A stretch of 64,000 nt of DNA from an uncultured Eubacteriales bacterium (GTDB lineage Bacteria > Bacillota > Clostridia > Lachnospirales > Lachnospiraceae), in the NCBI GenBank assembly GCA_900317515.1, contig ONHA01000001.1:123283-187282 (forward strand), given 5' to 3'. Shown in pieces: positions 1 to 64,000 of the stretch. Made by a program: the position numbers and the translations under genes. Every line of letters begins with the position of its first letter. The stretch's first letter is position 1. Below the pieces are notes generated by a model. The model worked only from the letters and a program-made list of their open reading frames with translations, searched no databases and was not told the origin of the DNA.

Positions 1-724
1 AATCCGGCTTCAGGGAAGCACCGCCGACGAGACCGCCGTCGATGTCCGGCTTGGCGAACAGCTCGGCAGCGTTGCCTGCGTTCACGGAGCCGCCGTAAAG
101 GATACGGACTTCCTCGGCAACCTCTGCGCCGTAAAGCTCGCAGATAAGATCGCGGATGCCCTTGCAGACTTCTTCAGCCTGGTCGGAGGTAGCGGTCTTG
201 CCGGTGCCGATCGCCCAGATCGGCTCGTAGGCGATGACGACCTTCTTGACAGCCTCATCGTCGACGCCGAGGAGGCCGATCTTGACCTGCTGGCGGATGA
301 AATCCATCGTGACGCCCTGCTCTCTCTGGGTCAGGGTCTCGCCGCAGCACATAAGCGGGGTGATGCCGTGCTCAAGAGCCTTGAGGACCTTCTTATTGAC
401 GATCTCATCGGTCTCGGCGAAATACTCGCGTCTCTCGGAGTGGCCGATGATGACGTACTTGACGCCGAGATCATCGAGCATGCACGGAGCGATCTCGCCC
501 GTGAAAGCACCCTTCTCCTCGAAGTACATGTTCTCGGCACCGATCTTGATGTTCGTGCCTTCAGCAGCCGCAAGAGCTGCCGGAAGGTCGATTGCCGGTA
601 CGCAGAAGAGAACGTCGACTTCGTCACTTGCAAAAGCTTCTTTGTTGTCATTGATGAAGGCAGCAGCCTGGGTCGGTGTCATGTTCATCTTCCAGTTGCC
701 TGCCGCAAGGATTCTTCTTGCCAT
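1..724 (-). CDS. tpiA: Triosephosphate isomerase (3' end cut by window edge)
   Basis: Interconverts dihydroxyacetone phosphate and glyceraldehyde 3-phosphate in cytosolic glycolysis. About 241 residues are visible, and the family is about 250, so only the last ten or so are lost at base 1. Visible family marks are the N-terminal AAGNWKMN with substrate-binding Asn and Lys, GHSERR with the catalytic His, and [11 protein letters not shown] with the catalytic Glu. The phosphate-binding YGGSVN and GGLVGGASL segments are also present. I place the start at the ATG ending at 724 because an AGGAGG lies about 10 bases upstream; the in-frame ATG at 733 is too close to that site. It is the last gene of gap-pgk-tpiA, 38 bases after pgk. 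Confidence 0.97.
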
Positions 725-762
725 TGGAATCATTCCTCCTTAATTACAAAAATGAAAACCTC

Positions 763-1968
763 TTATCTGTCGTTCGCCGCCGCAACACCCGGAAGCTCCT
801 TGCCCTCAAGGAATTCAAGGGAAGCGCCGCCGCCGGTGGAGATGTGGCTCATCTTGTCGCCGAAGCCCATCTGGTTGACAGCCGCTGCGGAATCGCCGCC
901 GCCGATGACCGTGATCGCGTCGGTCTCTGCAAGAGCAGCCGCGACAGCCTTCGTGCCGGCCGCAAGGATCGGGTTCTCGAAAACGCCCATCGGGCCGTTC
1001 CATACGACCGTCTTGGCAGCCTTGACAGCGTTGCTGTAAAGCTCGATGGTCTTCGGGCCGATATCCATGCCCATCTTGTCAGCCGGGATAGCGTCAGCCG
1101 GAACGACTTCCGTGGCGATCTCAGCATCGATCGGGTTCGGGAACTCGGAGGTGACGACCGTGTCGATCGGGAGAAGGAGCTGCTTGCCGTTGGCCTCTGC
1201 CTTCTTGATCATCTCTGCGCAGTAGTCGATCTTGGTCTCGTCAAGGAGAGACTTGCCGATCTCATAGCCCTTTGCCTTCAGGAAGGTGTAAGCCATGCCG
1301 CCGCCGATGATGAGGGTGTCGCACTTCTCAAGAAGGTTGGAGATAACATTCAGCTTATCAGCAACCTTGGCGCCGCCGAGGATTGCAACGAACGGACGAG
1401 CCGGATCGTTGACAGCGTTGCCGAGGAAGTCGATCTCTTTCTGCATCAGATAGCCGACCACGCAGGTATCGATGTACTGTGTGACGCCGACGTTGGAGCA
1501 GTGAGCGCGATGAGCGGTACCGAACGCATCGTTTACGAAGACATCAGCGAGGGAAGCAAGCTCCTTGGAGAAAGCTTCGCCGTTCTTGGTCTCTTCTGCG
1601 CGATAACGGGTGTTCTCAAGGAGAACAACGTCGCCGTCCTTCATGGCTGCGACAGCTGCCTTTGCGTTCTCGCCGACGACACAGTCATCAGCTGCAAACT
1701 TGACTTCCTGGCCGAGAAGCTCGGAAAGGCGGACAGCAACCGGAGCGAGGGAAAGTTCCGGCTTCGGAACGCCCTTCGGCTTGCCGAGGTGGCTGCAAAG
1801 GATGACCTTGCCGCCGTCGGCGATCAGCTTCTTGATGGTCGGGAGCGCAGCAACCAGACGGTTCTCGTCAGTGATCTTGCCATCCTTCAGCGGAACGTTG
1901 AAGTCGCAGCGGCAAAGGACGCGCAGGCCCTTGACATTGATATCATCAACAGATTTCTTGTTAAGCAT
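763..1968 (-). CDS. pgk: Phosphoglycerate kinase
   Basis: Transfers the acyl phosphate of 1,3-bisphosphoglycerate to ADP in glycolysis. The protein has 401 residues, a normal length. The N-terminal signature [13 protein letters not shown], the GGAKVADK segment and the C-terminal nucleotide loop GGGDSAAAV are all visible. The start at the ATG ending at 1968 (MLNKKSVDD) is preceded by AAGGAGG; an upstream in-frame ATT would add three residues but is not needed. It sits between gap and tpiA, and a hairpin in the gap-pgk spacer may reduce read-through from gap. Confidence 0.97.
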
Positions 1969-2008
1969 TGGAATCAATCCTCCTTAATAACAGATTGTTT
2001 TGACTAAG

Positions 2009-2040
2009 AAAGGGCCCGGTCCTTTTGACCGGACCCTTTC
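2009..2040 (-). terminator. Hairpin between gap and pgk (terminator or attenuator)
   Basis: A stem of about 13 pairs (2009-2022 with 2027-2039, one G-U pair) with a four-base loop lies just 3' of gap. On the minus strand it is followed only by CTTAG, so the U tract is weak. It could be a partial terminator, a processing site or an mRNA stabiliser that sets a higher level of gap than pgk. Confidence 0.55.
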
Positions 2041-2062
2041 GAAGGTCTTAAAAGGGATTCAA

Positions 2063-3082
2063 TTATTCGGAAAGAAGCTTGCCGAAGTACTTGATCGTGC
2101 GGACCATCTGAGAAGTGTAGGAGTTCTCGTTGTCATACCAGGAAACAACCTGGACTTCCGTTGTGCCGTTGTCGAGCGGCATAGCCATGGTCTGTGTGGA
2201 ATCGAAGAGCGAGCCGTACTTCATGCCGACGATATCGGAGGAAACGATCTCATCAACGTTGTAGCCATAGGACTCGTTGGAAGCAGCCTTCATAGCAGCG
2301 TTGATCTCTTCCTTCGTTACGGTGCCTTCAACAACAGCCGTAAGGATCGTGGTGGAGCCGGTCGGGGTCGGAACACGCTGAGCAGCGCCGATGAGCTTGC
2401 CGTTCAGTTCCGGAATGACAAGGCCGATAGCCTTTGCAGCGCCGGTGCTGTTCGGAACGATGTTGACAGCTGCAGCACGGGATCTTCTGAGGTCACCCTT
2501 TCTCTGCGGGCCGTCCAGAGTCATCTGGTCGCCGGTGTAAGCGTGGATCGTGCACATGATGCCGCTCTTGATCGGAGCAAGGTCGTTAAGAGCCTTAGCC
2601 ATCGGAGCGAGGCAGTTTGTTGTGCAGGAAGCTGCGGAGATGATGTGATCATCCTTGGTCAGCTTGTCATGGTTGACGTTGTAAACGATGGTCGGAAGGT
2701 CGTTGCCGGCCGGAGCGGAAATGACAACATACTTAGCGCCTGCATCGATATGAGCCTGAGCCTTTGCCTTGGAGGTGTAGAAGCCAGTGCACTCAAGAAC
2801 GACGTCGATATCAAGATCCTTCCACGGAAGGTCAGCAGCGTTCTTCTCAGCATAGATGGTGATCTCTTTGCCGTCAACGATGATGGAATTGTCGGTGTAG
2901 GAAACCTTATCATAGAGCTCGAACTTGCCCTGTGTGGAGTCATACTTAAGAAGGTGTGCAAGCATCTTCGGGGAGGTAAGGTCGTTGATAGCAACGATCT
3001 CAAAACCCTCTGCTGTGTACATCTGACGGAAAGCCAGACGGCCGATACGACCAAAACCGTTAATTGCAACTCTTACTGCCAT
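2063..3082 (-). CDS. gap: Glyceraldehyde-3-phosphate dehydrogenase, type I
   Basis: Oxidises and phosphorylates glyceraldehyde 3-phosphate to 1,3-bisphosphoglycerate with NAD(+). The 339-residue protein opens with the Rossmann motif [14 protein letters not shown]. The active-site [12 protein letters not shown] carries the catalytic Cys near residue 153, and the C-terminal [14 protein letters not shown] is typical. The start ATG at 3082 has an AGGAGG upstream. It is the first gene of gap-pgk-tpiA, with a promoter at 3145-3173 and a palindrome in the leader. No CggR-type regulator gene is next to it. Confidence 0.98.
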
Positions 3083-3108
3083 AATTGTAAATCCTCCTGT
3101 GATTTAAT

Positions 3109-3126
3109 TGAAACACAATTGTTTCA
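3109..3126. promoter_or_regulatory. Palindrome in the gap leader, possible operator
   Basis: TGAAACA-CAAT-TGTTTCA is a perfect 7-base inverted repeat. It lies about 19-36 bases downstream of the gap -10 element and upstream of the ribosome binding site. The position suits a repressor site that blocks transcription of glycolytic genes, but no known operator was matched. Confidence 0.4.
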
Positions 3127-3144
3127 GGGATGTACCCTTTCTCT

Positions 3145-3173
3145 ATTGTACTCAAAAGTGACCAAAAATACAA
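3145..3173 (-). promoter_or_regulatory. Promoter of gap-pgk-tpiA
   Basis: On the minus strand TTGTAT (3168-3173), a 17-base spacer and TACAAT (3145-3150) form a good sigma-A-type promoter about 60 bases upstream of the gap start. Confidence 0.65.
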
Positions 3174-3203
3174 GGATATTTTAAATATTTTTATATCAAA
3201 AAC

Positions 3204-4007
3204 TCAACGGATCAAAACAAATTTAGGCTGGTGCTTCACAAAGTACACATAATGGGTAAAACCGCAGCTTTTCAGGATGTCGCAGGCCTCTTCAAACCCA
3301 TATCCGAGATACGCCGGCTTGTGAGCATCCGACCCGATCGTCACCATGGTTCCGCCGAGTTCCCTGTAACGTTTAAGTACGGCCGGGTGAGGATTCGGGA
3401 ATCCGAGATGCTTCCGAAGGCCGCACGTGTTGCACTCAAGCGCAATGTTGTAGCGGACCAGCAGCTTTAAGATCTCGTCGATGATGTCCGCAAAGTTCCG
3501 GTAGCTGTACTCTTTCGCTCTTCTCTTCCCGTAGCGGACAACGTAGTCCAGATGCCCGAGACTGTCGAAACCGTGGAACGCCTTCACATCCTCGTACAGA
3601 TTTTCAAAATACTCACGGAACACTTCCGTATCGCTTCTGCCGTCAAAGGTCTCGGGGTAATAGGGGTCTTTATTTCCGACAAGATGCTGGGAACCGATTG
3701 CAAAATCAAACGGATAATCCGCAAGAAGCTTCTCATAGCGCGAGCCCAGATGCGGCTGCATGCCGAGCTCGACTCCCATCAGGATGTCCAGCTTTCCCCG
3801 GTATTTCTGACGTAGTCTTCTGATATCCGCCTCGTAGGCCTTCGGATCAAAGTCAAACGTAAGGCCGTCCACAGGATAGTCCCAGTCGATATGGTCGGTG
3901 AAGCACAGGACGCGGATTCCCTCTTTCAGAGCCGCCTGAGCCACATCGTCCATTTTTGCCTCGGAGTCGGTCGAATAGCTGCTGTGTACATGGATGTCGA
4001 TCTTCAT
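3204..4007 (-). CDS. PHP-domain phosphoesterase, histidinol-phosphatase (HisJ) family
   Basis: The 267-residue protein is a single PHP domain with a metal-binding barrel. Visible metal ligands include HVHSSYSTD at the N terminus, CFTDHID near residue 37, IGSQH, and the C-terminal IGSDAHKP. The family normally removes phosphate from histidinol phosphate in histidine synthesis. However, no other his gene is near, and related PHP proteins act on other phosphoesters, so the substrate is not certain. The start ATG at 4007 follows a GGAGGA. It is flanked by the gap promoter on one side and the xerD terminator on the other, so it may be a single-gene unit. Confidence 0.85.
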   Translation of the reverse strand: MKIDIHVHSSYSTDSEAKMDDVAQAALKEGIRVLCFTDHIDWDYPVDGLTFDFDPKAYEADIRRLRQKYRGKLDILMGVELGMQPHLGSRYEKLLADYPFDFAIGSQHLVGNKDPYYPETFDGRSDTEVFREYFENLYEDVKAFHGFDSLGHLDYVVRYGKRRAKEYSYRNFADIIDEILKLLVRYNIALECNTCGLRKHLGFPNPHPAVLKRYRELGGTMVTIGSDAHKPAYLGYGFEEACDILKSCGFTHYVYFVKHQPKFVLIR

Positions 4008-4049
4008 AGTCTGATTCCTCCTCCTTCTCGTGTTTCTTTTCTATTTTAC

Positions 4050-4090
4050 CAAAATAAGGACAGCTGCGCTTCACCAAGCACCGCTGTCCT
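4050..4090 (-). terminator. Rho-independent terminator after the recombinase gene
   Basis: AGGACAGC (4057-4064) pairs with GCTGTCCT (4083-4090), with an inner stem GTGCTT/AAGCGC. On the minus strand the hairpin runs into TATTTTGG, seven bases after the recombinase stop codon. Confidence 0.75.
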
Positions 4091-4096
4091 GCATTT

Positions 4097-4984
4097 TTAC
4101 CCTCTTGGATGCGCTTTGGCATACACATCGCGCATTTTTCCCAGATTAAGGTTCAGATACATCTGCGTCGTCGAAATATCCGAGTGCCCAAGCATCTCGG
4201 ATACGCTGCGAAGATCCGCTCCGTTTTCAATCATATGAGCGGCAAAGCTGTGGCGGAGCATATGAGGTGTGATCTCATGCTCGATGCCCGCTTCCGCGGC
4301 ATATCCTTTCAGGATCTTCCAGAATCCCTGACGGCTCATCGGCTTTCCTGAAACATTCATGAACAGAAAGCGGCATTCCTCGGCTCCCGGGAATGCGCTC
4401 CGGCCGTCCTTCATGTAATCCAACAGCGCGTTTCTCGCGGCATTTCCGAACGGGATGGCTCTCTCACGCATTCTGTCCCGGCAGGTGATGTACCCCACCG
4501 TCATATTGACGTCCGACAGCGAGAGCCCGATAAGCTCGGAAACACGGATGCCGGTAGCATACAGAAGTTCCAGCATGGCGCGGTCTCTCTTGCCCTTGGG
4601 GGTTGTTCCTTCCGGCATGGCAAGCAGTGCGGCGACCTCCTCCACAGACAGAATATCCGGGAGCTTTTTCTCGACTTTCGGCGCCTTGATATCGTCCGCC
4701 GGATTGCCCGAGACAAGTCCCTGCTTCAGCAGATAATAGAAAAATGTTCTGGTGGAAGCGATCGTTCTCGACACTGTGGTCGGAGCATAGTTCTGCTGCT
4801 CCAGGTAAAGAACATACGCATTTAAGTCGGTGACCGTCACATCACGCCATTCCACTATGCCTGCCGTCTCATTCATATAGCGGCAGAGCTTCTCAAGGTC
4901 TCTTCTGTATGACATCTCCGTGTTCGGAGAAGATTTTTTTGTTTTGCGCAGATAACTTATAAATTTTTGAATTGCTTCTTCCAT
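4097..4984 (-). CDS. Tyrosine recombinase, XerC/XerD-like
   Basis: A 295-residue site-specific recombinase of Xer length. The N-terminal SAM-like core-binding domain covers about residues 1-105 and the catalytic domain the rest. Catalytic residues seen are Arg in ATGIRVSEL, HMLRHSFAAH with His and Arg, LGHSDISTTQ with His, and Tyr in the following MYLN. The beta-hairpin Lys, normally in a GKGNKER-like turn, appears replaced by Arg (TCRDRMRER). The family acts in chromosome dimer resolution at dif, but this deviation and the absence of a nearby dif leave that open. No integrase-linked cargo is adjacent, so it resembles a housekeeping Xer rather than an integrase. Confidence 0.85.
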   Translation of the reverse strand: MEEAIQKFISYLRKTKKSSPNTEMSYRRDLEKLCRYMNETAGIVEWRDVTVTDLNAYVLYLEQQNYAPTTVSRTIASTRTFFYYLLKQGLVSGNPADDIKAPKVEKKLPDILSVEEVAALLAMPEGTTPKGKRDRAMLELLYATGIRVSELIGLSLSDVNMTVGYITCRDRMRERAIPFGNAARNALLDYMKDGRSAFPGAEECRFLFMNVSGKPMSRQGFWKILKGYAAEAGIEHEITPHMLRHSFAAHMIENGADLRSVSEMLGHSDISTTQMYLNLNLGKMRDVYAKAHPRG

Positions 4985-5120
4985 ATCACGATCCTCTTAA
5001 AGATGAGTAACCGCAAAAAGCAATCCACCCTCCAAAGATGCAAAAACCTGTCGCCGCGGTACCGCTCAATTTCTCACTCCCATTTAAGAAAAACAGCGTC
5101 CGTTTTGGCGGACAAGCTCT

Positions 5121-5149
5121 ATTATAATTGAGAATTTACATAAATTCAA
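5121..5149 (-). promoter_or_regulatory. Promoter of the Xer-like recombinase
   Basis: TTGAAT (5144-5149), 17-base spacer, TATAAT (5121-5126) on the minus strand, in the 324-base gap between the recombinase and the SGNH gene. A small GTCCG/CGGAC hairpin follows at 5098-5113 in the leader. Confidence 0.65.
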
Positions 5150-5185
5150 ATACAAAAATCGCCGGATTGTTCCCTGTTTTGAATG

Positions 5186-5254
5186 CAAAAATCGGATTGC
5201 GCAAGATATTGGTTACCATAAAAATCCATCTACCAAATCTTGATGCAATCCGAT
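5186..5254 (-). terminator. Long inverted repeat, terminator of the SGNH/MBOAT unit
   Basis: ATCGGATTGC-type arms at 5191-5214 and 5231-5254 form an imperfect stem of about 24 bases with a 16-base loop. On the minus strand the second arm is followed by TTTTTGC, as in an intrinsic terminator. It occupies most of the gap 4985-5308; the rest is AT-rich, with the recombinase promoter and no gene. Confidence 0.6.
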
Positions 5255-5308
5255 ATTTTGTACTGAAATAAATACAATCCGTCTTTTAAAGCACGCCCCG
5301 TGCTTCAT

Positions 5309-6472
5309 TCAGAAGAACATGCGGTTCCACGTAGTCTTCTCGGTCGTCAGCGCCGAGTAATGCACAAGGTCCTCGATCGTCGTCGTAAGGCCCGCGAAAA
5401 CCACGATGTCCGGGTGCATTCTGTCCACGAGTCTCTGGATGTTGTCCTCGTCGAACTGATGCACAAAGACGGATTTATTGAAGCTCTCCGCGATCCAGGG
5501 GAACATCTGCATCCAGATGTAGCTGTCGCCCACGATCAGAATGTTCGGCTTCGTGGCATCGCCCGTCTCATAGCATCTTGCAGACCGCCAGGGATCATTG
5601 GCTGTATAGTTGATCTGCGTGAACCACTCCTGGTTGTTGTAGGCCGTCGGCGCCTTGAGGGAATAGGATACGTCTTCCTCCTGGAACTTCTGGTCCAGGA
5701 CCGTGTTGGTCCTCTCGATTACTTCCACGTTAAAGTCCAAATCATCCAGGATCCGGATCGAATACTCCGGCATGACCGCCTGGATCTGGTTCATAAGGGC
5801 TTTGTAGCCGATCAGGATGCCCTGGGCATTCCAGTGGCTTCCGTCATAGGAGCGGTAGCAGACCAGCTTTCCGGCAGCGGCCGCATCCTTAAGCTCGGAG
5901 TCGACGACCGTGAAGTTAAGCTCCGGATGAAGCTCCGCGAGCGTCCCCATCAGGCTGATTTCGGAATTCGGGACAACCTGGGTCAGATAGCCCTCAAGAT
6001 TCTCGGAGTAGATATCGACCTTATAGGGGAATGTGATCGCGCAGAACCGGATGCCGTTATCGTTGAAGAAGTTGTTGATATCTTCCAGCCGGCTGACAAA
6101 CACTTTGGATTCCTCATCCGTCATGACGTCTCTGTGCGTGATGTTGTTGAGGATCAGGTCTTCCGAATCCAGTGCATAATACCAGTCGTTCATGACGATG
6201 GCCGATTCACTTCTGAATTCATTTAAGATGCCGTATGTCAGAAAATTGTTGAACTGCTTTGCGATCGAGCGGCCGCCGGCGTTATCGTTGATCCAGTTCT
6301 CGATCTCCGTCGTAAGCCCTTCATGAAGAGCAAACGATGACGGCGCCATCGCCAGTATGCGGTTCTCATCGGATGCGACTTTTCCGCCCTCCTTGTCGGA
6401 GAAGACAAGGGGCAGCAGGATCATCATGAAAAAAGCCAGTCCGAACAGAATATCTATGATCTTGTTTTTCAT
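5309..6472 (-). CDS. AlgJ/AlgX-like SGNH acyltransferase, exported (DHHW type)
   Basis: A 387-residue protein with one N-terminal membrane segment (about residues 7-25) and a long outside domain. DGSHWNAQG in the middle and VGDSYIW near residue 315 match the Asp-His and Ser-containing blocks of AlgX/AlgJ SGNH-like domains. Such proteins take acyl groups passed by an MBOAT partner and place them on a polysaccharide or other surface polymer. It lies 12 bases downstream of the MBOAT gene, so the two form a pair like AlgI/AlgJ. The polymer is unknown because no polysaccharide genes are near. The start ATG at 6472 follows a GGGAG. Confidence 0.8.
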   Translation of the reverse strand: MKNKIIDILFGLAFFMMILLPLVFSDKEGGKVASDENRILAMAPSSFALHEGLTTEIENWINDNAGGRSIAKQFNNFLTYGILNEFRSESAIVMNDWYYALDSEDLILNNITHRDVMTDEESKVFVSRLEDINNFFNDNGIRFCAITFPYKVDIYSENLEGYLTQVVPNSEISLMGTLAELHPELNFTVVDSELKDAAAAGKLVCYRSYDGSHWNAQGILIGYKALMNQIQAVMPEYSIRILDDLDFNVEVIERTNTVLDQKFQEEDVSYSLKAPTAYNNQEWFTQINYTANDPWRSARCYETGDATKPNILIVGDSYIWMQMFPWIAESFNKSVFVHQFDEDNIQRLVDRMHPDIVVFAGLTTTIEDLVHYSALTTEKTTWNRMFF

Positions 6473-6484
6473 TTTTCTCCCACC

Positions 6485-7816
6485 TTAATACTTAAAATAC
6501 AGGAACGTCTGGAACGTACTGCTCATGACGATCAGGATGCTGACAGCCAGGATCCCGAGGTAGCAGATATCCCAGATGCGCTTTTCGCGCATTTTCTCCC
6601 CGAGAAAATCAAACAGGGAGGTGCAGGCAAGAGCAGAGATAAACAGAACGACGACATTTCTCTCGGAGAGGAACCAGCGGAGCGTAAACCCGGAAACACC
6701 GGTCGTTCCCATTCCGAACAAGGTCGGGAGGAACGCCATGCCGGCATTCAGGTCCTCAAAGTAGAAGAACACCCAGCCGATCACGATCACAAAGAGCGTG
6801 ATGAGGTGCTTAAGGAACTCCGGAAGACGGATCTTTGAGTGCTTCATAAAGAATCGCTCAATGCATAAAATAAGTCCGTTCCATGCGCCCCACACGATAT
6901 AGTTCCATGTTGCGCCGTGCCAGAAGCCGGCGATCAGGAAAGTCACCATAAGGTTTACGTAGGTGATGCCCGTCCTGCTGCCTCCGATCGGGATATAGAT
7001 GTAATCGCGCAGCCAGTGGGACAGAGTCATGTGCCACCGTCTCCAGAACTCCGTGAGGGAAGTGGACGTATACGGGTTGTTGAAGTTTTCCTTGAAATCA
7101 AACCCGAACATTTTTCCGAGTCCGATCGCCATATCCGTGTAGCCCGAGAAATCAAGGTAAAGCTGCATCGTAAAGGAAATGATGCCCAGCCAGGAAAGCG
7201 CCGGCGTGGTGTTCGTCAGCGAAAGAATGTCATGGGCAATGACACCGATCTGGTCGGCCAGCAGCACCTTCTTCCCGAGACCGACAGAAAAACGCCGGAC
7301 ACCTTCCGCAAAACGCTCCGTGGAAAGAGCCGGGAGCTTCAGCTGTGCCTCCATATCGGTATACCGCGCGATCGGTCCCTCGACGATCTTCACGAAGAAC
7401 GCCAGATAAAGGGCAAACGTCAGCGGATTTTTCTGTGCGTTAACCTTGCTTCGGAAGATATCCACCTGATACGAGATCGCAGAGAGGGACATGAAGGAGA
7501 TGCCGAGAATGAATTTTGCGTACTTGAAATAGATAAGAAGCGCAACATTAAAGATGATGATTGCGGCCAGCGTGATGCCTGCTGCGACTTTTTTCTCCTT
7601 GCGTAGAATGCCGATCAGAATTCCGGCCAGATAATTCATGAGAATAATGACACCGAGTACCGGAAGCGCCGTGACATCCATCCACGAGTAAAAAATAAGC
7701 GAGGCGGCGAGCAGTACTACCGTCCCGAGCTTCGGCCAGACAATCCTTACCGGAATATAGAGTCCCAGTGTACCGACAAGAAAAATAAATAAAAACGTAT
7801 TTGTGGAAAAACCCAT
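6485..7816 (-). CDS. MBOAT-family membrane O-acyltransferase (AlgI/DltB/PatA-like)
   Basis: A 443-residue protein with many membrane segments. The family core is clear: EFWRRWHMTLSHWLRDYIY near residue 260 and the conserved His in FWHGATWNYIVWGAWNGL near 300. MBOAT proteins move acyl groups, usually acetyl, across the membrane to an outside partner. The partner here is probably the SGNH protein just downstream. No dltA or dltC gene is present, which argues against D-alanylation and for acetylation of a surface glycan. It reads away from rny's strong terminator and so has its own, not clearly identified, promoter. Confidence 0.88.
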   Translation of the reverse strand: MGFSTNTFLFIFLVGTLGLYIPVRIVWPKLGTVVLLAASLIFYSWMDVTALPVLGVIILMNYLAGILIGILRKEKKVAAGITLAAIIIFNVALLIYFKYAKFILGISFMSLSAISYQVDIFRSKVNAQKNPLTFALYLAFFVKIVEGPIARYTDMEAQLKLPALSTERFAEGVRRFSVGLGKKVLLADQIGVIAHDILSLTNTTPALSWLGIISFTMQLYLDFSGYTDMAIGLGKMFGFDFKENFNNPYTSTSLTEFWRRWHMTLSHWLRDYIYIPIGGSRTGITYVNLMVTFLIAGFWHGATWNYIVWGAWNGLILCIERFFMKHSKIRLPEFLKHLITLFVIVIGWVFFYFEDLNAGMAFLPTLFGMGTTGVSGFTLRWFLSERNVVVLFISALACTSLFDFLGEKMREKRIWDICYLGILAVSILIVMSSTFQTFLYFKY

Positions 7817-7872
7817 TGAAACCTATTTCCCTTCAAGTATTAAAATCTAACTTTATAAATGTATCACAGAAC

Positions 7873-7905
7873 GAAAAAAAAGGGAAGAGTTTTTACACTC
7901 TTCCC
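7873..7905 (-). terminator. Strong rho-independent terminator of rny
   Basis: GGGAAGAGT at 7882-7890 pairs perfectly with ACTCTTCCC at 7897-7905 around a six-base loop. On the minus strand it runs into eight T residues, seven bases after the rny stop. Confidence 0.92.
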
Positions 7906-7912
7906 TTCCTTT

Positions 7913-9472
7913 TTACTTTGCATAGTCCACTGCGCGGCTTTCACGAATGACACTGACTTTGATCTGACCGGGGTATTCCAGCTGCGATTCGATCTGCTTG
8001 GCGATATCTCTCGCGAGCAGAACCATCTCGGAATCATTGACCTGTTCCGGGATGACCATGATCCGAACCTCACGTCCCGCCTGGATGGCAAAGGACTTCT
8101 CTACACCCTTGAAGCCGTTTGTGATATCTTCAAGCTGCTTCAGACGGTTTGTATAGGTATCCAGCGTTTCACGTCTGGCACCCGGGCGGGCTGCGGAGAT
8201 TGCATCAGCCGCCTGTACCAGGCACGCAATAAGCGAAGTGGGCTCCACATCACCGTGATGGCTTTCAACAGCATTGATAACCGTCTCGCCTTCCTTGTAC
8301 TTGCGGCAAAGGTCCGCACCGATCTGTACATGGGATCCTTCCACCTCATGGTCGATCGACTTGCCGATGTCATGAAGCAGGCCGGCTCTCTTTGCAAGGC
8401 GCACATCGCATCCGCACTCTCCCGCCATAAGGCCGGCGAGCTGTGCGACCTCAACCGAATGTTTGAGAGCATTCTGGCCGTAGGATGTGCGGTACCGCAT
8501 TCTGCCGAGCAGCTTGATGAGTTCCGGATGAAGGTTGTGGACGCCGACTTCGAACGCGGCGTTCTCGCCATCCTCTCGCATCTTGGCTTCGACCTCTTTT
8601 CTGGCCTTTTCGACCATCTCCTCGATCCTGGCTGGATGAATACGGCCGTCGACGATGAGTTTTTCGAGGGCGATCCGTGCGATCTCTCTTCTGACCGGGT
8701 CGAAACCTGAAAGAACGACGGCTTCCGGTGTGTCATCAATAATCAGATCGATGCCGGTAGCGGTCTCCAGCGTGCGGATGTTGCGGCCTTCTCGTCCGAT
8801 GATGCGGCCTTTCATCTCATCGCTGGGCAGCTGAACGACCGAGATCGTGCTCTCGGCGACATGGTCGACAGCGCATCTCTGGATCGAATTGACCACGACT
8901 TCCTGGGCCTTCTTCTCTGCCTCGTCCTTGGCTTTCTCGACAAGTTCGCGGTAGAGCTTGGCTACATCGACCTTGACATCGTCCTGAATCCTCTTCAGGA
9001 GGAAGTCCTTGGCCTCCTCGGTGGTCATACCGGAGATTCGCTGCAGCTCGGCCATCGCCTCGTCATGAAGCTGGTCAATCTTCTGCTGCTTCTTCTTCAG
9101 CTCAGTTTCCTTTGCAGCGTACTCTGCCTCTCGCTTCTCCATCGCGTCGGTCTTGCGGTCCAGCGTGTCTTCCTTGGACTGGATTCGCCGTTCCTGCTTG
9201 GAGATTTCCGCCCTTCTCTCCTTGATCTCACGGTCAACCTCGTTTTTGGCTGCGAGGGACTGTTCCTTCACCTCAAGAAGGGACTCACGTTTTTTGGTCT
9301 CGGCTGTCTTGATAGCATCATCAATTATACCGCGTGCCTTGTCCTCGGCGGTACCGATCGTATCGGCATCCTCTTTTGTCTTTCGGGCGATGGCGGCCTT
9401 CCACGTGATCGGAAGTGCGATTATGGCAAAAATGATTATTGCGGCTATTGCTGTGACAATAATCTTAAGCAT
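7913..9472 (-). CDS. rny: Ribonuclease Y
   Basis: Membrane-anchored endoribonuclease that starts bulk mRNA decay in many Firmicutes. The 519 residues follow the family order: an N-terminal membrane helix (about 3-24), a long charged coiled coil (about 30-200), a KH RNA-binding domain with [12 protein letters not shown] near residue 220, and an HD phosphohydrolase domain with [12 protein letters not shown] near residue 370. All metal-binding HD residues seen are normal. It has its own promoter at the end of recX and a strong terminator, so it forms a single-gene unit. Confidence 0.97.
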
Positions 9473-9525
9473 ATCAGGAGCACCTCCATTATTTAATTTT
9501 CATTGTACGGATATACAACTATTTA

Positions 9526-9554
9526 ATAATACTGTCTTTTTTTTGTTATGTCAA
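9526..9554 (-). promoter_or_regulatory. Promoter of rny, overlapping the 3' end of recX
   Basis: A consensus TTGACA (9549-9554), 17-base spacer and TATTAT (9526-9531) on the minus strand. The -35 box is formed by the last codons and stop of recX. Confidence 0.75.
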
Positions 9555-10004
9555 GCGCTCATTCTCTTCTATTGCCCGAATAATGTCGCCTGTCTTATAC
9601 CCCCGCCGCGAAAGAAAGGCCGAGAGCTTTTCCTTCCGCCGCGGATCCTCCGGTTTGAGAGTCCTCGCCTTTTTCTCAAGAAGCCGTCTGATCTCGGGCA
9701 TCTCGTCAAAATCGCCGGCCTCGAGAAAAGCCTGCTCGATGATATCCCCCGCGATTCCCTTGTTTGCAAGATCGAATTTCATCCTGCGCTCACTCTTCCG
9801 GCCCCGGTTGACCTCGATAAAATGCTTCGCATAGCGCTCGTCGTTGATATACCCGTAGGACTTCACATAGGCGACCGCCAGTTCCCGGTTTTCCTCGGAA
9901 AATCCCGCGCGCTTCAGTTTATCCCTGAGATCCTTCTCCGTCCGGTCCATGTCAAGGAGGAGCGTCATCGCCTTCTTCTTTGCGTTAATCAGCGTATCTT
10001 CCAT
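9546..10004 (-). CDS. recX: Regulatory protein RecX
   Basis: A 152-residue small helical protein that binds RecA filaments and modulates recombination and SOS signalling. The three-helix repeats typical of RecX are visible, including GYINDERYAKHFIEVNRGRKS in the middle and FLSRRGYKTGDIIRAIEE at the end. It lies 56 bases downstream of recA with a hairpin in between, so it is probably made at a lower level by read-through from recA. The ATG at 10004 is the natural start. Confidence 0.9.
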   Translation of the reverse strand: MEDTLINAKKKAMTLLLDMDRTEKDLRDKLKRAGFSEENRELAVAYVKSYGYINDERYAKHFIEVNRGRKSERRMKFDLANKGIAGDIIEQAFLEAGDFDEMPEIRRLLEKKARTLKPEDPRRKEKLSAFLSRRGYKTGDIIRAIEENERLT

Positions 10005-10021
10005 GCTTCACCGTGCGTTTT

Positions 10022-10052
10022 AAAAAGTCACCGGACGCATAAAAGCGTCCGG
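10022..10052 (-). terminator. recA-recX intercistronic terminator
   Basis: CCGGACGC (10031-10038) pairs with GCGTCCGG (10045-10052); the minus strand continues TGACTTTTT. It probably ends most recA transcripts and limits recX expression. Confidence 0.75.
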
Positions 10053-10060
10053 CTTCCATA

Positions 10061-11149
10061 TCACTCTTCCGTTTCGACTTCCGCCTCGTCCGGCATGATC
10101 ATGTCAAGCGCATCCTCATCGGCCGGGAGACCGAATGCGAGACGCACCTTCTGTTCCACTTCATACATGATATCCGGATTGTTCTCCAGATACACCTTGG
10201 CGTTCTCGCGGCCCTGGCCGATCTTTTCGCCGTTGTAGGAGAACCATGCACCGCTCTTCTCGACGATGTCCGTAGAGACTGCCAGATCCAGGATGTCGCC
10301 GGATTTGGAAATGCCCTTGCCGAACATGATATCAAACTGTGCCTCCTTGAACGGCGGCGCCACCTTGTTCTTCACAACCTTGATCCGGGTGCGGTTTCCG
10401 ATAACCTCGCCGCCGGCCTTCAGCGTCTCGATGCGGCGCACATCCATGCGGATGGAGGAATAGAACTTCAGCGCACGGCCGCCCGTGGTTGTCTCCGGGT
10501 TGCCGAACATAACGCCGATCTTCTCACGAAGCTGGTTGATGAAGACCACGATGCACTTGGTCTTGCTGACCGCAGACGTGAGTTTCCGGAGCGCCTGGCT
10601 CATGAGGCGGGCCTGAAGACCCACATGGGAGTCGCCCATCTCGCCGTCGATCTCGGCCTGCGGCGTCAGCGCGGCGACAGAGTCGACAACGATGATATCA
10701 ACGGCGCCCGAGCGGACCATGGTCTCGGTGATCTCCAGCGCCTGCTCACCGGAATCCGGCTGGGAAATATACAGATTGTCGATATCAACGCCGATGTTGC
10801 GGGCATAAACCGGATCGAGCGCGTGCTCCGCGTCCACAAATCCGGCGATGCCGCCCCGCTTCTGCACCTCGGCGACCATGTGAAGGGCGACGGTCGTCTT
10901 ACCGCTCGATTCCGGTCCGTAGATTTCGATGATACGGCCCTTCGGAATACCTCCGAGACCGAGCGCAATATCGAGAGAGAGGGAACCCGTCGGGACGGTC
11001 TCCACGTTCATGTTTGCCTCGGACTCGCCGAGCTTCATGACGGTGCCCTTGCCGAATTCCTTCTCGAGATGGCCGATGGCTGCTTCCAGCGCTTTCTCCT
11101 TGTCGGCGCGCTGCTTTTCTGCATTTAAAGTATTTTTCTGATTCTTCAA
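10061..11149 (-). CDS. recA: Recombinase RecA
   Basis: ATP-dependent strand-exchange protein and co-activator of LexA self-cleavage. The 362 residues contain the Walker [10 protein letters not shown] near residue 74, Walker [14 protein letters not shown]-binding loops including [18 protein letters not shown], and [14 protein letters not shown]. The start is a TTG at 11147-11149, chosen because GGAGAG lies six bases upstream and no ATG is better placed. A consensus promoter and a LexA box lie directly upstream, showing SOS control. Confidence 0.98.
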
Positions 11150-11174
11150 AATAATCTCTCCTTTACTGGGTGCG

Positions 11175-11188
11175 CGAACGTCTGTTCG
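11175..11188. promoter_or_regulatory. LexA (DinR) box of recA
   Basis: CGAAC-GTCT-GTTCG is a perfect palindromic Gram-positive SOS box. It begins 12 bases downstream of the -10 element, where bound LexA would block transcription start. Confidence 0.88.
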
Positions 11189-11199
11189 CTCTAGTAGTT

Positions 11200-11228
11200 A
11201 CAATACACCATACAGGGATAATTGTCAA
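11200..11228 (-). promoter_or_regulatory. Promoter of recA
   Basis: TTGACA (11223-11228), 17-base spacer and TATTGT (11200-11205) on the minus strand, about 50 bases upstream of the TTG start. Confidence 0.85.
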
Positions 11229-11239
11229 GAAGAGATATC

Positions 11240-11295
11240 GCTCTGCATTCGAAAAAAGGGAAAAGAAACGAGGCGGGCGGCCGCAGCCGTCCGCC
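11240..11295 (-). terminator. Terminator of glgA
   Basis: A GC-rich stem of ten pairs with one mismatch, 11272-11281 with 11286-11295, lies 35 bases after the glgA stop. On the minus strand it is followed by TCGTTTCTTTTCCCTTTTTTC. Confidence 0.7.
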
Positions 11296-11330
11296 CCGCA
11301 AAAAACAGTTGAAAGTGACTTAATCTCTCA

Positions 11331-12773
11331 TCAGCCGATGAGCCAGTCATAGAGCTCCTGATACTTGAGCGCCGAGCTCTCCCAGGAGAAGTCCTTGTTC
11401 ATGGCGCGCTCGACCATCTTGTTCCACTCGCGCTTGTTGTCATAGAAGACCTTCTCCGCGTAGCGGACAGTGCCCATCATCTCATGAGCATTGTAGTTGA
11501 CGAACGAGAAGCCCGTGCCGGTGCTCTCATACTCGTTGTACGGCTGAACCGTATCCTTTAAGCCGCCGGTCTCGCGGACGATCGGAAGCGAGCCGTAGCG
11601 CAGGGAGATGAGCTGGGACAGTCCGCACGGCTCAAACTGGGACGGCATAAGGAAGGCATCCGAAGCCGCATAGATCTTGTGGGAGAGCGCCTCGTTGTAA
11701 TAGATCTGCGCGGATACTCTTCCGCCGTACTTCCATGCGAAGTGGCGGAACATATTCTCGTATCTCTCCTCGCCGGTGCCAAGGATGACGAACTGAACGG
11801 CGTCCTGGCACATCTCGTCCATCACGTACGCGATCAGGTCGAAGCCCTTCTGATCCGTAAGACGGGAGACGATACCGATCAGCATGGCCTTCGGATCGAC
11901 ATCAAGGCCGATATCCGCCTGCAGAGCGGTCTTGTTCTTGACTTTCTCCTTACGGAAATTCTCAACCGAGTAGTTCTTGTAGATGAGCTTGTCGGTCTCC
12001 GGATTCCACATATGGTAATCGATGCCGTTGACGATACCGCGCAGGTCGTGCTGACGGGCTCTCATCAGGCCGTCAAGACCTTCGCCGTAGTACGGGATCT
12101 TGATTTCCTCGGCGTACGTGTCGGAAACGGTCGTGATGGCGTCGCAGTAGACGAGACCGCCCTTCAGCATGTTCGCGTCGCGGTTGAACTCAAGCTTGTC
12201 CGGTGTGAAGTAGTAATCCGGGAGGCCGACGATATCCTTCATGGTGCGGATATCCCAGACGCCCTGGAACTTCAGGTTGTGGATGGTCATGACGGTCTTG
12301 ATGCCGCGGTAGAACTCATTGGCCTGGAAGGAGTCATTGAGATAAACCGGGATCAGGCCGGTCTGCCAGTCGTGGCAGTGGATGAGGTCCGGACGGAAAT
12401 CGATCGACGGCAGGATCGAAAGGGCCGCCTTGCTGAAAAATGCAAACCGTCCGATATCATACGGCATGCCCGCATACGGCTTGTCGCAGGTGAAATAGTC
12501 CTGGTTGTCGATGAAGTAATACTTGATGCCCTCGTACTCGCACTCCATGATTCCGACATAGTAGCTGTTCCAGTTGAAATCCATATAGAAATGCGTCTTG
12601 TACTCCAGCATATCTTTCCACTTCTGGGCCATGAAGGAGTACAGCGGCATGATGACTCTGCAGTCATAGTTTTCCTTGTCGAGGCACTGCGGCAGAGAAC
12701 CGACAACGTCGGCAAGACCGCCGGTCTTGACAAACGGCAGGCACTCGGAAGCTACAAACAGAATTTTTTTCAT
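11331..12773 (-). CDS. glgA: Glycogen synthase (GT5, ADP-glucose type)
   Basis: Adds glucose from ADP-glucose to growing glycogen. The 480-residue protein has the GT-B two-domain fold. The N-terminal substrate motif KTGGLADVVGSLP is seen at residues 16-28, and the C-terminal donor site includes FLMPSQFEPCGLSQLISLRYG near 375-395. The second KTGGL-like site (RETGGLKDTV) is present too. It stands alone, without glgB, glgC or glgP, although a GH13-fold protein lies 11 kb away at 23.8-25.7 kb. The ATG at 12773 follows an AGGGAGG. AT-rich DNA upstream (12774-12869) probably carries its promoter, but I could not fix the elements. Confidence 0.95.
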   Translation of the reverse strand: MKKILFVASECLPFVKTGGLADVVGSLPQCLDKENYDCRVIMPLYSFMAQKWKDMLEYKTHFYMDFNWNSYYVGIMECEYEGIKYYFIDNQDYFTCDKPYAGMPYDIGRFAFFSKAALSILPSIDFRPDLIHCHDWQTGLIPVYLNDSFQANEFYRGIKTVMTIHNLKFQGVWDIRTMKDIVGLPDYYFTPDKLEFNRDANMLKGGLVYCDAITTVSDTYAEEIKIPYYGEGLDGLMRARQHDLRGIVNGIDYHMWNPETDKLIYKNYSVENFRKEKVKNKTALQADIGLDVDPKAMLIGIVSRLTDQKGFDLIAYVMDEMCQDAVQFVILGTGEERYENMFRHFAWKYGGRVSAQIYYNEALSHKIYAASDAFLMPSQFEPCGLSQLISLRYGSLPIVRETGGLKDTVQPYNEYESTGTGFSFVNYNAHEMMGTVRYAEKVFYDNKREWNKMVERAMNKDFSWESSALKYQELYDWLIG

Positions 12774-12869
12774 TTCTCAAACCTCCCTGTAAGATTATAA
12801 AGCATCTACTATAGGTGTTCGGCAAATTCTACATAATTCAATTCCGAAAGCACTATATATTTGTTACTA

Positions 12870-14552
12870 TTATAATACATTCTTTTTCATTTGTCGACAC
12901 ATCTCTTTCATTTCTCTGGAAGATTTTAAAGTATTTTCGGTAATTTTCTCCCCGCCGATGAGCCTTGCCAGCTCAAGGACGGATTCCTCCTCCGAAAGCG
13001 CCTCGATTTTCGTGATCGCGGAGCTGTCGGAGAGTTCCTTGGTGATCGCGTAGTGGGTATCCGCCATCGCCGCGATCTGGGGAAGATGCGTGATGGCAAG
13101 AACCTGGCGGTCTCGTGCGATCGCCGACATCTTCTCCGCCACCATCTGGGCCGTTCGTCCCGATATGCCGGTATCCACCTCGTCGAAGATCAGCGTCTCC
13201 GTCTTATCATCCGCGGCAAATATGGTCTTGATGCCGAGCATGATGCGGGAGAGCTCGCCGCCGGAGACCACCTTCGAGAGTTCGCGCCTCGGCTCGCCCG
13301 GGTTGGTCGCGATCATGAAGGAAACCGCATCGCAGCCGTTTGCGGTATAGCCGGCCGTCTCCTCAAAATGAACGGCGAAGTCCGCCTTCGCAAAGTTTAG
13401 CTCACGAAGCTGATCCACGACCTTGCGGGAGAACTCCTCCGCATACCGCTTTCGAAGGACCGACAGTCCCCGGGATGCTTCCCCGAGCGCCTCTTCCGCC
13501 CTCGCGAATTTCTTCTTCAGGCGGATGCGCTCCTCCTCGTAATCGCGAAGAGCCGAGAGCTCCTCCTCTTTTTCCTCCTTTGCCATGAGGATATCGGAGA
13601 TGGTTCGGCCGTATTTTGCCTTGAGACGGTTGATGAGGTCCAGCCGCTCCTCCGTCTCAGCAAAGGCGCTCTCCTCAAACTCAAGGCTGTCCGCGTAGGC
13701 GGCTACTTCCCGGTTGAAATCATTCAAGAGATCATCGATCTCCGAGAGCGTGTTTAAAAGCCCGGCGATCTCCTCGTCGTATTCCGAAACCGAATCGAGC
13801 TCTTTTACGGCCCTTCCGATCTCATCTCCGGCGCCTTCCTCGTAGCCGGTCAGCGTGTGCGCTTCATTCACGGCCGTCACGATGCGGCGGGCGTTTTTCA
13901 TTTTCCGATAGAGAGCTTCCAGCTCCTCGTCCTCACCCTCCTTGAGTCCGGCCGACTCGATATCCTCGATCTCAAACTCCAGGAAGGACATGCGGCGGTT
14001 CCGCTCCTCCTCGGACATCTCTCCGCTGCCGAGCTTCTTCTTAAGCTCCGCGTATACCTTGTATGACTCCCTTACCTTTAAAAGCGCCTCTCTGATCTCC
14101 TCCCGCCCATAGCTGTCGATAAGGTCCAGCTGGTGGTCCGGCCGAAGGAGCTTCTGATGCTCGCTCTGGCCGTGGATATCAAGAAGAAGGGAGCCGACCG
14201 CGCGGGCATCGGCGGCCGTTCTGGTCTCCCCGTTGATGCGGATCGTGCTCCGGTTTCCCTGCATTTTCCGGGAAATTAAGATCACGCCGTCCTCCGCGGC
14301 AATGTCCATCGCCGCGAGAGCCGCCTCCGTCTCCGGATTTGAGACCTCAAAGACCAGCTCCACGAGCCCCGAGGGCGCGTCATCCCGGATCAGCCGCCGG
14401 ACCGGCTTGCCGCCCAGGGCCATGCCGATAGAGTCGATGATGATGGATTTGCCGGCTCCGGTCTCACCCGTCAGGATATTGAGGCCCGGATTGAAATCCA
14501 CATCGACTTCCCTTATGAGAGCCAGGTTTTTAATGTGAAGATTTCTAAGCAT
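12870..14552 (-). CDS. recN: DNA repair protein RecN
   Basis: An SMC-like ATPase that acts early in double-strand break repair. The 560 residues show Walker A LTGETGAGKS at about 28-37, two coiled-coil stretches rich in Glu and Arg (about 150-380), the ABC signature VSGGELSRI and Walker B LIFDEVDTGISG near residue 470-482. It begins three bases after argR, as the last gene of the asp23-to-recN run. In many Firmicutes argR-recN is followed by spoIVB and spo0A; here the next gene is glgA instead. Confidence 0.96.
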   Translation of the reverse strand: MLRNLHIKNLALIREVDVDFNPGLNILTGETGAGKSIIIDSIGMALGGKPVRRLIRDDAPSGLVELVFEVSNPETEAALAAMDIAAEDGVILISRKMQGNRSTIRINGETRTAADARAVGSLLLDIHGQSEHQKLLRPDHQLDLIDSYGREEIREALLKVRESYKVYAELKKKLGSGEMSEEERNRRMSFLEFEIEDIESAGLKEGEDEELEALYRKMKNARRIVTAVNEAHTLTGYEEGAGDEIGRAVKELDSVSEYDEEIAGLLNTLSEIDDLLNDFNREVAAYADSLEFEESAFAETEERLDLINRLKAKYGRTISDILMAKEEKEEELSALRDYEEERIRLKKKFARAEEALGEASRGLSVLRKRYAEEFSRKVVDQLRELNFAKADFAVHFEETAGYTANGCDAVSFMIATNPGEPRRELSKVVSGGELSRIMLGIKTIFAADDKTETLIFDEVDTGISGRTAQMVAEKMSAIARDRQVLAITHLPQIAAMADTHYAITKELSDSSAITKIEALSEEESVLELARLIGGEKITENTLKSSREMKEMCRQMKKNVL

Positions 14553-14555
14553 TGT

Positions 14556-15014
14556 TCACTCCTTTAAGCCGGCGATCTTCTCGAGGCGGTCGATAATGAC
14601 CGGTACATCCTCGACAGTCCTGATGCACAGCATGATCGTATCATCGCCCGCGATACAGCCGAGAACTTCCCGCCAGTCGAGACTGTCGATCGCGGCGCCG
14701 GCCGCCATCGCCATGCCGGAGACCGTCTTTACGACAATGATGTTGAGAGCGCCCTCCGCGGAGACAAACGCGTCCTTCAGGATCCGTTTGTAGCGTTCCG
14801 CCGTGTACAGGATCCCTTTCGGCCTTGCCGCATAGCGGAGCCTTCCGCTCTTTGACGGGATCTTGTGAAGCTCCAGCTGGCGTATGTCCCGGGAGACGGT
14901 CGCCTGCGTCACATTGAAGCCGGCCTTGAAGAGAAGATCCAGAAGTTCCTCCTGAGTCTCAATATCGTATTTTTCGACCAGCTCCAGAATCATCTCATGT
15001 CTTGCATTTTTCAT
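14556..15014 (-). CDS. argR: Arginine repressor ArgR
   Basis: Arginine-sensing transcription regulator; a hexamer binds ARG boxes and also serves as a cofactor for resolution in some species. The 152 residues fit the family. An N-terminal winged helix carries TQATVSRDIRQLELHKIP (about 35-52). The C-terminal arginine-binding and trimerisation domain has CIAGDDTIMLCIR near 125. It lies between nadK and recN in the order common to Firmicutes, with 12 and 3 base spacers. Its targets are not in this window. Confidence 0.93.
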   Translation of the reverse strand: MKNARHEMILELVEKYDIETQEELLDLLFKAGFNVTQATVSRDIRQLELHKIPSKSGRLRYAARPKGILYTAERYKRILKDAFVSAEGALNIIVVKTVSGMAMAAGAAIDSLDWREVLGCIAGDDTIMLCIRTVEDVPVIIDRLEKIAGLKE

Positions 15015-15026
15015 CTTGCGCCTCCG

Positions 15027-15851
15027 TTACGAAACCGCCATCTTCTGGCGCAGAACCTCAAGGAAGCTTCTGTCGGACAGCTTGATCAGGTTCGTCCGCT
15101 TTGATGAGCGGCGCACGATCACGCGGTCGCCGTCCGTGACCTGGATTTCATTTCCCCCGTCGAAGGAGACGGCTGCCTCTGTCGGATCCGGTACATGGCT
15201 GTGGCTGATCTCCACGCAGATCTCATCCTCGCCGCCGAAGATAACGCTGCGCGCGTTCAGCGTATGCGCCGCGACCGGGGTCAGAAGGATGGCCTCCGCC
15301 TTGGGGGAGACGATCGGCCCGCCCGCGGAGAGACTGTAGCCGGTCGATCCGGTCGCCGTGGCGATGATGATGCCGTCCGCCGAGTAGGAATTAAGATAGC
15401 TCCCGTTGACATAGTTCATAAAATCTATGACGCGGAGCGGCCCGTGCCGGATGACCACGACATCGTTGAGCGCCAGATCCTCCGCGATCACCCTGCCGTC
15501 CCGCATGATGACAGCATCCAGCATCATCCTGGGCTCAATGATAAAATCATCCGCAAGCAGCCTGTCCATCGCGGAAAACATGGAACTTTTATCCACCTCC
15601 GCAAGGTAGCCGAGCGTGCCGAGATTGATGCCGAGAAGCGGCAGCTGCCGCTCAACAACCATCTTGGACGCCCGAAGAAGGGTTCCGTCACCGCCGAGAA
15701 CGATCACCGCCTCCGTGTCATCCTCCATATCGGACGCATCGGTGACAAGAGCGCAGCGCGCTCCCCTGTCGGCCATGTAGTCGATGACTCTGGCTGTCAT
15801 TTTATTGCTGCGATCCTTCAGAGGGTTCCGCACAACAGCAAAGTTTTTCAT
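15027..15851 (-). CDS. nadK: NAD kinase
   Basis: Phosphorylates NAD to NADP. The 274-residue protein has the kinase signature GGDGTLLRASKMV near residue 53 and the conserved ATATGSTGYSLSAGGPIVSP near 160. Length and motifs are normal for the bacterial polyphosphate/ATP-NAD kinase family. It lies 12 bases after tlyA and 12 before argR, so it is within one transcript. Confidence 0.95.
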   Translation of the reverse strand: MKNFAVVRNPLKDRSNKMTARVIDYMADRGARCALVTDASDMEDDTEAVIVLGGDGTLLRASKMVVERQLPLLGINLGTLGYLAEVDKSSMFSAMDRLLADDFIIEPRMMLDAVIMRDGRVIAEDLALNDVVVIRHGPLRVIDFMNYVNGSYLNSYSADGIIIATATGSTGYSLSAGGPIVSPKAEAILLTPVAAHTLNARSVIFGGEDEICVEISHSHVPDPTEAAVSFDGGNEIQVTDGDRVIVRRSSKRTNLIKLSDRSFLEVLRQKMAVS

Positions 15852-15863
15852 ATCAGGCCCTCC

Positions 15864-16667
15864 TTACCGGTCGAGCGCATCATGCGCACAAAGAACCGTG
15901 TCCCGGATGATCGCATCGGTGACTTCTCCGCCGCATTTCTCCTTTTCAAGAAGCATCAGATACTCAATATTTCCCTCGGGACCTTTAATCGGAGAAAATG
16001 AAAGCCTCTCCGGCGAAAATCCGATCGTCTCCGCATAATCGCGGACCTTTCGGATCACCTCCTCATGGACCTCCCTGTCACGGACGACGCCGTGCTTGCC
16101 GACCTTTTCGCGTCCCGCCTCAAACTGGGGTTTGATGAGGCAGACCACCTCTCCTGCTTCCGTGAGAAGGTTTTTCACGGGTAGAAGCACCTTTACAAGG
16201 GAAATGAAACTCACGTCTATGCTCGCAAAATCAGCCGCCTGCCCGATATCCTCCGGGAGGACATATCGGATGTTTGTCTTTTCCATGCAGGTGACGCGCG
16301 GGTCGTTTCTGAGCTTCCAGTCGAGCTGGCCCCGGCCTACATCGATCGACCAGACGTGCTCTGCCCCATTCTGCAGCATGCAGTCCGTGAAGCCGCCGGT
16401 CGAGCTGCCGACATCCAGGCATTTTCTGCCGGCCAGGTCAAGGCCGAACTCATCGACGGCCTTCTCAAGCTTCAGCCCTCCGCGGCTCACATAGCGGAGC
16501 GTCTGGCCGCGCACTTCGATGACCGCGGTCTCCTCAAAAGTCGTCCCGGCCTTGTCCTCCTTCACACCGTCCACATAGACGATGCCCGACATGATGACGG
16601 CCTTGGCCTTCTCCCGCGAGGCGCAGAGTCCTTTTTCGGTCAGCAGGATGTCCAGTCTCTTCTTCAT
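15864..16667 (-). CDS. tlyA: TlyA-family rRNA 2'-O-methyltransferase (S4 plus FtsJ-like domain)
   Basis: An S4 RNA-binding domain begins the protein (RLDILLTEKGL, then GIVYVDG). A Rossmann methyltransferase domain follows, with LDVGSSTGGFTDC as the S-adenosylmethionine loop near residue 85 and IKPQFEAGREKVGKHGVVR near 190. TlyA proteins methylate riboses in 16S and 23S rRNA and set capreomycin sensitivity; older databases call them hemolysins. I chose the ATG ending at 16667 because GAGAGG stands seven bases upstream. An ATG at 16682 overlapping the xseB stop would add five residues. It lies in the nusB-xseA-xseB-tlyA-nadK order. Confidence 0.92.
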   Translation of the reverse strand: MKKRLDILLTEKGLCASREKAKAVIMSGIVYVDGVKEDKAGTTFEETAVIEVRGQTLRYVSRGGLKLEKAVDEFGLDLAGRKCLDVGSSTGGFTDCMLQNGAEHVWSIDVGRGQLDWKLRNDPRVTCMEKTNIRYVLPEDIGQAADFASIDVSFISLVKVLLPVKNLLTEAGEVVCLIKPQFEAGREKVGKHGVVRDREVHEEVIRKVRDYAETIGFSPERLSFSPIKGPEGNIEYLMLLEKEKCGGEVTDAIIRDTVLCAHDALDR

Positions 16668-16678
16668 CGGCATTCCTC

Positions 16679-16894
16679 TCATTCAAAATCTTCGGTCTCG
16701 CCGTTCCCGGCGATGATCTGCATTTTCTTCTCCACAAGCTCGATCCGGCCTGACACGTCCTTCACCAGCTTCATGCCTTCCTCGTACAGGCGGAAGGACT
16801 CCTCCAGGGAGATCTTGTCGCTCTCCAGCTTCTTCACCATATCATCGAGTGCCGCAAAGCTCTCCTCGATGGTCATTTCCTTCTTTTCATCCAT
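16679..16894 (-). CDS. xseB: Exodeoxyribonuclease VII small subunit
   Basis: A 71-residue helical protein with the family core FAALDDMVKKLESDKISLEE and EGMKLVKDVSGRIELVEKK. It binds XseA to form exonuclease VII, which degrades single-stranded DNA. The start overlaps the xseA stop by eight bases, indicating translational coupling and matched subunit production. Confidence 0.93.
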   Translation of the reverse strand: MDEKKEMTIEESFAALDDMVKKLESDKISLEESFRLYEEGMKLVKDVSGRIELVEKKMQIIAGNGETEDFE

Positions 16895-18158
16895 GATCGA
16901 TCACCTCCCTGATCTCGGCCCTGACTTTGCCGTCGCTCACAAAGATTGTCAGGACATCACCCTCATGCGCCGATTTCACGCTCGTAAATGCATTTCCGTC
17001 CTCGTCCGTGACAAATGAAAACCCCTGTGAGAGCCTGTCCATCGGATTCAGCCCTTTAAGGCGCCCGATCAGGCCGTGCAGTCTCAGCTTGTCCCGGTAG
17101 AGAGCCTTCGTCATGCCGTCCGCAAGGCGGCGCCCGGTGTTGTCGGTCCGGGCCTTCAGAAGAAGGATCTTCCCGGCCAGCGCCTCGCAGAGCGCATCCT
17201 CCGCATCGAGAAGCATCCTGCGCTTCTCCCGGACGGCCGATTCCGGACTCCGCATGGCAAGCTTCGTCTGCCGAAGACGCAGCTGCATCTTAAGATGGTT
17301 CAGTTTTGTCTCGGGTCCCCTGCGAAGGGCCGTCCTGTAACGATCCAGCGCATCCTTAAATGCCCGGAAATCAAAAACAGCCAGCTCCGCTGCCGCCGAG
17401 GGCGTCGGCGCGCGAAGGTCCGCCACGTAGTCGGCAATCGTTATGTCCGTCTCGTGGCCGACGGCCGAAATTATCGGGGTCTCGCAGTCGAAGATCGCCT
17501 GCGCGACGACCTCCTCATTGAAGGCCCACAGGTCTTCGATGGAACCGCCGCCGCGGCCGACGATGATCACTTCGACGCCGGCTCTGTCCAGGATTTCAAT
17601 ACCGCGGACAATGGATTCCTTTGCCCCTTCCCCCTGCACAAGCGCGGGGTACAGGATCAGCTCCACGTAGGGGTTTCTTCTCCCGGCGATATTCTGGATA
17701 TCCCTGATTGCGGCGCCCGTCGGAGCCGTCACGATGCCGATCCTTTTCGCATATTTCGGAACCGGCTTCTTGTAGCGGGGATCGAACATTCCCATCTCGG
17801 CCAGTTCCTTCTTGAGGCGCACGAAGCGCTCGTAGAGTTCGCCGGCGCCTTCCCGGCTGATTTTCTTTGCGTAGAGCTGATACCGTCCGTCCCTCTCATA
17901 GACCTCGATACTGCCGTCCGCGATCACCTTGTCGCCGTCCGCCATCCTGAAATCCATCCCTCTGCGGTTTCCGGCGAACATGATGCAGTTGATCGTTCCG
18001 GTCGCGTCCTTCAGGGAGAAAAAGATGTGGCCGGAGGTGTGATACTTGCAGTTGGATACCTCACCCCGCACCCGAACAGACGAAAGAAGGATGTCCTGGC
18101 TGAACATCCCTCTTATATAACGATTGATCTGCCCTACCGTGTAAACACTTGCGCTCAT
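16887..18158 (-). CDS. xseA: Exodeoxyribonuclease VII large subunit
   Basis: Catalytic subunit of exonuclease VII. The 423 residues start with an OB-fold (residues about 1-100, VRGEVSNCKYHTSGHIFFSL). The catalytic part has TAPTGAAIRDI, GRGGGSIEDLWAFNEE and SAVGHETDITIADYVADLRAPTPSAAAE, the best-conserved block of the family. A long helical segment follows and ends in GFSFVTDEDGN. It overlaps the nusB stop by four bases (ATGA). Confidence 0.96.
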   Translation of the reverse strand: MSASVYTVGQINRYIRGMFSQDILLSSVRVRGEVSNCKYHTSGHIFFSLKDATGTINCIMFAGNRRGMDFRMADGDKVIADGSIEVYERDGRYQLYAKKISREGAGELYERFVRLKKELAEMGMFDPRYKKPVPKYAKRIGIVTAPTGAAIRDIQNIAGRRNPYVELILYPALVQGEGAKESIVRGIEILDRAGVEVIIVGRGGGSIEDLWAFNEEVVAQAIFDCETPIISAVGHETDITIADYVADLRAPTPSAAAELAVFDFRAFKDALDRYRTALRRGPETKLNHLKMQLRLRQTKLAMRSPESAVREKRRMLLDAEDALCEALAGKILLLKARTDNTGRRLADGMTKALYRDKLRLHGLIGRLKGLNPMDRLSQGFSFVTDEDGNAFTSVKSAHEGDVLTIFVSDGKVRAEIREVIDHG

Positions 18159-18559
18159 GCTTTCTTAGCGATCTCTCCCAGTATTCCGTTGATAAAGGAA
18201 GGAGATTCGTCGCCGCCGAACTGCTTGGCAAGCTCGACCGCCTCGTTGATGGCGACCCCCTCCGGTATTGCCTCATCAAAAATAAGTTCATAGCACGCCA
18301 CCCGAAGGATCGCAAGGTCGCAGCTGGCGAAACGGTCTGTCTTCCAGCCGCGGGCCGTATCGTTCAGCATGCGGTCGATTTCCGGGATCCTGTCATGGAC
18401 TTCCTCGTAACGTTCAAGAAGATAGGCCCGGTCCTCCTCGGAAAGGCCTTCAATGCTGTCCAGATAAAGCGAGAGCTGCTCAGGCATGTCCCGCTCCAGC
18501 GTAAACGCAAAGATAAAAATCATCTTGAAGAGATGTACTCTCAGTTTTCTCCTGCTCAC
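18155..18559 (-). CDS. nusB: Transcription antitermination factor NusB
   Basis: A 134-residue all-helical RNA-binding protein that joins NusE (S10) at boxA to keep rRNA transcription from ending early. LLERYEEVHDRIPEIDRML and the C-terminal INEAVELAKQFGGDESPSFINGILG are typical. The start is a GTG at 18559 with GAGAGGA upstream. It is second in the asp23-nusB-xseA-xseB-tlyA run. Confidence 0.93.
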   Translation of the reverse strand: MSRRKLRVHLFKMIFIFAFTLERDMPEQLSLYLDSIEGLSEEDRAYLLERYEEVHDRIPEIDRMLNDTARGWKTDRFASCDLAILRVACYELIFDEAIPEGVAINEAVELAKQFGGDESPSFINGILGEIAKKA

Positions 18560-18579
18560 TTTGTTCCTCTCATACGGTT

Positions 18580-18960
18580 TTATTCTTCAGCCGGGTTCTC
18601 GACGCCTGCAACTTTTACATTGACCTCTGTCACTTCCATGCCGATCATGTTCTCGATCGCGCTCTTGACGCGCTCCTGAACACCCTCGCAGACCTCGAGG
18701 ACGCTGCAGTCATAACCGATCACGACAGAAATATCCGCCTTCACCTTGTTGTCGGTGACGGTGACGCGGACGCCCTTGCCGAGACCCTTGGCTCCTTTTC
18801 TCGGGATCATCTCATTGGTGATGTTTCCGGCAATCGCCGAAACACCCTTGACTTCCGTCGCGGCAAGTCCCGCGATCACGCTGACGACATCCTCCGCAAC
18901 CCTGACGGTTCCGATTCCGCCGTCATCTTTGATCGTATAAATTTTTTCGTTCTCTGCCAT
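18580..18960 (-). CDS. Asp23/Gls24 family envelope stress protein
   Basis: A 126-residue protein with the Asp23 domain. Its conserved run GTVRVAEDVVSVIAGLAATE is near residue 15, and MIPRKGAKGLGKGVRVTVTD and VVIGYDCSVLEVCEGVQERV follow. Family members lie at the cell envelope and are linked to stress. In Firmicutes a copy (YqhY in Bacillus) commonly stands just before nusB, as here. The ATG at 18960 is preferred over that at 18972 because GGAGG is five bases upstream of it. A promoter lies just upstream, so it heads the operon. Confidence 0.9.
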   Translation of the reverse strand: MAENEKIYTIKDDGGIGTVRVAEDVVSVIAGLAATEVKGVSAIAGNITNEMIPRKGAKGLGKGVRVTVTDNKVKADISVVIGYDCSVLEVCEGVQERVKSAIENMIGMEVTEVNVKVAGVENPAEE

Positions 18961-18990
18961 AGCAGCCTCCATACCTCTTAGATTGCACTA

Positions 18991-19019
18991 ATTATAACAC
19001 ACCTCTTAAAGAGTCGTAA
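18991..19019 (-). promoter_or_regulatory. Promoter of the asp23-nusB-xseAB operon
   Basis: TTACGA (19014-19019), 17-base spacer and a perfect TATAAT (18991-18996) on the minus strand, between prfC and asp23. Confidence 0.6.
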
Positions 19020-19026
19020 AGTGAAC

Positions 19027-20622
19027 TTATTCATCATCTTCTTCCCATCCGCCGAATTCGGACAGGCGAAGACCTTTATTTCTCTCGAGAGTCATGCCGA
19101 CGCTCCACTCATGCACAAAGAGAAGCAGCGGATTGCCGCGCATATCCTGCACCTTCTTCATGTCGGTCGTCCCCTCGAGATGCTCGATGTCCACCTCGGA
19201 CGGATTCTCGATCCAGCGGATGTACTCGTAAGGCAGCGACTCCATGCGGATCTCGACCTTGTACTCCGTCTCAAGGCGGAAGCGCAGGACATCCAGCTGC
19301 AGGACGCCGACGACACCGACGATGATCTCCTCCATGCCGGCTCCGAGATCCTTGAAGATCTGGATCGCGCCCTCCTGGGCGATCTCCTCGACACCCTTGG
19401 TGAACTGCTTGCGCTTCATCGTATCCATCTGCCGGATACGGGCAAAATGTTCGGGCGAGAAAGTCGGAATACCGCCGAAATGGAAATTCTCACCCGGCAT
19501 GCAGACCGTATCGCCGATCGAATAGATGCCCGGGTCGAACACGCCGATGATATCGCCCGCCCAGGCCTCCGAAACGACGTGGCGGTCGTCCGCCATCATC
19601 TGCTGCGGCTGGGAAAGGCGCGCCTTTCTCTGCCCCTGGACATGCCAGACTTCCATGTTCGCATCGAAATGGCCCGAGACGATACGCATGAATGCGACGC
19701 GGTCCCGGTGATTCTTGTTCATGTTGGCCTGGATCTTGAAGACAAATGCCGAAAAATCATGCTTCTCCGGTTCGATCAGCCCGATATCGGACATGCGGGG
19801 CAGCGGCGGCATCGTCATCTGAAGGAAGTGCTGAAGGAATGTCTCCACGCCGAAGTTCGTCAGCGCAGATCCGAAGAACACCGGCGAAAGTCTGCCTCGG
19901 CTGACCTCCTCCTGGTCGAACTCCGCCGAGGCACCGTCCAGAAGCTCCAGCTCCTCGTTCAGCTGCTCCTCTTCCTCCGCCGTCACGAAGTTTCTGATCT
20001 CGGGAGAACCGAGCGGGATCTCCTCGATCTCGCCTTCCTTCGTGCCCTTCTCGGTATCGTGGAAAATCAAAACCTTCTCGGTGCCCCTGTCATAGACACC
20101 CTTGAAGCCCTTTCCTGATCCGATCGGCCAGTTGACCGGGCAACAGGGGATGCCAAGCTCCTGCTCGATCTCATCCACCAGCTCAAAGGAGTCTCTGGCT
20201 TCGCGGTCCATCTTGTTGATAAACGTAAAAATCGGTATGTGCCGGCGTGCGCAGACCTTGAAGAGCTTTCTGGTCTGGGCCTCAACGCCCTTCGCGCCGT
20301 CGATGACCATGACCGCGGAGTCCGCCGCCATCAGCGTGCGGTAGGTGTCCTCCGAGAAGTCCTGGTGGCCCGGTGTGTCCAGAATGTTGATGCAGTAGCC
20401 GTCATAGTTGAACTGGAGAACCGATGAGGTGACGGAGATACCTCTCTGCTTCTCGATTTCCATCCAGTCGGAAACCGCGTGGCGCGCCGTCGCCTTGCCC
20501 TTGACCGAGCCTGCCAGATTGATGGCGCCTCCGTACAGAAGGAATTTCTCCGTCAGTGTGGTCTTGCCGGCATCCGGGTGTGATATGATGGCGAACGTAC
20601 GCCGCCTTGAGATCTCACTCAT
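19027..20622 (-). CDS. prfC: Peptide chain release factor 3
   Basis: A 531-residue translational GTPase that ejects RF1 and RF2 from the ribosome after release. The G domain has SHPDAGKTTLTEK, DTPGHQDFSEDTYR and FINKMDREARDSFELVDEIE. The C-terminal domains continue with YSIGDTVCMPGENFHFGGIP and end at normal length. RF3 is found in some Clostridia but not all Firmicutes. It ends eight bases before the asp23 promoter region and lies 40 bases from gltX. Confidence 0.95.
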   Translation of the reverse strand: MSEISRRRTFAIISHPDAGKTTLTEKFLLYGGAINLAGSVKGKATARHAVSDWMEIEKQRGISVTSSVLQFNYDGYCINILDTPGHQDFSEDTYRTLMAADSAVMVIDGAKGVEAQTRKLFKVCARRHIPIFTFINKMDREARDSFELVDEIEQELGIPCCPVNWPIGSGKGFKGVYDRGTEKVLIFHDTEKGTKEGEIEEIPLGSPEIRNFVTAEEEEQLNEELELLDGASAEFDQEEVSRGRLSPVFFGSALTNFGVETFLQHFLQMTMPPLPRMSDIGLIEPEKHDFSAFVFKIQANMNKNHRDRVAFMRIVSGHFDANMEVWHVQGQRKARLSQPQQMMADDRHVVSEAWAGDIIGVFDPGIYSIGDTVCMPGENFHFGGIPTFSPEHFARIRQMDTMKRKQFTKGVEEIAQEGAIQIFKDLGAGMEEIIVGVVGVLQLDVLRFRLETEYKVEIRMESLPYEYIRWIENPSEVDIEHLEGTTDMKKVQDMRGNPLLLFVHEWSVGMTLERNKGLRLSEFGGWEEDDE

Positions 20623-20662
20623 TCAGTATCTGATCCTTTCATATTAAAAATGTAACTGTCTG

Positions 20663-22111
20663 TCAGGCCTCAAGCTTTTCGACAGCCCTGCGGATGCGGG
20701 CGATCGACTCTTCCTTCCCGAGGAGCTCCATAAGCTGGGTCGCGCCGCCGGGCGTCTGGGCCTTGCCGGAGACCGCCGTTCTGACCGGCCACATGACCTG
20801 GCCGTTCTTAAGACCGTTCTCTTTCGCGAAATCCACGAGCAGCGCATAGAGCGCATCGTTCGTGTAGTCTTCCGTGTTCTCAAGCACCGGAAGCACCTTC
20901 TTCAGCACGTCGAGGGAGATTTCCGGTGTGGTTTTCATTTTCTTATGCGTGTACAGGGAGATATCGTACTCCGGCACTTCCTCGAAGAAGCCGAGCAGCT
21001 CCGGAATATCGTTGAAGGTCTCGATGCGGCTCTTGGCCAGTTCCGCGAGCGCCTTCTTATCCGCCACCTTTGTCACGGTCTTCTCAATGACCGGCAGCGC
21101 CCTTTTCAGGTACTCCTCCTCATCCATGCGCTTGATGTATTCGCCGTTCATCCAGCGGAGCTTGCCCATGTCAAATACGGCCGGGCTCTTGTTGATCTTT
21201 CTGTAGTCGAACTTCTCGATCAGCTGATCGAGCGAGAGGATCTCCTCGTTGTCCTCCGGGCTCCAGCCGAGAAGGGCCACGTAGTTTACGATGGCTTCCG
21301 GCAGAAGGCCGAGCTCCAGAAGGTCCTCAAAGGAGGAATGGCCGGAGCGCTTGGATAGCTTTGCGTGGTTCTCGTCGGTGATCAGCGGGCAGTGGACATA
21401 GGTCGGGACTTCCCAGCCGAAGGCCTCATAGAGCAGGTTGTATTTCGGGCTCGAGGAGAGGTATTCATTTCCGCGGACCACATGGGTGATGCCCATCGTG
21501 TGGTCGTCGACGACGTTTGCGAAATTGTAGGTCGGGAATCCGTCGGACTTGATCAGGATCATGTCGTCGAGTTCCTTGTTCTCGACCGTGATATCGCCGT
21601 AGATGTCATCGTGGAAGGTCGTGGTGCCCTCGGTCGGGACATTCAGACGGATGACATAGGGCATGCCGGCCGCAAGATTCGCCTCGATCTCCTCCTTCGA
21701 AAGATGTAGGCAGTGCTTGTCGTACTGGGAGATCTCCTTGCCGGCAACCACCGTCTTCAAAGACTCGAGCCGCTCCTTCGTGCAGAAGCAGTAGTAGGCG
21801 TTGCCCTGCTCGATCAGCTGCTTGGCATACTTCATGTAGATGCCCTGAGCCTGGCGCTCGCTCTGGACATAGGGGCCGACGCCGCCGTCCTTGTCCGGAC
21901 CCTCATCGACCGTGAGACCCGCATAATCCAGCGTGCGCAGGATGATGCCGACCGCACCCTCGACAAACCGCTCCTGATCGGTGTCCTCAATGCGGAGCAT
22001 GAAGCTGCCGCCCGCATGCTTGGCGATCAGAAATGAATACAGCGCTGTGCGCAGGTTTCCGACGTGCATTCTCCCTGTCGGACTCGGGGCAAATCTTGTC
22101 TTGACATTCAT
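20663..22111 (-). CDS. gltX: Glutamyl-tRNA synthetase
   Basis: Charges tRNA-Glu, and probably also tRNA-Gln in organisms that use the amidotransferase route. The 482 residues have the class I motifs [20 protein letters not shown] at the N terminus (HIGH region) and [16 protein letters not shown] near residue 250 (KMSKS region). A C-terminal helical anticodon-binding part follows. Which tRNA it prefers cannot be told from sequence alone. It lies seven bases after the FtsW/RodA gene. Confidence 0.95.
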
Positions 22112-22118
22112 AGTGTCT

Positions 22119-23297
22119 CTATCTCCTGTTTTTTATTTGTTTATTTGCTCTGGCCGTGATCTGTCTTGAAATCGACATGACGATGGCCATTTCCATCATT
22201 GTAATCAAAAGCGAGGTTCCGCCGAAGCTGAAGAACGGCAGCGTGACGCCGGTCGGCGGTGAGAAATTCACCGTGACGGCGATGTGCAGGATCGCCTGCA
22301 GCGCGATATGGCTGAATACGCCGGCCGCCATGAGCGCCCCGAAGGTATCCGGTGCGTTGATCGCGATGATCAGGATCCGAAACAGCAGGAAAATGAAGAG
22401 CAGCACGACCAGCAGCGCACCGAAAAAGCCGAGCTCTTCGCAGACGACCGCGAAGATCCAGTCATTTCCGGCCTCAGACAGCTGTCCCAGTTTCATTGTG
22501 CTGTTGCCGAGTCCCTTCCCGAACAATCCTCCGTTGCCGATTGCGTAGAGTCCCATGATCGTCTGTTCACCGGTTCCGCCCTCAAACGCTGCCGGATCCT
22601 TCCAGATCAGAAGTCTCGTGACGCGGAAGCTATCCGCCGCATCCGGTGTCACGCGGCTCCAGATATAGAAGACGCCTGCGGCTGCGGCTATAAGAACAAG
22701 AGCGCCGACGATAAAGAATCCGTAGCTCTTCGGATGCGCGGCAAACGTGATAAAGAACCCGATTGCAAATATGATGACGGCAGAGCTCAGGTCCTTCGAG
22801 ATAAGATAGGTCTCCGCCGCAAGGAGCGTCCCCGGGATCAGTGCCGCAATACTAGGCAGTATTCCCTTAAACTCCTGCCCCATTTTCACCGCGATCGCCG
22901 GAACGAACACGATCAGTGCGATTTTTGCGATCTCGGAGGGCTGCACCGAGACTCCGAAGAACTCAAGCCAACGGGTTGCTCCGTTCTTGTTCACAGAGAA
23001 TCTGTCAACCATGAGGAGAAGGATCGAGCCGGCAGCGCCTGCCATCATAAGCCACCGCAGGTACCACAGAATGTGATAGTCCGCTTTTGATATGAGAAGC
23101 GCCGCCAGAAAGCACACTCCTCCGATCAGCCCCTGCTTTGCAAAGAACCAGTACACATCCAGTCCTTTTTTGGCTGCCAGGTACCCGCTCGCGCTGTAGC
23201 CCATCACAAGCCCGAAGGCCGCAAGCAGGATGAGCGCGCCGAGGAGTCCGTAATCAATATTTGCGGTTTTTGTCCGAATTTTATTTTTCTTCGCCAA
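22119..23297 (-). CDS. FtsW/RodA/SpoVE-family peptidoglycan glycosyltransferase
   Basis: A SEDS membrane protein of 392 residues with about ten membrane segments. The family marks are [15 protein letters not shown] near residue 135, [18 protein letters not shown] near 250, and [19 protein letters not shown] near 355. SEDS proteins polymerise lipid II together with a class B penicillin-binding protein. No such partner, mur gene or division gene is adjacent, so I cannot tell whether it serves division or elongation. The start overlaps the end of the DUF5662 gene by 17 bases. Confidence 0.9.
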
Positions 23298-23865
23298 AAC
23301 CTGCCCGTCCTTCCGGTTTCCCCTTCAGAAACACATTCCGGATGTACGCGATCGTCTCGTCCTCGCCTCTCTCCGCCCACATGGTGAGAAGAAACTCCAT
23401 CTGCCGCTTCGTCGTTTCATGGATGAACCAGCTCTTCTCTTTCGTCGCCAGATAGTAGTCGAGTGCGGATCTGTCGGTATATTTCTCTCCCTGGTAAACG
23501 CGGGATGCGCTGACACGGTCAAAGATCATCTCCGCCACATACCGCCTCGGCATCTGCATGCCGGCGAGCACTCTCTCATCCCCCGGGTTCGGTGAATAAT
23601 CGATCCAGTACTCATAGTGGTGCTTGTTGCGGCCCTTGTGATGCAGCCACGACATGGATACGCCCGTCGCCTCCCGCTCCGCGTTGTTCGGGCTGCGGGT
23701 TCCCTGGTAGTATCTTGCGCCGACCAGGAATTCCTCCGGCGAGAGTTTGGAGAGGTCATGGGTGAGCCCCTGCCAGACAAGTCCCGCCCTCATGCAGTAG
23801 CCCATCACCAGGTTATGATGCTTCGTTATCGTTTTCAGGTGCCCCAGATAATTCATTTTCGCCAT
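23281..23865 (-). CDS. DUF5662 family protein
   Basis: A 194-residue soluble protein. HLKTITKHHNLVMGYCMRAG, THDLSKLSPEEFLVGARYYQG and HHKGRNKHHYEYWIDY match the DUF5662 family as I recall it. The repeated His and Asp residues suggest an HD-like metal site, but the function is unknown. The ATG at 23865 follows GGGAG with good spacing, which makes the gene begin 53 bases inside the 3' end of the GH13 gene. It also overlaps the downstream FtsW gene, so the three are likely co-transcribed. Confidence 0.8.
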   Translation of the reverse strand: MAKMNYLGHLKTITKHHNLVMGYCMRAGLVWQGLTHDLSKLSPEEFLVGARYYQGTRSPNNAEREATGVSMSWLHHKGRNKHHYEYWIDYSPNPGDERVLAGMQMPRRYVAEMIFDRVSASRVYQGEKYTDRSALDYYLATKEKSWFIHETTKRQMEFLLTMWAERGEDETIAYIRNVFLKGKPEGRAGFGEEK

Positions 23866-25690
23866 TCATTTTTCTCCCGACAAGAACCGTCACGCTGTGT
23901 GCCGGCACGTTTGTCATTTTAAGATTGGGGAGCACTGCCCCTTCTTCTCCGGGATGAAGGGCTGCAAAGCCAGCCTCGTCCGTCGTAAACTCCGTTGTCC
24001 AGCGAAGCCCCTTCGGAAGCACGGGCAGGGCAAACGAGAATGCCTCAAACCCGCCGTTCATAAGGAGCATGATGTAATCGTCCGGATCGCCGCCGGGCAG
24101 CGCCGCATAGCCTCCGTTCAGGCAGATTCCCACCGCCTTCGGCTTCTCGCCGGTCTCCGGAAGGAAAGCCGCCGATCCGTGGAAGGAAATATCCGGGCAT
24201 CCGAGTGCCTTCGCGTCGAACCCGCGAAGCTCTTTCGCCGCATGAAGAATCGGATGAGCCTTGCGGAATGCGATCAGCTCCTTAAGGAAATCGGTTATAT
24301 CGCGGTTGGCCGCCGCTCTTCCCCAGCTGACCCAGCCCTGCGGATCATCAAGCGCGTAGGCATTGTTGTTGCCGCTCTGGGTATTTCCGAACTCATCGCC
24401 CGCATAGAGAAGCGGGATGCCCTGGGAGAGAAATACGTAGGACAGGGCGTTTTTGACCTGCTGCTTACGAAGAGCGATGACCTCCTTCTTCCGGGTGGCT
24501 CCCTCAACGCCGCAGTTCCAGCTGAAGTTCTCGTTCGAGCCGTCCTGATTGTCCTCTCCGTTTTTCTCGTTGTGCTTGGCATCGTAGCTGACCGCGTCGT
24601 AAAGCGTGAAGCCGTCAGTGTTTGCGATGTAGTTCACGACGCCGTTGTGGACCGGATTCCGGCGGATCCCGTTCATGAGATCGGCGACGATCCAGTCATC
24701 GCCCCGAAGGAACCGGCGGCTTATGTTCTGGAACCAGCCGTTGTACTCTATGAGGCGCTTTCTGGCCGGATGGCCGCTCCCGTACAGCCTCCAGACGTCA
24801 ATATAATCGAAGAACAGCTTTGCCCCTGCAAGGTACGGGTCCTTTGAGAGGATATCCTTCGGAACACCTGCTCCCAGGAAATGAAAACCGTCCACATGGT
24901 ACTCGCTGATCCAGTGCCGGACAGCGGCATCGACGTAGAGCGGGTCCTCCCCCTCGGGCACATAAAACTCCATGATGCACTCGATGCCGTTCTCATGAAG
25001 GGTCCTTACCAGCATACGGAATTCCGATGCGGCATCTCTCCCCGGCGCAAGCGCAGCCTTCGGAGAAAAATAATAGTTCTTCTTCGCGTAGCCCCAGTAG
25101 TTTCTGGGCTGGTCCTCCGGAGCGGCGCTCTTTGCCTCATAGAGGTGAGGGATCCTGAGCGTATCATCCCACTCGTAGGCCGGCATCAACTCGACCGCAT
25201 TGAAGCCAAGATCCTTAATATAGGGAATCTTGTGGACAAGTCCCCTGAAGGTTCCCTTGTCGCGGACCTTCGACTTTGAGTCCATGGTGAAGCCCCTCAC
25301 GTGCAGCTTATAAATAAGAAGCTCGTTCATGGGGATCCGCGGCGCTTTATCATCTTTCCAGTCAAACCTTGCGGTATCTACATAACAGACACCGTCCGCA
25401 ATGCGGCCCGCGTACGGATCAAGGTACTTCTCACCCTCGATCTCATACCAGTAAGCATATTTAAATGATCCGGAAGCCGCAGCAAAACATGATGCGACAT
25501 CCCCCTCGCGTTCACTCAGCGGCAATTCAATCCGGCAGACTTCTTTCTTCTCTCTCGCGTCTGCAAGTATGAGGGAAGCCTCCCTTCCGTCCGGTATCCC
25601 GACGGCAAAGTTGATGCCGCCCTTCACTCTGGCTGCTCCGAGCTTTTCGCTGCTGCCGCGCCCGATTTTCATTTCATAATTATTTTCCAT
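23813..25690 (-). CDS. GH13-fold protein related to glycogen debranching enzyme, catalytic residues missing
   Basis: A 625-residue protein with an N-terminal beta domain (about 1-110) and an alpha-amylase barrel like GlgX or pullulanase; YKLHVRGFTMDSKSKVRDKG and LGFNAVELMPAYEW are typical. The active site is abnormal. The nucleophile block, normally GFRFD, reads VDGFHFLG, so both Arg and Asp are lost. The TAHDGFTL block reads ANTDGFTL, without the His, and I see no acid Glu block. It is probably a pseudoenzyme that binds glucan, or an enzyme of changed chemistry. The start at 25690 is chosen because the ATG at 25705 overlaps its ribosome binding site. Confidence 0.82.
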   Translation of the reverse strand: MENNYEMKIGRGSSEKLGAARVKGGINFAVGIPDGREASLILADAREKKEVCRIELPLSEREGDVASCFAAASGSFKYAYWYEIEGEKYLDPYAGRIADGVCYVDTARFDWKDDKAPRIPMNELLIYKLHVRGFTMDSKSKVRDKGTFRGLVHKIPYIKDLGFNAVELMPAYEWDDTLRIPHLYEAKSAAPEDQPRNYWGYAKKNYYFSPKAALAPGRDAASEFRMLVRTLHENGIECIMEFYVPEGEDPLYVDAAVRHWISEYHVDGFHFLGAGVPKDILSKDPYLAGAKLFFDYIDVWRLYGSGHPARKRLIEYNGWFQNISRRFLRGDDWIVADLMNGIRRNPVHNGVVNYIANTDGFTLYDAVSYDAKHNEKNGEDNQDGSNENFSWNCGVEGATRKKEVIALRKQQVKNALSYVFLSQGIPLLYAGDEFGNTQSGNNNAYALDDPQGWVSWGRAAANRDITDFLKELIAFRKAHPILHAAKELRGFDAKALGCPDISFHGSAAFLPETGEKPKAVGICLNGGYAALPGGDPDDYIMLLMNGGFEAFSFALPVLPKGLRWTTEFTTDEAGFAALHPGEEGAVLPNLKMTNVPAHSVTVLVGRKMNGENELSGAPENDNEAS

Positions 25691-25751
25691 ATACCGGTAC
25701 CTCATTTTTCTGGCAGGACATATTTACCTACCTATTATACCTCATTTTGGC

Positions 25752-25780
25752 TTGCATTTTAAGTAGGAATCTGATATTCT
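25752..25780 (+). promoter_or_regulatory. Promoter of the DUF1292 gene
   Basis: TTGCAT (25752-25757), 17-base spacer and TATTCT (25775-25780) on the plus strand. A TATAAT on the minus strand at 25734-25739 may serve the GH13 gene, making this a divergent promoter region. Confidence 0.6.
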
Positions 25781-25834
25781 GACTTTACTGTTTCAAACAG
25801 TTCACCAAAGGCAAAACGCAAAGGAGGCCAAACA

Positions 25835-26155
25835 ATGTCTGATATTAATGAAAACCTTCCCGCAGAAGAGCTTGAAGATGATCTCGGTACCGTAGTCCTC
25901 ACCATGGATGATGATACTGAGCTCGAGTGCTCCATCGTCTGCATCTATCCCGTAGGTGACAAACAGTACATCGCGCTTATGCCGATCGCAGAGAACGGCG
26001 AGGAAATCGAATCCGATGAGATCCTGATCTATCGCTACGTCGAGAGCGAAACCGGCGAGCCGGACATCGAGAACATCGAAGATGACGACGAGTACGATGC
26101 TGCGGCGGATGCATTCGACGAGATTCTTGATGACGAAGAATTCGACGAAGACTGA
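25835..26155 (+). CDS. DUF1292 family protein
   Basis: A very acidic 106-residue protein, the only plus-strand gene in the first 58 kb. GTVVLTMDDDTELECSIVCI and the following QYIALMP and DEILIYRY match DUF1292, a small Firmicute family of unknown role often encoded near alaS-yrrK. The C terminus is nearly all Asp and Glu. AAAGGAGG lies nine bases before the ATG. It has its own promoter and terminator, so it is a single-gene unit. Confidence 0.85.
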   Translation: MSDINENLPAEELEDDLGTVVLTMDDDTELECSIVCIYPVGDKQYIALMPIAENGEEIESDEILIYRYVESETGEPDIENIEDDDEYDAAADAFDEILDDEEFDED

Positions 26156-26177
26156 AGTAAATAAAAGAGTCAGAAGG

Positions 26178-26205
26178 ACGGCTGCTAAGCGGCCGTCTTT
26201 TTATT
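26178..26205. terminator. Bidirectional terminator between DUF1292 and dut
   Basis: GACGGCTGC (26178-26186) pairs with GCGGCCGTC (26189-26197) with one G-U pair; the plus strand continues TTTTTATTTT. It ends the DUF1292 transcript and overlaps the dut stop from the other side. Confidence 0.8.
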
Positions 26206-26716
26206 TTGCGGACGTGCTGCCGAAGCCTCCGTTCCGCCGGCCCGCGGCGCAGTCGGATTCCGTGATGCCGAACGGCATAAAGACGCCCTGCATGAACGCG
26301 TCTCCCGCTTTCAGTGAGAGCACCTTCTCCTGCCTCGAATCGTTGGTGATCGCCGCGAAAATATGCCCCTCATTGTCGGAATAATAATAGTCGCTGTCGA
26401 TAACGCCGACCGTGTTGTCCATCTGCAGGCGGTACTTGAACCCGAGGCCGCTCCTCGGAAAGAGCATAAGGACCCAGCCCTCCTCCATCCGGGCCCGGAT
26501 TCCCGTCGGGATCCTGACCGATTCACCCGGGTGAAGCACCAGGTCAAAGGGCAGATAAAAATCATACCCGGCCGACCCGGACGTCGCTCTCACCGGCAGC
26601 GAAAGTGCCTCAAATGCGCGGATCAGAGTATCCGCATCCGTCTTGCCGCGGACGCTCTCCCACCCCTCGCAAAACCGCTCGAAGCTTACTTTTTCAAATT
26701 CTGCGATCCTGTACAT
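26201..26716 (-). CDS. dut: dUTP diphosphatase
   Basis: Hydrolyses dUTP to dUMP, keeping uracil out of DNA and feeding thymidylate synthesis. Four of the five trimeric dUTPase motifs are clear: SAGYDFYLP, PRSGLGFKY, DNTVGVIDSDYY and the C-terminal RRNGGFGST. At 171 residues it is a little longer than the standard 145-150, with an N-terminal extension of about 30. I start at the ATG ending at 26716, seven bases after an AGG; one six bases earlier is possible. Confidence 0.93.
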   Translation of the reverse strand: MYRIAEFEKVSFERFCEGWESVRGKTDADTLIRAFEALSLPVRATSGSAGYDFYLPFDLVLHPGESVRIPTGIRARMEEGWVLMLFPRSGLGFKYRLQMDNTVGVIDSDYYYSDNEGHIFAAITNDSRQEKVLSLKAGDAFMQGVFMPFGITESDCAAGRRNGGFGSTSAK

Positions 26717-26726
26717 TTCCATACCT

Positions 26727-26763
26727 GCTTAAAAGCAAGGCCGCCCCTTCCCGGGACGGCCTT
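26727..26763 (-). terminator. Terminator of pnp
   Basis: AAGGCCG-type arms at 26737-26747 and 26752-26763 pair with one wobble. The minus strand continues GCTTTTAAG, nine bases after the pnp stop. Confidence 0.65.
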
Positions 26764-26772
26764 TTATTTTTC

Positions 26773-28914
26773 TTATTCCTCCGGGCCTGCGCTTGCGACA
26801 ACGCGACCGATGTTCATCGGATCTTTCGGGCAGTCCTTGATGGAGAAGCTGATTCTTCCCATCTTGTCCTTGCCGAGGCAGATTGCACGGACGACATCGC
26901 CGATCTGGAGGACATCCTCCACCTTGTTGATGCGGGCGTTCGCAATCTTGGAAATGTGAACCATGGCCTCCTTGCCCGGCGCAAACTCAAGGAAAGCGCC
27001 GAACTCCTTGATGGAGACGACCTTGCCGGTCAGGATCATGCCCTTCTCGAACTCGGTCGTGATGATGCGGATCGCCTCGACGGCGGCATTCATCTTCTCG
27101 ATGTCCGTGCCGCAGACGGAGACGGAGCCATCGTCCTCGATATCGATCGTGACATCGTACATGGCGATGAGGGCGTTGATGTTCTTGCCCTTGGAGCCGA
27201 CGACCTCGCCGATCTTCTCCGGATCGATCGTGATCTGGATGATCTTCGGAGCGTACTTGGAAACCTCTGCGCGCGGCTTTGCGATAACCGGCTCCATGAC
27301 GTTTGTCAGGATGTGCTCGCGGGCTTCCTTGGTGCGGGCGATGGCTTCCTCAACGATCGCGCGGGTAAGGCCGTGGATCTTGATATCCATCTGGATCGCG
27401 GTGATACCGTCATGAGTACCGGCAACCTTGAAGTCCATGTCGCCGAAGAAATCCTCGAGACCCTGGATATCGGTGAGGACGATGTAGTCATCGTCGGTCT
27501 CGCCCGTCACAAGGCCGCAGGAGATGCCGGCAACCGGTTTCTTGATCGGAACGCCGGCCGCCATGAGAGCCATGGAGGAGGCGCAGATCGAAGCCTGAGA
27601 TGTGGAGCCGTTGGACTCAAATGTCTCGGAGACCGCACGGATCGCGTACGGGAACTCTTCCTTGGACGGAAGAACCGGAACGAGGGCCTTCTCAGCGAGG
27701 GCACCGTGGCCGATCTCACGTCTTCCCGGACCTCTGGACGGCTTTGTCTCACCGACAGAGTAGGACGGGAAATTGTACTGATGCATGTAGCGCATCTCGG
27801 TGATGTACGGATCAAGACCTTCGACCTTCTGAGCCTCGGAGAGCGGTGCCAGCGTAACGACATCGCAGATCTGGGTCTGGCCGCGGGTGAACATGGCGGA
27901 ACCGTGTGCACGCGGGATCAGGTCGATCTCGGCTGCCAGCGGACGGATCTCCTTGATGGCGCGGCCGTCCGGGCGCTTCTTGTCCACAAGGATCATCTTG
28001 CGGACGGTCTTCTTCTCATAGCGATAGAGAGCGTCGCCGATCAGGGCCATCCACTCCTCATTGTCGCCGTACTTCTCGGCAAATGCCTCGCGGACCTTCG
28101 CGACGTTCTCCTCGCGGGTCTGCTTGTCGTCCGTGAAAACGACCTTCTCCATCTCTTCCGGCGGGCAGATCTCGTAGAGGGCTGCATTCAGCTCTTCCGG
28201 GATCTCGTAATGGATGTAATCATGCTTTTCCTTGCCGCACTCCGCGATGATCTGATCAAAGAACTTGATGATCTCCTTGTTGATCTCATCAGCCTTGTAG
28301 ATGGCCTCGATCATCTTCGCTTCCGGAATCTCGTTCGCGCCGGCTTCGATCATGATGACCTTCTCGCGGGTCGAAGCGACCGTGAGCTGCAGCTCGGATT
28401 TGTGGCGGAGCTCATAGCCCGGGTTGATGACGAACTCACCGTTTACGAGGCCGAGCTGCGTCATTGCGCACGGGCCGTCAAACGGGATGTCGGAGATGCT
28501 GGTGGCAAGAGAGCTGCCGAGCATGGCGACAACTTCCGGATCGCATTCCGGATCAACGGACATAACCAGGTTATTCAGTGTGACATCGTTCCGATAGTCC
28601 TTCGGGAACAGCGGCCGCATCGGGCGGTCAATAACGCGGCTTGTTAAGATCGCATGCGTGCTCGGCTTGCCCTCGCGCTTGTTGAAGCCGCCCGGGAATT
28701 TGCCGACTGCGTACATCTTCTCTTCAAAATCAACAGACAGCGGGAAGAAATCGATTCCTTCACGCGGTGCCTTGGAGGCGGTAGCGGTCGAGAGAACGAC
28801 CGTGTCGCCGTAGTGCATAAAGCAGCAGCCGTTGGCCTGTTTGCCTACACGCCCGATATCAACCGTGAGCGTTCTGCCGCCGAGTTCCATTGAGTAGCTT
28901 TTGTATTCTCCCAT
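26773..28914 (-). CDS. pnp: Polynucleotide phosphorylase
   Basis: A 3'-5' phosphorolytic exoribonuclease of the RNA degradation machinery. The 713 residues show two RNase PH domains ([18 protein letters not shown] in the second), a KH domain with [15 protein letters not shown] near 560, and an S1 domain with [20 protein letters not shown] near 640. It follows rpsO, as in most bacteria, with a terminator between them. Confidence 0.97.
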
Positions 28915-28942
28915 TCTTCCTTCCTTCTGGCCGATTGGCCGT

Positions 28943-28977
28943 GCAAAACATTAGGGGCAGGTATCTGCCTGCCCCTA
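28943..28977 (-). terminator. Terminator of rpsO
   Basis: TAGGGGCAGG (28952-28961) pairs perfectly with CCTGCCCCTA (28968-28977); the minus strand continues ATGTTTTGC. It sits between rpsO and pnp. Confidence 0.75.
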
Positions 28978-28986
28978 TGATACGCA

Positions 28987-29253
28987 TTACTTACGAAGCC
29001 CAAGTTTCTCAATCAGTGCACGGTAACGCTCAATGTCCTTCTTTCTCAGATAAGCAAGAAGGCTGCGTCTCGCACCAACCATCTTAAGAAGACCTCTGTT
29101 GGAATGGAAATCGTTCGGATTCTTTTTCATATGATCGGTCAGCTCACGGATCCTTGCGGTAAGGACGGCAACCTGAACCTCCGGCGAACCGGTGTCGCCC
29201 TCTGTGCGGGCATATTCCCTCATGATTTCCTGCTTCTTTTCCTTTGTGATCAT
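28987..29253 (-). CDS. rpsO: 30S ribosomal protein S15
   Basis: Binds the central domain of 16S rRNA early in small-subunit assembly. The 88 residues have the usual length and sequence: [20 protein letters not shown] and [20 protein letters not shown]. The ATG at 29253 is preceded by AGGAGG at eight bases. A longer in-frame reading to 29376 runs through the leader and promoter and is not a real extension. A structured leader suggests S15 controls its own synthesis. Confidence 0.98.
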
Positions 29254-29341
29254 TTTGTTTTCCTCCTGTATTATATACTCGCCTTGCATCAGGAGGCGGT
29301 TGGAGTTTCCGTTCCCCGGATGCAGGTGTGCTTTGTGAAGC
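29254..29341 (-). promoter_or_regulatory. Structured leader of rpsO, probable autoregulatory RNA
   Basis: The transcript leader can form a stem of CCTGCATC with GATGCAAGG (eight pairs, one bulge) enclosing about 35 bases, just before the ribosome binding site. Leaders of rpsO commonly bind S15 in bacteria. I could not match this one to a named leader class. Confidence 0.45.
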
Positions 29342-29347
29342 CCAATC

Positions 29348-29376
29348 AGTATAGCAGATGGATTATGCATCGTCAA
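29348..29376 (-). promoter_or_regulatory. Promoter of rpsO
   Basis: TTGACG (29371-29376), 17-base spacer and TATACT (29348-29353) on the minus strand, just after the ribF stop codon. Confidence 0.8.
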
Positions 29377-29383
29377 GCATTAA

Positions 29384-30307
29384 TTATACTTCGATGCCCG
29401 CTCCTTTGAAATATTCTCTCCCGGCTTCCCGGTCGGATAAGATCTGCATTTTCAGCGCTTCGATCGACGGGAATTTCCTCTCCGGCCGGATGAAATGCAG
29501 AAGCTCAACCTTCTGCTCCTCCCCGTAGAGATCGTCGGAGCAGTTGTATAAGAATGTCTCCACCCCGACAAACCTGCCGTCTACCGTCGGTTTTGTGCCG
29601 ATGTTCGTAATGCCGTAGTAATCCTTTCCACCGATCACCGACCGCACCGCGTAGACGCCGTTCGGCGGCAGGAGCTTGCCCATGCCCGGGATCAGGTTCG
29701 TTGTCGGGAATCCGATCGTCCGCCCGATCCTTCTCCCGTGGATGATCGGTCCGTCTATGAAAAATGCATACCCGAGAAGATGATTCACCGTCTCCATATC
29801 GCCTTCGGAAAGCGCCTTCCGAACGCGGGAGCTTGATATATCGAGGGGCCCGTCCTTGACCTTGGAGAAGGCCTTCACCGTAAAGCCCAGCTCGGCCCCC
29901 ATCTCCTCCAGCATCGCGACGTTTCCCCTCCGGCCATACCCAAAGCGGTAATCCTTGCCGACGACGATCGCCTTCGCGTGAAGCCGCCCGACAAGGAACT
30001 CCCTGACAAAATCCTCCGCCTCCATCGTGATGAAGGCCGGAATAAACGGGCACTCGATCAGGGTGTCGATCCCCCAGTCCGAAAGCAGCATCCGCCGCTC
30101 GGGCCTCGTGAGCAAAGTGACCGGCGAGACGCAGATGGAAAAGACGACCGAAGCGAGCTTTTCATTTGTCCCGGCAGAAGCTCTTGCGATGGAGAGCACC
30201 TCATTTATAAGTGCCTGGTGGCCTCTGTGGACCCCGTCAAACTTTCCGAGCGTGATGACGGAAGGATTGGTCAGGCAAAAATCGATTGTTTCCTTGATGA
30301 CCTGCAT
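29384..30307 (-). CDS. ribF: Bifunctional riboflavin kinase / FAD synthetase
   Basis: Makes FMN and FAD from riboflavin. The 307 residues have an N-terminal FAD synthetase domain with ITLGKFDGVHRGHQALI near residue 20 and DISSSRVRKAL near 160. A C-terminal flavokinase domain follows, with GRRIGRTIGFPTTNLIPG near 195-212 and NIGTKPTVDG. It is the last gene of the rimP-to-ribF operon, 13 bases after truB. Confidence 0.96.
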   Translation of the reverse strand: MQVIKETIDFCLTNPSVITLGKFDGVHRGHQALINEVLSIARASAGTNEKLASVVFSICVSPVTLLTRPERRMLLSDWGIDTLIECPFIPAFITMEAEDFVREFLVGRLHAKAIVVGKDYRFGYGRRGNVAMLEEMGAELGFTVKAFSKVKDGPLDISSSRVRKALSEGDMETVNHLLGYAFFIDGPIIHGRRIGRTIGFPTTNLIPGMGKLLPPNGVYAVRSVIGGKDYYGITNIGTKPTVDGRFVGVETFLYNCSDDLYGEEQKVELLHFIRPERKFPSIEALKMQILSDREAGREYFKGAGIEV

Positions 30308-30320
30308 TTCGTTCCTCTCT

Positions 30321-31223
30321 TCAAAGCTCGTTCAGGTAAAGTTCCAACGCGTACTTTGTGCCGGTCCTCCTGTAGATGCCGATAAAAGTGCCGTCCGTAA
30401 GAAACACCCGGACGCGCCGCCCCTCTTCCGGAGGCTTTGTACCGGTGAGCGGCAGGCTGTTGCCGTTGATGGCTGCATTTTTGAACTGGTCCGGGACGGT
30501 GATCACCGGGCAGTCCGGGAAAAAGTCCGGCAGCGGGATGATAAATGAAGACATATCATCGCCCGTCTCCTTCGCACGCACAAACTTCTCCTCAAACTCC
30601 GCGATGGTGATTGCATTTTCAATGGAAAACCCGCCGGCCCGCGTCCGGATGAGGTGGGACATCGCGCCTCCGCAGCCAAGCTTTCTGCCGAGATCCTCGC
30701 ACAGGGTCCTTATATAGGCGCCCTTGGAGCAGCTGACGCGGAAAGTCACGCGCGGCAGATCCATTTTCAGGATCTCGATGTCCGAAAATGTCACCTGCCT
30801 GGCCCGTCTCTCCACCTCGATGCCGCGCCGCGCCAGATCGACCAGCTTCTTGCCTCCGACCTTGACGGCCGAGTACATCGGCGGGATCTGGTCCACGGTT
30901 CCCTCGAACGTAAGAAGCGCATGGCGGACTTCCTCTTGCGTCACATGAACTTCATGTTCCTCGAGCACCTGGCCCGAGGTGTCCTGCGTGTCGGTGATGA
31001 TGCCGAGCACCATCTCCGCCTCGTAGGTCTTTCCGCCTCCCTGAAGGAGCTCCACCAGCTTGGTGGCCTTCCCGAGGCACACCGGAAGGACGCCCTCCGC
31101 GTCCGGGTCCAGCGTTCCCGCGTGTCCGAGCTTCTTCTGCCCGATGATGCGGCGGATACGGGCGACAACTCCGAAAGAAGTCATCCCCGGCTCTTTTCGG
31201 ATATTGACTACACCATTGATCAT
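30321..31223 (-). CDS. truB: tRNA pseudouridine(55) synthase
   Basis: Makes pseudouridine 55 in the T loop of tRNAs. The 300 residues contain GHAGTLDPDAEGVLPVCLGK with the catalytic Asp near residue 39, and YSAVKVGGKKLVDLARRG and SKGAYIRTLCEDLG. A small C-terminal extension is present. The start overlaps the nrnA stop by four bases, so translation is likely coupled. Confidence 0.96.
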   Translation of the reverse strand: MINGVVNIRKEPGMTSFGVVARIRRIIGQKKLGHAGTLDPDAEGVLPVCLGKATKLVELLQGGGKTYEAEMVLGIITDTQDTSGQVLEEHEVHVTQEEVRHALLTFEGTVDQIPPMYSAVKVGGKKLVDLARRGIEVERRARQVTFSDIEILKMDLPRVTFRVSCSKGAYIRTLCEDLGRKLGCGGAMSHLIRTRAGGFSIENAITIAEFEEKFVRAKETGDDMSSFIIPLPDFFPDCPVITVPDQFKNAAINGNSLPLTGTKPPEEGRRVRVFLTDGTFIGIYRRTGTKYALELYLNEL

Positions 31224-32179
31224 CTGCCGCTCATTCCTTTCTGAAGCGCATCCGTAACGGTCCGAAGCACTTCCTCCGGGCTGCCCGTAACCGTGCAGCC
31301 GGCCGCCTTCACATGGCCGCCGCCCCCGAAGAGGGCAGCCGTTTTTGAGACGTCAATGTCCGAGCTGCTCCTGAGCGAAACCTTGCATGTTCCGGGCTCC
31401 GTCTCGTACACGAAAGCGGCCGCAAGAGCCCCGCTTGTGAGCCTTAGGTTTGCCACGATCGCATCAAGATCCTTCTTTTCCGCTCCGTATTCCTTCATCT
31501 CCTCAAGGGAAATGCAGCCCGCCGCAATCCTTCCGTCCGCAAACACCTGCTCTTTCGAGAGCACATAGCCGAGGACCCTGTTCTGCACAAGGCTCCGCTC
31601 ATTGAAGGATTTGTCGATGATCTCGGAGAACGGCACTCCCTTCTCGATGAGGGCGGCCGCGATCCTCAAGGTGGACGGTCTCACGTTGCTGTACTGAAAG
31701 ACGCCCGTGTCATGGATCATGCCCGTGTAGAGCGAGATTGCAATATCCCGCGTGATCTTCTCCTCGTCAAACAGGGTAAACAGGACTTCCGCGCAGGAGC
31801 CGGCGTCCCCGTCAACGAAATTTTCGTCTGCGAAATTCGGATTGCTCGCATGGTGGTCGATGCAGAGGGTCCGCTTTGCCAGGTCAAAGAGCTCCCCGGC
31901 AGCCGCGATGCGGTCGCGGGTACTCACGTCACAGCTCACAAAAAGATCCACGGAGCGCCGTACGGGCTCCGTGAACACATCCTCTGTAAGCCCGGGGAGG
32001 AACATCAGCTCCTCCTTGGGTCTTTCGAGATACAGGGACACATCGATCCACGGAAAATTATCCTTCACATACCCGTAAAGCGCTGTCGTGGTACCCACGC
32101 AGTCGCCGTCCGGATTCACATGCCCGGCAATCACCATGGTCTTTATGTCTTCTGTGATAAATTCATTCAGTCTTTTCAT
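31220..32179 (-). CDS. nrnA: Bifunctional oligoribonuclease / PAP phosphatase NrnA
   Basis: A DHH-family phosphoesterase that clears short RNAs and removes phosphate from pAp. Metal motifs seen are GHVNPDGDCVGT, a second Asp site in FVSCDVS, CIDHHASN and the C-terminal DHHA1 site ALFGGGGHVKAAGC. I place the start at the ATG ending at 32179 because the upstream ATG at 32188 touches its AAGGA. The gene overlaps rbfA by 17 bases, in the order rbfA-nrnA-truB common to Firmicutes. Confidence 0.93.
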   Translation of the reverse strand: MKRLNEFITEDIKTMVIAGHVNPDGDCVGTTTALYGYVKDNFPWIDVSLYLERPKEELMFLPGLTEDVFTEPVRRSVDLFVSCDVSTRDRIAAAGELFDLAKRTLCIDHHASNPNFADENFVDGDAGSCAEVLFTLFDEEKITRDIAISLYTGMIHDTGVFQYSNVRPSTLRIAAALIEKGVPFSEIIDKSFNERSLVQNRVLGYVLSKEQVFADGRIAAGCISLEEMKEYGAEKKDLDAIVANLRLTSGALAAAFVYETEPGTCKVSLRSSSDIDVSKTAALFGGGGHVKAAGCTVTGSPEEVLRTVTDALQKGMSGR

Positions 32180-32537
32180 TTTCCGCATCCTTCGACATGA
32201 CCTCGTCGATCAGCTTCGACATCTCAACACCGCGCTCGATCGAGCGGTCCAGTATGAATGTCAGCTCCGGCGTATTTCTCATGTTGAGCGAATGGGCCAG
32301 CTCGCGGCGGATATACCCCTCCGCGCTTTTAAGGCCGGCCATTGTATCTTTCTTCTCCTGCTCATCCCCCATGACGCTGATGTAGACCTTGCAGGTCTTG
32401 AGGTCCGGCGCCACGTAGGCGTCCATGACCGTCGTCATAAAGGAAATGCGCGGATCCTTGAGGTCGCGTATGATGCCCGCAAGCTCGTGAGCGACCTCCT
32501 GGTTTACCCGTTTATTTTTCGGACTGTTCTTTCTCAT
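32163..32537 (-). CDS. rbfA: Ribosome-binding factor A
   Basis: A 124-residue KH-like protein needed for late 16S rRNA processing and cold growth. RVNQEVAHELAGIIRDLKDPR and the following VYISVMGDEQEK and NMRNTPELTFILDRSIERG are typical. It overlaps the infB stop by four bases (ATGA). Confidence 0.93.
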   Translation of the reverse strand: MRKNSPKNKRVNQEVAHELAGIIRDLKDPRISFMTTVMDAYVAPDLKTCKVYISVMGDEQEKKDTMAGLKSAEGYIRRELAHSLNMRNTPELTFILDRSIERGVEMSKLIDEVMSKDAENEKTE

Positions 32538-35500
32538 GTCCTCGGTACCTCAACCATCGTGTAGGCAAGAACGGTATCCTCAACCTGGAACGCATCCCAG
32601 CCGTCGAATACGAGACCGCACTCGAAGCCCTCGCGGACTTCCTTGACGTCGTCCTTGAAGCGCTTTAAGGATGCGAGCGATCCTTCGTAGAGCTGCTCCT
32701 CGCCGCGGAAGACGCGGATCTTGCACTTGCGCTGGAAGACGCCGTCCTTGACGTATGCACCGGCGATGTTGCCGACGCCCGAAGCCTTGAACATCTGACG
32801 GATCTCGGCGTGGCCGAGCACCTTCTCCTCGTAGACGGCGGCTTTCATGCCGTTCAGAGCGCGCTCGACATCCTCGATTGCCTCGTAAATGACACTGTAG
32901 AGGTGGATATCCACCTTCTGGGCATCCGCGATTGCCTTCGCATTTGCATCCGTCTTGACGTTGAAGCCGATGATGATCGCGTTGGAAGCCGATGCCAGAG
33001 CGACGTCGGACTCGCTGATCGCGCCGACACCGCCGTGGATGACCTTGACGACGACCTCGTCGTTCGAGAGCTTGGTGAGCGACTGGCGGACCGCCTCGAC
33101 GGAACCCTGCACGTCCGCCTTGACGACGATCGGCAGCTCCTTGAGGTTGCCCTCCTTGATCTGGTTGAAGAGATCGTCCAGAGACATCTGCGTCTTGGTC
33201 TCCTCGATAAGGCTCTTCTTGTTCTCGGAAATGAACGTCGCCGCAAACGCCTTGGCCTCCTTATCGGAGTCAAGCGATACGAGGACTTCACCGGCTGCCG
33301 GAACGGCAGAGAGACCGATGATCTCGACCGGCATGGACGGAGTCGCCTTGGTGAGGCGCTTGCCCTTCTCATCGTTCATCGCGCGAACCTTGCCGCTCGC
33401 GGCGCCGCAGGCGATGAAATCACCCTGGCGAAGCGTACCCTTCTGGATGAGGATGGTTGCGACCGGGCCGCGGCCCTTGTCAAGCTTGGCCTCGAGCACA
33501 AGGCCGCGGGCCTTGCGGTTCGGGTTGGCTTTCAGTTCCTTCATTTCCGCGGTGAGCAGGATCATCTCGAGCAGGTTGTCGATGCCCTCATGCGTCTTGG
33601 CGGAAACCGGACAGAAGATCGTGGATCCGCCCCAATCCTCGGCAAGAAGACCTTTTTCTGCAAGTTCCTGCTTGACGCGCTCGACATTGGCACCCGGCTT
33701 ATCGATCTTATTGACCGCTACGATCACTTCGACATTGGCGGCCTTCGCATGGTTGATTGCCTCAACCGTCTGCGGCATGACGCCGTCATCGGCAGCGACA
33801 ACCAGGACAGCAATATCCGTGGAGTTCGCGCCGCGCATACGCATGGCCGTGAATGCCTCGTGGCCCGGCGTATCGAGGAATGTGATCTTCTGACCGTTAA
33901 TGGAAACCATGTAAGCACCGATGTGCTGTGTGATGCCGCCGGCCTCGCGGTCGGTGACATGTGTATTTCTGATCGCATCAAGGAGGGAGGTTTTGCCGTG
34001 GTCGACGTGGCCCATGACGCACACGACCGGCGGACGGGTGACCATATCGTCCTCGCTCTCTTCCTCTTCCGCGAGAAGGGCTCCGATGACGTCCTCCTTC
34101 TCTTCCGCCTCCGCGATGATATCGTAATCCATCGCGATCTCCTGGGCTTTTTCGAACGGAAGCTCATGGTTCACCGTGACCATCTCACCCTTCATGAAGA
34201 GATCCTTCACGAGGTGTGCCGGCGGCATCTTCATGAGGTCGGCGAGATCGCGGACCGTGATGCGCTCCGGAATGCGGATCTCGGTGACAACTTCCTTCTC
34301 TTTCTGTTCAGCGGTCTTGGGCGTAGTCTGCTGCAGAGCCTTCGGGACGCGGTTGAACTGCTTCTTCTGCTGGTTCGGACGATTTGTGCCGAACTGGCTG
34401 TGCTTGCCGTTCTCCTTGCGCTCCTCACGGTTGCGCTCATACTCTTTGCCGTTATCCTTGCGGTATTCGCGGGTAGTCTTATGGACAAGTGCACCGTCGC
34501 TGTCAGCCGGACGGGCCGCAGCGCCTCCGCGCTGACCTCTTGCGGCAGAACCCTGGCCGAAGCCCGTGCGTCCGCCTCTGTCATTTCTGTCAGCCCTGTC
34601 CTTGTCGCCCATTCCGCCTGCCGGACGTCCCGTGCGGTCGCCGAAAGACGGGCGTCCGGTTCCCTGTCCGTATGCCGGACGGGTTCCGCGGTCGCCGAAG
34701 GTGCGGCGGTCATTTGCAGCGCCTGTGCCCTGCGGACGCCCTGTGCGCTCGCCGTACTGGCCCTGACCTGCGCGCGGTGCGCGGTCGCCGTACTGACCCT
34801 GACCTGCGCGCGGTGCGCGGTCGCCGTACTGGCCCTGACCTGTGCGCGGCGCGCGGTCGCCGTACTGGCCCTGACCCTGGCGCGGCGCGCGGTCGCCGTA
34901 CTGGCCCTGACCCTGACGCGGAGCCCGGTCACCGTACTGGCCCTGACCCTGACGCTGCGGACGATCGCCGTACTGGCCCTGGCCCTGACGCGGGGCACGG
35001 TCGCCATACTGGCCCTGGCCCTGACGCGGCTGCTGGTTTCTTGCGCCGCCGTCACGGCGAGCCGCATTATCACCCCTGTCAGATGTCTGACGCGGTGCTG
35101 CAGTTCTCTCATCTCTTGCGGCCGGCCTTGCGTTTTCAGCAGGCGCAGCCGTTCTCTTTCTTTCCGGCTCTTTTGCGGTCTCTGCCTTTACCGGAGCGTT
35201 CTCCGCTTTCGGAGCTTCCGCTTTCGGAGCTTCCGCCTTCGGGGCCTCCGCAGCCTTCGGAGCTTCCGTCTTCACCGGAACCTCTTCCTTTGCCGGTTCC
35301 GCCGCAGCCGGTTTTGTCTCGGCTTTCGCATCCTTGTTCGTCTTCTGCCCGCGGTTCACGATGACGATACCCTTGGATTTTCTCTTCGGGGCCTCATCCG
35401 TTTTCACAGGCGCGCCGGCAGTCTCCTGCTTCGGCGCCTGGATGCTGACAACTTCCGGCTTCGCTTCAGGCTTTGCGGTCCCAAAGCGGGAGCGGATATT

Positions 35501-35632
35501 TGCAACTTCCTGCTCCGGAACCATTGTGACGGCCGTCATGGAATCATATCCCTTCTCACGAAGGTAGCTGACTACCGTTTTTCTATCCACACCAAGTTCC
35601 TTGGCAAGTTCATGAACTTTGATTTTCGCCAT
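32534..35632 (-). CDS. infB: Translation initiation factor IF-2
   Basis: The GTPase that brings initiator tRNA to the 30S subunit. At 1032 residues it is long because of an N-terminal extension. It begins with an IF2-N helical motif ([20 protein letters not shown]). A Lys/Ala/Glu/Pro stretch (about 70-165) follows, then a Gly/Gln/Arg-rich part with eight 12-residue repeats (about 200-295). The G domain carries [20 protein letters not shown] near 535, [12 protein letters not shown] and NKIDKPGAN. Domains II-IV end at the normal place. It is central in the rimP-to-ribF operon. Confidence 0.97.
34746..35033 (-). repeat. Tandem 36-base coding repeats inside infB
   Basis: Eight head-to-tail copies encode the 12-residue unit [12 protein letters not shown] with small changes at positions 1-4. 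The array is in frame and adds no stop, so copy number could vary without breaking IF-2. Confidence 0.9.
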
Positions 35633-35691
35633 TCCTAACTCCTTATGTTCCGCCAGCGCAGATATTGTTTTCCTGCGCTTCAGTATTATCG

Positions 35692-36009
35692 TTATTCGGA
35701 AACTTCTTCCCTCATCGTTTTTATAAAGGCAGCTGCCAGGTTTTCATCCGTGATGGCTGCCGATGTGCGCATTTCTCTGCCGATCCTGTGTCCCAGAGTC
35801 TCCTTGTCCGACATGGTAAAGACCGGAATTTTATAAAATGAACACATATTCTGAAATTTTTTCTTCGTATTCTCCGAAGCATCCGCCGCCAGGATCACAA
35901 CTTTTCCCCGGCCTTTTTTCACGGCAGTCTCCGTCTGAAACTCTCCGCTTGCGACCCGGCCCGCCTTGGCGGCAAGTCCGAGATAGCGGAACGCTTTTTC
36001 ATTCTCCAT
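35692..36009 (-). CDS. L7Ae/L30e-family RNA-binding protein YlxQ
   Basis: A 105-residue K-turn-binding-like protein (YlxQ). FRYLGLAAKAGRVASGEFQT, GKVVILAADASENTKKKF and the conserved YKIPVF segment mark the family. Its exact role is unknown, but it is always near nusA and infB in Firmicutes. The start overlaps the ylxR end by 11 bases. Confidence 0.9.
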   Translation of the reverse strand: MENEKAFRYLGLAAKAGRVASGEFQTETAVKKGRGKVVILAADASENTKKKFQNMCSFYKIPVFTMSDKETLGHRIGREMRTSAAITDENLAAAFIKTMREEVSE

Positions 36010-36271
36010 GCCTGATCTCCGCAGTCAATATCTCATAGATTTCTTCGGGAATCTCCGTGCTGAGCGCTTTCCCGAGCGCCTTGGAGCGCATGGCCAGTCG
36101 GAGGCATTCCGGGTCCGGGCAGATATAAGCCCCTCTCCCGTTCTTCTTGCCGGTCCGATCGACTACGACTTCGCCTTCCGGCGTTCTCACGATCCGCACG
36201 AGTTCCGTCTTGTCTTTAGAGTTCCTGCAGCCCAGACATGTTCTCTGCGGCTTCTTTCTGATCGTCTGCAT
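35999..36271 (-). CDS. rnpM: YlxR (DUF448) nucleic-acid-binding protein, RnpM family
   Basis: A 90-residue protein with the YlxR mark RTCLGCRNSKDKTELVRIVR and the later GRGAYICPDPECL. Family members bind RNA, and in Bacillus one was reported to modulate RNase P, giving the name RnpM. The start lies 56 bases inside the 3' end of nusA. The conserved N-terminal Cys motif begins within a dozen residues of this start, so the overlap appears real. Confidence 0.9.
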   Translation of the reverse strand: MQTIRKKPQRTCLGCRNSKDKTELVRIVRTPEGEVVVDRTGKKNGRGAYICPDPECLRLAMRSKALGKALSTEIPEEIYEILTAEIRHGE

Positions 36272-37367
36272 GGACCGTCTCCTCCGGCATACTCACTTCC
36301 AAACTCTTTTCTTCGGCTTCACCGGCTTCTCTCGCCTGCCTCTCGGACTTGATGTCGATCTTGAAGCCGGTCAGGCGGGCCGCAAGGCGGGCGTTCTGTC
36401 CTTCCTTGCCGATCGCGAGAGAGAGCTGATTGTCCGGAACGATGACTTTCGCGGATTTCTCCTCCGCGTTGGCCTTTACGCTCACGACCTTGGCCGGGCT
36501 TAAGGCATTCTCAATCAGGAATGCCGGGTTCTCATCCCAGGCGATAATGTCGATCTTTTCACCGCGAAGCTCCGCGACGACCGCGTTGACACGGCTGCCG
36601 TTCAGTCCGACGCAGGCGCCGACCGCATCGACGTCCGGGTTGTTGGACCAGACCGCCATCTTCGTGCGGGAGCCCGGCTCGCGGGAAATGCCCTTGATCT
36701 CTACAACCCCGTCGCGGATCTCGGTGACTTCCTCCTCGAAAAGCTTCTTCACAAGCTCCGGATGTGTACGGGAAACCGTGATCTTCGGTCCCCTCGAATT
36801 GCTCTTCACGTCGAGGACGTAGACCTTGACGCGCTCGGTCGGGGAGAATTTCTCGGTCTTGACCTGCTCGTTCTCATTTAAGAGCGCATCCGCCTTGCCG
36901 AGGTTGATGCAGTAAGCCTTGCCCTGCATTCTCTGGACCGTGCCCGAGACGAGCTGGCGAACCTTCTGATTATACTTGTTGAAGACGACGTTTCTCTCCT
37001 CCTCGCGGATCCGCTGCAGGATGACGTTCTTCGCGTTCATCGTGGCGATGCGGCCGAAATTCTTGGAGTTGATATCGACTGTGATGATATCGCCCTCTTC
37101 GGCGTCCGGATCGGTCTTTCTGGCTTCCGCCACGGTGACCTGCAGCGTCGGATCGACGATATCCGCCTCGGTTGCGACGACTTCCTTCTCCGCTGTAACG
37201 GAGTACTCGCAGGTAATGGGATCGATCTTCACGTTGATATTGTCGTTTTTCCCGAAATTTGACTTGCAGGCCTGCATCAGCGACTGCTCAATTGATTCCA
37301 GAAGAGACTCTCTGGAAATGCCTTTCTCCTTCTCGAGCAGTTCGATTGCTTCCTTCAGTTCGCTCAT
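36216..37367 (-). CDS. nusA: Transcription elongation/termination factor NusA
   Basis: A 383-residue RNA polymerase-binding protein that tunes pausing, termination and antitermination. In order it has the N-terminal polymerase-binding domain (1-130), an S1 domain (about 135-200), and KH1 and KH2 with ACVGLNGSRVNAVVAELRGE and LAIGKEGQNARLAARLTG. The short Glu-rich tail lacks the C-terminal repeats of E. coli NusA, as in Firmicutes. It is second in the rimP operon, where it may control its own leader hairpin. Confidence 0.96.
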   Translation of the reverse strand: MSELKEAIELLEKEKGISRESLLESIEQSLMQACKSNFGKNDNINVKIDPITCEYSVTAEKEVVATEADIVDPTLQVTVAEARKTDPDAEEGDIITVDINSKNFGRIATMNAKNVILQRIREEERNVVFNKYNQKVRQLVSGTVQRMQGKAYCINLGKADALLNENEQVKTEKFSPTERVKVYVLDVKSNSRGPKITVSRTHPELVKKLFEEEVTEIRDGVVEIKGISREPGSRTKMAVWSNNPDVDAVGACVGLNGSRVNAVVAELRGEKIDIIAWDENPAFLIENALSPAKVVSVKANAEEKSAKVIVPDNQLSLAIGKEGQNARLAARLTGFKIDIKSERQAREAGEAEEKSLEVSMPEETVHADDQKEAAENMSGLQEL

Positions 37368-37384
37368 TTTTATACCCTCCAGTA

Positions 37385-37849
37385 TTAAATTTCAAATGTC
37401 AGCCGCATGCTGCTGACCGCTTTGCGCTCGAAGACTTTTTCCTCGCCGCCGGTCAGGATCGTTACGGTACCCGCGTCGAAATCCGCGAGGATCCCGGTAA
37501 ACTCCTTCAGTCCGTCAATCGCCTTGTAGGTGTGCACCTCGACTTCCTTTCCGCGCGCAAACTCGAAGTCTCTCGGCCTTTTGATCTGCCGTCCGAGACC
37601 CGGCGAGCTCACGATCAGGATGTACTGGTCGGAAATGAAATTCTGCTCATCGAGCATCGGATCGACCATCCGGCTGAGCGCTTCACACTCGTCCACGCCG
37701 ATGCCGCCTTCCTTGTCCGCGTACATAAGAAGATTCCAGTCACTCCCGTTCTTGACGTATTCCGCGTCAACCGGGATCAGCGAAAGCTTCTCGCAGGCCT
37801 CCTTAAGGATGGCCCAGGCTTTCTCTTCAATAACGTCCTTTCTACTCAC
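37385..37849 (-). CDS. rimP: Ribosome maturation factor RimP
   Basis: A 154-residue protein needed for 30S assembly. VDAEYVKNGSDWNLLMYADK, GVDECEALSRMVDPML and the invariant LIVSSPGLGRQIKRPRDFE are clear. The start is a GTG ending at 37849, five bases after an AAGGGG. It is the first gene of the operon rimP-nusA-ylxR-ylxQ-infB-rbfA-nrnA-truB-ribF. Confidence 0.95.
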   Translation of the reverse strand: MSRKDVIEEKAWAILKEACEKLSLIPVDAEYVKNGSDWNLLMYADKEGGIGVDECEALSRMVDPMLDEQNFISDQYILIVSSPGLGRQIKRPRDFEFARGKEVEVHTYKAIDGLKEFTGILADFDAGTVTILTGGEEKVFERKAVSSMRLTFEI

Positions 37850-37871
37850 AGCCGCCCCTTCTTAACAAAAG

Positions 37872-37900
37872 TTGAGAGCGGGCTCACTGCCCGCTCTCAA
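37872..37900 (-). terminator. Strong hairpin between parC and rimP, terminator or leader attenuator
   Basis: TTGAGAGCGGGC (37872-37883) pairs perfectly over 12 bases with GCCCGCTCTCAA (37889-37900) around a five-base loop; the minus strand continues CTTTTGTT. It lies downstream of the rimP promoter, so rimP transcripts must pass it. Confidence 0.75.
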
Positions 37901-37924
37901 ACAACTACACTAAACATCTTCCTT

Positions 37925-37953
37925 ACTATAGCACTCAAAATCCCGCATTGCAA
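37925..37953 (-). promoter_or_regulatory. Promoter of the rimP-nusA-infB operon
   Basis: TTGCAA (37948-37953), 17-base spacer and TATAGT (37925-37930) on the minus strand, 18 bases after the parC stop. Confidence 0.72.
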
Positions 37954-37970
37954 GCATTTTCTTAAACAAA

Positions 37971-40220
37971 TCAGCGGCTTTTTGTCCCTTTTCCGGCGCG
38001 TTTCGCCAGCTTAAGGCGGTTCAGGGTCAGTTTCTTGCCCTTGTAGTCGACTGAAAAGTCCTTTGAGGCCGCCAGCAGATAAGCTGCCGTCACCTCGTCG
38101 CCGTCCGAAAGCTTAATGCCGCGGACACCCGCTGCGGCTTTCTTCATCTCCGGGATCTCCGCAAGGAGGAACCTGAGGTTGAATCCCTCCGCCGTCATAA
38201 GGACGCAGGACTCCGCACCGTCCGCAAACCCGCAGGAGATGATCCGGTCGCCGTCCGAAAGTTTCGTCGCCTGGATTGTCCTCACCGTGCTCACAAACTC
38301 TTCGCCCGCGGTGATCTTCACGTTGCCCATGGAAGTCGCGAAGAATATCTTCTTGTCCGGCAGCGCCGACTGCGGGCAGACAAATGCGATCGTCTCGTCC
38401 CTGTTCGTAAAGTTGCTGATATTGTCGATCGGGATGCCCTTCTCCTTGAGCTTCCGGACCGGAACATCCGCCATCTTTACCGAGTGCAGCTTGCCCTCCT
38501 CCGTGAAGATGCAGACCTTGTCCGTGTTCATGATCCTGAATACGTAGCGGTTCTCACCATCCGCGGTCTCCCTATTCTTCTCGTAGACCGCCGGATCAAG
38601 CGCCTTCACATACCCGAAGCGGTCGAGCGCAAAGACGACTTCCTCAGGCTCCGCCTGTTTCTCCTCAATGACGACCGCCTGCGCGTTGATGATGGTCGTG
38701 CGGCGTGGACGGGTGAATTCCTTCTTGACCGCCCTGAGGTCATCCAGAATATCCTCCGCCATCGCATCGTAATCGCCGAGAAGCTTTTCATAGTGGGCAA
38801 TCCGCTTCAGGGTCTCCTCGTGCTGCTTAATCAGAGCCTCCACCTCGAGGCCGATAAGTTTGACGAGGCGCATGTCGAGGATCGCCTGGGCCTGCCGCTC
38901 CGTAAAATGCAGCTGCGAAGCCAGCTTCTCCGACTTCTTCGTCTTGAATTTGATCCCGTCCGTGATGCCGAGCGTCATGCAGTCCCGGGCCATCTGGGCA
39001 TTTTTCGAGCCGCGCAGGATCTCGATGATGAGGTCGATCACGTCGCAGGCCCGGATCAGGCCCTCCTCGACCTCCTTCTTCTCAAGGTCCCGTGTGAGCA
39101 GGGTCTGGTACTTGCGGTTCGCAAGATCAATCCGGAACTCCACGAAGGACTCGAGAAGCGCCTTTAAAGACATGGTTTCCGGCCGGCCTTCCGAGACCAC
39201 CAGCATATTGACGCCGAAGGTGTCCTCCAGCTTTGTCTTCTTATATAATATATTGAGGATATTGTCCGTGTCGGCGCCCTTCTTGAGCTCGATCACGATG
39301 CGGATGCCCTCCTTGGAGGACTGATTGGAAATGTCCGCGATATCCGTGATCACCCTGGACTCCGCGAGGGCCGCCACATCCGACATGAACTTGCCGATGC
39401 CTGCCCCGATCATCGTGTAGGGGATCTCCGTGACGACGATCTGCTCCTTGCCGCCTTTCAGCTTCTCGATCTCGACCCGGCCGCGGAGCCTGATCTTGCC
39501 CTGGCCCGATGCGTAGATCGCCGGGAGCTCGTCCGCATTGACGACCAGGCCGCCGGTCGGGAAATCCGGTCCCTTGATCAGGGAGAAGAGCTCCTCCTCG
39601 GTCACATCCGGGTCCTTTATGAGGGCCGAAGCTGCGTCGACCACCTCCCCGAGATTGTGGGGCGGGATTGAAGTCGCCATGCCGACCGCGATGCCTTCCG
39701 ACCCGTTCACCAGTATATTGGGGATGCGGACCGGCAGAACTTCCGGTTCTTTTTCATTTTCATCGAAATTCGGAACAAAATTAACAATATCCTTGTCGAG
39801 GTCGGCCAGGTAAACCTCCTCGGTGATCTTCATGAGGCGGGCTTCCGTGTAGCGCATCGCGGCCGCGCCGTCGCCCTCGATCGATCCGAAGTTGCCGTGA
39901 CCGTCAACCAGCACCTGGCCCTTCTTGAAGTCCTGAGCCATCACGACCAGCGAGTCGTAGATGGAGCTGTCGCCGTGCGGGTGATATTTACCCATCGTGT
40001 CGCCGACAATACGGGCGGACTTTCGATAGGGCTTGTCGTGCTTCGTGCCCAGCTCGTACATGTCGTAGAGCACGCGCCTCTGTACCGGCTTTAAGCCGTC
40101 GCGCACATCCGGCAGCGCACGGGCCACGATGACGGACATCGCGTAGTCGATATAATTTTTCTGCATCAGGTCCGAGTAGTCGGTCCTGATAATACGATCC
40201 TGTATATCCTGCATAGTCAC
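37971..40220 (-). CDS. parC: Type IIA DNA topoisomerase subunit A, ParC-like
   Basis: Cleaves and rejoins DNA. The 749 residues hold the winged-helix with active-site Tyr124 in AMRYTEARL, and [14 protein letters not shown] with the Ser and Asp commonly changed in quinolone resistance, both wild type. The C-terminal part has pinwheel-like repeats but no GyrA box (QRRGG-type) where gyrase would carry it, which favours topoisomerase IV. The parE-parC pairing and a LexA box, recalled from the Bacillus parEC operon, fit this. In some clostridial annotations the same gene is called a second gyrase A. Confidence 0.82.
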
Positions 40221-40226
40221 CTGTCC

Positions 40227-42152
40227 TTATACGTCGAGTTCCGCGTCGCGCGCATGCTCGTAAATGAACTCCTTGCGCGGCGGCACGTCCGTTCCCATCA
40301 GTATCTCCGTGATATCCGAGGAGAGCCTTGCGTCCCCGATCTCGATACGGCGGAGCATGCGGGTCTCCGGGTTCAGCGTGGTCTCCCAGAGCTGCTCCGG
40401 GTCCATCTCGCCCAGACCTTTGTAGCGCTGCAGCGTGAATTTCGAATTCTTGTGCTTCTTGCGGTAGCGCTCGAGCGCCTTGTCATCATAGAGATACTCG
40501 CCCTCGCCCTTGGCCGGCATGACCTTGTAGAGCGGCGGCATCGCGATGTAGACGTGGCCCTCGGAGATGAGCTCCGGCATATATCTGTAAAATAAAGTCA
40601 GCAGCAGCGTCCCGATGTGGGCACCGTCGACGTCGGCATCCGCCATGATGATGATCTTGTCGTAGCGGAGCTTTGTGATGTCGAAATCATTGCCGTAGCC
40701 CTCGGAAAATCCGCACCCGAAGGAGGTGATCATGGTCTTGATCTCCGCGTTCGCGAGGACCTTGTCGATGCTGGCCTTCTCCACATTCAGGATCTTGCCT
40801 CGGATCGGCAGGATCGCCTGGTAGTTGCGGTCCCGGGCGGTCTTGGCGGATCCGCCGGCGGAATCTCCCTCGACGATGAAGATCTCGCACTTTGAGGCGT
40901 CGCGGCTGATGCAGTTCGCAAGCTTTCCGTTCGTGTCAAAGGAATACTTCTGCTTCGACAGCATGTTGGTGCGGGTCTTCTCCTCCGCCTTGCGGATCTT
41001 CGCGGACTTCTCCGCACAGGAGAGGACCGCCTTCAGCGCATCGAGATTCCGGTCGAAATAGTGGGGCGCCTCCTCCGAGACGATCTTCGCGACGACACGG
41101 GAGGCGTCCGGATTGTCGAGCTTGGTCTTGGTCTGGCCCTCAAAACGGGGATCCGGGTGCTTGACCGAGATCACGGCGGTCATCCCGTTCCGAATGTCCG
41201 GTCCCGTGAAGTTGGCGTCTTTATCCTTCAGGACGCCGATCGTCCGGGCATAGCTGTTCATGACCGTGGTAAAGGCGGTCTTGAAGCCTGTCAGATGGGT
41301 GCCTCCGTCGGCGTTGTAGATGTTGTTGCAGTAGCCGAGGACGTTTTCATGGAATTCGTTCACGTACTGGAGCGCGACCTCAACTTGGATCCCCTCATCG
41401 TGTCCCTTGAAGTAGATCGGTTCCGTCAGGCACTCCGAGCTTTTGTTCATTTCCCGGACATAGCCGACGATGCCCTCCGGCTCGTGGTAGGTGTTCTCCT
41501 TCGGCTCATCGCCCCGAAGGTCCGCAAAATGGATCGTCAGACCGGGATTTAAGTAAGCGGTCTCATGGAGACGCGAACGAACCTCGGTCGCCGAGAAGCG
41601 CGTCACCTCGAAGATCTCCGGATCCGGCAGGAAATTGACGATCGTGCCGGTCTCCTTCGTCTTCCCGACTACGGGCAGAAGCCCCTTCACAAGGTCAAGG
41701 TCCGGCACGCCTCTCGCGTAATGGTCGTGGTGAATTGCGCCGTCGCGCTTCACCTTCACGTCCAGGTAGGTGGACAGCGCGTTCACGACCGAGGAGCCGA
41801 CGCCGTGCAGGCCGCCGGATGTCTTGTAGGCGTCATTGTCGAATTTTCCGCCGGCGTGCAGGGTCGTGTAGACCAGCCGCTCGGCGGGGACACCCTTTTC
41901 GTGCATGCCGACAGGGATCCCGCGGCCGTTATCCTCGACCGTGCAGGACCCGTCTTTCTCCAGAGTTACATTGATATGATCACAGTATCCGGCCAGGTGC
42001 TCGTCCACCGCATTGTCCACGATCTCGTAAATCAGGTGATTGAGACCCTTCCGCGAGGTGGATCCGATGTACATTCCGGGACGGCGGCGCACCGCCTCGA
42101 GTCCCTCCAGGACCTGTATGCTGCTTGCATCGTAAACTTGTTTCTTAGCCAT
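40227..42152 (-). CDS. parE: Type IIA DNA topoisomerase subunit B, ParE-like
   Basis: The ATPase subunit. The 641 residues include the GHKL site VDNAVDEHLAGYC, VEDNGRGIPVG and GGLHGVGSSVVNALS. The TOPRIM domain has EIFIVEGDSAGGSAK near residue 430 and MADADVDGAHI near 500, and the tail has LQRYKGLGEMDPEQLWE. It is six bases from parC and translated first. The B subunit alone is hard to tell from GyrB; the call rests on the partner and the operator. Confidence 0.8.
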   Translation of the reverse strand: MAKKQVYDASSIQVLEGLEAVRRRPGMYIGSTSRKGLNHLIYEIVDNAVDEHLAGYCDHINVTLEKDGSCTVEDNGRGIPVGMHEKGVPAERLVYTTLHAGGKFDNDAYKTSGGLHGVGSSVVNALSTYLDVKVKRDGAIHHDHYARGVPDLDLVKGLLPVVGKTKETGTIVNFLPDPEIFEVTRFSATEVRSRLHETAYLNPGLTIHFADLRGDEPKENTYHEPEGIVGYVREMNKSSECLTEPIYFKGHDEGIQVEVALQYVNEFHENVLGYCNNIYNADGGTHLTGFKTAFTTVMNSYARTIGVLKDKDANFTGPDIRNGMTAVISVKHPDPRFEGQTKTKLDNPDASRVVAKIVSEEAPHYFDRNLDALKAVLSCAEKSAKIRKAEEKTRTNMLSKQKYSFDTNGKLANCISRDASKCEIFIVEGDSAGGSAKTARDRNYQAILPIRGKILNVEKASIDKVLANAEIKTMITSFGCGFSEGYGNDFDITKLRYDKIIIMADADVDGAHIGTLLLTLFYRYMPELISEGHVYIAMPPLYKVMPAKGEGEYLYDDKALERYRKKHKNSKFTLQRYKGLGEMDPEQLWETTLNPETRMLRRIEIGDARLSSDITEILMGTDVPPRKEFIYEHARDAELDV

Positions 42153-42172
42153 AGTGCCTCCTTGCGCACATG

Positions 42173-42201
42173 ATTATATCACAACAAACATACGTTCGCA
42201 A
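42173..42201 (-). promoter_or_regulatory. Promoter of parE-parC with overlapping LexA box
   Basis: TTGCGA (42196-42201), 17-base spacer and a perfect TATAAT (42173-42178) on the minus strand. CGAAC-GTAT-GTTTG at 42185-42198 matches a Gram-positive LexA box and covers the -35 and spacer. Confidence 0.8.
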
Positions 42202-42233
42202 GCTTTTTATATTGAACAGCTTTTTTGACACTC

Positions 42234-42280
42234 AAAAAGGCTCCGGTGAATACGGCTGTACCGCATCCATCCGGAGCCTT
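42234..42280 (-). terminator. Terminator of the opp operon
   Basis: AAGGCTCCGG (42237-42246) pairs perfectly with CCGGAGCCTT (42271-42280), and the minus strand continues TTTGAG after the stem, giving a five-T run. A small inner CGG/CCG stem is in the loop. Between this and the oppA stop (42281-42378) two more weak hairpins are seen but no gene. Confidence 0.75.
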
Positions 42281-42378
42281 ATATCGATCCTCTTATACTG
42301 CCGATACGCTCATTTTACGCGGCAGGGGGTTACGCCGCTTTCTGAAATGTGCTTTCAGGCAGCTTTTTCGAATATGCC

Positions 42379-44061
42379 TTACTCAAGAGTACCGTACATG
42401 ACGTACCAGTAACCGTACGGAGAATGCCAGGTGTTCTTAAGTTCCGGCTTCTGCAGCCAGAAATCGTTGTAGTAAGCAACCGGAGCCATGGCAGCATCCT
42501 TAAGGAGGACCTGCTCGGCCTCGTGAAGCTTGGTGTAATGCTCTTCGATATCAGCCGTTGTTCTTGCCTCATCGACCAGCTTGTCGAATTCCTCGCTGGA
42601 GTACTTGCCGTCATTGTTGCCGTTTGCGGTCTCGAGCAGGTTGATCATGTTGGACGGATCATCCCAGTCATAGACCCAGCCGTTGCGGGCGACATCGAAG
42701 TTGCCTGCACGTCTGTCAGCGGTAACAGTCTTCCACTCCTGGATATCGATCGTCATGTTGATGCCGAGCTCGCCCCAAGCGTTCTGCAGATACTCTGCAA
42801 CCGGCTTGTGGTAACCGGAATCGTTGGTCAGATACTTGATATCCGGGAAGCCCTCGCCGTTCGGATAACCGGCTTCCGCAAGAAGATCTTTTGCCTTCGC
42901 AAGGTCTTCCTCATAGCTTCCGGTCTTAAAGAAATCGCCGTAGGTCGCTGTGGTGACTTCCTCGAAGGAGGAGCCTTCCGCCGCGTCGGAGACGCCCGGG
43001 CCTACAAAGTTCTTAGCCGGAGAATAAGTGCCCTGCATGATCGTGCCGGCAACATGCTCTCTGTCGATCGCGAGAGACAGAGCTTCACGAACCAGCGGGT
43101 TGTCGAACGGAGCCTTCTGGCAGTTGAAGCTGACATAGTAGGTGCCCATGATCGGTTCGACATGGAATTCGTCATTGCCTTCAAGGGACGGGATCTCTTC
43201 GGTCGGAACGTCCTTGATCAGCTGGATCTCACCGTTCTGATAAGCTGTGTAAGCAGCGTTTGCATCCTCGATCAGATGCCAGACAATCTTATCAAATGTA
43301 ATCTTGTCTGCTTCCCAGTAGTTCGGGTTCTTTTCGAAGACGATCTTGTCACCGTCCGTGAACTCGGTCATGTAGTACGGGCCGCAGGTCACATAGGACT
43401 CCGGCTTCGTCCACCAGCCGTCGCCGTTCGCCTCGATGGTTGCCTGCTGAACCGGAACCATGACTGCGAAAGCGCAGATCTTGTCGAAGTAGGTGCAGGG
43501 AGCCTTCAGCTCGATAACAAACGTCTTGTCATCCGGAGCGGAGACAGCGAGCTTGTCAAGGTCGCCTTCAGACGCTTCTTCATAACCGACGATGTAGTTG
43601 AGAAGGTCGTAGCCGTAGGGAGCCGCAACAGCCGGATCCGCCACTCTCTTCCAGGAGTAGACAAAGTCATTGGCTGTAAGATCCGTGCCGTCAGACCACT
43701 TGAGGCCGTCTCTTAAGTGGAAGGTCCAGGTAAGGCCATCCTCGGATGTTTCCCAGGTTTCAGCGAGACCGGCAACGACGTTGTTCTTCTCGTCGAATTT
43801 GCAGAGGCCTTCAAACGCATGGATGATCATGTTTGCTCCGTCAACTGCAGAGTTGAGAGCCGGATCGATTGTCTCGGGAGACGGGCCGACCTGAATGTCA
43901 AGAACGTTCTCGGGAGCTGCGTTTTCAGCTGTGCTTTCGGTTTTGGAATCGGTTTCGGAAGTGCTGCCGGAGGAGGCCGGAGCGCTCGATCCGCCGCATG
44001 CGGCAAGGAAAAGAGAGCAGGTCATTACAGCAGCAAGGACGATAGAAAGCTTCTTCTTCAT
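42379..44061 (-). CDS. oppA: Oligopeptide ABC transporter substrate-binding lipoprotein
   Basis: A 560-residue solute-binding protein of family 5. The signal peptide ends in the lipobox LAAC, so it is anchored outside by a lipid on Cys near residue 22. A Ser/Thr/Glu-rich linker follows, then the binding domain with TIDPALNSAVDGANMIIHAF and REALSLAIDREHVAGTIM, both typical of peptide-binding OppA. It ends the oppBCDFA run, 172 bases after oppF. Binding proteins are usually made in excess, and a possible extra promoter is upstream. The bound peptide cannot be told. Confidence 0.92.
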   Translation of the reverse strand: MKKKLSIVLAAVMTCSLFLAACGGSSAPASSGSTSETDSKTESTAENAAPENVLDIQVGPSPETIDPALNSAVDGANMIIHAFEGLCKFDEKNNVVAGLAETWETSEDGLTWTFHLRDGLKWSDGTDLTANDFVYSWKRVADPAVAAPYGYDLLNYIVGYEEASEGDLDKLAVSAPDDKTFVIELKAPCTYFDKICAFAVMVPVQQATIEANGDGWWTKPESYVTCGPYYMTEFTDGDKIVFEKNPNYWEADKITFDKIVWHLIEDANAAYTAYQNGEIQLIKDVPTEEIPSLEGNDEFHVEPIMGTYYVSFNCQKAPFDNPLVREALSLAIDREHVAGTIMQGTYSPAKNFVGPGVSDAAEGSSFEEVTTATYGDFFKTGSYEEDLAKAKDLLAEAGYPNGEGFPDIKYLTNDSGYHKPVAEYLQNAWGELGINMTIDIQEWKTVTADRRAGNFDVARNGWVYDWDDPSNMINLLETANGNNDGKYSSEEFDKLVDEARTTADIEEHYTKLHEAEQVLLKDAAMAPVAYYNDFWLQKPELKNTWHSPYGYWYVMYGTLE

Positions 44062-44186
44062 TTTCCATTTCTCCTTTTTTGTTTTTTGTGCAAAGCAGCC
44101 GGATTGTCATAAAGGGAGATTTACTCTCCTTTTATGCAGATACCCCCAAAAATCGCATCCGGCACTTTGCAGGTATCTATGGTTGT

Positions 44187-44237
44187 CGGCCGTTTTACGG
44201 CCGGTACCATCATTAATTACAAAGACAAACTTGTCAA
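44187..44237 (-). promoter_or_regulatory. Possible internal promoter and leader hairpin of oppA
   Basis: TTGACA (44232-44237) overlaps the oppF stop, with AATGAT (44209-44214) 17 bases on. A CGGCCG/CGGCCG hairpin (44187-44203) and an AAAGGAGA/TCTCCCTTT hairpin (44111-44132) follow in the leader. The -10 is weak. Confidence 0.4.
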
Positions 44238-45217
44238 TTCACTTTGTCCAGATTGTGGCAGGCGGCGTAATGTCCTGAGCTTACCTCCCTGAATGCCGGC
44301 ATTTCCGCCGCGCACCGCTCGGTCGCGTAGCGGCAGCGGGTCCTGAACGGGCAGCCGCTGGGCGGATTGACCGGGCTCGGAACATCGCCCTGCAGAATGA
44401 TGCGCTTCGACGCGCGCGCTATCTTCGGATCCGCGACCGGCACCGCCGAGATCAGTGACTTCGTGTAGGGATGCAGAGAGTGGAAAATAAGTTCCGTGGC
44501 ATCCGCCATCTCCACGATATGTCCCAGATACATGACGCCGATCCGGCTGGAAATGTGATTGACGACAGACAGGTCATGCGCGATGAATAGATAGGTGAGG
44601 CCCAGCTCCTGCTGAAGCTCCTCGAACATATTGATGACCTGCGCCTGGATACTCACGTCCAGAGCGGAAACCGGTTCGTCGCACACGATGAATTCCGGCA
44701 TGACCGCCAGAGCCCGGGCGATACCGACACGCTGCCTCTGCCCGCCGGAGAACTCGTGCGGGAAGCGGTTCGCATGTTCCGAATTCAGTCCGACTTTGTT
44801 CAGAAGCTCAATGATGCGGTCTCTTCTCTCCTGTTTCGAGGAATACAGTTTGTGGATATCCATCGGCTCGCCCACGATATCTCCCACCGTCATGCGGGGA
44901 TCCAGGGAAGCGTACGGGTCCTGAAAGACGATCTGCATCTTTTTCCGGAAAGGCATCATGTTCGGCTGCTTTTTCCTCGTCCCGTCAAAGACGGTCTGGC
45001 CGTCATAGGTCACCTTGCCGGCCGTCGGCTCCGTCAGCCTGAGGATCGCGCGCCCGGTCGTCGTCTTGCCGCAGCCGGACTCCCCGACCAGACCGAACGT
45101 CTCTCCTTTCTTGATAAAAAAGCTGACCCCGTCTACCGCCTTTACGACATTTCGGGAACCGGCAACCGGGAAATACTGGCACAGATTTTCTACGTCAAGC
45201 AAATGTTTCTCTGCCAT
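44234..45217 (-). CDS. oppF: Oligopeptide ABC transporter ATPase OppF
   Basis: A 327-residue ATPase on the inner face of the membrane. Walker [13 protein letters not shown] is near residue 45, the signature [15 protein letters not shown] near 150, and Walker [14 protein letters not shown] follows. The C-terminal oligopeptide-transporter extension with [14 protein letters not shown] carries Cys residues that in this family can bind an iron-sulfur cluster. Its start and the oppD stop share one base (TAATG). Confidence 0.93.
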
Positions 45218-46218
45218 TATGCATCCTCCCTTCCCGCCTCTTCAAACAGCTTTTTCTGCAGCAGCCAGCATCTGGCCATGTGTTCATTTTCAGAAATCGC
45301 TTCGGGTTTTTCTCTCAGACAGATCTTCATGCAGGATTCGCATCTGGGAGCAAACGGACATCCTTTCGGCGGATTGAGAAGGTCCACAGGCTGTCCTTCG
45401 ATCGGAACCAGCTTCTCGTATTCCTGTTCGTAGAACTTGGGAATCGACCGGAGCAGGCCCTTGGTGTATTCGTGTTTCGGCCGGTAGAAAATATCGTCCG
45501 AGGTCCCGTACTCCACGATCTCGCCGGCATACATGACCGCGATGTGGTCGCACATGGAAGCCACCACACCCAGATCGTGGGTGATCAGAATGATGCCCAT
45601 GCCGAGCTTTTTCTTGAGTTCCTGCATGAGCTCCAGGATCTGCGCCTGAATCGTCACGTCCAGCGCCGTCGTGGGCTCATCCGCAATCAGGAGTTTGGGC
45701 TCGCAGGCCAGCGCCATGGCGATCATGACTCTCTGCCGCATGCCGCCCGAGTGCTCGTGGGGATACTGCTTCATGCGATTTTCCGGCTCGTTGATACCGA
45801 CCAGGGTGAGAAGCTCGACCGCACGGTCATAAGCTTCCTTTCCCTTCATATTGACATGGAGTTTTAAGACCTCCTTGATCTGATTGCCGATCGTGTAAAC
45901 CGGATTAAGAGACGTCATCGGATCCTGGAAAATCAGGGACACTTCCTTGCCGCGGATCTTGCGGAGCTCCTGCTCGCTCATCTTGTCGATGCGGTGGCCG
46001 TTGAACTCGACGCTGCCGCCCATGATCTTGCCGTTCTCCGCCGTGAGACCCATGATCGAGTAGGCCGTGACGGACTTGCCGGATCCGGATTCGCCGACGA
46101 TTCCGAGCACTTCGCCCTCTTTCATCCGAATCGAGACGTCATTGAGCGCCTTTACCTCTCCGGCCGGTGTGAAAAATGAAAGTCTTTCATGCTGTATATC
46201 TACTAAATACTCTCCCAT
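45217..46218 (-). CDS. oppD: Oligopeptide ABC transporter ATPase OppD
   Basis: A 333-residue ATPase partner of OppF. Walker [13 protein letters not shown] is near residue 41, the signature [15 protein letters not shown] near 155, and Walker [14 protein letters not shown] follows. The C-terminal tail has [14 protein letters not shown], a Cys cluster of the same type. It lies three bases after oppC. Confidence 0.93.
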
Positions 46219-46221
46219 ATC

Positions 46222-47274
46222 TTACCTCTTCATCTTCGGATCAAATGCATCCCTGAGACCGTCGCCGAGCAGATTAAAGCTGAGGATGATAACAAAGATC
46301 ATAAATGCGGGAGCAAACAACTTCTCCGGGAATGTCTGCAGGCCGTTCAGCGCATTGGACGCCAGTGAACCCAGCGACGGTGTCGGGGCCTGAACGCCCA
46401 GACCCAGGAAGCTTAAGAAGGATTCCGTGAAGATCGACGACGGAATCTGAAGCGTCGTCGTTACGATCAGCGTTCCGATACAGTTGGTGATCAGATGTCT
46501 CGTGATGATCTGCTTGTTCGAGGCACCCATCGCCCGGGCAGCGGTCACGTATTCATTCTGTTTGAGCACCATGATCTGTCCGCGCACGATGCGGGCCATG
46601 CCGACCCAGTAGAGAAGCGCGAAGACAATGAACATGGAGACCATGTTGGGGCCGAGGGAACGGATCCAGCCGAAGCCGGGTGTTTTGCCCAGTGACATCA
46701 GCGGGTATTCCAGCACCTGCGCCAGCAGGATGATGACCAGGATATCAGGGATGGTATAGAGGATATCCACGATCCGCATCATCACCATATCGACCTTTCC
46801 GCCGAAATATCCTGCGACCGCTCCGTAGATCGATCCGATGAGAAGGATCAGGGCGGAAGCGACCAGGCCGACCGTCATGGAAACGCGGGAGCCGACCATG
46901 ACGCGGATGGCGTAATCACGGCCGTTCTGGTCTGTCCCCAGGAAATGCGGGAAGATCTTCTCTCCGGCCGCCATTCTCTCAAGCTCACCTTCCGAATACT
47001 CCATGATACGAAGGCGCTCGGCACCTTTGATCTGCTGCTCGTACTTGTACGGATAGAAGAACGGCACGATAAAGCAGAAAATCATGATGATAATGACAAC
47101 GATAAGAGCCGACATTGCAATCTTGTTGCGGCGGAATCTCCGCATGCCGTCCTTCCAGAAACTGACGGACTCCCGCATGATGACGAGGGATTCCTTCTCC
47201 TCGACGCTGGCAGGAGCAAAATCGTCCACGTTAAGCTGCATGGACAAAAAATTTTTCTTCATTTTCGTATCCAA
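46222..47274 (-). CDS. oppC: Oligopeptide ABC transporter permease OppC
   Basis: A 350-residue membrane permease with a cytoplasmic N-terminal stretch, one early membrane helix and five later ones. The EAA-type loop that contacts the ATPase is seen at YVTAARAMGASNKQIITRHL. The extracytoplasmic part after helix one contains HFLGTDQNGRDYAIRVM, typical of OppC and DppC. The start is a TTG at 47274 with AAGGAGG eight bases upstream; a later ATG (MKKNFL) lacks a site. Confidence 0.92.
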   Translation of the reverse strand: MDTKMKKNFLSMQLNVDDFAPASVEEKESLVIMRESVSFWKDGMRRFRRNKIAMSALIVVIIIMIFCFIVPFFYPYKYEQQIKGAERLRIMEYSEGELERMAAGEKIFPHFLGTDQNGRDYAIRVMVGSRVSMTVGLVASALILLIGSIYGAVAGYFGGKVDMVMMRIVDILYTIPDILVIILLAQVLEYPLMSLGKTPGFGWIRSLGPNMVSMFIVFALLYWVGMARIVRGQIMVLKQNEYVTAARAMGASNKQIITRHLITNCIGTLIVTTTLQIPSSIFTESFLSFLGLGVQAPTPSLGSLASNALNGLQTFPEKLFAPAFMIFVIILSFNLLGDGLRDAFDPKMKR

Positions 47275-47287
47275 CTGCGGGTCCTCC

Positions 47288-48205
47288 TTACTTCAGTTTG
47301 ATCCTGGGATCGACGATAGCGTAGACAATGTCCACGATGACATTCATGATGATGACAAAGACTGCCAGGAAAATCGTCGTGCCCATGATCAGCGGATAAT
47401 CGCGGGAGGTGATCGCTCCGACAAATTCATGTCCGAGGCCCGGGATGGTAAAAATCTTCTCGATAATGAAGGAACCGGTCAGCAGAGATGCGATCAGCGG
47501 TCCGATGTAGGTGACAACGGGGAGAATTGCATTTCTCAGCGCGTGCTTGAAGATCGAGAAAAACGGGGATACACCCTTCGCTTTTGCGGTCCGCATATAG
47601 TCCTGCCCGATGACATCCAGCATGGAGGATCTCATCAGTCGTGCGATATAGCAGGTCGGGTACAGGCTGAGTGCAATTACCGGCATCACGTAGGTAGCCG
47701 GGCTGCTGAGGCCCAGTGAAGGCAGAAGCTTCAGCTTCACGGACAGGAAGTACATCAGAAGCGTCGAGGACAGGAAGCTCGGAATAGCGATTCCGGCTGT
47801 CGAGAAGACCAGAATGATGCTGTCCAGCAGCTTTCCCCGCTTAAAGGATGCAATCGATCCCAGAGGCACACCGACGATAAGAGCCACGATAATGGCAATT
47901 CCTCCTAGCCTGGCCGATACAGGGAACTTCTCCGAAATGATATCGTTGACTGTACGTCCTCTCTTTTTAAGTGAGAGCCCGAGGTCGCCGCGCGTAAGAT
48001 CTCTCATGTATGTCAGGTACTGAATGCCCAGAGGTTTGTCCAGACCGTACTTCGCTTCCATTGCTGCCTGTGCCTGCGGCGTTACTGCCTTCTCCGAGAG
48101 GAAAGGCCCGCCGGGCACCAGGTTCATGATGAAAAAGGTGAGCGTGGCAACAATAAATGCCGTAATTACGCCCATGACAACTCGCTTAACAATATATTTT
48201 CCCAC
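47288..48205 (-). CDS. oppB: Oligopeptide ABC transporter permease OppB
   Basis: A 305-residue membrane permease with six helices. The N-terminal helix segment (FIMNLVPGGPF) and the EAA loop DYMRTAKAKGVSPFFSIFKH are typical. It is the first gene of oppBCDFA and has a promoter with a perfect -10 upstream. Together the five genes import short peptides as nitrogen and amino acid sources; related sets also carry peptide signals. Confidence 0.93.
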   Translation of the reverse strand: MGKYIVKRVVMGVITAFIVATLTFFIMNLVPGGPFLSEKAVTPQAQAAMEAKYGLDKPLGIQYLTYMRDLTRGDLGLSLKKRGRTVNDIISEKFPVSARLGGIAIIVALIVGVPLGSIASFKRGKLLDSIILVFSTAGIAIPSFLSSTLLMYFLSVKLKLLPSLGLSSPATYVMPVIALSLYPTCYIARLMRSSMLDVIGQDYMRTAKAKGVSPFFSIFKHALRNAILPVVTYIGPLIASLLTGSFIIEKIFTIPGLGHEFVGAITSRDYPLIMGTTIFLAVFVIIMNVIVDIVYAIVDPRIKLK

Positions 48206-48269
48206 AGCACTCCTCCACCTTTTATGTTTTTTTGCATTGACGCGTTAAAGCGCAATATCAATAAAGGCT

Positions 48270-48298
48270 ATTATATATAATCAATCACAATATCGCAA
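48270..48298 (-). promoter_or_regulatory. Promoter of the opp operon
   Basis: TTGCGA (48293-48298), 17-base spacer and a perfect TATAAT (48270-48275) on the minus strand. A small ATTGCGC/GCGTCAAT-like hairpin follows in the leader. Confidence 0.72.
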
Positions 48299-48367
48299 GT
48301 CTTTTAGACAAAAAAACCACCCTCAGCCTGAAGTTGCGGGGAGTTTTGTGCAATATAACTCATCTTT

Positions 48368-49537
48368 TCATATATTCTGATCTGCTGTTTCCTCACCGTG
48401 CGCAAGCTCATTCGCGATTTCCATAAGCTCTCTCTCTGCCTCGATCTCATTCGGATAGGGGTAGGATTTCGAACTCTTTTCGAACTGTTTTGCAAGATCA
48501 AGGGCTTTGGCTTCATTTTTCTCGGCCAGAAGCGCGTAGACGTATTCCGTGCGGAGAACGGACGGGTTGTCCTTCATGCTCTTCATAAGCTTTTGCTGTC
48601 CGTCCGTGCGCATCCCCTCAAGAACCTCGGGACGGTTCTCCGTGATCAGTTCAACGTACATCCTGTCGCAGACGAGCATCATGCGGTAAAGATCAATGAG
48701 CCCGCTTTCGGGTGACAGAAGCCGCGCCATCAGCGCATCGGCCTCCGAAAACCGGTGCTGATCCATCAGCCGGTTGCAGGCAAAAACCGCGGATGCGGCA
48801 GAGATCCCGTTCTTCAGGAATTCATCGGAGGGGACAATAAACCACGCATCCGGCATATCCTTGAGACGGACTCCCTTTGAGACCATCTCGTTTATTTTAA
48901 GCTGCACCCAGAAGGCCCGGACCGCCTCCTTGCTTTCCGCCATGTCAAATGCATTTCTCCCGTCATTGTTCACCGGACCAATCTTGACAGGCAGTCCATT
49001 GATCAGCGCGTATGCAAAACCGATCACCACAAGAAATGCGCAGAAAGTCCATCCCGCCGAAGACTTAGGCAGAAAGAAGCACAAGATGAGGCCAATGAGA
49101 GCGGCCAGGATATTCATGATCGCGCCGCCGAAATTGTAGAGCATAAACGGCATCGTGCCATTAACAAGGTCCGGCGGACACATAAGACACTGTCCTCCAG
49201 TGCCCGCGATGCTTAGTTTTCTTAAGCGTAATCTTCCGCTTTCCTTCACCAGCACCAGATTGAAAATGCGAAACGAGCTGAACCTGTACCCGGTCAGGAG
49301 CCCGAAAATCAGGTGCCCGGCTTCGTGGATGATGATCTGCAGCACAAGAGCCGCATACATCCCCGCAATGAGGAGCACAACGGAGAGTATCTGCCCGATG
49401 AAAGGCATGCCTGCCTCCTCCGCATGGTCCCAGTACTCCATGATCAGGACGCCGCATGCGGCCCCGATCAGCAAATACACGAGGACGCCGAGCCATCTGT
49501 AATTTCTCTTTTTACTGTTTGATGAATTTGTGTCCAT
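48368..49537 (-). CDS. Membrane zinc metallopeptidase, M50/site-2-protease-like
   Basis: A 389-residue protein with several membrane helices in the first 230 residues and a soluble helical C-terminal part of about 160. IIHEAGHLIFGLLTGYRF at about residues 70-87 has the HExxH zinc motif inside a membrane helix, as in the M50 family. The second metal motif is not clear. M50 enzymes cut membrane-bound proteins; this one has no PDZ domain that I can see. The helical tail could be TPR-like. No obvious substrate such as an anti-sigma factor is next to it, although the downstream MATE fusion carries an anti-sigma-like domain. Confidence 0.75.
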   Translation of the reverse strand: MDTNSSNSKKRNYRWLGVLVYLLIGAACGVLIMEYWDHAEEAGMPFIGQILSVVLLIAGMYAALVLQIIIHEAGHLIFGLLTGYRFSSFRIFNLVLVKESGRLRLRKLSIAGTGGQCLMCPPDLVNGTMPFMLYNFGGAIMNILAALIGLILCFFLPKSSAGWTFCAFLVVIGFAYALINGLPVKIGPVNNDGRNAFDMAESKEAVRAFWVQLKINEMVSKGVRLKDMPDAWFIVPSDEFLKNGISAASAVFACNRLMDQHRFSEADALMARLLSPESGLIDLYRMMLVCDRMYVELITENRPEVLEGMRTDGQQKLMKSMKDNPSVLRTEYVYALLAEKNEAKALDLAKQFEKSSKSYPYPNEIEAERELMEIANELAHGEETADQNI

Positions 49538-49558
49538 TTTTATCTCTCCAGATTACCT

Positions 49559-51331
49559 TCAGATTCTTATGATCGTCGTATTCATCCCGTACGTCCGGTA
49601 ATAACTCACATTCTTTGAGGCGTTCACCAGTATTCGGATGCCGTTTCCCGTTTCCGAACCGCCCGCCTCCATGCGCTCCGCAAAGCGCTTCAAATTAAAC
49701 GCCGGACCGCTGTCCCTCGCGCGTATAATCACGTCGCCCCTGTCGAGGACCACGCGGATATCCGCCGTCCTGATCGTCTGCCGGGGGCTGATCCCGTGCT
49801 CAATCACATTGGTTGTCAGTTCTTCCACACAAAGCCCGGCGAGGAAAATCTGCCTTTCAGCCAACTTGTGCCCGCGGCAAAACATCATGACCTGTTCGCT
49901 TGCCAACGCACAGTCTTCTCTCGTCCTGATCGGATAATCAATTACATCGCCGGGACCTGCACGAAAACTTTCATCAACTTCCAGATAGTCGGATGCGGGC
50001 GGGTATATTTTTCCGGTTCGCCTGACGTGCATCGCCCAGATGACGGCCAGCACCGCGATCTGGGACACCGGATATGCCAGAAACACCCCCCGAACGCCAA
50101 ACGGAATGACAAGCAGGCAGGCTGAAGCCGCGAGGGCGATCAGATTTGAGCCGGTTCCGAGATGTTGTGCTTCTTTAATTTTCCGAATTGCCTGAAGATA
50201 GCTGATTCTCGCTTGGATCAGGAAGGAGAACGGCACCGTACAGACGATGCAGAAAAATGCAAACACAAGAAGCTCCGCCGCAGCCTCGCTCTCTGTGAGA
50301 ATCACTGATAGAGGGATCGCACTGAACCCCAGCGCCGTGAGAACCAAAGCGGACAGCAGCAAGTCATAACGGTGTGCCAGCGCACCGATTGCTGCGAGAT
50401 CATCTCCGTTTTTCTCCCCGCAGGAGATCCCGGTCATGACGCCGACGGCCCCTGCGATTCCCTGCGCCAACACCAGAATAAAGTAATTCACGGTCGTATG
50501 TATGGACAGAACGCAGGCGCCGACCACACCGCCCGTAACGGAAACAACACTGATAAAAAGGACGGAACAGACCGCATCTGCCAAAGAGAGCGCTGCTTTC
50601 GGCGCCGACGCCGTGAAAATCTCTCCAAGCTCACCCGGGCGAATCCTGTCGAATCGAAGCCGGATGATACCTTTTCGTCTCACAAAATGCAGCATCGTCA
50701 CCAGAAAATAAACCGCAGCCGATGCGGAAGATGCGAGACCGATTCCGAAAAGCCCCCACCCAAAGCGCACGCTCATAAGATCGAGAAGGATATCCGTTAC
50801 GCAGCCGGCCGCGGAGGCGATGGTCACAAGTCTGCCACCGTTATCCAGTATCACAACGGGCGTCATGATGCAGAAGAGGACATACGGTATGATTTCAAAT
50901 GAAAGGCCGTACAGATACCGGGCGGCATACGGTCCGAGCTCCGCTGTCTTTCCTCTTGCGCCGAAGAGGAACACCATCTGCGGCACAAACAGGAAAGAAA
51001 GGACCGTCAACGCAGCAAGCACAATCGCAGAAAAATAAAATATTTGATTAAATTTGCGATTCATTCGTTCGATCTGACCGGCGCCAAGCTCTTTCGCGCA
51101 TATTGTCTGCACGCCTGCGGCGAGTCCGGCGGCGGGCATTTCCAGCAGATAGAAGAACGGTCCGGCGAGGGCGACGGCAGCAATCTCGGTCTCGCCGTAG
51201 AAGGCACAGACGATCACCTTGTCAATCAGTACCGCGAGCGTCTGGGTGAAAGCCGCTGCAAAGGCTGTCGCGAAGGCCAGAAGGAACATTCGTTTTTGGA
51301 TTTTGCTGATGTATATGCGGTGTCCGTTCAC
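49559..51331 (-). CDS. MATE efflux transporter fused to an RsbW-like ATPase domain
   Basis: A 590-residue two-part protein. Residues 1 to about 455 have the twelve membrane helices of a MATE/MOP exporter (GGVVGACVLSIHTTVNYF and LAQGIAGAVGVMTGISCGEK). Residues about 470-590 form a GHKL ATPase domain like RsbW/SpoIIAB: the N-box EELTTNVIEHG at 503, RARDSGPAFNL as G1, and GNGIRILVNAS as G2. The reading frame is continuous. MATE proteins export drugs or metabolites by ion exchange; RsbW-like domains bind ATP and partner proteins. The fusion implies that transport and a signalling switch are linked. The start is a GTG at 51331 with a GGGAG upstream. Confidence 0.85.
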   Translation of the reverse strand: MNGHRIYISKIQKRMFLLAFATAFAAAFTQTLAVLIDKVIVCAFYGETEIAAVALAGPFFYLLEMPAAGLAAGVQTICAKELGAGQIERMNRKFNQIFYFSAIVLAALTVLSFLFVPQMVFLFGARGKTAELGPYAARYLYGLSFEIIPYVLFCIMTPVVILDNGGRLVTIASAAGCVTDILLDLMSVRFGWGLFGIGLASSASAAVYFLVTMLHFVRRKGIIRLRFDRIRPGELGEIFTASAPKAALSLADAVCSVLFISVVSVTGGVVGACVLSIHTTVNYFILVLAQGIAGAVGVMTGISCGEKNGDDLAAIGALAHRYDLLLSALVLTALGFSAIPLSVILTESEAAAELLVFAFFCIVCTVPFSFLIQARISYLQAIRKIKEAQHLGTGSNLIALAASACLLVIPFGVRGVFLAYPVSQIAVLAVIWAMHVRRTGKIYPPASDYLEVDESFRAGPGDVIDYPIRTREDCALASEQVMMFCRGHKLAERQIFLAGLCVEELTTNVIEHGISPRQTIRTADIRVVLDRGDVIIRARDSGPAFNLKRFAERMEAGGSETGNGIRILVNASKNVSYYRTYGMNTTIIRI

Positions 51332-51389
51332 TGTTTTCTCCCTAAAACGTCGATTATCACGGCAAAAAGAAAAATCCGTTCCGGCACCC

Positions 51390-51707
51390 TCAGTGTCTGA
51401 TATAAAGCGTGCCGTCCATGATCCTCCTGGCGGTACGCTGAACGGCCACGCCCGGCACCTGTGCCTTGTTCATATCCGGTCCGTCTTTCACCACGGTCGG
51501 CACCATGGTCATGACGCCGCTCGGGTGGCCGATCCGAACCGTGGGCGTATCACCCGCCCCGGCTCCCAGCGTTTTCTGTATGATGGAGCCGTCCAGCTTT
51601 GCCGCGACGGAAATCGCGCCGGCCGCTGTCAGCGGGCAGGCGTCCCTTTTCAGTCGTTCCCCTCCCAGTCGCATGGTATTACATTTTAGTTTCGCGTTAC
51701 CATGCAT
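51390..51707 (-). pseudogene. C-terminal remnant of a PrpF-family isomerase
   Basis: A 105-codon open stretch with CPLTAAGAISVAAK, TVRIGHPSGVMTMVP and VQRTARRIMDGTLYIRH. These match the end of PrpF/methylaconitate isomerase-like proteins, which are near 390 residues, so at least 250 N-terminal residues are lost. The first ~13 codons lie in palindromic repeat DNA and look unrelated. I see no ribosome binding site. Its loss boundary coincides with the repeat array at 51670-52005. Confidence 0.6.
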
Positions 51708-52005
51708 TATTCATGGCATGAGGAAATTAAAACCGCACGCCATGAAAAAAACTTGCTTTTCAAAGTCCCGAAAGGTGAAAAGTTCATGTCCTGTCGTTTT
51801 TGAAGCCACACGCCATGAAAATATCTTGATTGACACGGCCTGAACCCATGCTGATTTCATGGTTTAAGACCCCATAAGCCTCACACCTTGAAAAATCCTG
51901 TTCCTCCACCGAAACCGGCGGCAAAACCTTCATGTTTTAAGGATACTTAAGCCTTATACCATGAAGATTTCATGGTATAAGCTGCACGAAGCCTCATCCC
52001 ATGAA
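51670..52005. repeat. Array of six 37-base palindrome-ended units with 3 or 36-base spacers
   Basis: Units begin at 51670, 51710, 51783, 51856, 51929 and 51969; each is exactly 37 bases. They are separated by 3, 36, 36, 36 and 3 bases. Five of the six have ends TTCATG and (C/T)(A/T)TGAA; the first has CGCATG and CATGCA. On the minus strand units read TTCATGGYRTGNGGCTT, then a variable middle, then ACCATGAA. Middles and spacers differ in sequence. The fifth and sixth units join in a perfect 13-base inverted repeat (51953-51965 with 51969-51981). The stretch lies between the PrpF remnant and the end of the ROCO gene and has no other gene. Confidence 0.75.
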
Positions 52006-52013
52006 CAGTAAGC

Positions 52014-55000
52014 TCACTCTCCCATCCGCACAACAAAATGATACACCGTCATCAGCGTTGCACCGCACGCATAATTGACTTCGAGGCACCGGATATACTG
52101 CCCGAGGCCGGTCCTCAACTCCCTGCTGCCGGTCACCGGATACGGTGACCCCGAGCCTGACCTTACATGTTCGTAGTAGCAATCGGCCTTCTCCGCAAAT
52201 GCCTCCTTGCCCCATTTCACATACGATACAAGGTAGAGGTATGGGAGCCCATGCGGATTATAGTGGTTAAGAAGCTTTGTAAGATGCCTGTCAAGATATT
52301 CCTTATCATTCTCCCCGAAACTGTCCATCCGCAGCGCTTCATAAATTGCAAGATCTTCCCCCGTCTTCCTGTCGCGGAACAGGATGTCAAGTTCACCGCT
52401 CTCATTCCGGTTCAGACTCCATCCGGCTCTCGTCTCATCCTTGCAGGTATACTCCGCCATTTCCATCATGTCACGGACACGGCCGTTATAATTGTTCTCC
52501 TTGAGATAGTCTTTATTGCCCTGAAGCTTTTCGAGCGCAATGGACAATTTTTGGCGCAGCAGCTCCTGCTTTTTTGCCTCGGGACTTACCGTGTAGGCGG
52601 CCAAAATGTCCCTGACACGGACTTTTCCTTTCCGCAGTTTTGAGAATACTTCATCTATTCCGTTTTCAAGGCTCCCTTCCAGCTCCTCCCGTTCAAATGC
52701 CTGTTCTTTCCCTTGCCACTTATAGTAGACGAACTCCACTGCATCAAGCCCCATATCACGGTTGATCGCGGCAACGGTCTCGCTCAGCATTTTGCTGTAT
52801 GCGGCTCCGGGGTAGAGGTCTTCATTTTTCCCTTTTACATGGATCTCAAGTTTATTCTGCCGGATGTATACCAGTGCCTGCCAGCCGCACGCTGCCTTAT
52901 CAAACACCGCGCCGGTTCGCCAGACCTGCTCCATCCTGATATCCTCGCCGAAACGCACCACGAGACGGTGGATAACATTGACCGGCAGATAATCATACTC
53001 AAAGCTTGTGTGCAGGGTATCACCACTCTTAAGAAAGTCCTTCACGAAGTCCCTCTCATCCGGGTCACAGAGCATCAGCATGAAGAAACGACCTTCATCG
53101 ATACGGTAAAGCAGGCCAAAGTTCTGAATAACGTCCAGTATATAGCGCACATGTGCCGGCTCGTAGCCGATGTCCTTCCTGACTCTTTTGACTGCTTCTT
53201 CCCCTTTTACATCTTCCCTAAAGAGATTGAGGCAGTCGTCCTCCGTCAGGATCCCGTTTTTGGCGTATCTGCGCCCGTTAAATACAAGAATATAGATTGC
53301 GTTCGTGAGCCACTCGGGCTTCAAAACCATGTAGTCGCTTTGAAATGCATTTTTCCGGCTGCAGAAGCACACGCCCGTATCCTGAAACAGTGAGATGATA
53401 CTGTCGAAAATATCTTTCCCGAGCTCAATCCCCTGCCCTGCGCATTTTTTCCTGAACGTCTCCGCCTGAATGAAATTCTCCGCCATCCCCTGGATCTCGT
53501 CCATGAGGTGTTTCCACTGGTTGGGAAATGAAACCCGCACCGATGCCATCCGGTCAATCTCGCGTTTGATGCTCTCCCTTACCTGTGCGTTAAAGTCCTC
53601 CGGCGAATCATTCAGGGCTGAAATCTTCAGAATATTTTCGGAGAGCGCAGGATAAAAGTCTCTAAGTCCGGTTTCATTCAGCGCCGCGTTACGATTCTGG
53701 TCCATCTGATTTATGATGATAAGAGCCGGCGCATCCTTGGCGAAGCTGCGGATGTTGTTGAGCCAGTACCAGGCCTGGCCGTCCTGCTTGTTGTCCCGGG
53801 CGTTGAGGAAAACCACATAAAGCGTCCGCTGCGTCAGGAACAGCCGGTGCATGGAGTGCAGGATCTCCTGTCCGCCGAAGTCCCAGAAATGGACAACGAT
53901 CTCATCCGCACCAATCCTGTACGTCTTGGTGTTGATGGAGATTCCCGGCGTGGAGTCCCCGTCAAAGTTCTCCGGTTTCTCCCCGTCAAGGAGCAATCGC
54001 TCGATCGTGAGGGATTTGCCGGCCTGGCCGTCACCCAGGAAGACCACCTTAACTTCATTGAGGGGCCTGCTGCCGTCTTTTTCTTTCTGCTCGCGATAAT
54101 ACTCACGTATTAGAGTACGGTCGTTTGAGAGGAAGATGCTAATGTCCTGGTTTTGTAATGTTGTGTGGTGGATATTAATACCCTCTTTTACGTACTCATC
54201 ACTAAAAGGTATATTTAAGTCAAGTAAAAATTCTGGAAGTTCCTTAAGTTCCAGATATTGTAAATCAAGATTTATAAGGTTCGTCAGGCCGCCTAGCGCA
54301 CTGATATCGCTCACCCGAGTCCTTCCTAAATCAAGATTTGTAAGGTTAGTCAGGCCACCCAGTGCGCTGATATCTTCCACCCTTGACGCTCTTAAATCAA
54401 GATTTGTAAGGTTTGTCAGGCCGCCTAGCGCACTGATATCGCTCACCCGAGTCCATCCTAAATCAAGATTTGTCAAGGAATTCAGGCCGCCTAGCGCACT
54501 GATATCGCTCACCCGAGTCCATCCTAAATCAAGATTTATCATCCCACTCAGCAAACTCATGCAGTTGGGAAGTTTACCTTCAATCATAATAAATCGATTC
54601 CATCGAACCGACTCCCAATGCCTTATCTTCTCTAAAATCTCCCGAGAAAAGATCTCTCCCTTATCAATGCGGCAAAGTACATCATAGAGGTCCTCATCCG
54701 TATCCAATCGTGCCTCTGATATAGGCAGAGCCTGCAAAAATCGATTCATTATCTCCGCAAATCTTCCCAGCCACGGAAGGACAATTTTCCTGTTCGCCTC
54801 ATACGGAAGGCGCTTCAATACTTCTTTGCTCTTCGCCGCCTCCGTAAGGCGCATAAGAAACCAGAGGTCCTCCGCCATCGTCTCACTATGCCAGGGGAGC
54901 TCAGTCAGATCAAAGCCGGCCGTCCCCGGAGCGTTGCTGTTCATTTCTTTCTGATTTTTTAAAAATGAAACCAGCTCCTCCTGATTTGGCGTCAGATCAA

Positions 55001-55112
55001 GAGTGTCGGCAGCACAGATCAGGAGATCCAGAAAACAGTCCGTTCCCTGGTTTGACATGACCAGCCGTTCATTTTTCGTCGATGATGAATTCACCCTTAT
55101 GATATTGCTCAT
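52014..55112 (-). CDS. LRR-Roc-COR (ROCO) GTPase with an unassigned C-terminal domain
   Basis: A 1032-residue multidomain protein. Residues 1-185 form a helical N-terminal part. Residues about 191-278 are four 22-residue leucine-rich repeats of the type LTNLDLGWTRVSDISALGGL. A Roc G domain follows: GDGQAGKS near 360, WDFGGQE near 412 and NQMD near 470. The COR dimerisation region covers about 500-830. The last 150 residues contain GELDILFRDRKTGEDLAIYE, with acidic residues that could be a degenerate nuclease-like fold, but I do not recognise it. ROCO proteins are GTP-dependent switches. Bacterial ones are mostly unexplained, and some relatives are suspected to act in defence. The start has GGGAGG upstream. 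Confidence 0.85.
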   Translation of the reverse strand: MSNIIRVNSSSTKNERLVMSNQGTDCFLDLLICAADTLDLTPNQEELVSFLKNQKEMNSNAPGTAGFDLTELPWHSETMAEDLWFLMRLTEAAKSKEVLKRLPYEANRKIVLPWLGRFAEIMNRFLQALPISEARLDTDEDLYDVLCRIDKGEIFSREILEKIRHWESVRWNRFIMIEGKLPNCMSLLSGMINLDLGWTRVSDISALGGLNSLTNLDLGWTRVSDISALGGLTNLTNLDLRASRVEDISALGGLTNLTNLDLGRTRVSDISALGGLTNLINLDLQYLELKELPEFLLDLNIPFSDEYVKEGINIHHTTLQNQDISIFLSNDRTLIREYYREQKEKDGSRPLNEVKVVFLGDGQAGKSLTIERLLLDGEKPENFDGDSTPGISINTKTYRIGADEIVVHFWDFGGQEILHSMHRLFLTQRTLYVVFLNARDNKQDGQAWYWLNNIRSFAKDAPALIIINQMDQNRNAALNETGLRDFYPALSENILKISALNDSPEDFNAQVRESIKREIDRMASVRVSFPNQWKHLMDEIQGMAENFIQAETFRKKCAGQGIELGKDIFDSIISLFQDTGVCFCSRKNAFQSDYMVLKPEWLTNAIYILVFNGRRYAKNGILTEDDCLNLFREDVKGEEAVKRVRKDIGYEPAHVRYILDVIQNFGLLYRIDEGRFFMLMLCDPDERDFVKDFLKSGDTLHTSFEYDYLPVNVIHRLVVRFGEDIRMEQVWRTGAVFDKAACGWQALVYIRQNKLEIHVKGKNEDLYPGAAYSKMLSETVAAINRDMGLDAVEFVYYKWQGKEQAFEREELEGSLENGIDEVFSKLRKGKVRVRDILAAYTVSPEAKKQELLRQKLSIALEKLQGNKDYLKENNYNGRVRDMMEMAEYTCKDETRAGWSLNRNESGELDILFRDRKTGEDLAIYEALRMDSFGENDKEYLDRHLTKLLNHYNPHGLPYLYLVSYVKWGKEAFAEKADCYYEHVRSGSGSPYPVTGSRELRTGLGQYIRCLEVNYACGATLMTVYHFVVRMGE
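54276..54539 (-). repeat. Four tandem 66-base repeats encoding the LRR units
   Basis: Copies at 54276-54341, 54342-54407, 54408-54473 and 54474-54539. Copies one, three and four are nearly identical at the DNA level; copy two is more diverged (RASRVEDI). The units are in frame, so slippage would change LRR number without a frameshift. Confidence 0.88.
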
Positions 55113-55170
55113 TGGAACCTCCCTGATTCGGCATACAAGTTATCGCAGTGGGAATATCCTGACAGGAGCC

Positions 55171-55671
55171 TTAGAACTCTCCCCCGTCCAAATAGAACTT
55201 CAGGAACCGCTCCGCAAGCGACCCGTTCTTAATGTTGACCCTCGCCTCCTCGGGCGTGAGCCAGTCGTAGGAGTTGATCTCCCGGTTCGGTGTCGGCTCG
55301 TCGCCGGCCACCGTCGCGGTAAAGTTCAACATCAGCGTGTTGGAAGGCGCAAAATAGTGACTGTGGTTGAATTTCAGAGAAGTGACATGAAGGCCCATCT
55401 CCTCCCACACTTCCCGGACCGCGGCGTCCTCCGCGTCCTCCCCCTTGTTGACGTAGCCCGCCACGAGGATGTAGAAGGGCCGGCCGTACTGCTTGATCAG
55501 GATGATCTTGGAGTGGTCTTCATTTGTCACGATCATGCTGACCGCGGTGTTGAAGACGGGAAATCGAAAATCATTGCAGGAGGGGCAGAACGGGACATTC
55601 CCTTCGCCCTCCAGGTACTTCTCAGTGAGCTTTGTGCCGCAGGCCATGCAGTATTTCATTTCAATTGCCAT
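55171..55671 (-). CDS. Nudix hydrolase with N-terminal zinc ribbon
   Basis: A 166-residue protein. Residues 8-32 have CMACG and CPSC, a zinc ribbon. The Nudix box GYVNKGEDAEDAAVREVWEEMGL fits GX5EX7REUXEEXGU (about 73-95). The layout is like NADH pyrophosphatase NudC, but the NudC downstream substrate motif is not seen, so the substrate is unknown. It starts 500 bases upstream of, and on the same strand as, the ROCO gene, with a 58-base spacer. Confidence 0.85.
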   Translation of the reverse strand: MAIEMKYCMACGTKLTEKYLEGEGNVPFCPSCNDFRFPVFNTAVSMIVTNEDHSKIILIKQYGRPFYILVAGYVNKGEDAEDAAVREVWEEMGLHVTSLKFNHSHYFAPSNTLMLNFTATVAGDEPTPNREINSYDWLTPEEARVNIKNGSLAERFLKFYLDGGEF

Positions 55672-55686
55672 GATGTTTTCTCCTGT

Positions 55687-55890
55687 TTAATCCCGAAGAT
55701 ACGCATTAAGATCAATCTGTGTCCACCCCTCGCCTCCGATGACCCGAAGCGAGAGCATCCCCGTCTCCGGAGTCATCACCATCTGGAAAACGGTCAGCTC
55801 GTTCATCGCGCCGCCGTCCTTAACCGAAGTCCCGATAATCTCCCGCATCGCACTGTCATTGATCTTCCCCTCCAATTGAGAGCGAAACTC
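55687..55890 (-). pseudogene. Short C-terminal fragment, resembles a C45-type amide hydrolase
   Basis: About 62-66 codons ending NELTVFQMVMTPETGMLSL and WTQIDLNAYL. The pattern of a final beta pair and short tail is like the end of carcinine hydrolase or acyltransferase proteins of the Ntn type. This is a weak, memory-based match. The frame closes upstream at the stop of the Imm33 gene, and there is no clear start besides a TTG. Confidence 0.4.
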
Positions 55891-55896
55891 CTGCGG

Positions 55897-56697
55897 TCAT
55901 TCGGCTCTCCGCTGTTTTTTCTCTATAAATACCTCTTTGCCCGGCGCATCCGTTTCGAACCGGTCCGATGCGGTGCGGACGATCGCCGTGCCGTACGGAG
56001 CACTGATGAATTCGCTCAGGGCCGGATCATACAGCAACGCAGAATTGACTGTCCAAAGTTCCAGATTGGACGGATCATTGACATACTCTTCCGTTTCATC
56101 CCCAACGGCAAAATACCAGCCGGAATCTCTCTCCTGATCCGGTTCATCCCGCATCCCGTAGCCTATCTTCCATCCGCCTTCACGAACTTTTTTAGATACA
56201 ATGACTGTCTTTGGCAGAAGTTTCTTCCGTTCTATCATCGGCTCGAACGCTTCCTTTTGGGAAATGAACCGCTCCACTATCTCCCCGTCCGGCTCATCAT
56301 CACTGTTTAAAGCGGTGATATCCGCGTCCCATATTCTGCGGTCATCCGCATTCTCCGTAAGAAGCACCGCCAGCTTCAGCAGTTCGTCCGGAGTTGCCTC
56401 CACCTGTCTTTCGAACAGGACAGGCTTCGCGTGCCCGTTGTCCCCGTATACATAGACCGAAAGAGCTCCGTCGGTGTAAAGCATTGCTTTGACGGCGCCG
56501 AGATTTTCCGCGTCATTATAGAAAATGAAAAAACACGGAAGGTGTTCGTTCACATACCAGTCGAACGCGGTGCCGTTTTTTCCGTTCATAAAATAAACTG
56601 CCCCGTTATTCTCCAGGTTGTCCGGCTTGATATCGGGCAGTGCTGCGTGCATGCACTCGAGCATGATATTTTGTGTCTCATAAAGTATCTTATTCAT
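55897..56697 (-). CDS. DUF2185 / Imm33-like protein
   Basis: A 266-residue protein. The C-terminal 110 residues have VSKKVREGGWKIGYGMRDEP, DSGWYFAVGDETEEYVNDPS and LWTVNSALLYDPAL, the hallmark of DUF2185, listed as immunity protein family Imm33. The first 150 residues are not recognised; they contain DWYVNEHLPCFFIFYND. Imm33 domains are linked to polymorphic toxin systems, yet no toxin gene is near. It could be an orphan immunity gene or a metabolic protein sharing the domain. Confidence 0.72.
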   Translation of the reverse strand: MNKILYETQNIMLECMHAALPDIKPDNLENNGAVYFMNGKNGTAFDWYVNEHLPCFFIFYNDAENLGAVKAMLYTDGALSVYVYGDNGHAKPVLFERQVEATPDELLKLAVLLTENADDRRIWDADITALNSDDEPDGEIVERFISQKEAFEPMIERKKLLPKTVIVSKKVREGGWKIGYGMRDEPDQERDSGWYFAVGDETEEYVNDPSNLELWTVNSALLYDPALSEFISAPYGTAIVRTASDRFETDAPGKEVFIEKKQRRAE

Positions 56698-56752
56698 TGC
56701 TTTCTTCCTTCATTTCTTTTGCGCCGTTGTGGGAACTGTCCCCGGATTGATG

Positions 56753-57109
56753 TCATCTGCTCAGCCGGTCCGCCCACTCTTCTTCCCTGAACCCGGTGAG
56801 CACGAAGTCATCACCGACCACGAGCGGGCGCTTCACCAGCATCCCGTCGGTGGCGAGGAGGGCCAGCTGTTCATCTTCGCTCATCTCCGGCAGCTTTTTT
56901 GCGAGCCCGAGCTCACGGTATGGGATGCCGCTCGTGTTGAAAAATCGCTTAAGAGACAGACCGCTCAGCTTGTAGTATCCTCTCAGGGTCTCCTCGTCGG
57001 GGTGGTCACTCTTGATATCGATCGTCGTGAACTCTATGTTGTGCTCCTCAAGCCACTTCAGGGCCTTTTTGCAGGTGCTGCATTTGCTGTAACAGTAGAC
57101 TTTAAGCAT
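56753..57109 (-). CDS. ArsC/Spx-family thioredoxin-fold protein
   Basis: A 118-residue protein starting LKVYCYSKCSTCKKALKWLE, with the redox CxxC-type cysteines at the first helix. LGLSLKRFFNTSG-like and DGMLVKRPLVVGDDFVLTGF segments follow, as in the YffB/Spx/ArsC group. It may be an arsenate reductase-like enzyme, but no ars operon is near and family members have other roles. The ATG at 57109 has AGGAGG nine bases upstream; a longer in-frame reading to 57328 runs into the neighbour and is not used. Confidence 0.85.
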   Translation of the reverse strand: MLKVYCYSKCSTCKKALKWLEEHNIEFTTIDIKSDHPDEETLRGYYKLSGLSLKRFFNTSGIPYRELGLAKKLPEMSEDEQLALLATDGMLVKRPLVVGDDFVLTGFREEEWADRLSR

Positions 57110-57155
57110 TTTCTTCCTCCTATTCAAACTAAAATTCTTATTGCCGGTCTCTTTC

Positions 57156-57758
57156 TCACTCACCCGCAACAATTTTGCGAATGCTCTCCCAATCAGCGCA
57201 TCTTTGATAGTTCCCATTCGGAAAAGCACATTCTCTGTTCCACGGTCTGTCAAACACCAGAACCTTAAGCTCCGGCAGATGTTCGAAAAATCTGAACGCC
57301 TTTGGAGAATCCTCAACCGCATAATCAAACTTCATCCTGTAATAGTCTTCAAGTTCAAGGGTGCTATTACTCTCTTTGATAAAGTAATCCCTTCCGTACT
57401 TATTGAGACAGTACATTCTGACGTTCTTAAGGCCATGCTCATCCAGCCATATACGGGATGGTTCATACGCGCTTGATGGGCGGCCGGTAATGATCGATAC
57501 CTCGTGTCCGCAGGCAATCCATTCGTTGATGGTCTCCGCAGCTCCCGGCGTCGCATCATACGACAGCAGTATCTCCGGCTCGTGCCCCCGGAGCATAAAC
57601 CGCTCGTATTGTTCCGCATTCAGGTCAAAAGACCTTTCCAGCTCAAAATAATGAATCTGTTCATAAGGAACATGCTTATTGAACATTTCCAGCGCAAGCT
57701 TTGAGAACGCTCTTGCCGTCTCACACAGACAATCGTCAAAATCAACATAGATACGCAT
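57156..57758 (-). CDS. HAD-superfamily 5'-nucleotidase-like protein
   Basis: A 200-residue protein with HAD motifs: IYVDFDDCLCET at the start (nucleophile and general acid Asp pair), SIITGRPSSAYEPSR near 90 (motif II), and YAVEDSPKAF near 155 (motif IV). The layout is like 5'(3')-deoxyribonucleotidases of the NT5C type. The substrate is unknown. I start at MRIYVDFDD because the motif begins right there; the ribosome site GGAGG is rather far (14 bases). Confidence 0.75.
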   Translation of the reverse strand: MRIYVDFDDCLCETARAFSKLALEMFNKHVPYEQIHYFELERSFDLNAEQYERFMLRGHEPEILLSYDATPGAAETINEWIACGHEVSIITGRPSSAYEPSRIWLDEHGLKNVRMYCLNKYGRDYFIKESNSTLELEDYYRMKFDYAVEDSPKAFRFFEHLPELKVLVFDRPWNRECAFPNGNYQRCADWESIRKIVAGE

Positions 57759-57933
57759 TATTTTATGAAATCCTCCACTTCCAGTGCTTCTGAAATTTCT
57801 CATATTCTTTATTTTGCTCACTTTTTACAGATAGTATTTGATAAAACGATTATCGCAATACCATCTATCAATGAGCCAATCTGGTCCATTGCTGATGTCT
57901 TTCAGCGTCATAATCTTTTCCTCTCATCTTCTC

Positions 57934-57962
57934 TTGATATATAGTGCCGAATATAGTATAAT
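57934..57962 (+). promoter_or_regulatory. Strong promoter in the 57,759-58,218 gap
   Basis: TTGATA (57934-57939), 17-base spacer and a perfect TATAAT (57957-57962) on the plus strand. No gene with a ribosome binding site starts within 250 bases; a hairpin follows at once. Confidence 0.65.
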
Positions 57963-57968
57963 GAATAA

Positions 57969-58042
57969 AAGGTTAAAACCTATTAAAAGGGTTGCACCCC
58001 CGCTATGTGGTGGAGGTTAGCAATCCTTTTAATCTTTTATTT
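57969..58042 (+). ncRNA. Possible small structured RNA
   Basis: The predicted transcript starts near 57969. ATTAAAAGGGTTG (57982-57994) pairs with CAATCCTTTTAAT (58021-58033) over 13 bases with one wobble. The 26-base loop contains CACC and GGTG that can form an inner stem. CTTTTATTT follows, like a terminator. It may be a stand-alone RNA of about 70 bases or an attenuator before the TnpV remnant. The rest of this 460-base gap shows no gene. Confidence 0.45.
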
Positions 58043-58218
58043 ACAATATTGCTTCAAGTTCCAAGGTGGAGACATCACGACAACCCGGAATTTGAACGCC
58101 CCGAAATCATAGGCATCCGCCAGTGATTATAGGGCTTTAATGAAATCCTCTGAAACCGCCCCAAACGTGACATATGTGCGAATACATCAACGACGCTATT
58201 ATACAGGAGGATTTCACA

Positions 58219-58386
58219 ATGGAAAAGACCATTTATGACAAAAACAACGGTTTGTGGTACGAGCTTCGGGGCGATTATTATATCCCCTGCCTGACAGTAC
58301 CGGCTCATGAAGACAGACCAATCGGCATCTGGGGGCAGCGGCATCTGCGATACATCAAACACAAGATCCGCAATGGGAGGTGCTGA
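58219..58386 (+). pseudogene. Truncated TnpV-like transposon protein
   Basis: The frame opens with an AGGAGG and ATG and reads GDYYIPCLTVPAHEDRPIG then IWGQRHLRYIK, which match TnpV proteins of Tn4451-type elements (usually about 100-120 residues). It stops after 55 codons; the usual C-terminal part is not found in any frame downstream. This is a remnant of a mobile element, with no resolvase or ends recognised here. Confidence 0.65.
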
Positions 58387-58454
58387 AGGCAGTGGCTCAT
58401 TTCCACAGAGGCTATGAGGCGGGAATACGGGCAGCCGAAAAGGGGAAGATAATT

Positions 58455-59792
58455 ATGCTGAATAATATCCGCGCATCTAAAAGTGCATATATGCTTGCCT
58501 ATGTGCTTGAACTGGTCTTTTATTGCATTCGGGGGCATTACATTTATGTGGAGACAGGTCTCTTTGGGCTCTCCGGAAATACGATTACATATGTATTCCA
58601 TGTTGCTGGCTCGCTATTAATCATGCTCTGCTGGAGCCCACGGTTCAAACCTCTCATATTGCTTTCTTCAGGCTTATTTGCAGCAGGCTTTATTCCGGCG
58701 CTGTTTCTCCCAGAGGGGGTACTGCGCCTGATTTTTGCCTGCGCCGGAATGTTCGGACTTGGGGGCGCTGTAAGTGCCTGCCGCTGTGGATACGCCTTTG
58801 TTTCCAACAATTCAGAGCGGCTCACCGGTATTTCTTTGATGGTCATACTTGTGGCGATCATACATAGAACCGCTTGGGCGGGGACGGAAAACGTTTTCAC
58901 CAATCAGATACTGCCGATTATCGTGATCGCACTTCTCATTTTCTGCCTGCTCCGCTTTAAAGAAGAAGATTTTGAAGTGCGGGAAGAAACCGGTCCCGAA
59001 GATAAAAAGGGCCTTTACTGGGCGTTTGCTTTCTTCACAGCATATTTTGCCATTGACGGTTTTATTTATGATCTTGCAAACACTTCCATAGAGACGAAGC
59101 CCACATTTATGTTTGCAGGGCTTATTATAGCGGGGATCATGCTCTTCATTATGCTTGGAAAGCTTAAGCTGAATGTGCAGCATGTATGGGATTTGTTTTT
59201 TGTACTTCTGCTTTTCGGTACTGTTTTGGTGGTTATCCGGCCGCATTTTACCGTGCCCGGTGTGCAGAATCTCGTACTCGGCATGAGCGTGATCGGCTGG
59301 CCGCTTTGTATCTATATGCTGTCCTGCGCCCTGAACCGGTTTGCCAGCTACAGGCTCCTGAAACGGTGTACCCTTATATTCGCGCTGCTGTCTCCCTTTA
59401 CCAGCATGATGGACTACTTTTTTGAAGATCTGTTCCCAAACTACGTTTCAGTAGCAGCCCTCATCTACTTTGCGATCATCATTGCCTTGTATGTTTTGAC
59501 GATTCCGCTAAGCAGCAGATACCTGTTCTCACAGCTCTGGCTGAACGATATGAACAAGGCTGAGATGCAGAAAGCAGTTAATGAAAAACTGGATCAGTTT
59601 GAGCCATATCAACTGACGCCTCGTCAAAAAGAAGTGGCCCTTTTGCTTCTTGAAGGAAAGACCCGCCGCCAGATTTCAGCAGAGCTGGGCCTTTCAGAAT
59701 CCACGGTCAAGCTTCATGTCTCGGAGCTTTATAAAAGGCTTGGAATAAACAGCAGGTTTGAGCTTTTTAAGCTGTTTGACGTAAAGAAATAG
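58455..59792 (+). CDS. LuxR-type regulator with a multi-pass membrane N-terminal domain
   Basis: A 445-residue protein. Residues 1 to about 370 are highly hydrophobic with ten to twelve membrane segments, resembling a transporter-like sensor. The C-terminal 65 residues are a LuxR helix-turn-helix: LTPRQKEVALLLLEGKTRRQ, then ISAELGLSESTVKLHVSELY. Such membrane LuxR proteins are common in Clostridia and Coriobacteria and probably sense an outside signal and bind DNA from the membrane. The ATG at 58455 follows AGGGGA; an upstream in-frame start at 58380 lies in remnant DNA. It may control the lipoprotein gene next to it. Confidence 0.85.
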   Translation: MLNNIRASKSAYMLAYVLELVFYCIRGHYIYVETGLFGLSGNTITYVFHVAGSLLIMLCWSPRFKPLILLSSGLFAAGFIPALFLPEGVLRLIFACAGMFGLGGAVSACRCGYAFVSNNSERLTGISLMVILVAIIHRTAWAGTENVFTNQILPIIVIALLIFCLLRFKEEDFEVREETGPEDKKGLYWAFAFFTAYFAIDGFIYDLANTSIETKPTFMFAGLIIAGIMLFIMLGKLKLNVQHVWDLFFVLLLFGTVLVVIRPHFTVPGVQNLVLGMSVIGWPLCIYMLSCALNRFASYRLLKRCTLIFALLSPFTSMMDYFFEDLFPNYVSVAALIYFAIIIALYVLTIPLSSRYLFSQLWLNDMNKAEMQKAVNEKLDQFEPYQLTPRQKEVALLLLEGKTRRQISAELGLSESTVKLHVSELYKRLGINSRFELFKLFDVKK

Positions 59793-59825
59793 GCTTTTTT
59801 CTCACTACCTACCCAAAGAGCCATA

Positions 59826-59854
59826 TTGTTTTTATTGGTTTTTCACTGTAAAAT
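59826..59854 (+). promoter_or_regulatory. Probable promoter of the lipoprotein gene
   Basis: TTGTTT (59826-59831), 17-base spacer and TAAAAT (59849-59854) on the plus strand, 80 bases before the lipoprotein ATG and just after the LuxR gene. Confidence 0.5.
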
Positions 59855-59934
59855 AACACTGTATACGGTTCATCTTGGCATGTTTTTTCAAACTGTGGAT
59901 GGATCGATGATTTATGGTGAAAGGAAACATCACG

Positions 59935-61104
59935 ATGAAAAAAATCTTATCAATCATGTTGGCATTAATTTTGGTACTGGGACTCGCAGCCTGTGGCTCT
60001 TCAGGAACCACCTCGCAGAACAATAACCCCTCAAGTTCCGGGAACAACAGTTCAACCCCGTCCACGAATAGCACCGGTGATAATCAGCAATCCGGCAACG
60101 AATCGGGCAACGGCAACACCTCGCAGGGCGGCAATAACGCCGAGGAAGCAAAACTCACCGGAAAACTCAACCTCATCGACCTTGACGACAGGGATCCGTC
60201 CGTCCTTCGCGGCGTGGCCATCAGCGGCAACTGTGCCGGCACTGCGGATGGCTTCAACAGCAAAGAGTCTTCCCTGACCGACGTTCGCTGCGTTTTCGAG
60301 CTGAATGAGTGGGTCGAATTCTACCCGGATACCGACAAGGACTACGCGCTGCGCGTATGGATCCTCAAGCACCGCGACGATCCGGAGTATTACAACACCT
60401 GCAAATTCTCCGATCTGATGCCGAACTTTGCGAACTACTGCGATCTGCACTACCCCGTAGATGAGGAAAATCCGGATGAATATCCATGGGGCAGCTTCTA
60501 TCTGCATCCCGAAGAATGTGAACCCGGCTACTACGATTTCGTTTTCACCTACGAGGGAAAAGCGATTGCCACACTGCTGACCCGCTTCTATAAAGAGGGC
60601 GAGCTTTCTTCTTTGTCTGATGACGAACTTGAAGACTTAATCGAAAGCGAGCGCGCTGACTCAGGAGAAAGCGCCAATGTTAACGGTAATGGTAATGGCA
60701 ATGACAACGATATCTCCGGCGGCGGAGAAATCCCCGAAAATGTCTTTTATGCTTTTCAGGATGCGATAGGCAGCGACGGTGATACCTGGCCAACCGAGGA
60801 GATGTGGGCATCCATTGGACTGCCGGCTCTTGATTACGCAGAGTCCGGAGAGAATGTCCTTCTGATGATCACGAATGACAGCTTGTCAGTGACCGGCTAC
60901 GCGGACAACGAGACCCTCGCCGACACTTTGAATGGTCTCGCCGCCATGCTTGCTGATGCGGGGCTTGCCGTTGACAGTGTAAATACTTTGACCGGCGGAG
61001 AGCAGCAGGTCGCTGATTATGAGTATAACGGAATTCCGCTGCAGATTCGGATAGGCAGCAACGCTACCGCACAGATCAATATTTTTGTGTCGGTGAATCA
61101 ATAG
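59935..61104 (+). CDS. Secreted lipoprotein of unknown function
   Basis: A 389-residue protein with a signal peptide ending in LAAC (Cys near residue 20). A 45-residue Ser/Asn/Gly/Gln-rich linker follows, then a first domain (about 70-225, KLNLIDLDDRDPSVLRGVAI). A second Gly/Asn/Asp linker (about 248-263) leads to a small C-terminal domain (about 270-389). I recognise neither domain. It follows the membrane LuxR regulator on the same strand and may be its target. The ATG at 59935 has AAAGGA nine bases upstream. Confidence 0.75.
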   Translation: MKKILSIMLALILVLGLAACGSSGTTSQNNNPSSSGNNSSTPSTNSTGDNQQSGNESGNGNTSQGGNNAEEAKLTGKLNLIDLDDRDPSVLRGVAISGNCAGTADGFNSKESSLTDVRCVFELNEWVEFYPDTDKDYALRVWILKHRDDPEYYNTCKFSDLMPNFANYCDLHYPVDEENPDEYPWGSFYLHPEECEPGYYDFVFTYEGKAIATLLTRFYKEGELSSLSDDELEDLIESERADSGESANVNGNGNGNDNDISGGGEIPENVFYAFQDAIGSDGDTWPTEEMWASIGLPALDYAESGENVLLMITNDSLSVTGYADNETLADTLNGLAAMLADAGLAVDSVNTLTGGEQQVADYEYNGIPLQIRIGSNATAQINIFVSVNQ

Positions 61105-61152
61105 TGAGCCACTCTGATTTCTTTCAGCCGGATCAACTCATGAGGTAGTGTT

Positions 61153-61638
61153 ATGTTTGAAGAACGGTTCATTCAGCTTGTAGAAGAAAACGGCGGCTTT
61201 GAGTATTATCAGGCGTACCGGGACGACGTCGATCATATTCTCGGCGGTAAGGGTGATACCTATTGGTATGTCATTATGAAAAAAGGCAAGGTCACCGAGT
61301 CCTATATCGGTAAACTTGACGACGGCGCGTGGGAGGACGTTTGCGTCAAGGGCAGCGGCGCCGGTAAAAAGACGAAAACCATGCCCTCAGGTAGTACGAT
61401 CAAGAGGATCTCCGAAAAGGCGTATCTCTGTCAGAATGAAAACTGGGTCACGCGGCGCACTCCAAAACCCATCGAGGACGCACATCCCCGCTATCATTAC
61501 GTGTACGGCTTCGGCGAGAAAGGGCTGGACGTATCTGTAAAATACGGCGTGACCATCGCCTTTAGCGATATCAAGGACGTTGACGCAAGTTTTCATTTGA
61601 GATATCTTTATATTGGCAATGATGTTGACTTACCATAA
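61153..61638 (+). CDS. Conserved-looking small protein, unknown
   Basis: A 161-residue soluble protein without signal or membrane segment, rich in Tyr, Lys, Gly and Asp. It opens FEERFIQLVEENGGFEYYQA. I do not recognise a family. GAGG stands nine bases before the ATG, and a strong terminator follows 79 bases after the stop. It lies 48 bases after the lipoprotein gene on the same strand, so they may share a transcript. Confidence 0.65.
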   Translation: MFEERFIQLVEENGGFEYYQAYRDDVDHILGGKGDTYWYVIMKKGKVTESYIGKLDDGAWEDVCVKGSGAGKKTKTMPSGSTIKRISEKAYLCQNENWVTRRTPKPIEDAHPRYHYVYGFGEKGLDVSVKYGVTIAFSDIKDVDASFHLRYLYIGNDVDLP

Positions 61639-61716
61639 CGAATCATGAACCTATGTATGCACCGCAGGGTGGTGTGCTACCCGTCAAGAGGACAGTGAAT
61701 AATTAAAAAGTTTTGT

Positions 61717-61750
61717 GCCGCCAGTCGAGTGAACCGGCTGGCGGCCTTTT
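61717..61750 (+). terminator. Terminator of the lipoprotein-unknown unit
   Basis: GCCGCCAGTCG (61717-61727) pairs with CGGCTGGCGGC (61735-61745) over 11 bases with one wobble; CTTTTC follows on the plus strand. It directly abuts the repeat copy at 61752. Confidence 0.8.
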
Positions 61751-61751
61751 C

Positions 61752-61835
61752 ACCCAGTTCCAAGAACAATTTCATTGAAATAACCTCCTCCCACTATTTA
61801 CGACTGCATGTGCTCAAATCTACAATCATCATAAA
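61752..61835 (-). repeat. 84-base direct repeat, copy A (orphan gene junction)
   Basis: It matches 63821-63904 at 81 of 84 bases. On the minus strand it carries the tail of an upstream gene, an AGGAGG and the first eight codons MKLFLELG of a small membrane protein. In this copy the reading then runs into the neighbouring terminator, so the gene is lost (about 32 codons to the first stop). Confidence 0.85.
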
Positions 61836-61842
61836 CTGGAAG

Positions 61843-62673
61843 TTATCGAGATTGGAGGTATGTGATCAACGCCTTTACCGCCTTCGCCCTGTGGGAATAT
61901 GTTTCCTTAAAAGAAAGAGGCATACTTGCAGTGGTTTTTCCGTTTCCATCCTCGGAGATAAAAATTGGATCATAGCCGAAACCATTAGTTCCTTCTTCTT
62001 TTGCAGAGATTACGCCTTTCCAGATCCCGGTAAACAGATGCTCCTTTCCTGTTTCATCAATAAAACATATACAAGTTACAAAACGCGCTTTGCGATTATC
62101 TTTTCCTTCAAGCCCTTTCAGGACGGCCATCCTGCGTTCATGCTCTGTCTGCAGACCTTTATACCGGGCAGAGAAGAGTCCCGGCTCTCCGCCTAAGGCT
62201 TCCACTTCCAGCCCACTGTCATCAGATATCACACAGCAATGAGATCTGTCATAGATCGCCCGTGCTTTTAATGCAGCATTTTGCTCAAAAGTGGTCCCGG
62301 TTTCTTCCACCTCAAGATTGATGTTTTCTTCACCTTGAGAGCGTACAAGAAACCCAAATGGTTCAAAAATATCTTTGTATTCTCGGATTTTACCTTTGTT
62401 ATTACTAGCAATGATCAATTTCATGATGCATCTCTTTCCATTGCGATTTGCCGATAGCCCTTCATTTCTGCACGCACTTTTTATTGCCGCTTTTTTCTTT
62501 TCCACGAGCCTTTCAAAAAAGCCTTTCTTTTCTCGCATCTCCTCCTCGAGTCCTCTGCTGGGTATGGAAATGGATCCGCTCAGGATACCGTTTCCAGTAT
62601 TATCCGCCATTCCATAGCCTCCAAGCGGTGAATGGGCGGACACCTCACAGTTGTCTATCTTCTCGTTTGACAT
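61843..62673 (-). CDS. rdgB: RdgB/HAM1 XTP/dITP pyrophosphatase with an N-terminal extension
   Basis: Removes inosine and xanthosine triphosphates from the nucleotide pool. From KLIIASNNKGKIREYKDIFE the protein is a normal RdgB: VISDDSGLEVEALGG with substrate residues, FSARY, GFGYDPIFI and the C-terminal SHRAKAV. The ATG just before that block (62424) gives 193 residues. The frame is open further upstream to an ATG at 62673 with AAGGAG at a good distance, adding 83 residues (NEKIDNCEVSAHSPLGGYG and on, then Lys/Arg/Glu-rich). The 62424 start has only a weak site. I annotate the long form, with the short form as the alternative. Confidence 0.8.
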   Translation of the reverse strand: MSNEKIDNCEVSAHSPLGGYGMADNTGNGILSGSISIPSRGLEEEMREKKGFFERLVEKKKAAIKSACRNEGLSANRNGKRCIMKLIIASNNKGKIREYKDIFEPFGFLVRSQGEENINLEVEETGTTFEQNAALKARAIYDRSHCCVISDDSGLEVEALGGEPGLFSARYKGLQTEHERRMAVLKGLEGKDNRKARFVTCICFIDETGKEHLFTGIWKGVISAKEEGTNGFGYDPIFISEDGNGKTTASMPLSFKETYSHRAKAVKALITYLQSR

Positions 62674-62822
62674 GATCTTCTCCTTTTCTCTGTGTCGTTG
62701 TAATTATTTACTCTGAAAGAATAGGATATGATGTTATAGATATCCTTACAAACATTGATTTCTCGATACCCCGACAAGCGGAATTTATAAAGATTTTTGC
62801 AGATAAATCATATCCAAATTTA

Positions 62823-63254
62823 TTATTCTGCACCATACTCTTTCACAAAATAATTATATTTCGATTCTGCCCATTCGAGAATATCATCATATTCTACTCC
62901 TTGCTTTGCCAGATAAAACTCGGAACCTATTTGAATATAGTCATGGTGGAACGAAACTATAATTTCCTCACTATTACTCGCCTTATCTTTGGGGTTATAG
63001 GTGATTCGATACAGCCAATCCTCTTCCTTGTCGGCAGGCTCCAAAGGAGCCTCTTCTATATCTAATGATGACAGCGAGGCAAGATCCTGCATATTCCAAA
63101 CGTAAACCTTGACTCCGTCTGATGATTCCATCAAAGCGACAGAACTTTCCTTTATTCTATCGAATATAGATTTCTCCTTTTCTTTTGATGCAGAACAAGC
63201 GGTTAACGCCAAAATCGCTATTATAGTAATCAATGCTGTTATTGCTTTTTTCAT
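62823..63254 (-). CDS. Small lipoprotein, unknown
   Basis: A 143-residue protein. Its signal peptide ends LTAC (Cys near residue 20), so it is lipid-anchored outside the membrane. The mature part is acidic, with WLYRITYNPKDK and FHHDYIQIGSEFYL in the second half. I do not recognise a family. GGGGA lies seven bases before the ATG at 63254. It is 52 bases downstream of the next gene on the same strand. Confidence 0.65.
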   Translation of the reverse strand: MKKAITALITIIAILALTACSASKEKEKSIFDRIKESSVALMESSDGVKVYVWNMQDLASLSSLDIEEAPLEPADKEEDWLYRITYNPKDKASNSEEIIVSFHHDYIQIGSEFYLAKQGVEYDDILEWAESKYNYFVKEYGAE

Positions 63255-63306
63255 CACTTTTTCCCCACAAACACCGAGTTCACGAAATCCCGACAAATGT
63301 GAATTG

Positions 63307-63609
63307 TCAGAGCGCAGCCAGCCTGCTTTTCAGCAGCGGAATCCCTTCCTGTGTCCACCATCTGTTATCAACTCCGCCGGAACTCATTCCTCCATGAGCA
63401 AACTGCTCAATTACGGCAAAATCCATATATTTGTCGGTCAGGACCTTACCTGAGAGCGAAAAGTATTCCTCTTTAATCCACCTTTCCAGCTCATCGGGAG
63501 AAATGATATCCATGTTCTCCGCACGTTCTTTCAGGTGAGCAAAGAAATACGGATCCCCCCTGAATCCCCATCTTTCGGGCTTGTTTTCAAATATTTTCGA
63601 CAGTTTCAT
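63307..63609 (-). CDS. Small protein, unknown, possible immunity-type
   Basis: A 100-residue soluble protein with ENKPERWGFRGDPYFF near the start and FAHGGMSSGGVDNRWWTQEG near the end. The aromatic and Gly pattern looks like a family seen beside contact-toxin loci, but this is a weak impression and no toxin is here. The start overlaps the upstream small membrane gene by 23 bases, so the two are probably translated together. Confidence 0.65.
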   Translation of the reverse strand: MKLSKIFENKPERWGFRGDPYFFAHLKERAENMDIISPDELERWIKEEYFSLSGKVLTDKYMDFAVIEQFAHGGMSSGGVDNRWWTQEGIPLLKSRLAAL

Positions 63610-63844
63610 ATTCTTGCCTCTCCGCGATCATTTCTTTTGCGATAGCAAAGACTTTTTTCATCAACGGAACATAAGTTGCTGTGAATACCCCACCTGCAAT
63701 TGCCATCACTTTTTTCCTATTATTGGCAGAAATACAGGAACCTATCATAACGCCAATGGCGCATACGCAAAGTTTTGTAAGTGCAAAATCTTTCCAATCG
63801 CTTTTAGCTGCATATCTGTTACCCAGTTCCAAGAACAATTTCAT
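63587..63844 (-). CDS. Small membrane protein, unknown
   Basis: An 85-residue protein beginning MKLFLELGNRYAAKSDWKDF, with two likely membrane helices (about 24-42 and 46-63) and a short charged tail. Similar small proteins in Firmicutes are often labelled as phosphate-permease parts, though that label is unsupported. It has an AGGAGG inside repeat copy B, and its first eight codons are duplicated at 61.75 kb. Confidence 0.65.
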   Translation of the reverse strand: MKLFLELGNRYAAKSDWKDFALTKLCVCAIGVMIGSCISANNRKKVMAIAGGVFTATYVPLMKKVFAIAKEMIAERQEYETVENI

Positions 63845-63904
63845 TGAAATAACCTCCTCTCACTATTTCCGACTACATGTGCTCAAATCTACAATCATCA
63901 TAAA
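63821..63904 (-). repeat. 84-base direct repeat, copy B (intact gene junction)
   Basis: It joins the stop codon of the edge gene, an AGGAGG and the start of the small membrane gene. Three bases differ from copy A, which lies 2069 bases away in the same orientation. Confidence 0.88.
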
Positions 63905-64000
63905 TCGTTAAGGAAAGAATCGAAGATGGTGCAAACGAAAAAGCAGCCTTGAACTCTTCGACAACTGCCTTTTCGTTTGCATCAATTTCGATTTTTCCTG
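63873..64000 (-). CDS. C-terminal end of an unknown gene, cut by the window edge
   Basis: An open stretch of 41 codons plus stop, reading GKIEIDANEKAVVEEFKAAF and ending CRFEHM. It runs off the right edge, so its start is not seen. The last ten codons lie inside repeat copy B. I do not recognise it. The small membrane gene begins 28 bases after its stop. Confidence 0.55.
   Translation of the reverse strand, partial: GKIEIDANEKAVVEEFKAAFSFAPSSILSLTIYDDCRFEHM

Follow-up and report, generated by a model that had tools for sequence, protein, structure and literature searches.

In type III toxin–antitoxin systems, the structured RNA repeats of ToxI precede toxN in gene order. At the other end of genes, clustered hairpins downstream of the stop codon have been put forward as intrinsic terminators that can dispense with a U tract; the available text of PMC8355165 describes clusters in which hairpins stand less than 15 bases apart, mostly in twos, with many-hairpin clusters rare and no mutual likeness needed. 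According to a proposal in the available text of PMC8794818, RNA hairpins can arise and persist through template switching between inverted repeats, with no need for selection on every change. Here we describe an array of related 37-base stem-loop units directly behind a ROCO gene, in a 64-kb window (the whole stretch of DNA that was analysed; Table 1). The array is real, and a local cluster of duplicated hairpins is a more likely explanation for it than a new CRISPR-like system.

Table 1. Features of the array and of the two genes that flank it
Feature	Position	Strand	Length or basis
prpF-type gene, 3′ remnant	51390-51641	-	homology to intact relative
Unit U1, most diverged stem-loop	51670-51706	-	37 bases
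Unit U2, stem-loop	51710-51746	-	37 bases
Linker U2-U3	51747-51782	no strand	36 bases
Unit U3, stem-loop	51783-51819	-	37 bases
Linker U3-U4	51820-51855	no strand	36 bases
Unit U4, stem-loop, plus-strand end CTTGAA	51856-51892	-	37 bases
Linker U4-U5	51893-51928	no strand	36 bases
Unit U5, stem-loop, end in 13-base inverted repeat with start of U6	51929-51965	-	37 bases
Unit U6, stem-loop closest to ROCO stop codon	51969-52005	-	37 bases
ROCO gene, array neighbour (leucine-rich repeats, Roc, COR-A, COR-B; 1032 aa)	52014-55112	-	Pfam domains

The layout given in a preliminary description of this DNA, six units of 37 bases with gaps of 3, 36, 36, 36 and 3, was confirmed at 51670-52005. Its account of the unit ends also held, with exact TTCATG...CATGAA ends in U2, U3, U5 and U6, the altered end of U4, and U1 as a variant of equal length; the inverted repeat at the U5/U6 junction is perfect and encloses a loop of 3 bases. 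The distance from U6 to the ROCO stop codon had been put at 9 bases and is 8 by our count (52006-52013). The pattern TTCATGN{22,28}CATGAA matches four times in the window (U2, U3, U5 and U6) and nowhere outside the array, while shuffled sequences gave a mean of 0.05 matches and reached four in 0 of 100 cases; across the organism's own genome it occurs at seven places, four of them in the array. U1 scores 36 bits against a covariance model of the units, having itself been part of the set from which the model was built. Pairwise identity among the six units is 43-76%, and the array was not reported by Tandem Repeats Finder at score 30 because its copies are too diverged. A plain hairpin count does not single it out either, being a coarse measure: 4 in 350 bases at the array, 4 at window position 43965 and 4 in a leucine-rich-repeat gene region (L018). 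The hairpins at 43965-44256, which lie between transporter genes, have unrelated sequences, and one is terminator-like. The array stands out by its common sequence, constant unit length and regular spacing, not by the number of hairpins.

On the minus strand, each unit forms an imperfect stem-loop with a 14-pair stem and a 9-base loop. The 84 stem cells comprise 65 Watson-Crick pairs, 7 G-U, 1 A-C and 11 other combinations, i.e., 86% are paired; a shift of the partner by one to three columns lowers this to 34-46%. Both sides have changed in 5 of the 14 stem pairs, and the covariation score of the six units exceeds that of all 500 shuffles, the set being a few related sequences and the shuffles ignoring relatedness. 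Without U1 the score is 0.200 (shuffled mean 0.110), which 5 of 500 shuffles reach, and the number of pairs changed on both sides is reached by 43 of 500, indicating that much of the signal is carried by U1. On the ROCO strand, the 5′ arm and the first loop bases are best conserved; the loops are 11-56% identical between units, and the stems are less diverged than the loops.

Several observations hint that the relevant molecule is RNA read from the coding strand of ROCO. Stem cells pair in 79% of cases on the plus strand, compared with 86% on the minus strand; the fold z of the region is -6.8 for minus-strand RNA and -3.6 for the plus strand (for each, 0 of 100 shuffles folded as well); and G-U cells outnumber A-C cells 7 to 1 (two-sided p 0.07, with U1 holding 4 of these 8). 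Strand-biased mutation could, however, also cause the G-U excess and the other strand hints. All six units form hairpins on the ROCO strand in nested folds, and in the minimum-energy fold they pair with one another as well as internally. Among the three options raised in the preliminary description, an array of RNA hairpins therefore fits best, given the changes on both sides of stems, the pairing and folding on the ROCO strand and the suggestive G-U excess; a decayed palindromic element, another of the three, may be the origin of the array.

The remaining option, a protein-binding array, would make each unit a dyad-symmetric DNA site, with TTCATG ends around a variable core, to which a dimeric regulator or a recombinase of the tyrosine type would bind, as at the scar of a cassette insertion. 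It would account for the conserved outer arms around a variable 9-base centre, for a period of 73 bases (which we equate with about seven helical turns) and for the location at a recombination junction, the end of the prpF homology described below. It is weakened because pairing also tends to be retained, with joint changes, at the inner stem positions, something that a simple operator would not require; moreover, the own genome has no copies elsewhere, and no recombinase was found beside the array among the Pfam-scanned proteins. We consider this option unlikely.

The linkers were compared by the use of single-base shuffles. The U2-U3 linker is 47% identical to the U3-U4 linker (p 0.003) and 42% identical to the U4-U5 linker (p 0.02), whereas the U3-U4 and U4-U5 linkers are 25% identical, with no signal (p 0.58). 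Two of the three pairs are thus more alike than shuffled sequences, suggesting that at least part of the array is a 73-base tandem repeat, in which the linkers appear to have drifted further than the stems. Computed folds show that the linkers themselves can form weaker hairpins.

On its other side the array borders a broken gene. The prpF remnant is the last fifth of the gene (profile positions 297-370 of 371), and its homology to an intact relative, which is present in 1 of 41 other genomes of the genus, ends at 51641, 28 bases before U1. Relatives of the NUDIX protein encoded in the window occur in 10 other genomes. Gene order was read around four of them (77-80% identity) and around the single prpF relative in the genus; no other of 17 window ORFs was matched there, which left no way to demonstrate an empty site. 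Pfam recognized the ROCO gene, the prpF remnant, a MatE-HATPase gene, NUDIX and others among the neighbours. The MatE-HATPase gene (49559-51331, minus strand) joins a MatE transporter and a HATPase_c_2 (histidine-kinase-like ATPase) domain in one ORF, and has relatives of 22-24% identity over nearly the full length in three other genomes of the genus. A protein with an Imm33 immunity-type domain is encoded two genes from ROCO (55897-56697, minus strand). Neither a terminator (U-tailed ones included) in the array nor a promoter in 51000-52400 was found by a simple scan, which placed one terminator-like site within the ROCO gene, with 1.3 expected by chance.

We tentatively favour a local tandem array, in which a 73-base stem-loop module was duplicated behind ROCO and would form a 3′-end hairpin cluster in the RNA. 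Repeated duplication of a module with one 37-base stem-loop would have taken place immediately downstream of the ROCO stop codon, where the prpF gene lost its 5′ part, after which linkers and loops would have drifted while stems stayed mostly paired. Judging by its position, the array would lie in the ROCO 3′ untranslated region, which, read on the ROCO strand, would hold six hairpins also able to pair mutually. Their likeliest job would be to slow or end transcription or to block 3′ exonucleases, separating ROCO from the downstream genes; for this role we draw on the position and on the proposal of U-tract-free termination by hairpin clusters in the available text of PMC8355165. Stem pairing, covariation, the minus-strand fold, the short distance to the stop codon, the likeness of linkers and the nearby prpF junction count for this explanation. 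Counting against it are the empty terminator and promoter scan, the weaker covariation without U1, the p value of the G-U excess, the 36-base gaps and the number of units (compared with the clusters in PMC8355165) and the array-free ROCO relatives (see below).

The main rival, a serious one that we place not far behind and regard as possible, is that the array is a neutral satellite that has no function. Slippage or unequal crossing-over would have multiplied a quasi-palindrome at the prpF deletion scar, and template switching during replication would have kept its arms alike. The detection of the array in one genome only, its divergence, its irregular ends and the adjacent truncated gene all agree with this, as does the template-switch proposal in the available text of PMC8794818. 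It accounts less readily for a length of exactly 37 bases in six of six units, for stems less diverged than loops, and for the strand hints, though strand-biased mutation could yield the latter. The array is a compact natural example of a stem-loop apparently multiplied in place, regular but with diverged copies, and offers a way to examine what preserves stems, selection on RNA or errors of replication.

The ROCO protein is related to bacterial Roco structures. At E 1e-3 the whole protein finds matches in 18 of 42 genomes of the genus (own included), but the Roc-COR part is matched by only three besides the own genome, the others matching the leucine-rich repeats alone; at E 1e-30 there are matches in 7 of 392 genomes of the order (own included). 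Identity is 36-55% in the matched parts within the genus and 26-35% in the order. One genus relative (G052) carries a tandem pair of ROCO genes (L026, 756-6096, minus strand). Downstream of 11 ROCO copies from nine genomes we counted 0 to 2 hairpins, compared with 4 at the array, and found no such array. In two of these 11 regions, L028 and L116, folding is unusually good (z -4.6 and -5.3, 60 shuffles), owing to hairpins unlike each other and unlike the array units. Nothing, then, shows that ROCO needs the array, and recurrence does not support a functional tie between the two. ROCO was not found in viral contigs and had no match in PADLOC. Our literature search found no paper on ROCO proteins with a COR domain and anti-phage activity, which does not prove absence from print.

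The C-terminal domain of the ROCO protein (52017-52556, minus strand) matches ORF333 of the P2-EC5 prophage segment, which is of the P2 family (30% over 160 aa, E 2e-8). An alignment of the window domain, three genus relatives and ORF333 has the invariant columns G-E-x-D and, 14 residues on, I-x-E. The latter is followed by N-K in L026 and L028, whose sequences share only about 20% identity with the window domain; the window protein, L027 and ORF333 have A-L. Against PD-(D/E)XK, ORF333 gave a sub-threshold match (13.3 bits, cut-off 22.3, E 0.08) and the window domain none; a PDB sequence search gave nothing useful. As a lead, the domain possibly has a nuclease-like PD-(D/E)XK-type fold, of which the window copy may lack the lysine.

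This domain bears on the idea that the array encodes a non-coding RNA of a defence or toxin–antitoxin module, whose transcript would be cut to units that bind a protein, perhaps ROCO, like type III antitoxins or CRISPR RNAs. The number of repeats and the unit length recall type III antitoxins, and the relationship to ORF333 of a prophage segment points the same way, but the 11 ROCO relatives lack the array, Rfam has no match at gathering score, the units are too unlike (43-76% identity) and PADLOC does not recognize ROCO. We consider such a module very improbable. The same low standing applies to its more specific form, a genome-specific structured RNA that would be co-transcribed with ROCO, cut to unit-length hairpins with variable loops, and bound or sensed by the ROCO protein with its perhaps PD-(D/E)XK-related C-terminal domain. 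If true, a ROCO-bound structured RNA would amount to an RNA-protein module of undescribed kind, acquired recently, and the tie to the protein would bear on the role of bacterial ROCO proteins.

The array is known from one place in what was searched. In the own genome the covariance model recovered each of the six units (two on both strands), with every match inside the array; the scatter of single copies across the genome that the preliminary description had named as adverse was not seen. The recurrence next to ROCO or other genes that it had named as support was not found either: at E 1e-3, 0 of 41 other genomes of the genus matched, and the 391 other genomes of the order held no array. Three of the latter had one match each, a lone hairpin in unrelated sequence, two of them terminator-like with T-rich tails and one without a clear T run. 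Both searches used stricter filters and scored candidates in part (in the order, 17 per genome among the candidates listed), and thus single weak units could be missed, though the own array was found under equal limits. A 17-base consensus with one mismatch allowed had 19 matches in the 41 other genus genomes, compared with 23 for a backward control. An exact pattern scan of a collection of genomes from 84,980 species returned 26 isolated unit-like matches and no array, where about 11 would be expected by chance if base use is assumed equal; a single Pseudoalteromonas sequence accounts for three of the 26, and another match (L063) is a lone good hairpin. Viral contigs had no match to the stricter pattern and a single unit-like match to the looser one. 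No second unit lies within about 400 bases of this match or of the 26. Array and flank DNA did not match plasmids or phages, and Rfam gave two chance-level matches far below gathering score and none in the window at that score. Since the collections may lack entries for the window's own genome or for genomes very close to it, and metagenomes lay outside the scan, near relatives with the array may exist. Literature searches for a palindromic hairpin array with ROCO (only unrelated papers) and for cas-less degenerate CRISPR-like arrays (none found) do not prove absence from print.

These distributions bear on whether the array is what remains of a family of miniature mobile palindromes, of the REP/BIME type or another. 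Its size and stem-loop form fit the REP definitions in the available texts of PMC12306157 and PMC2817692 and, like the REP/BIME elements that accompany RAYT transposases there, its units are short, imperfect intergenic palindromes in a cluster. Unlike them, the array has no dispersed copies and sits at one place only, U2-U6 share one orientation whereas BIMEs alternate, and the units have no GT(A/G)G heads. GTAG is absent from both strands and GTGG from the plus strand; GTGG occurs twice on the minus strand, inside U3 and in a linker, and not at unit starts. The own genome (94% complete) gave no match to the Y1 transposase family (PF01797), which was matched in 5 of 14 control genomes. We regard such an origin as largely refuted and highly unlikely.

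The CRISPR-like geometry noted earlier, with partly palindromic 37-base units and 36-base gaps, is there, yet the likeness looks coincidental: the units are only 43-76% identical where CRISPR repeats are nearly identical, as had been remarked, and where a CRISPR array would have unrelated spacers of much the same size throughout, there are gaps of 3 at both ends and just three gaps of 36, these partly alike. As to the statement that no cas gene is present, PADLOC found no cas effector among 25 proteins of 26.7-63.3 kb, but two weak partial matches, to CARF3--CARF (E 4.2e-6 over 58 residues) and Csa3 (E 2.9e-4 over 24 residues). The former lies near the end of a 470-aa protein at 58380-59792 (plus strand). 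The array is a warning that CRISPR-like spacing can arise outside CRISPR.

The ToxI RNAs of type III toxin–antitoxin systems (PMC8860590) likewise consist of a small number of structured repeats in tandem, next to a single protein gene. They form pseudoknots, however, whereas the array units are plain stem-loops as predicted from nested folds only; the array copies are much more diverged; and the array sits behind the ROCO gene and not before its protein gene. No endoribonuclease family of the ToxN/CptN/TenpN type was found among the Pfam-scanned neighbours. With the hairpin clusters in the available text of PMC8355165 the array shares several hairpins right behind a stop codon (8 bases), on the coding strand and without a U tract; it differs from them in that its six units are related to each other and span 336 bases, with linkers of 36 bases, so that two of its gaps (3 bases) are within the spacing of less than 15 bases described there and three (36 bases) exceed it.
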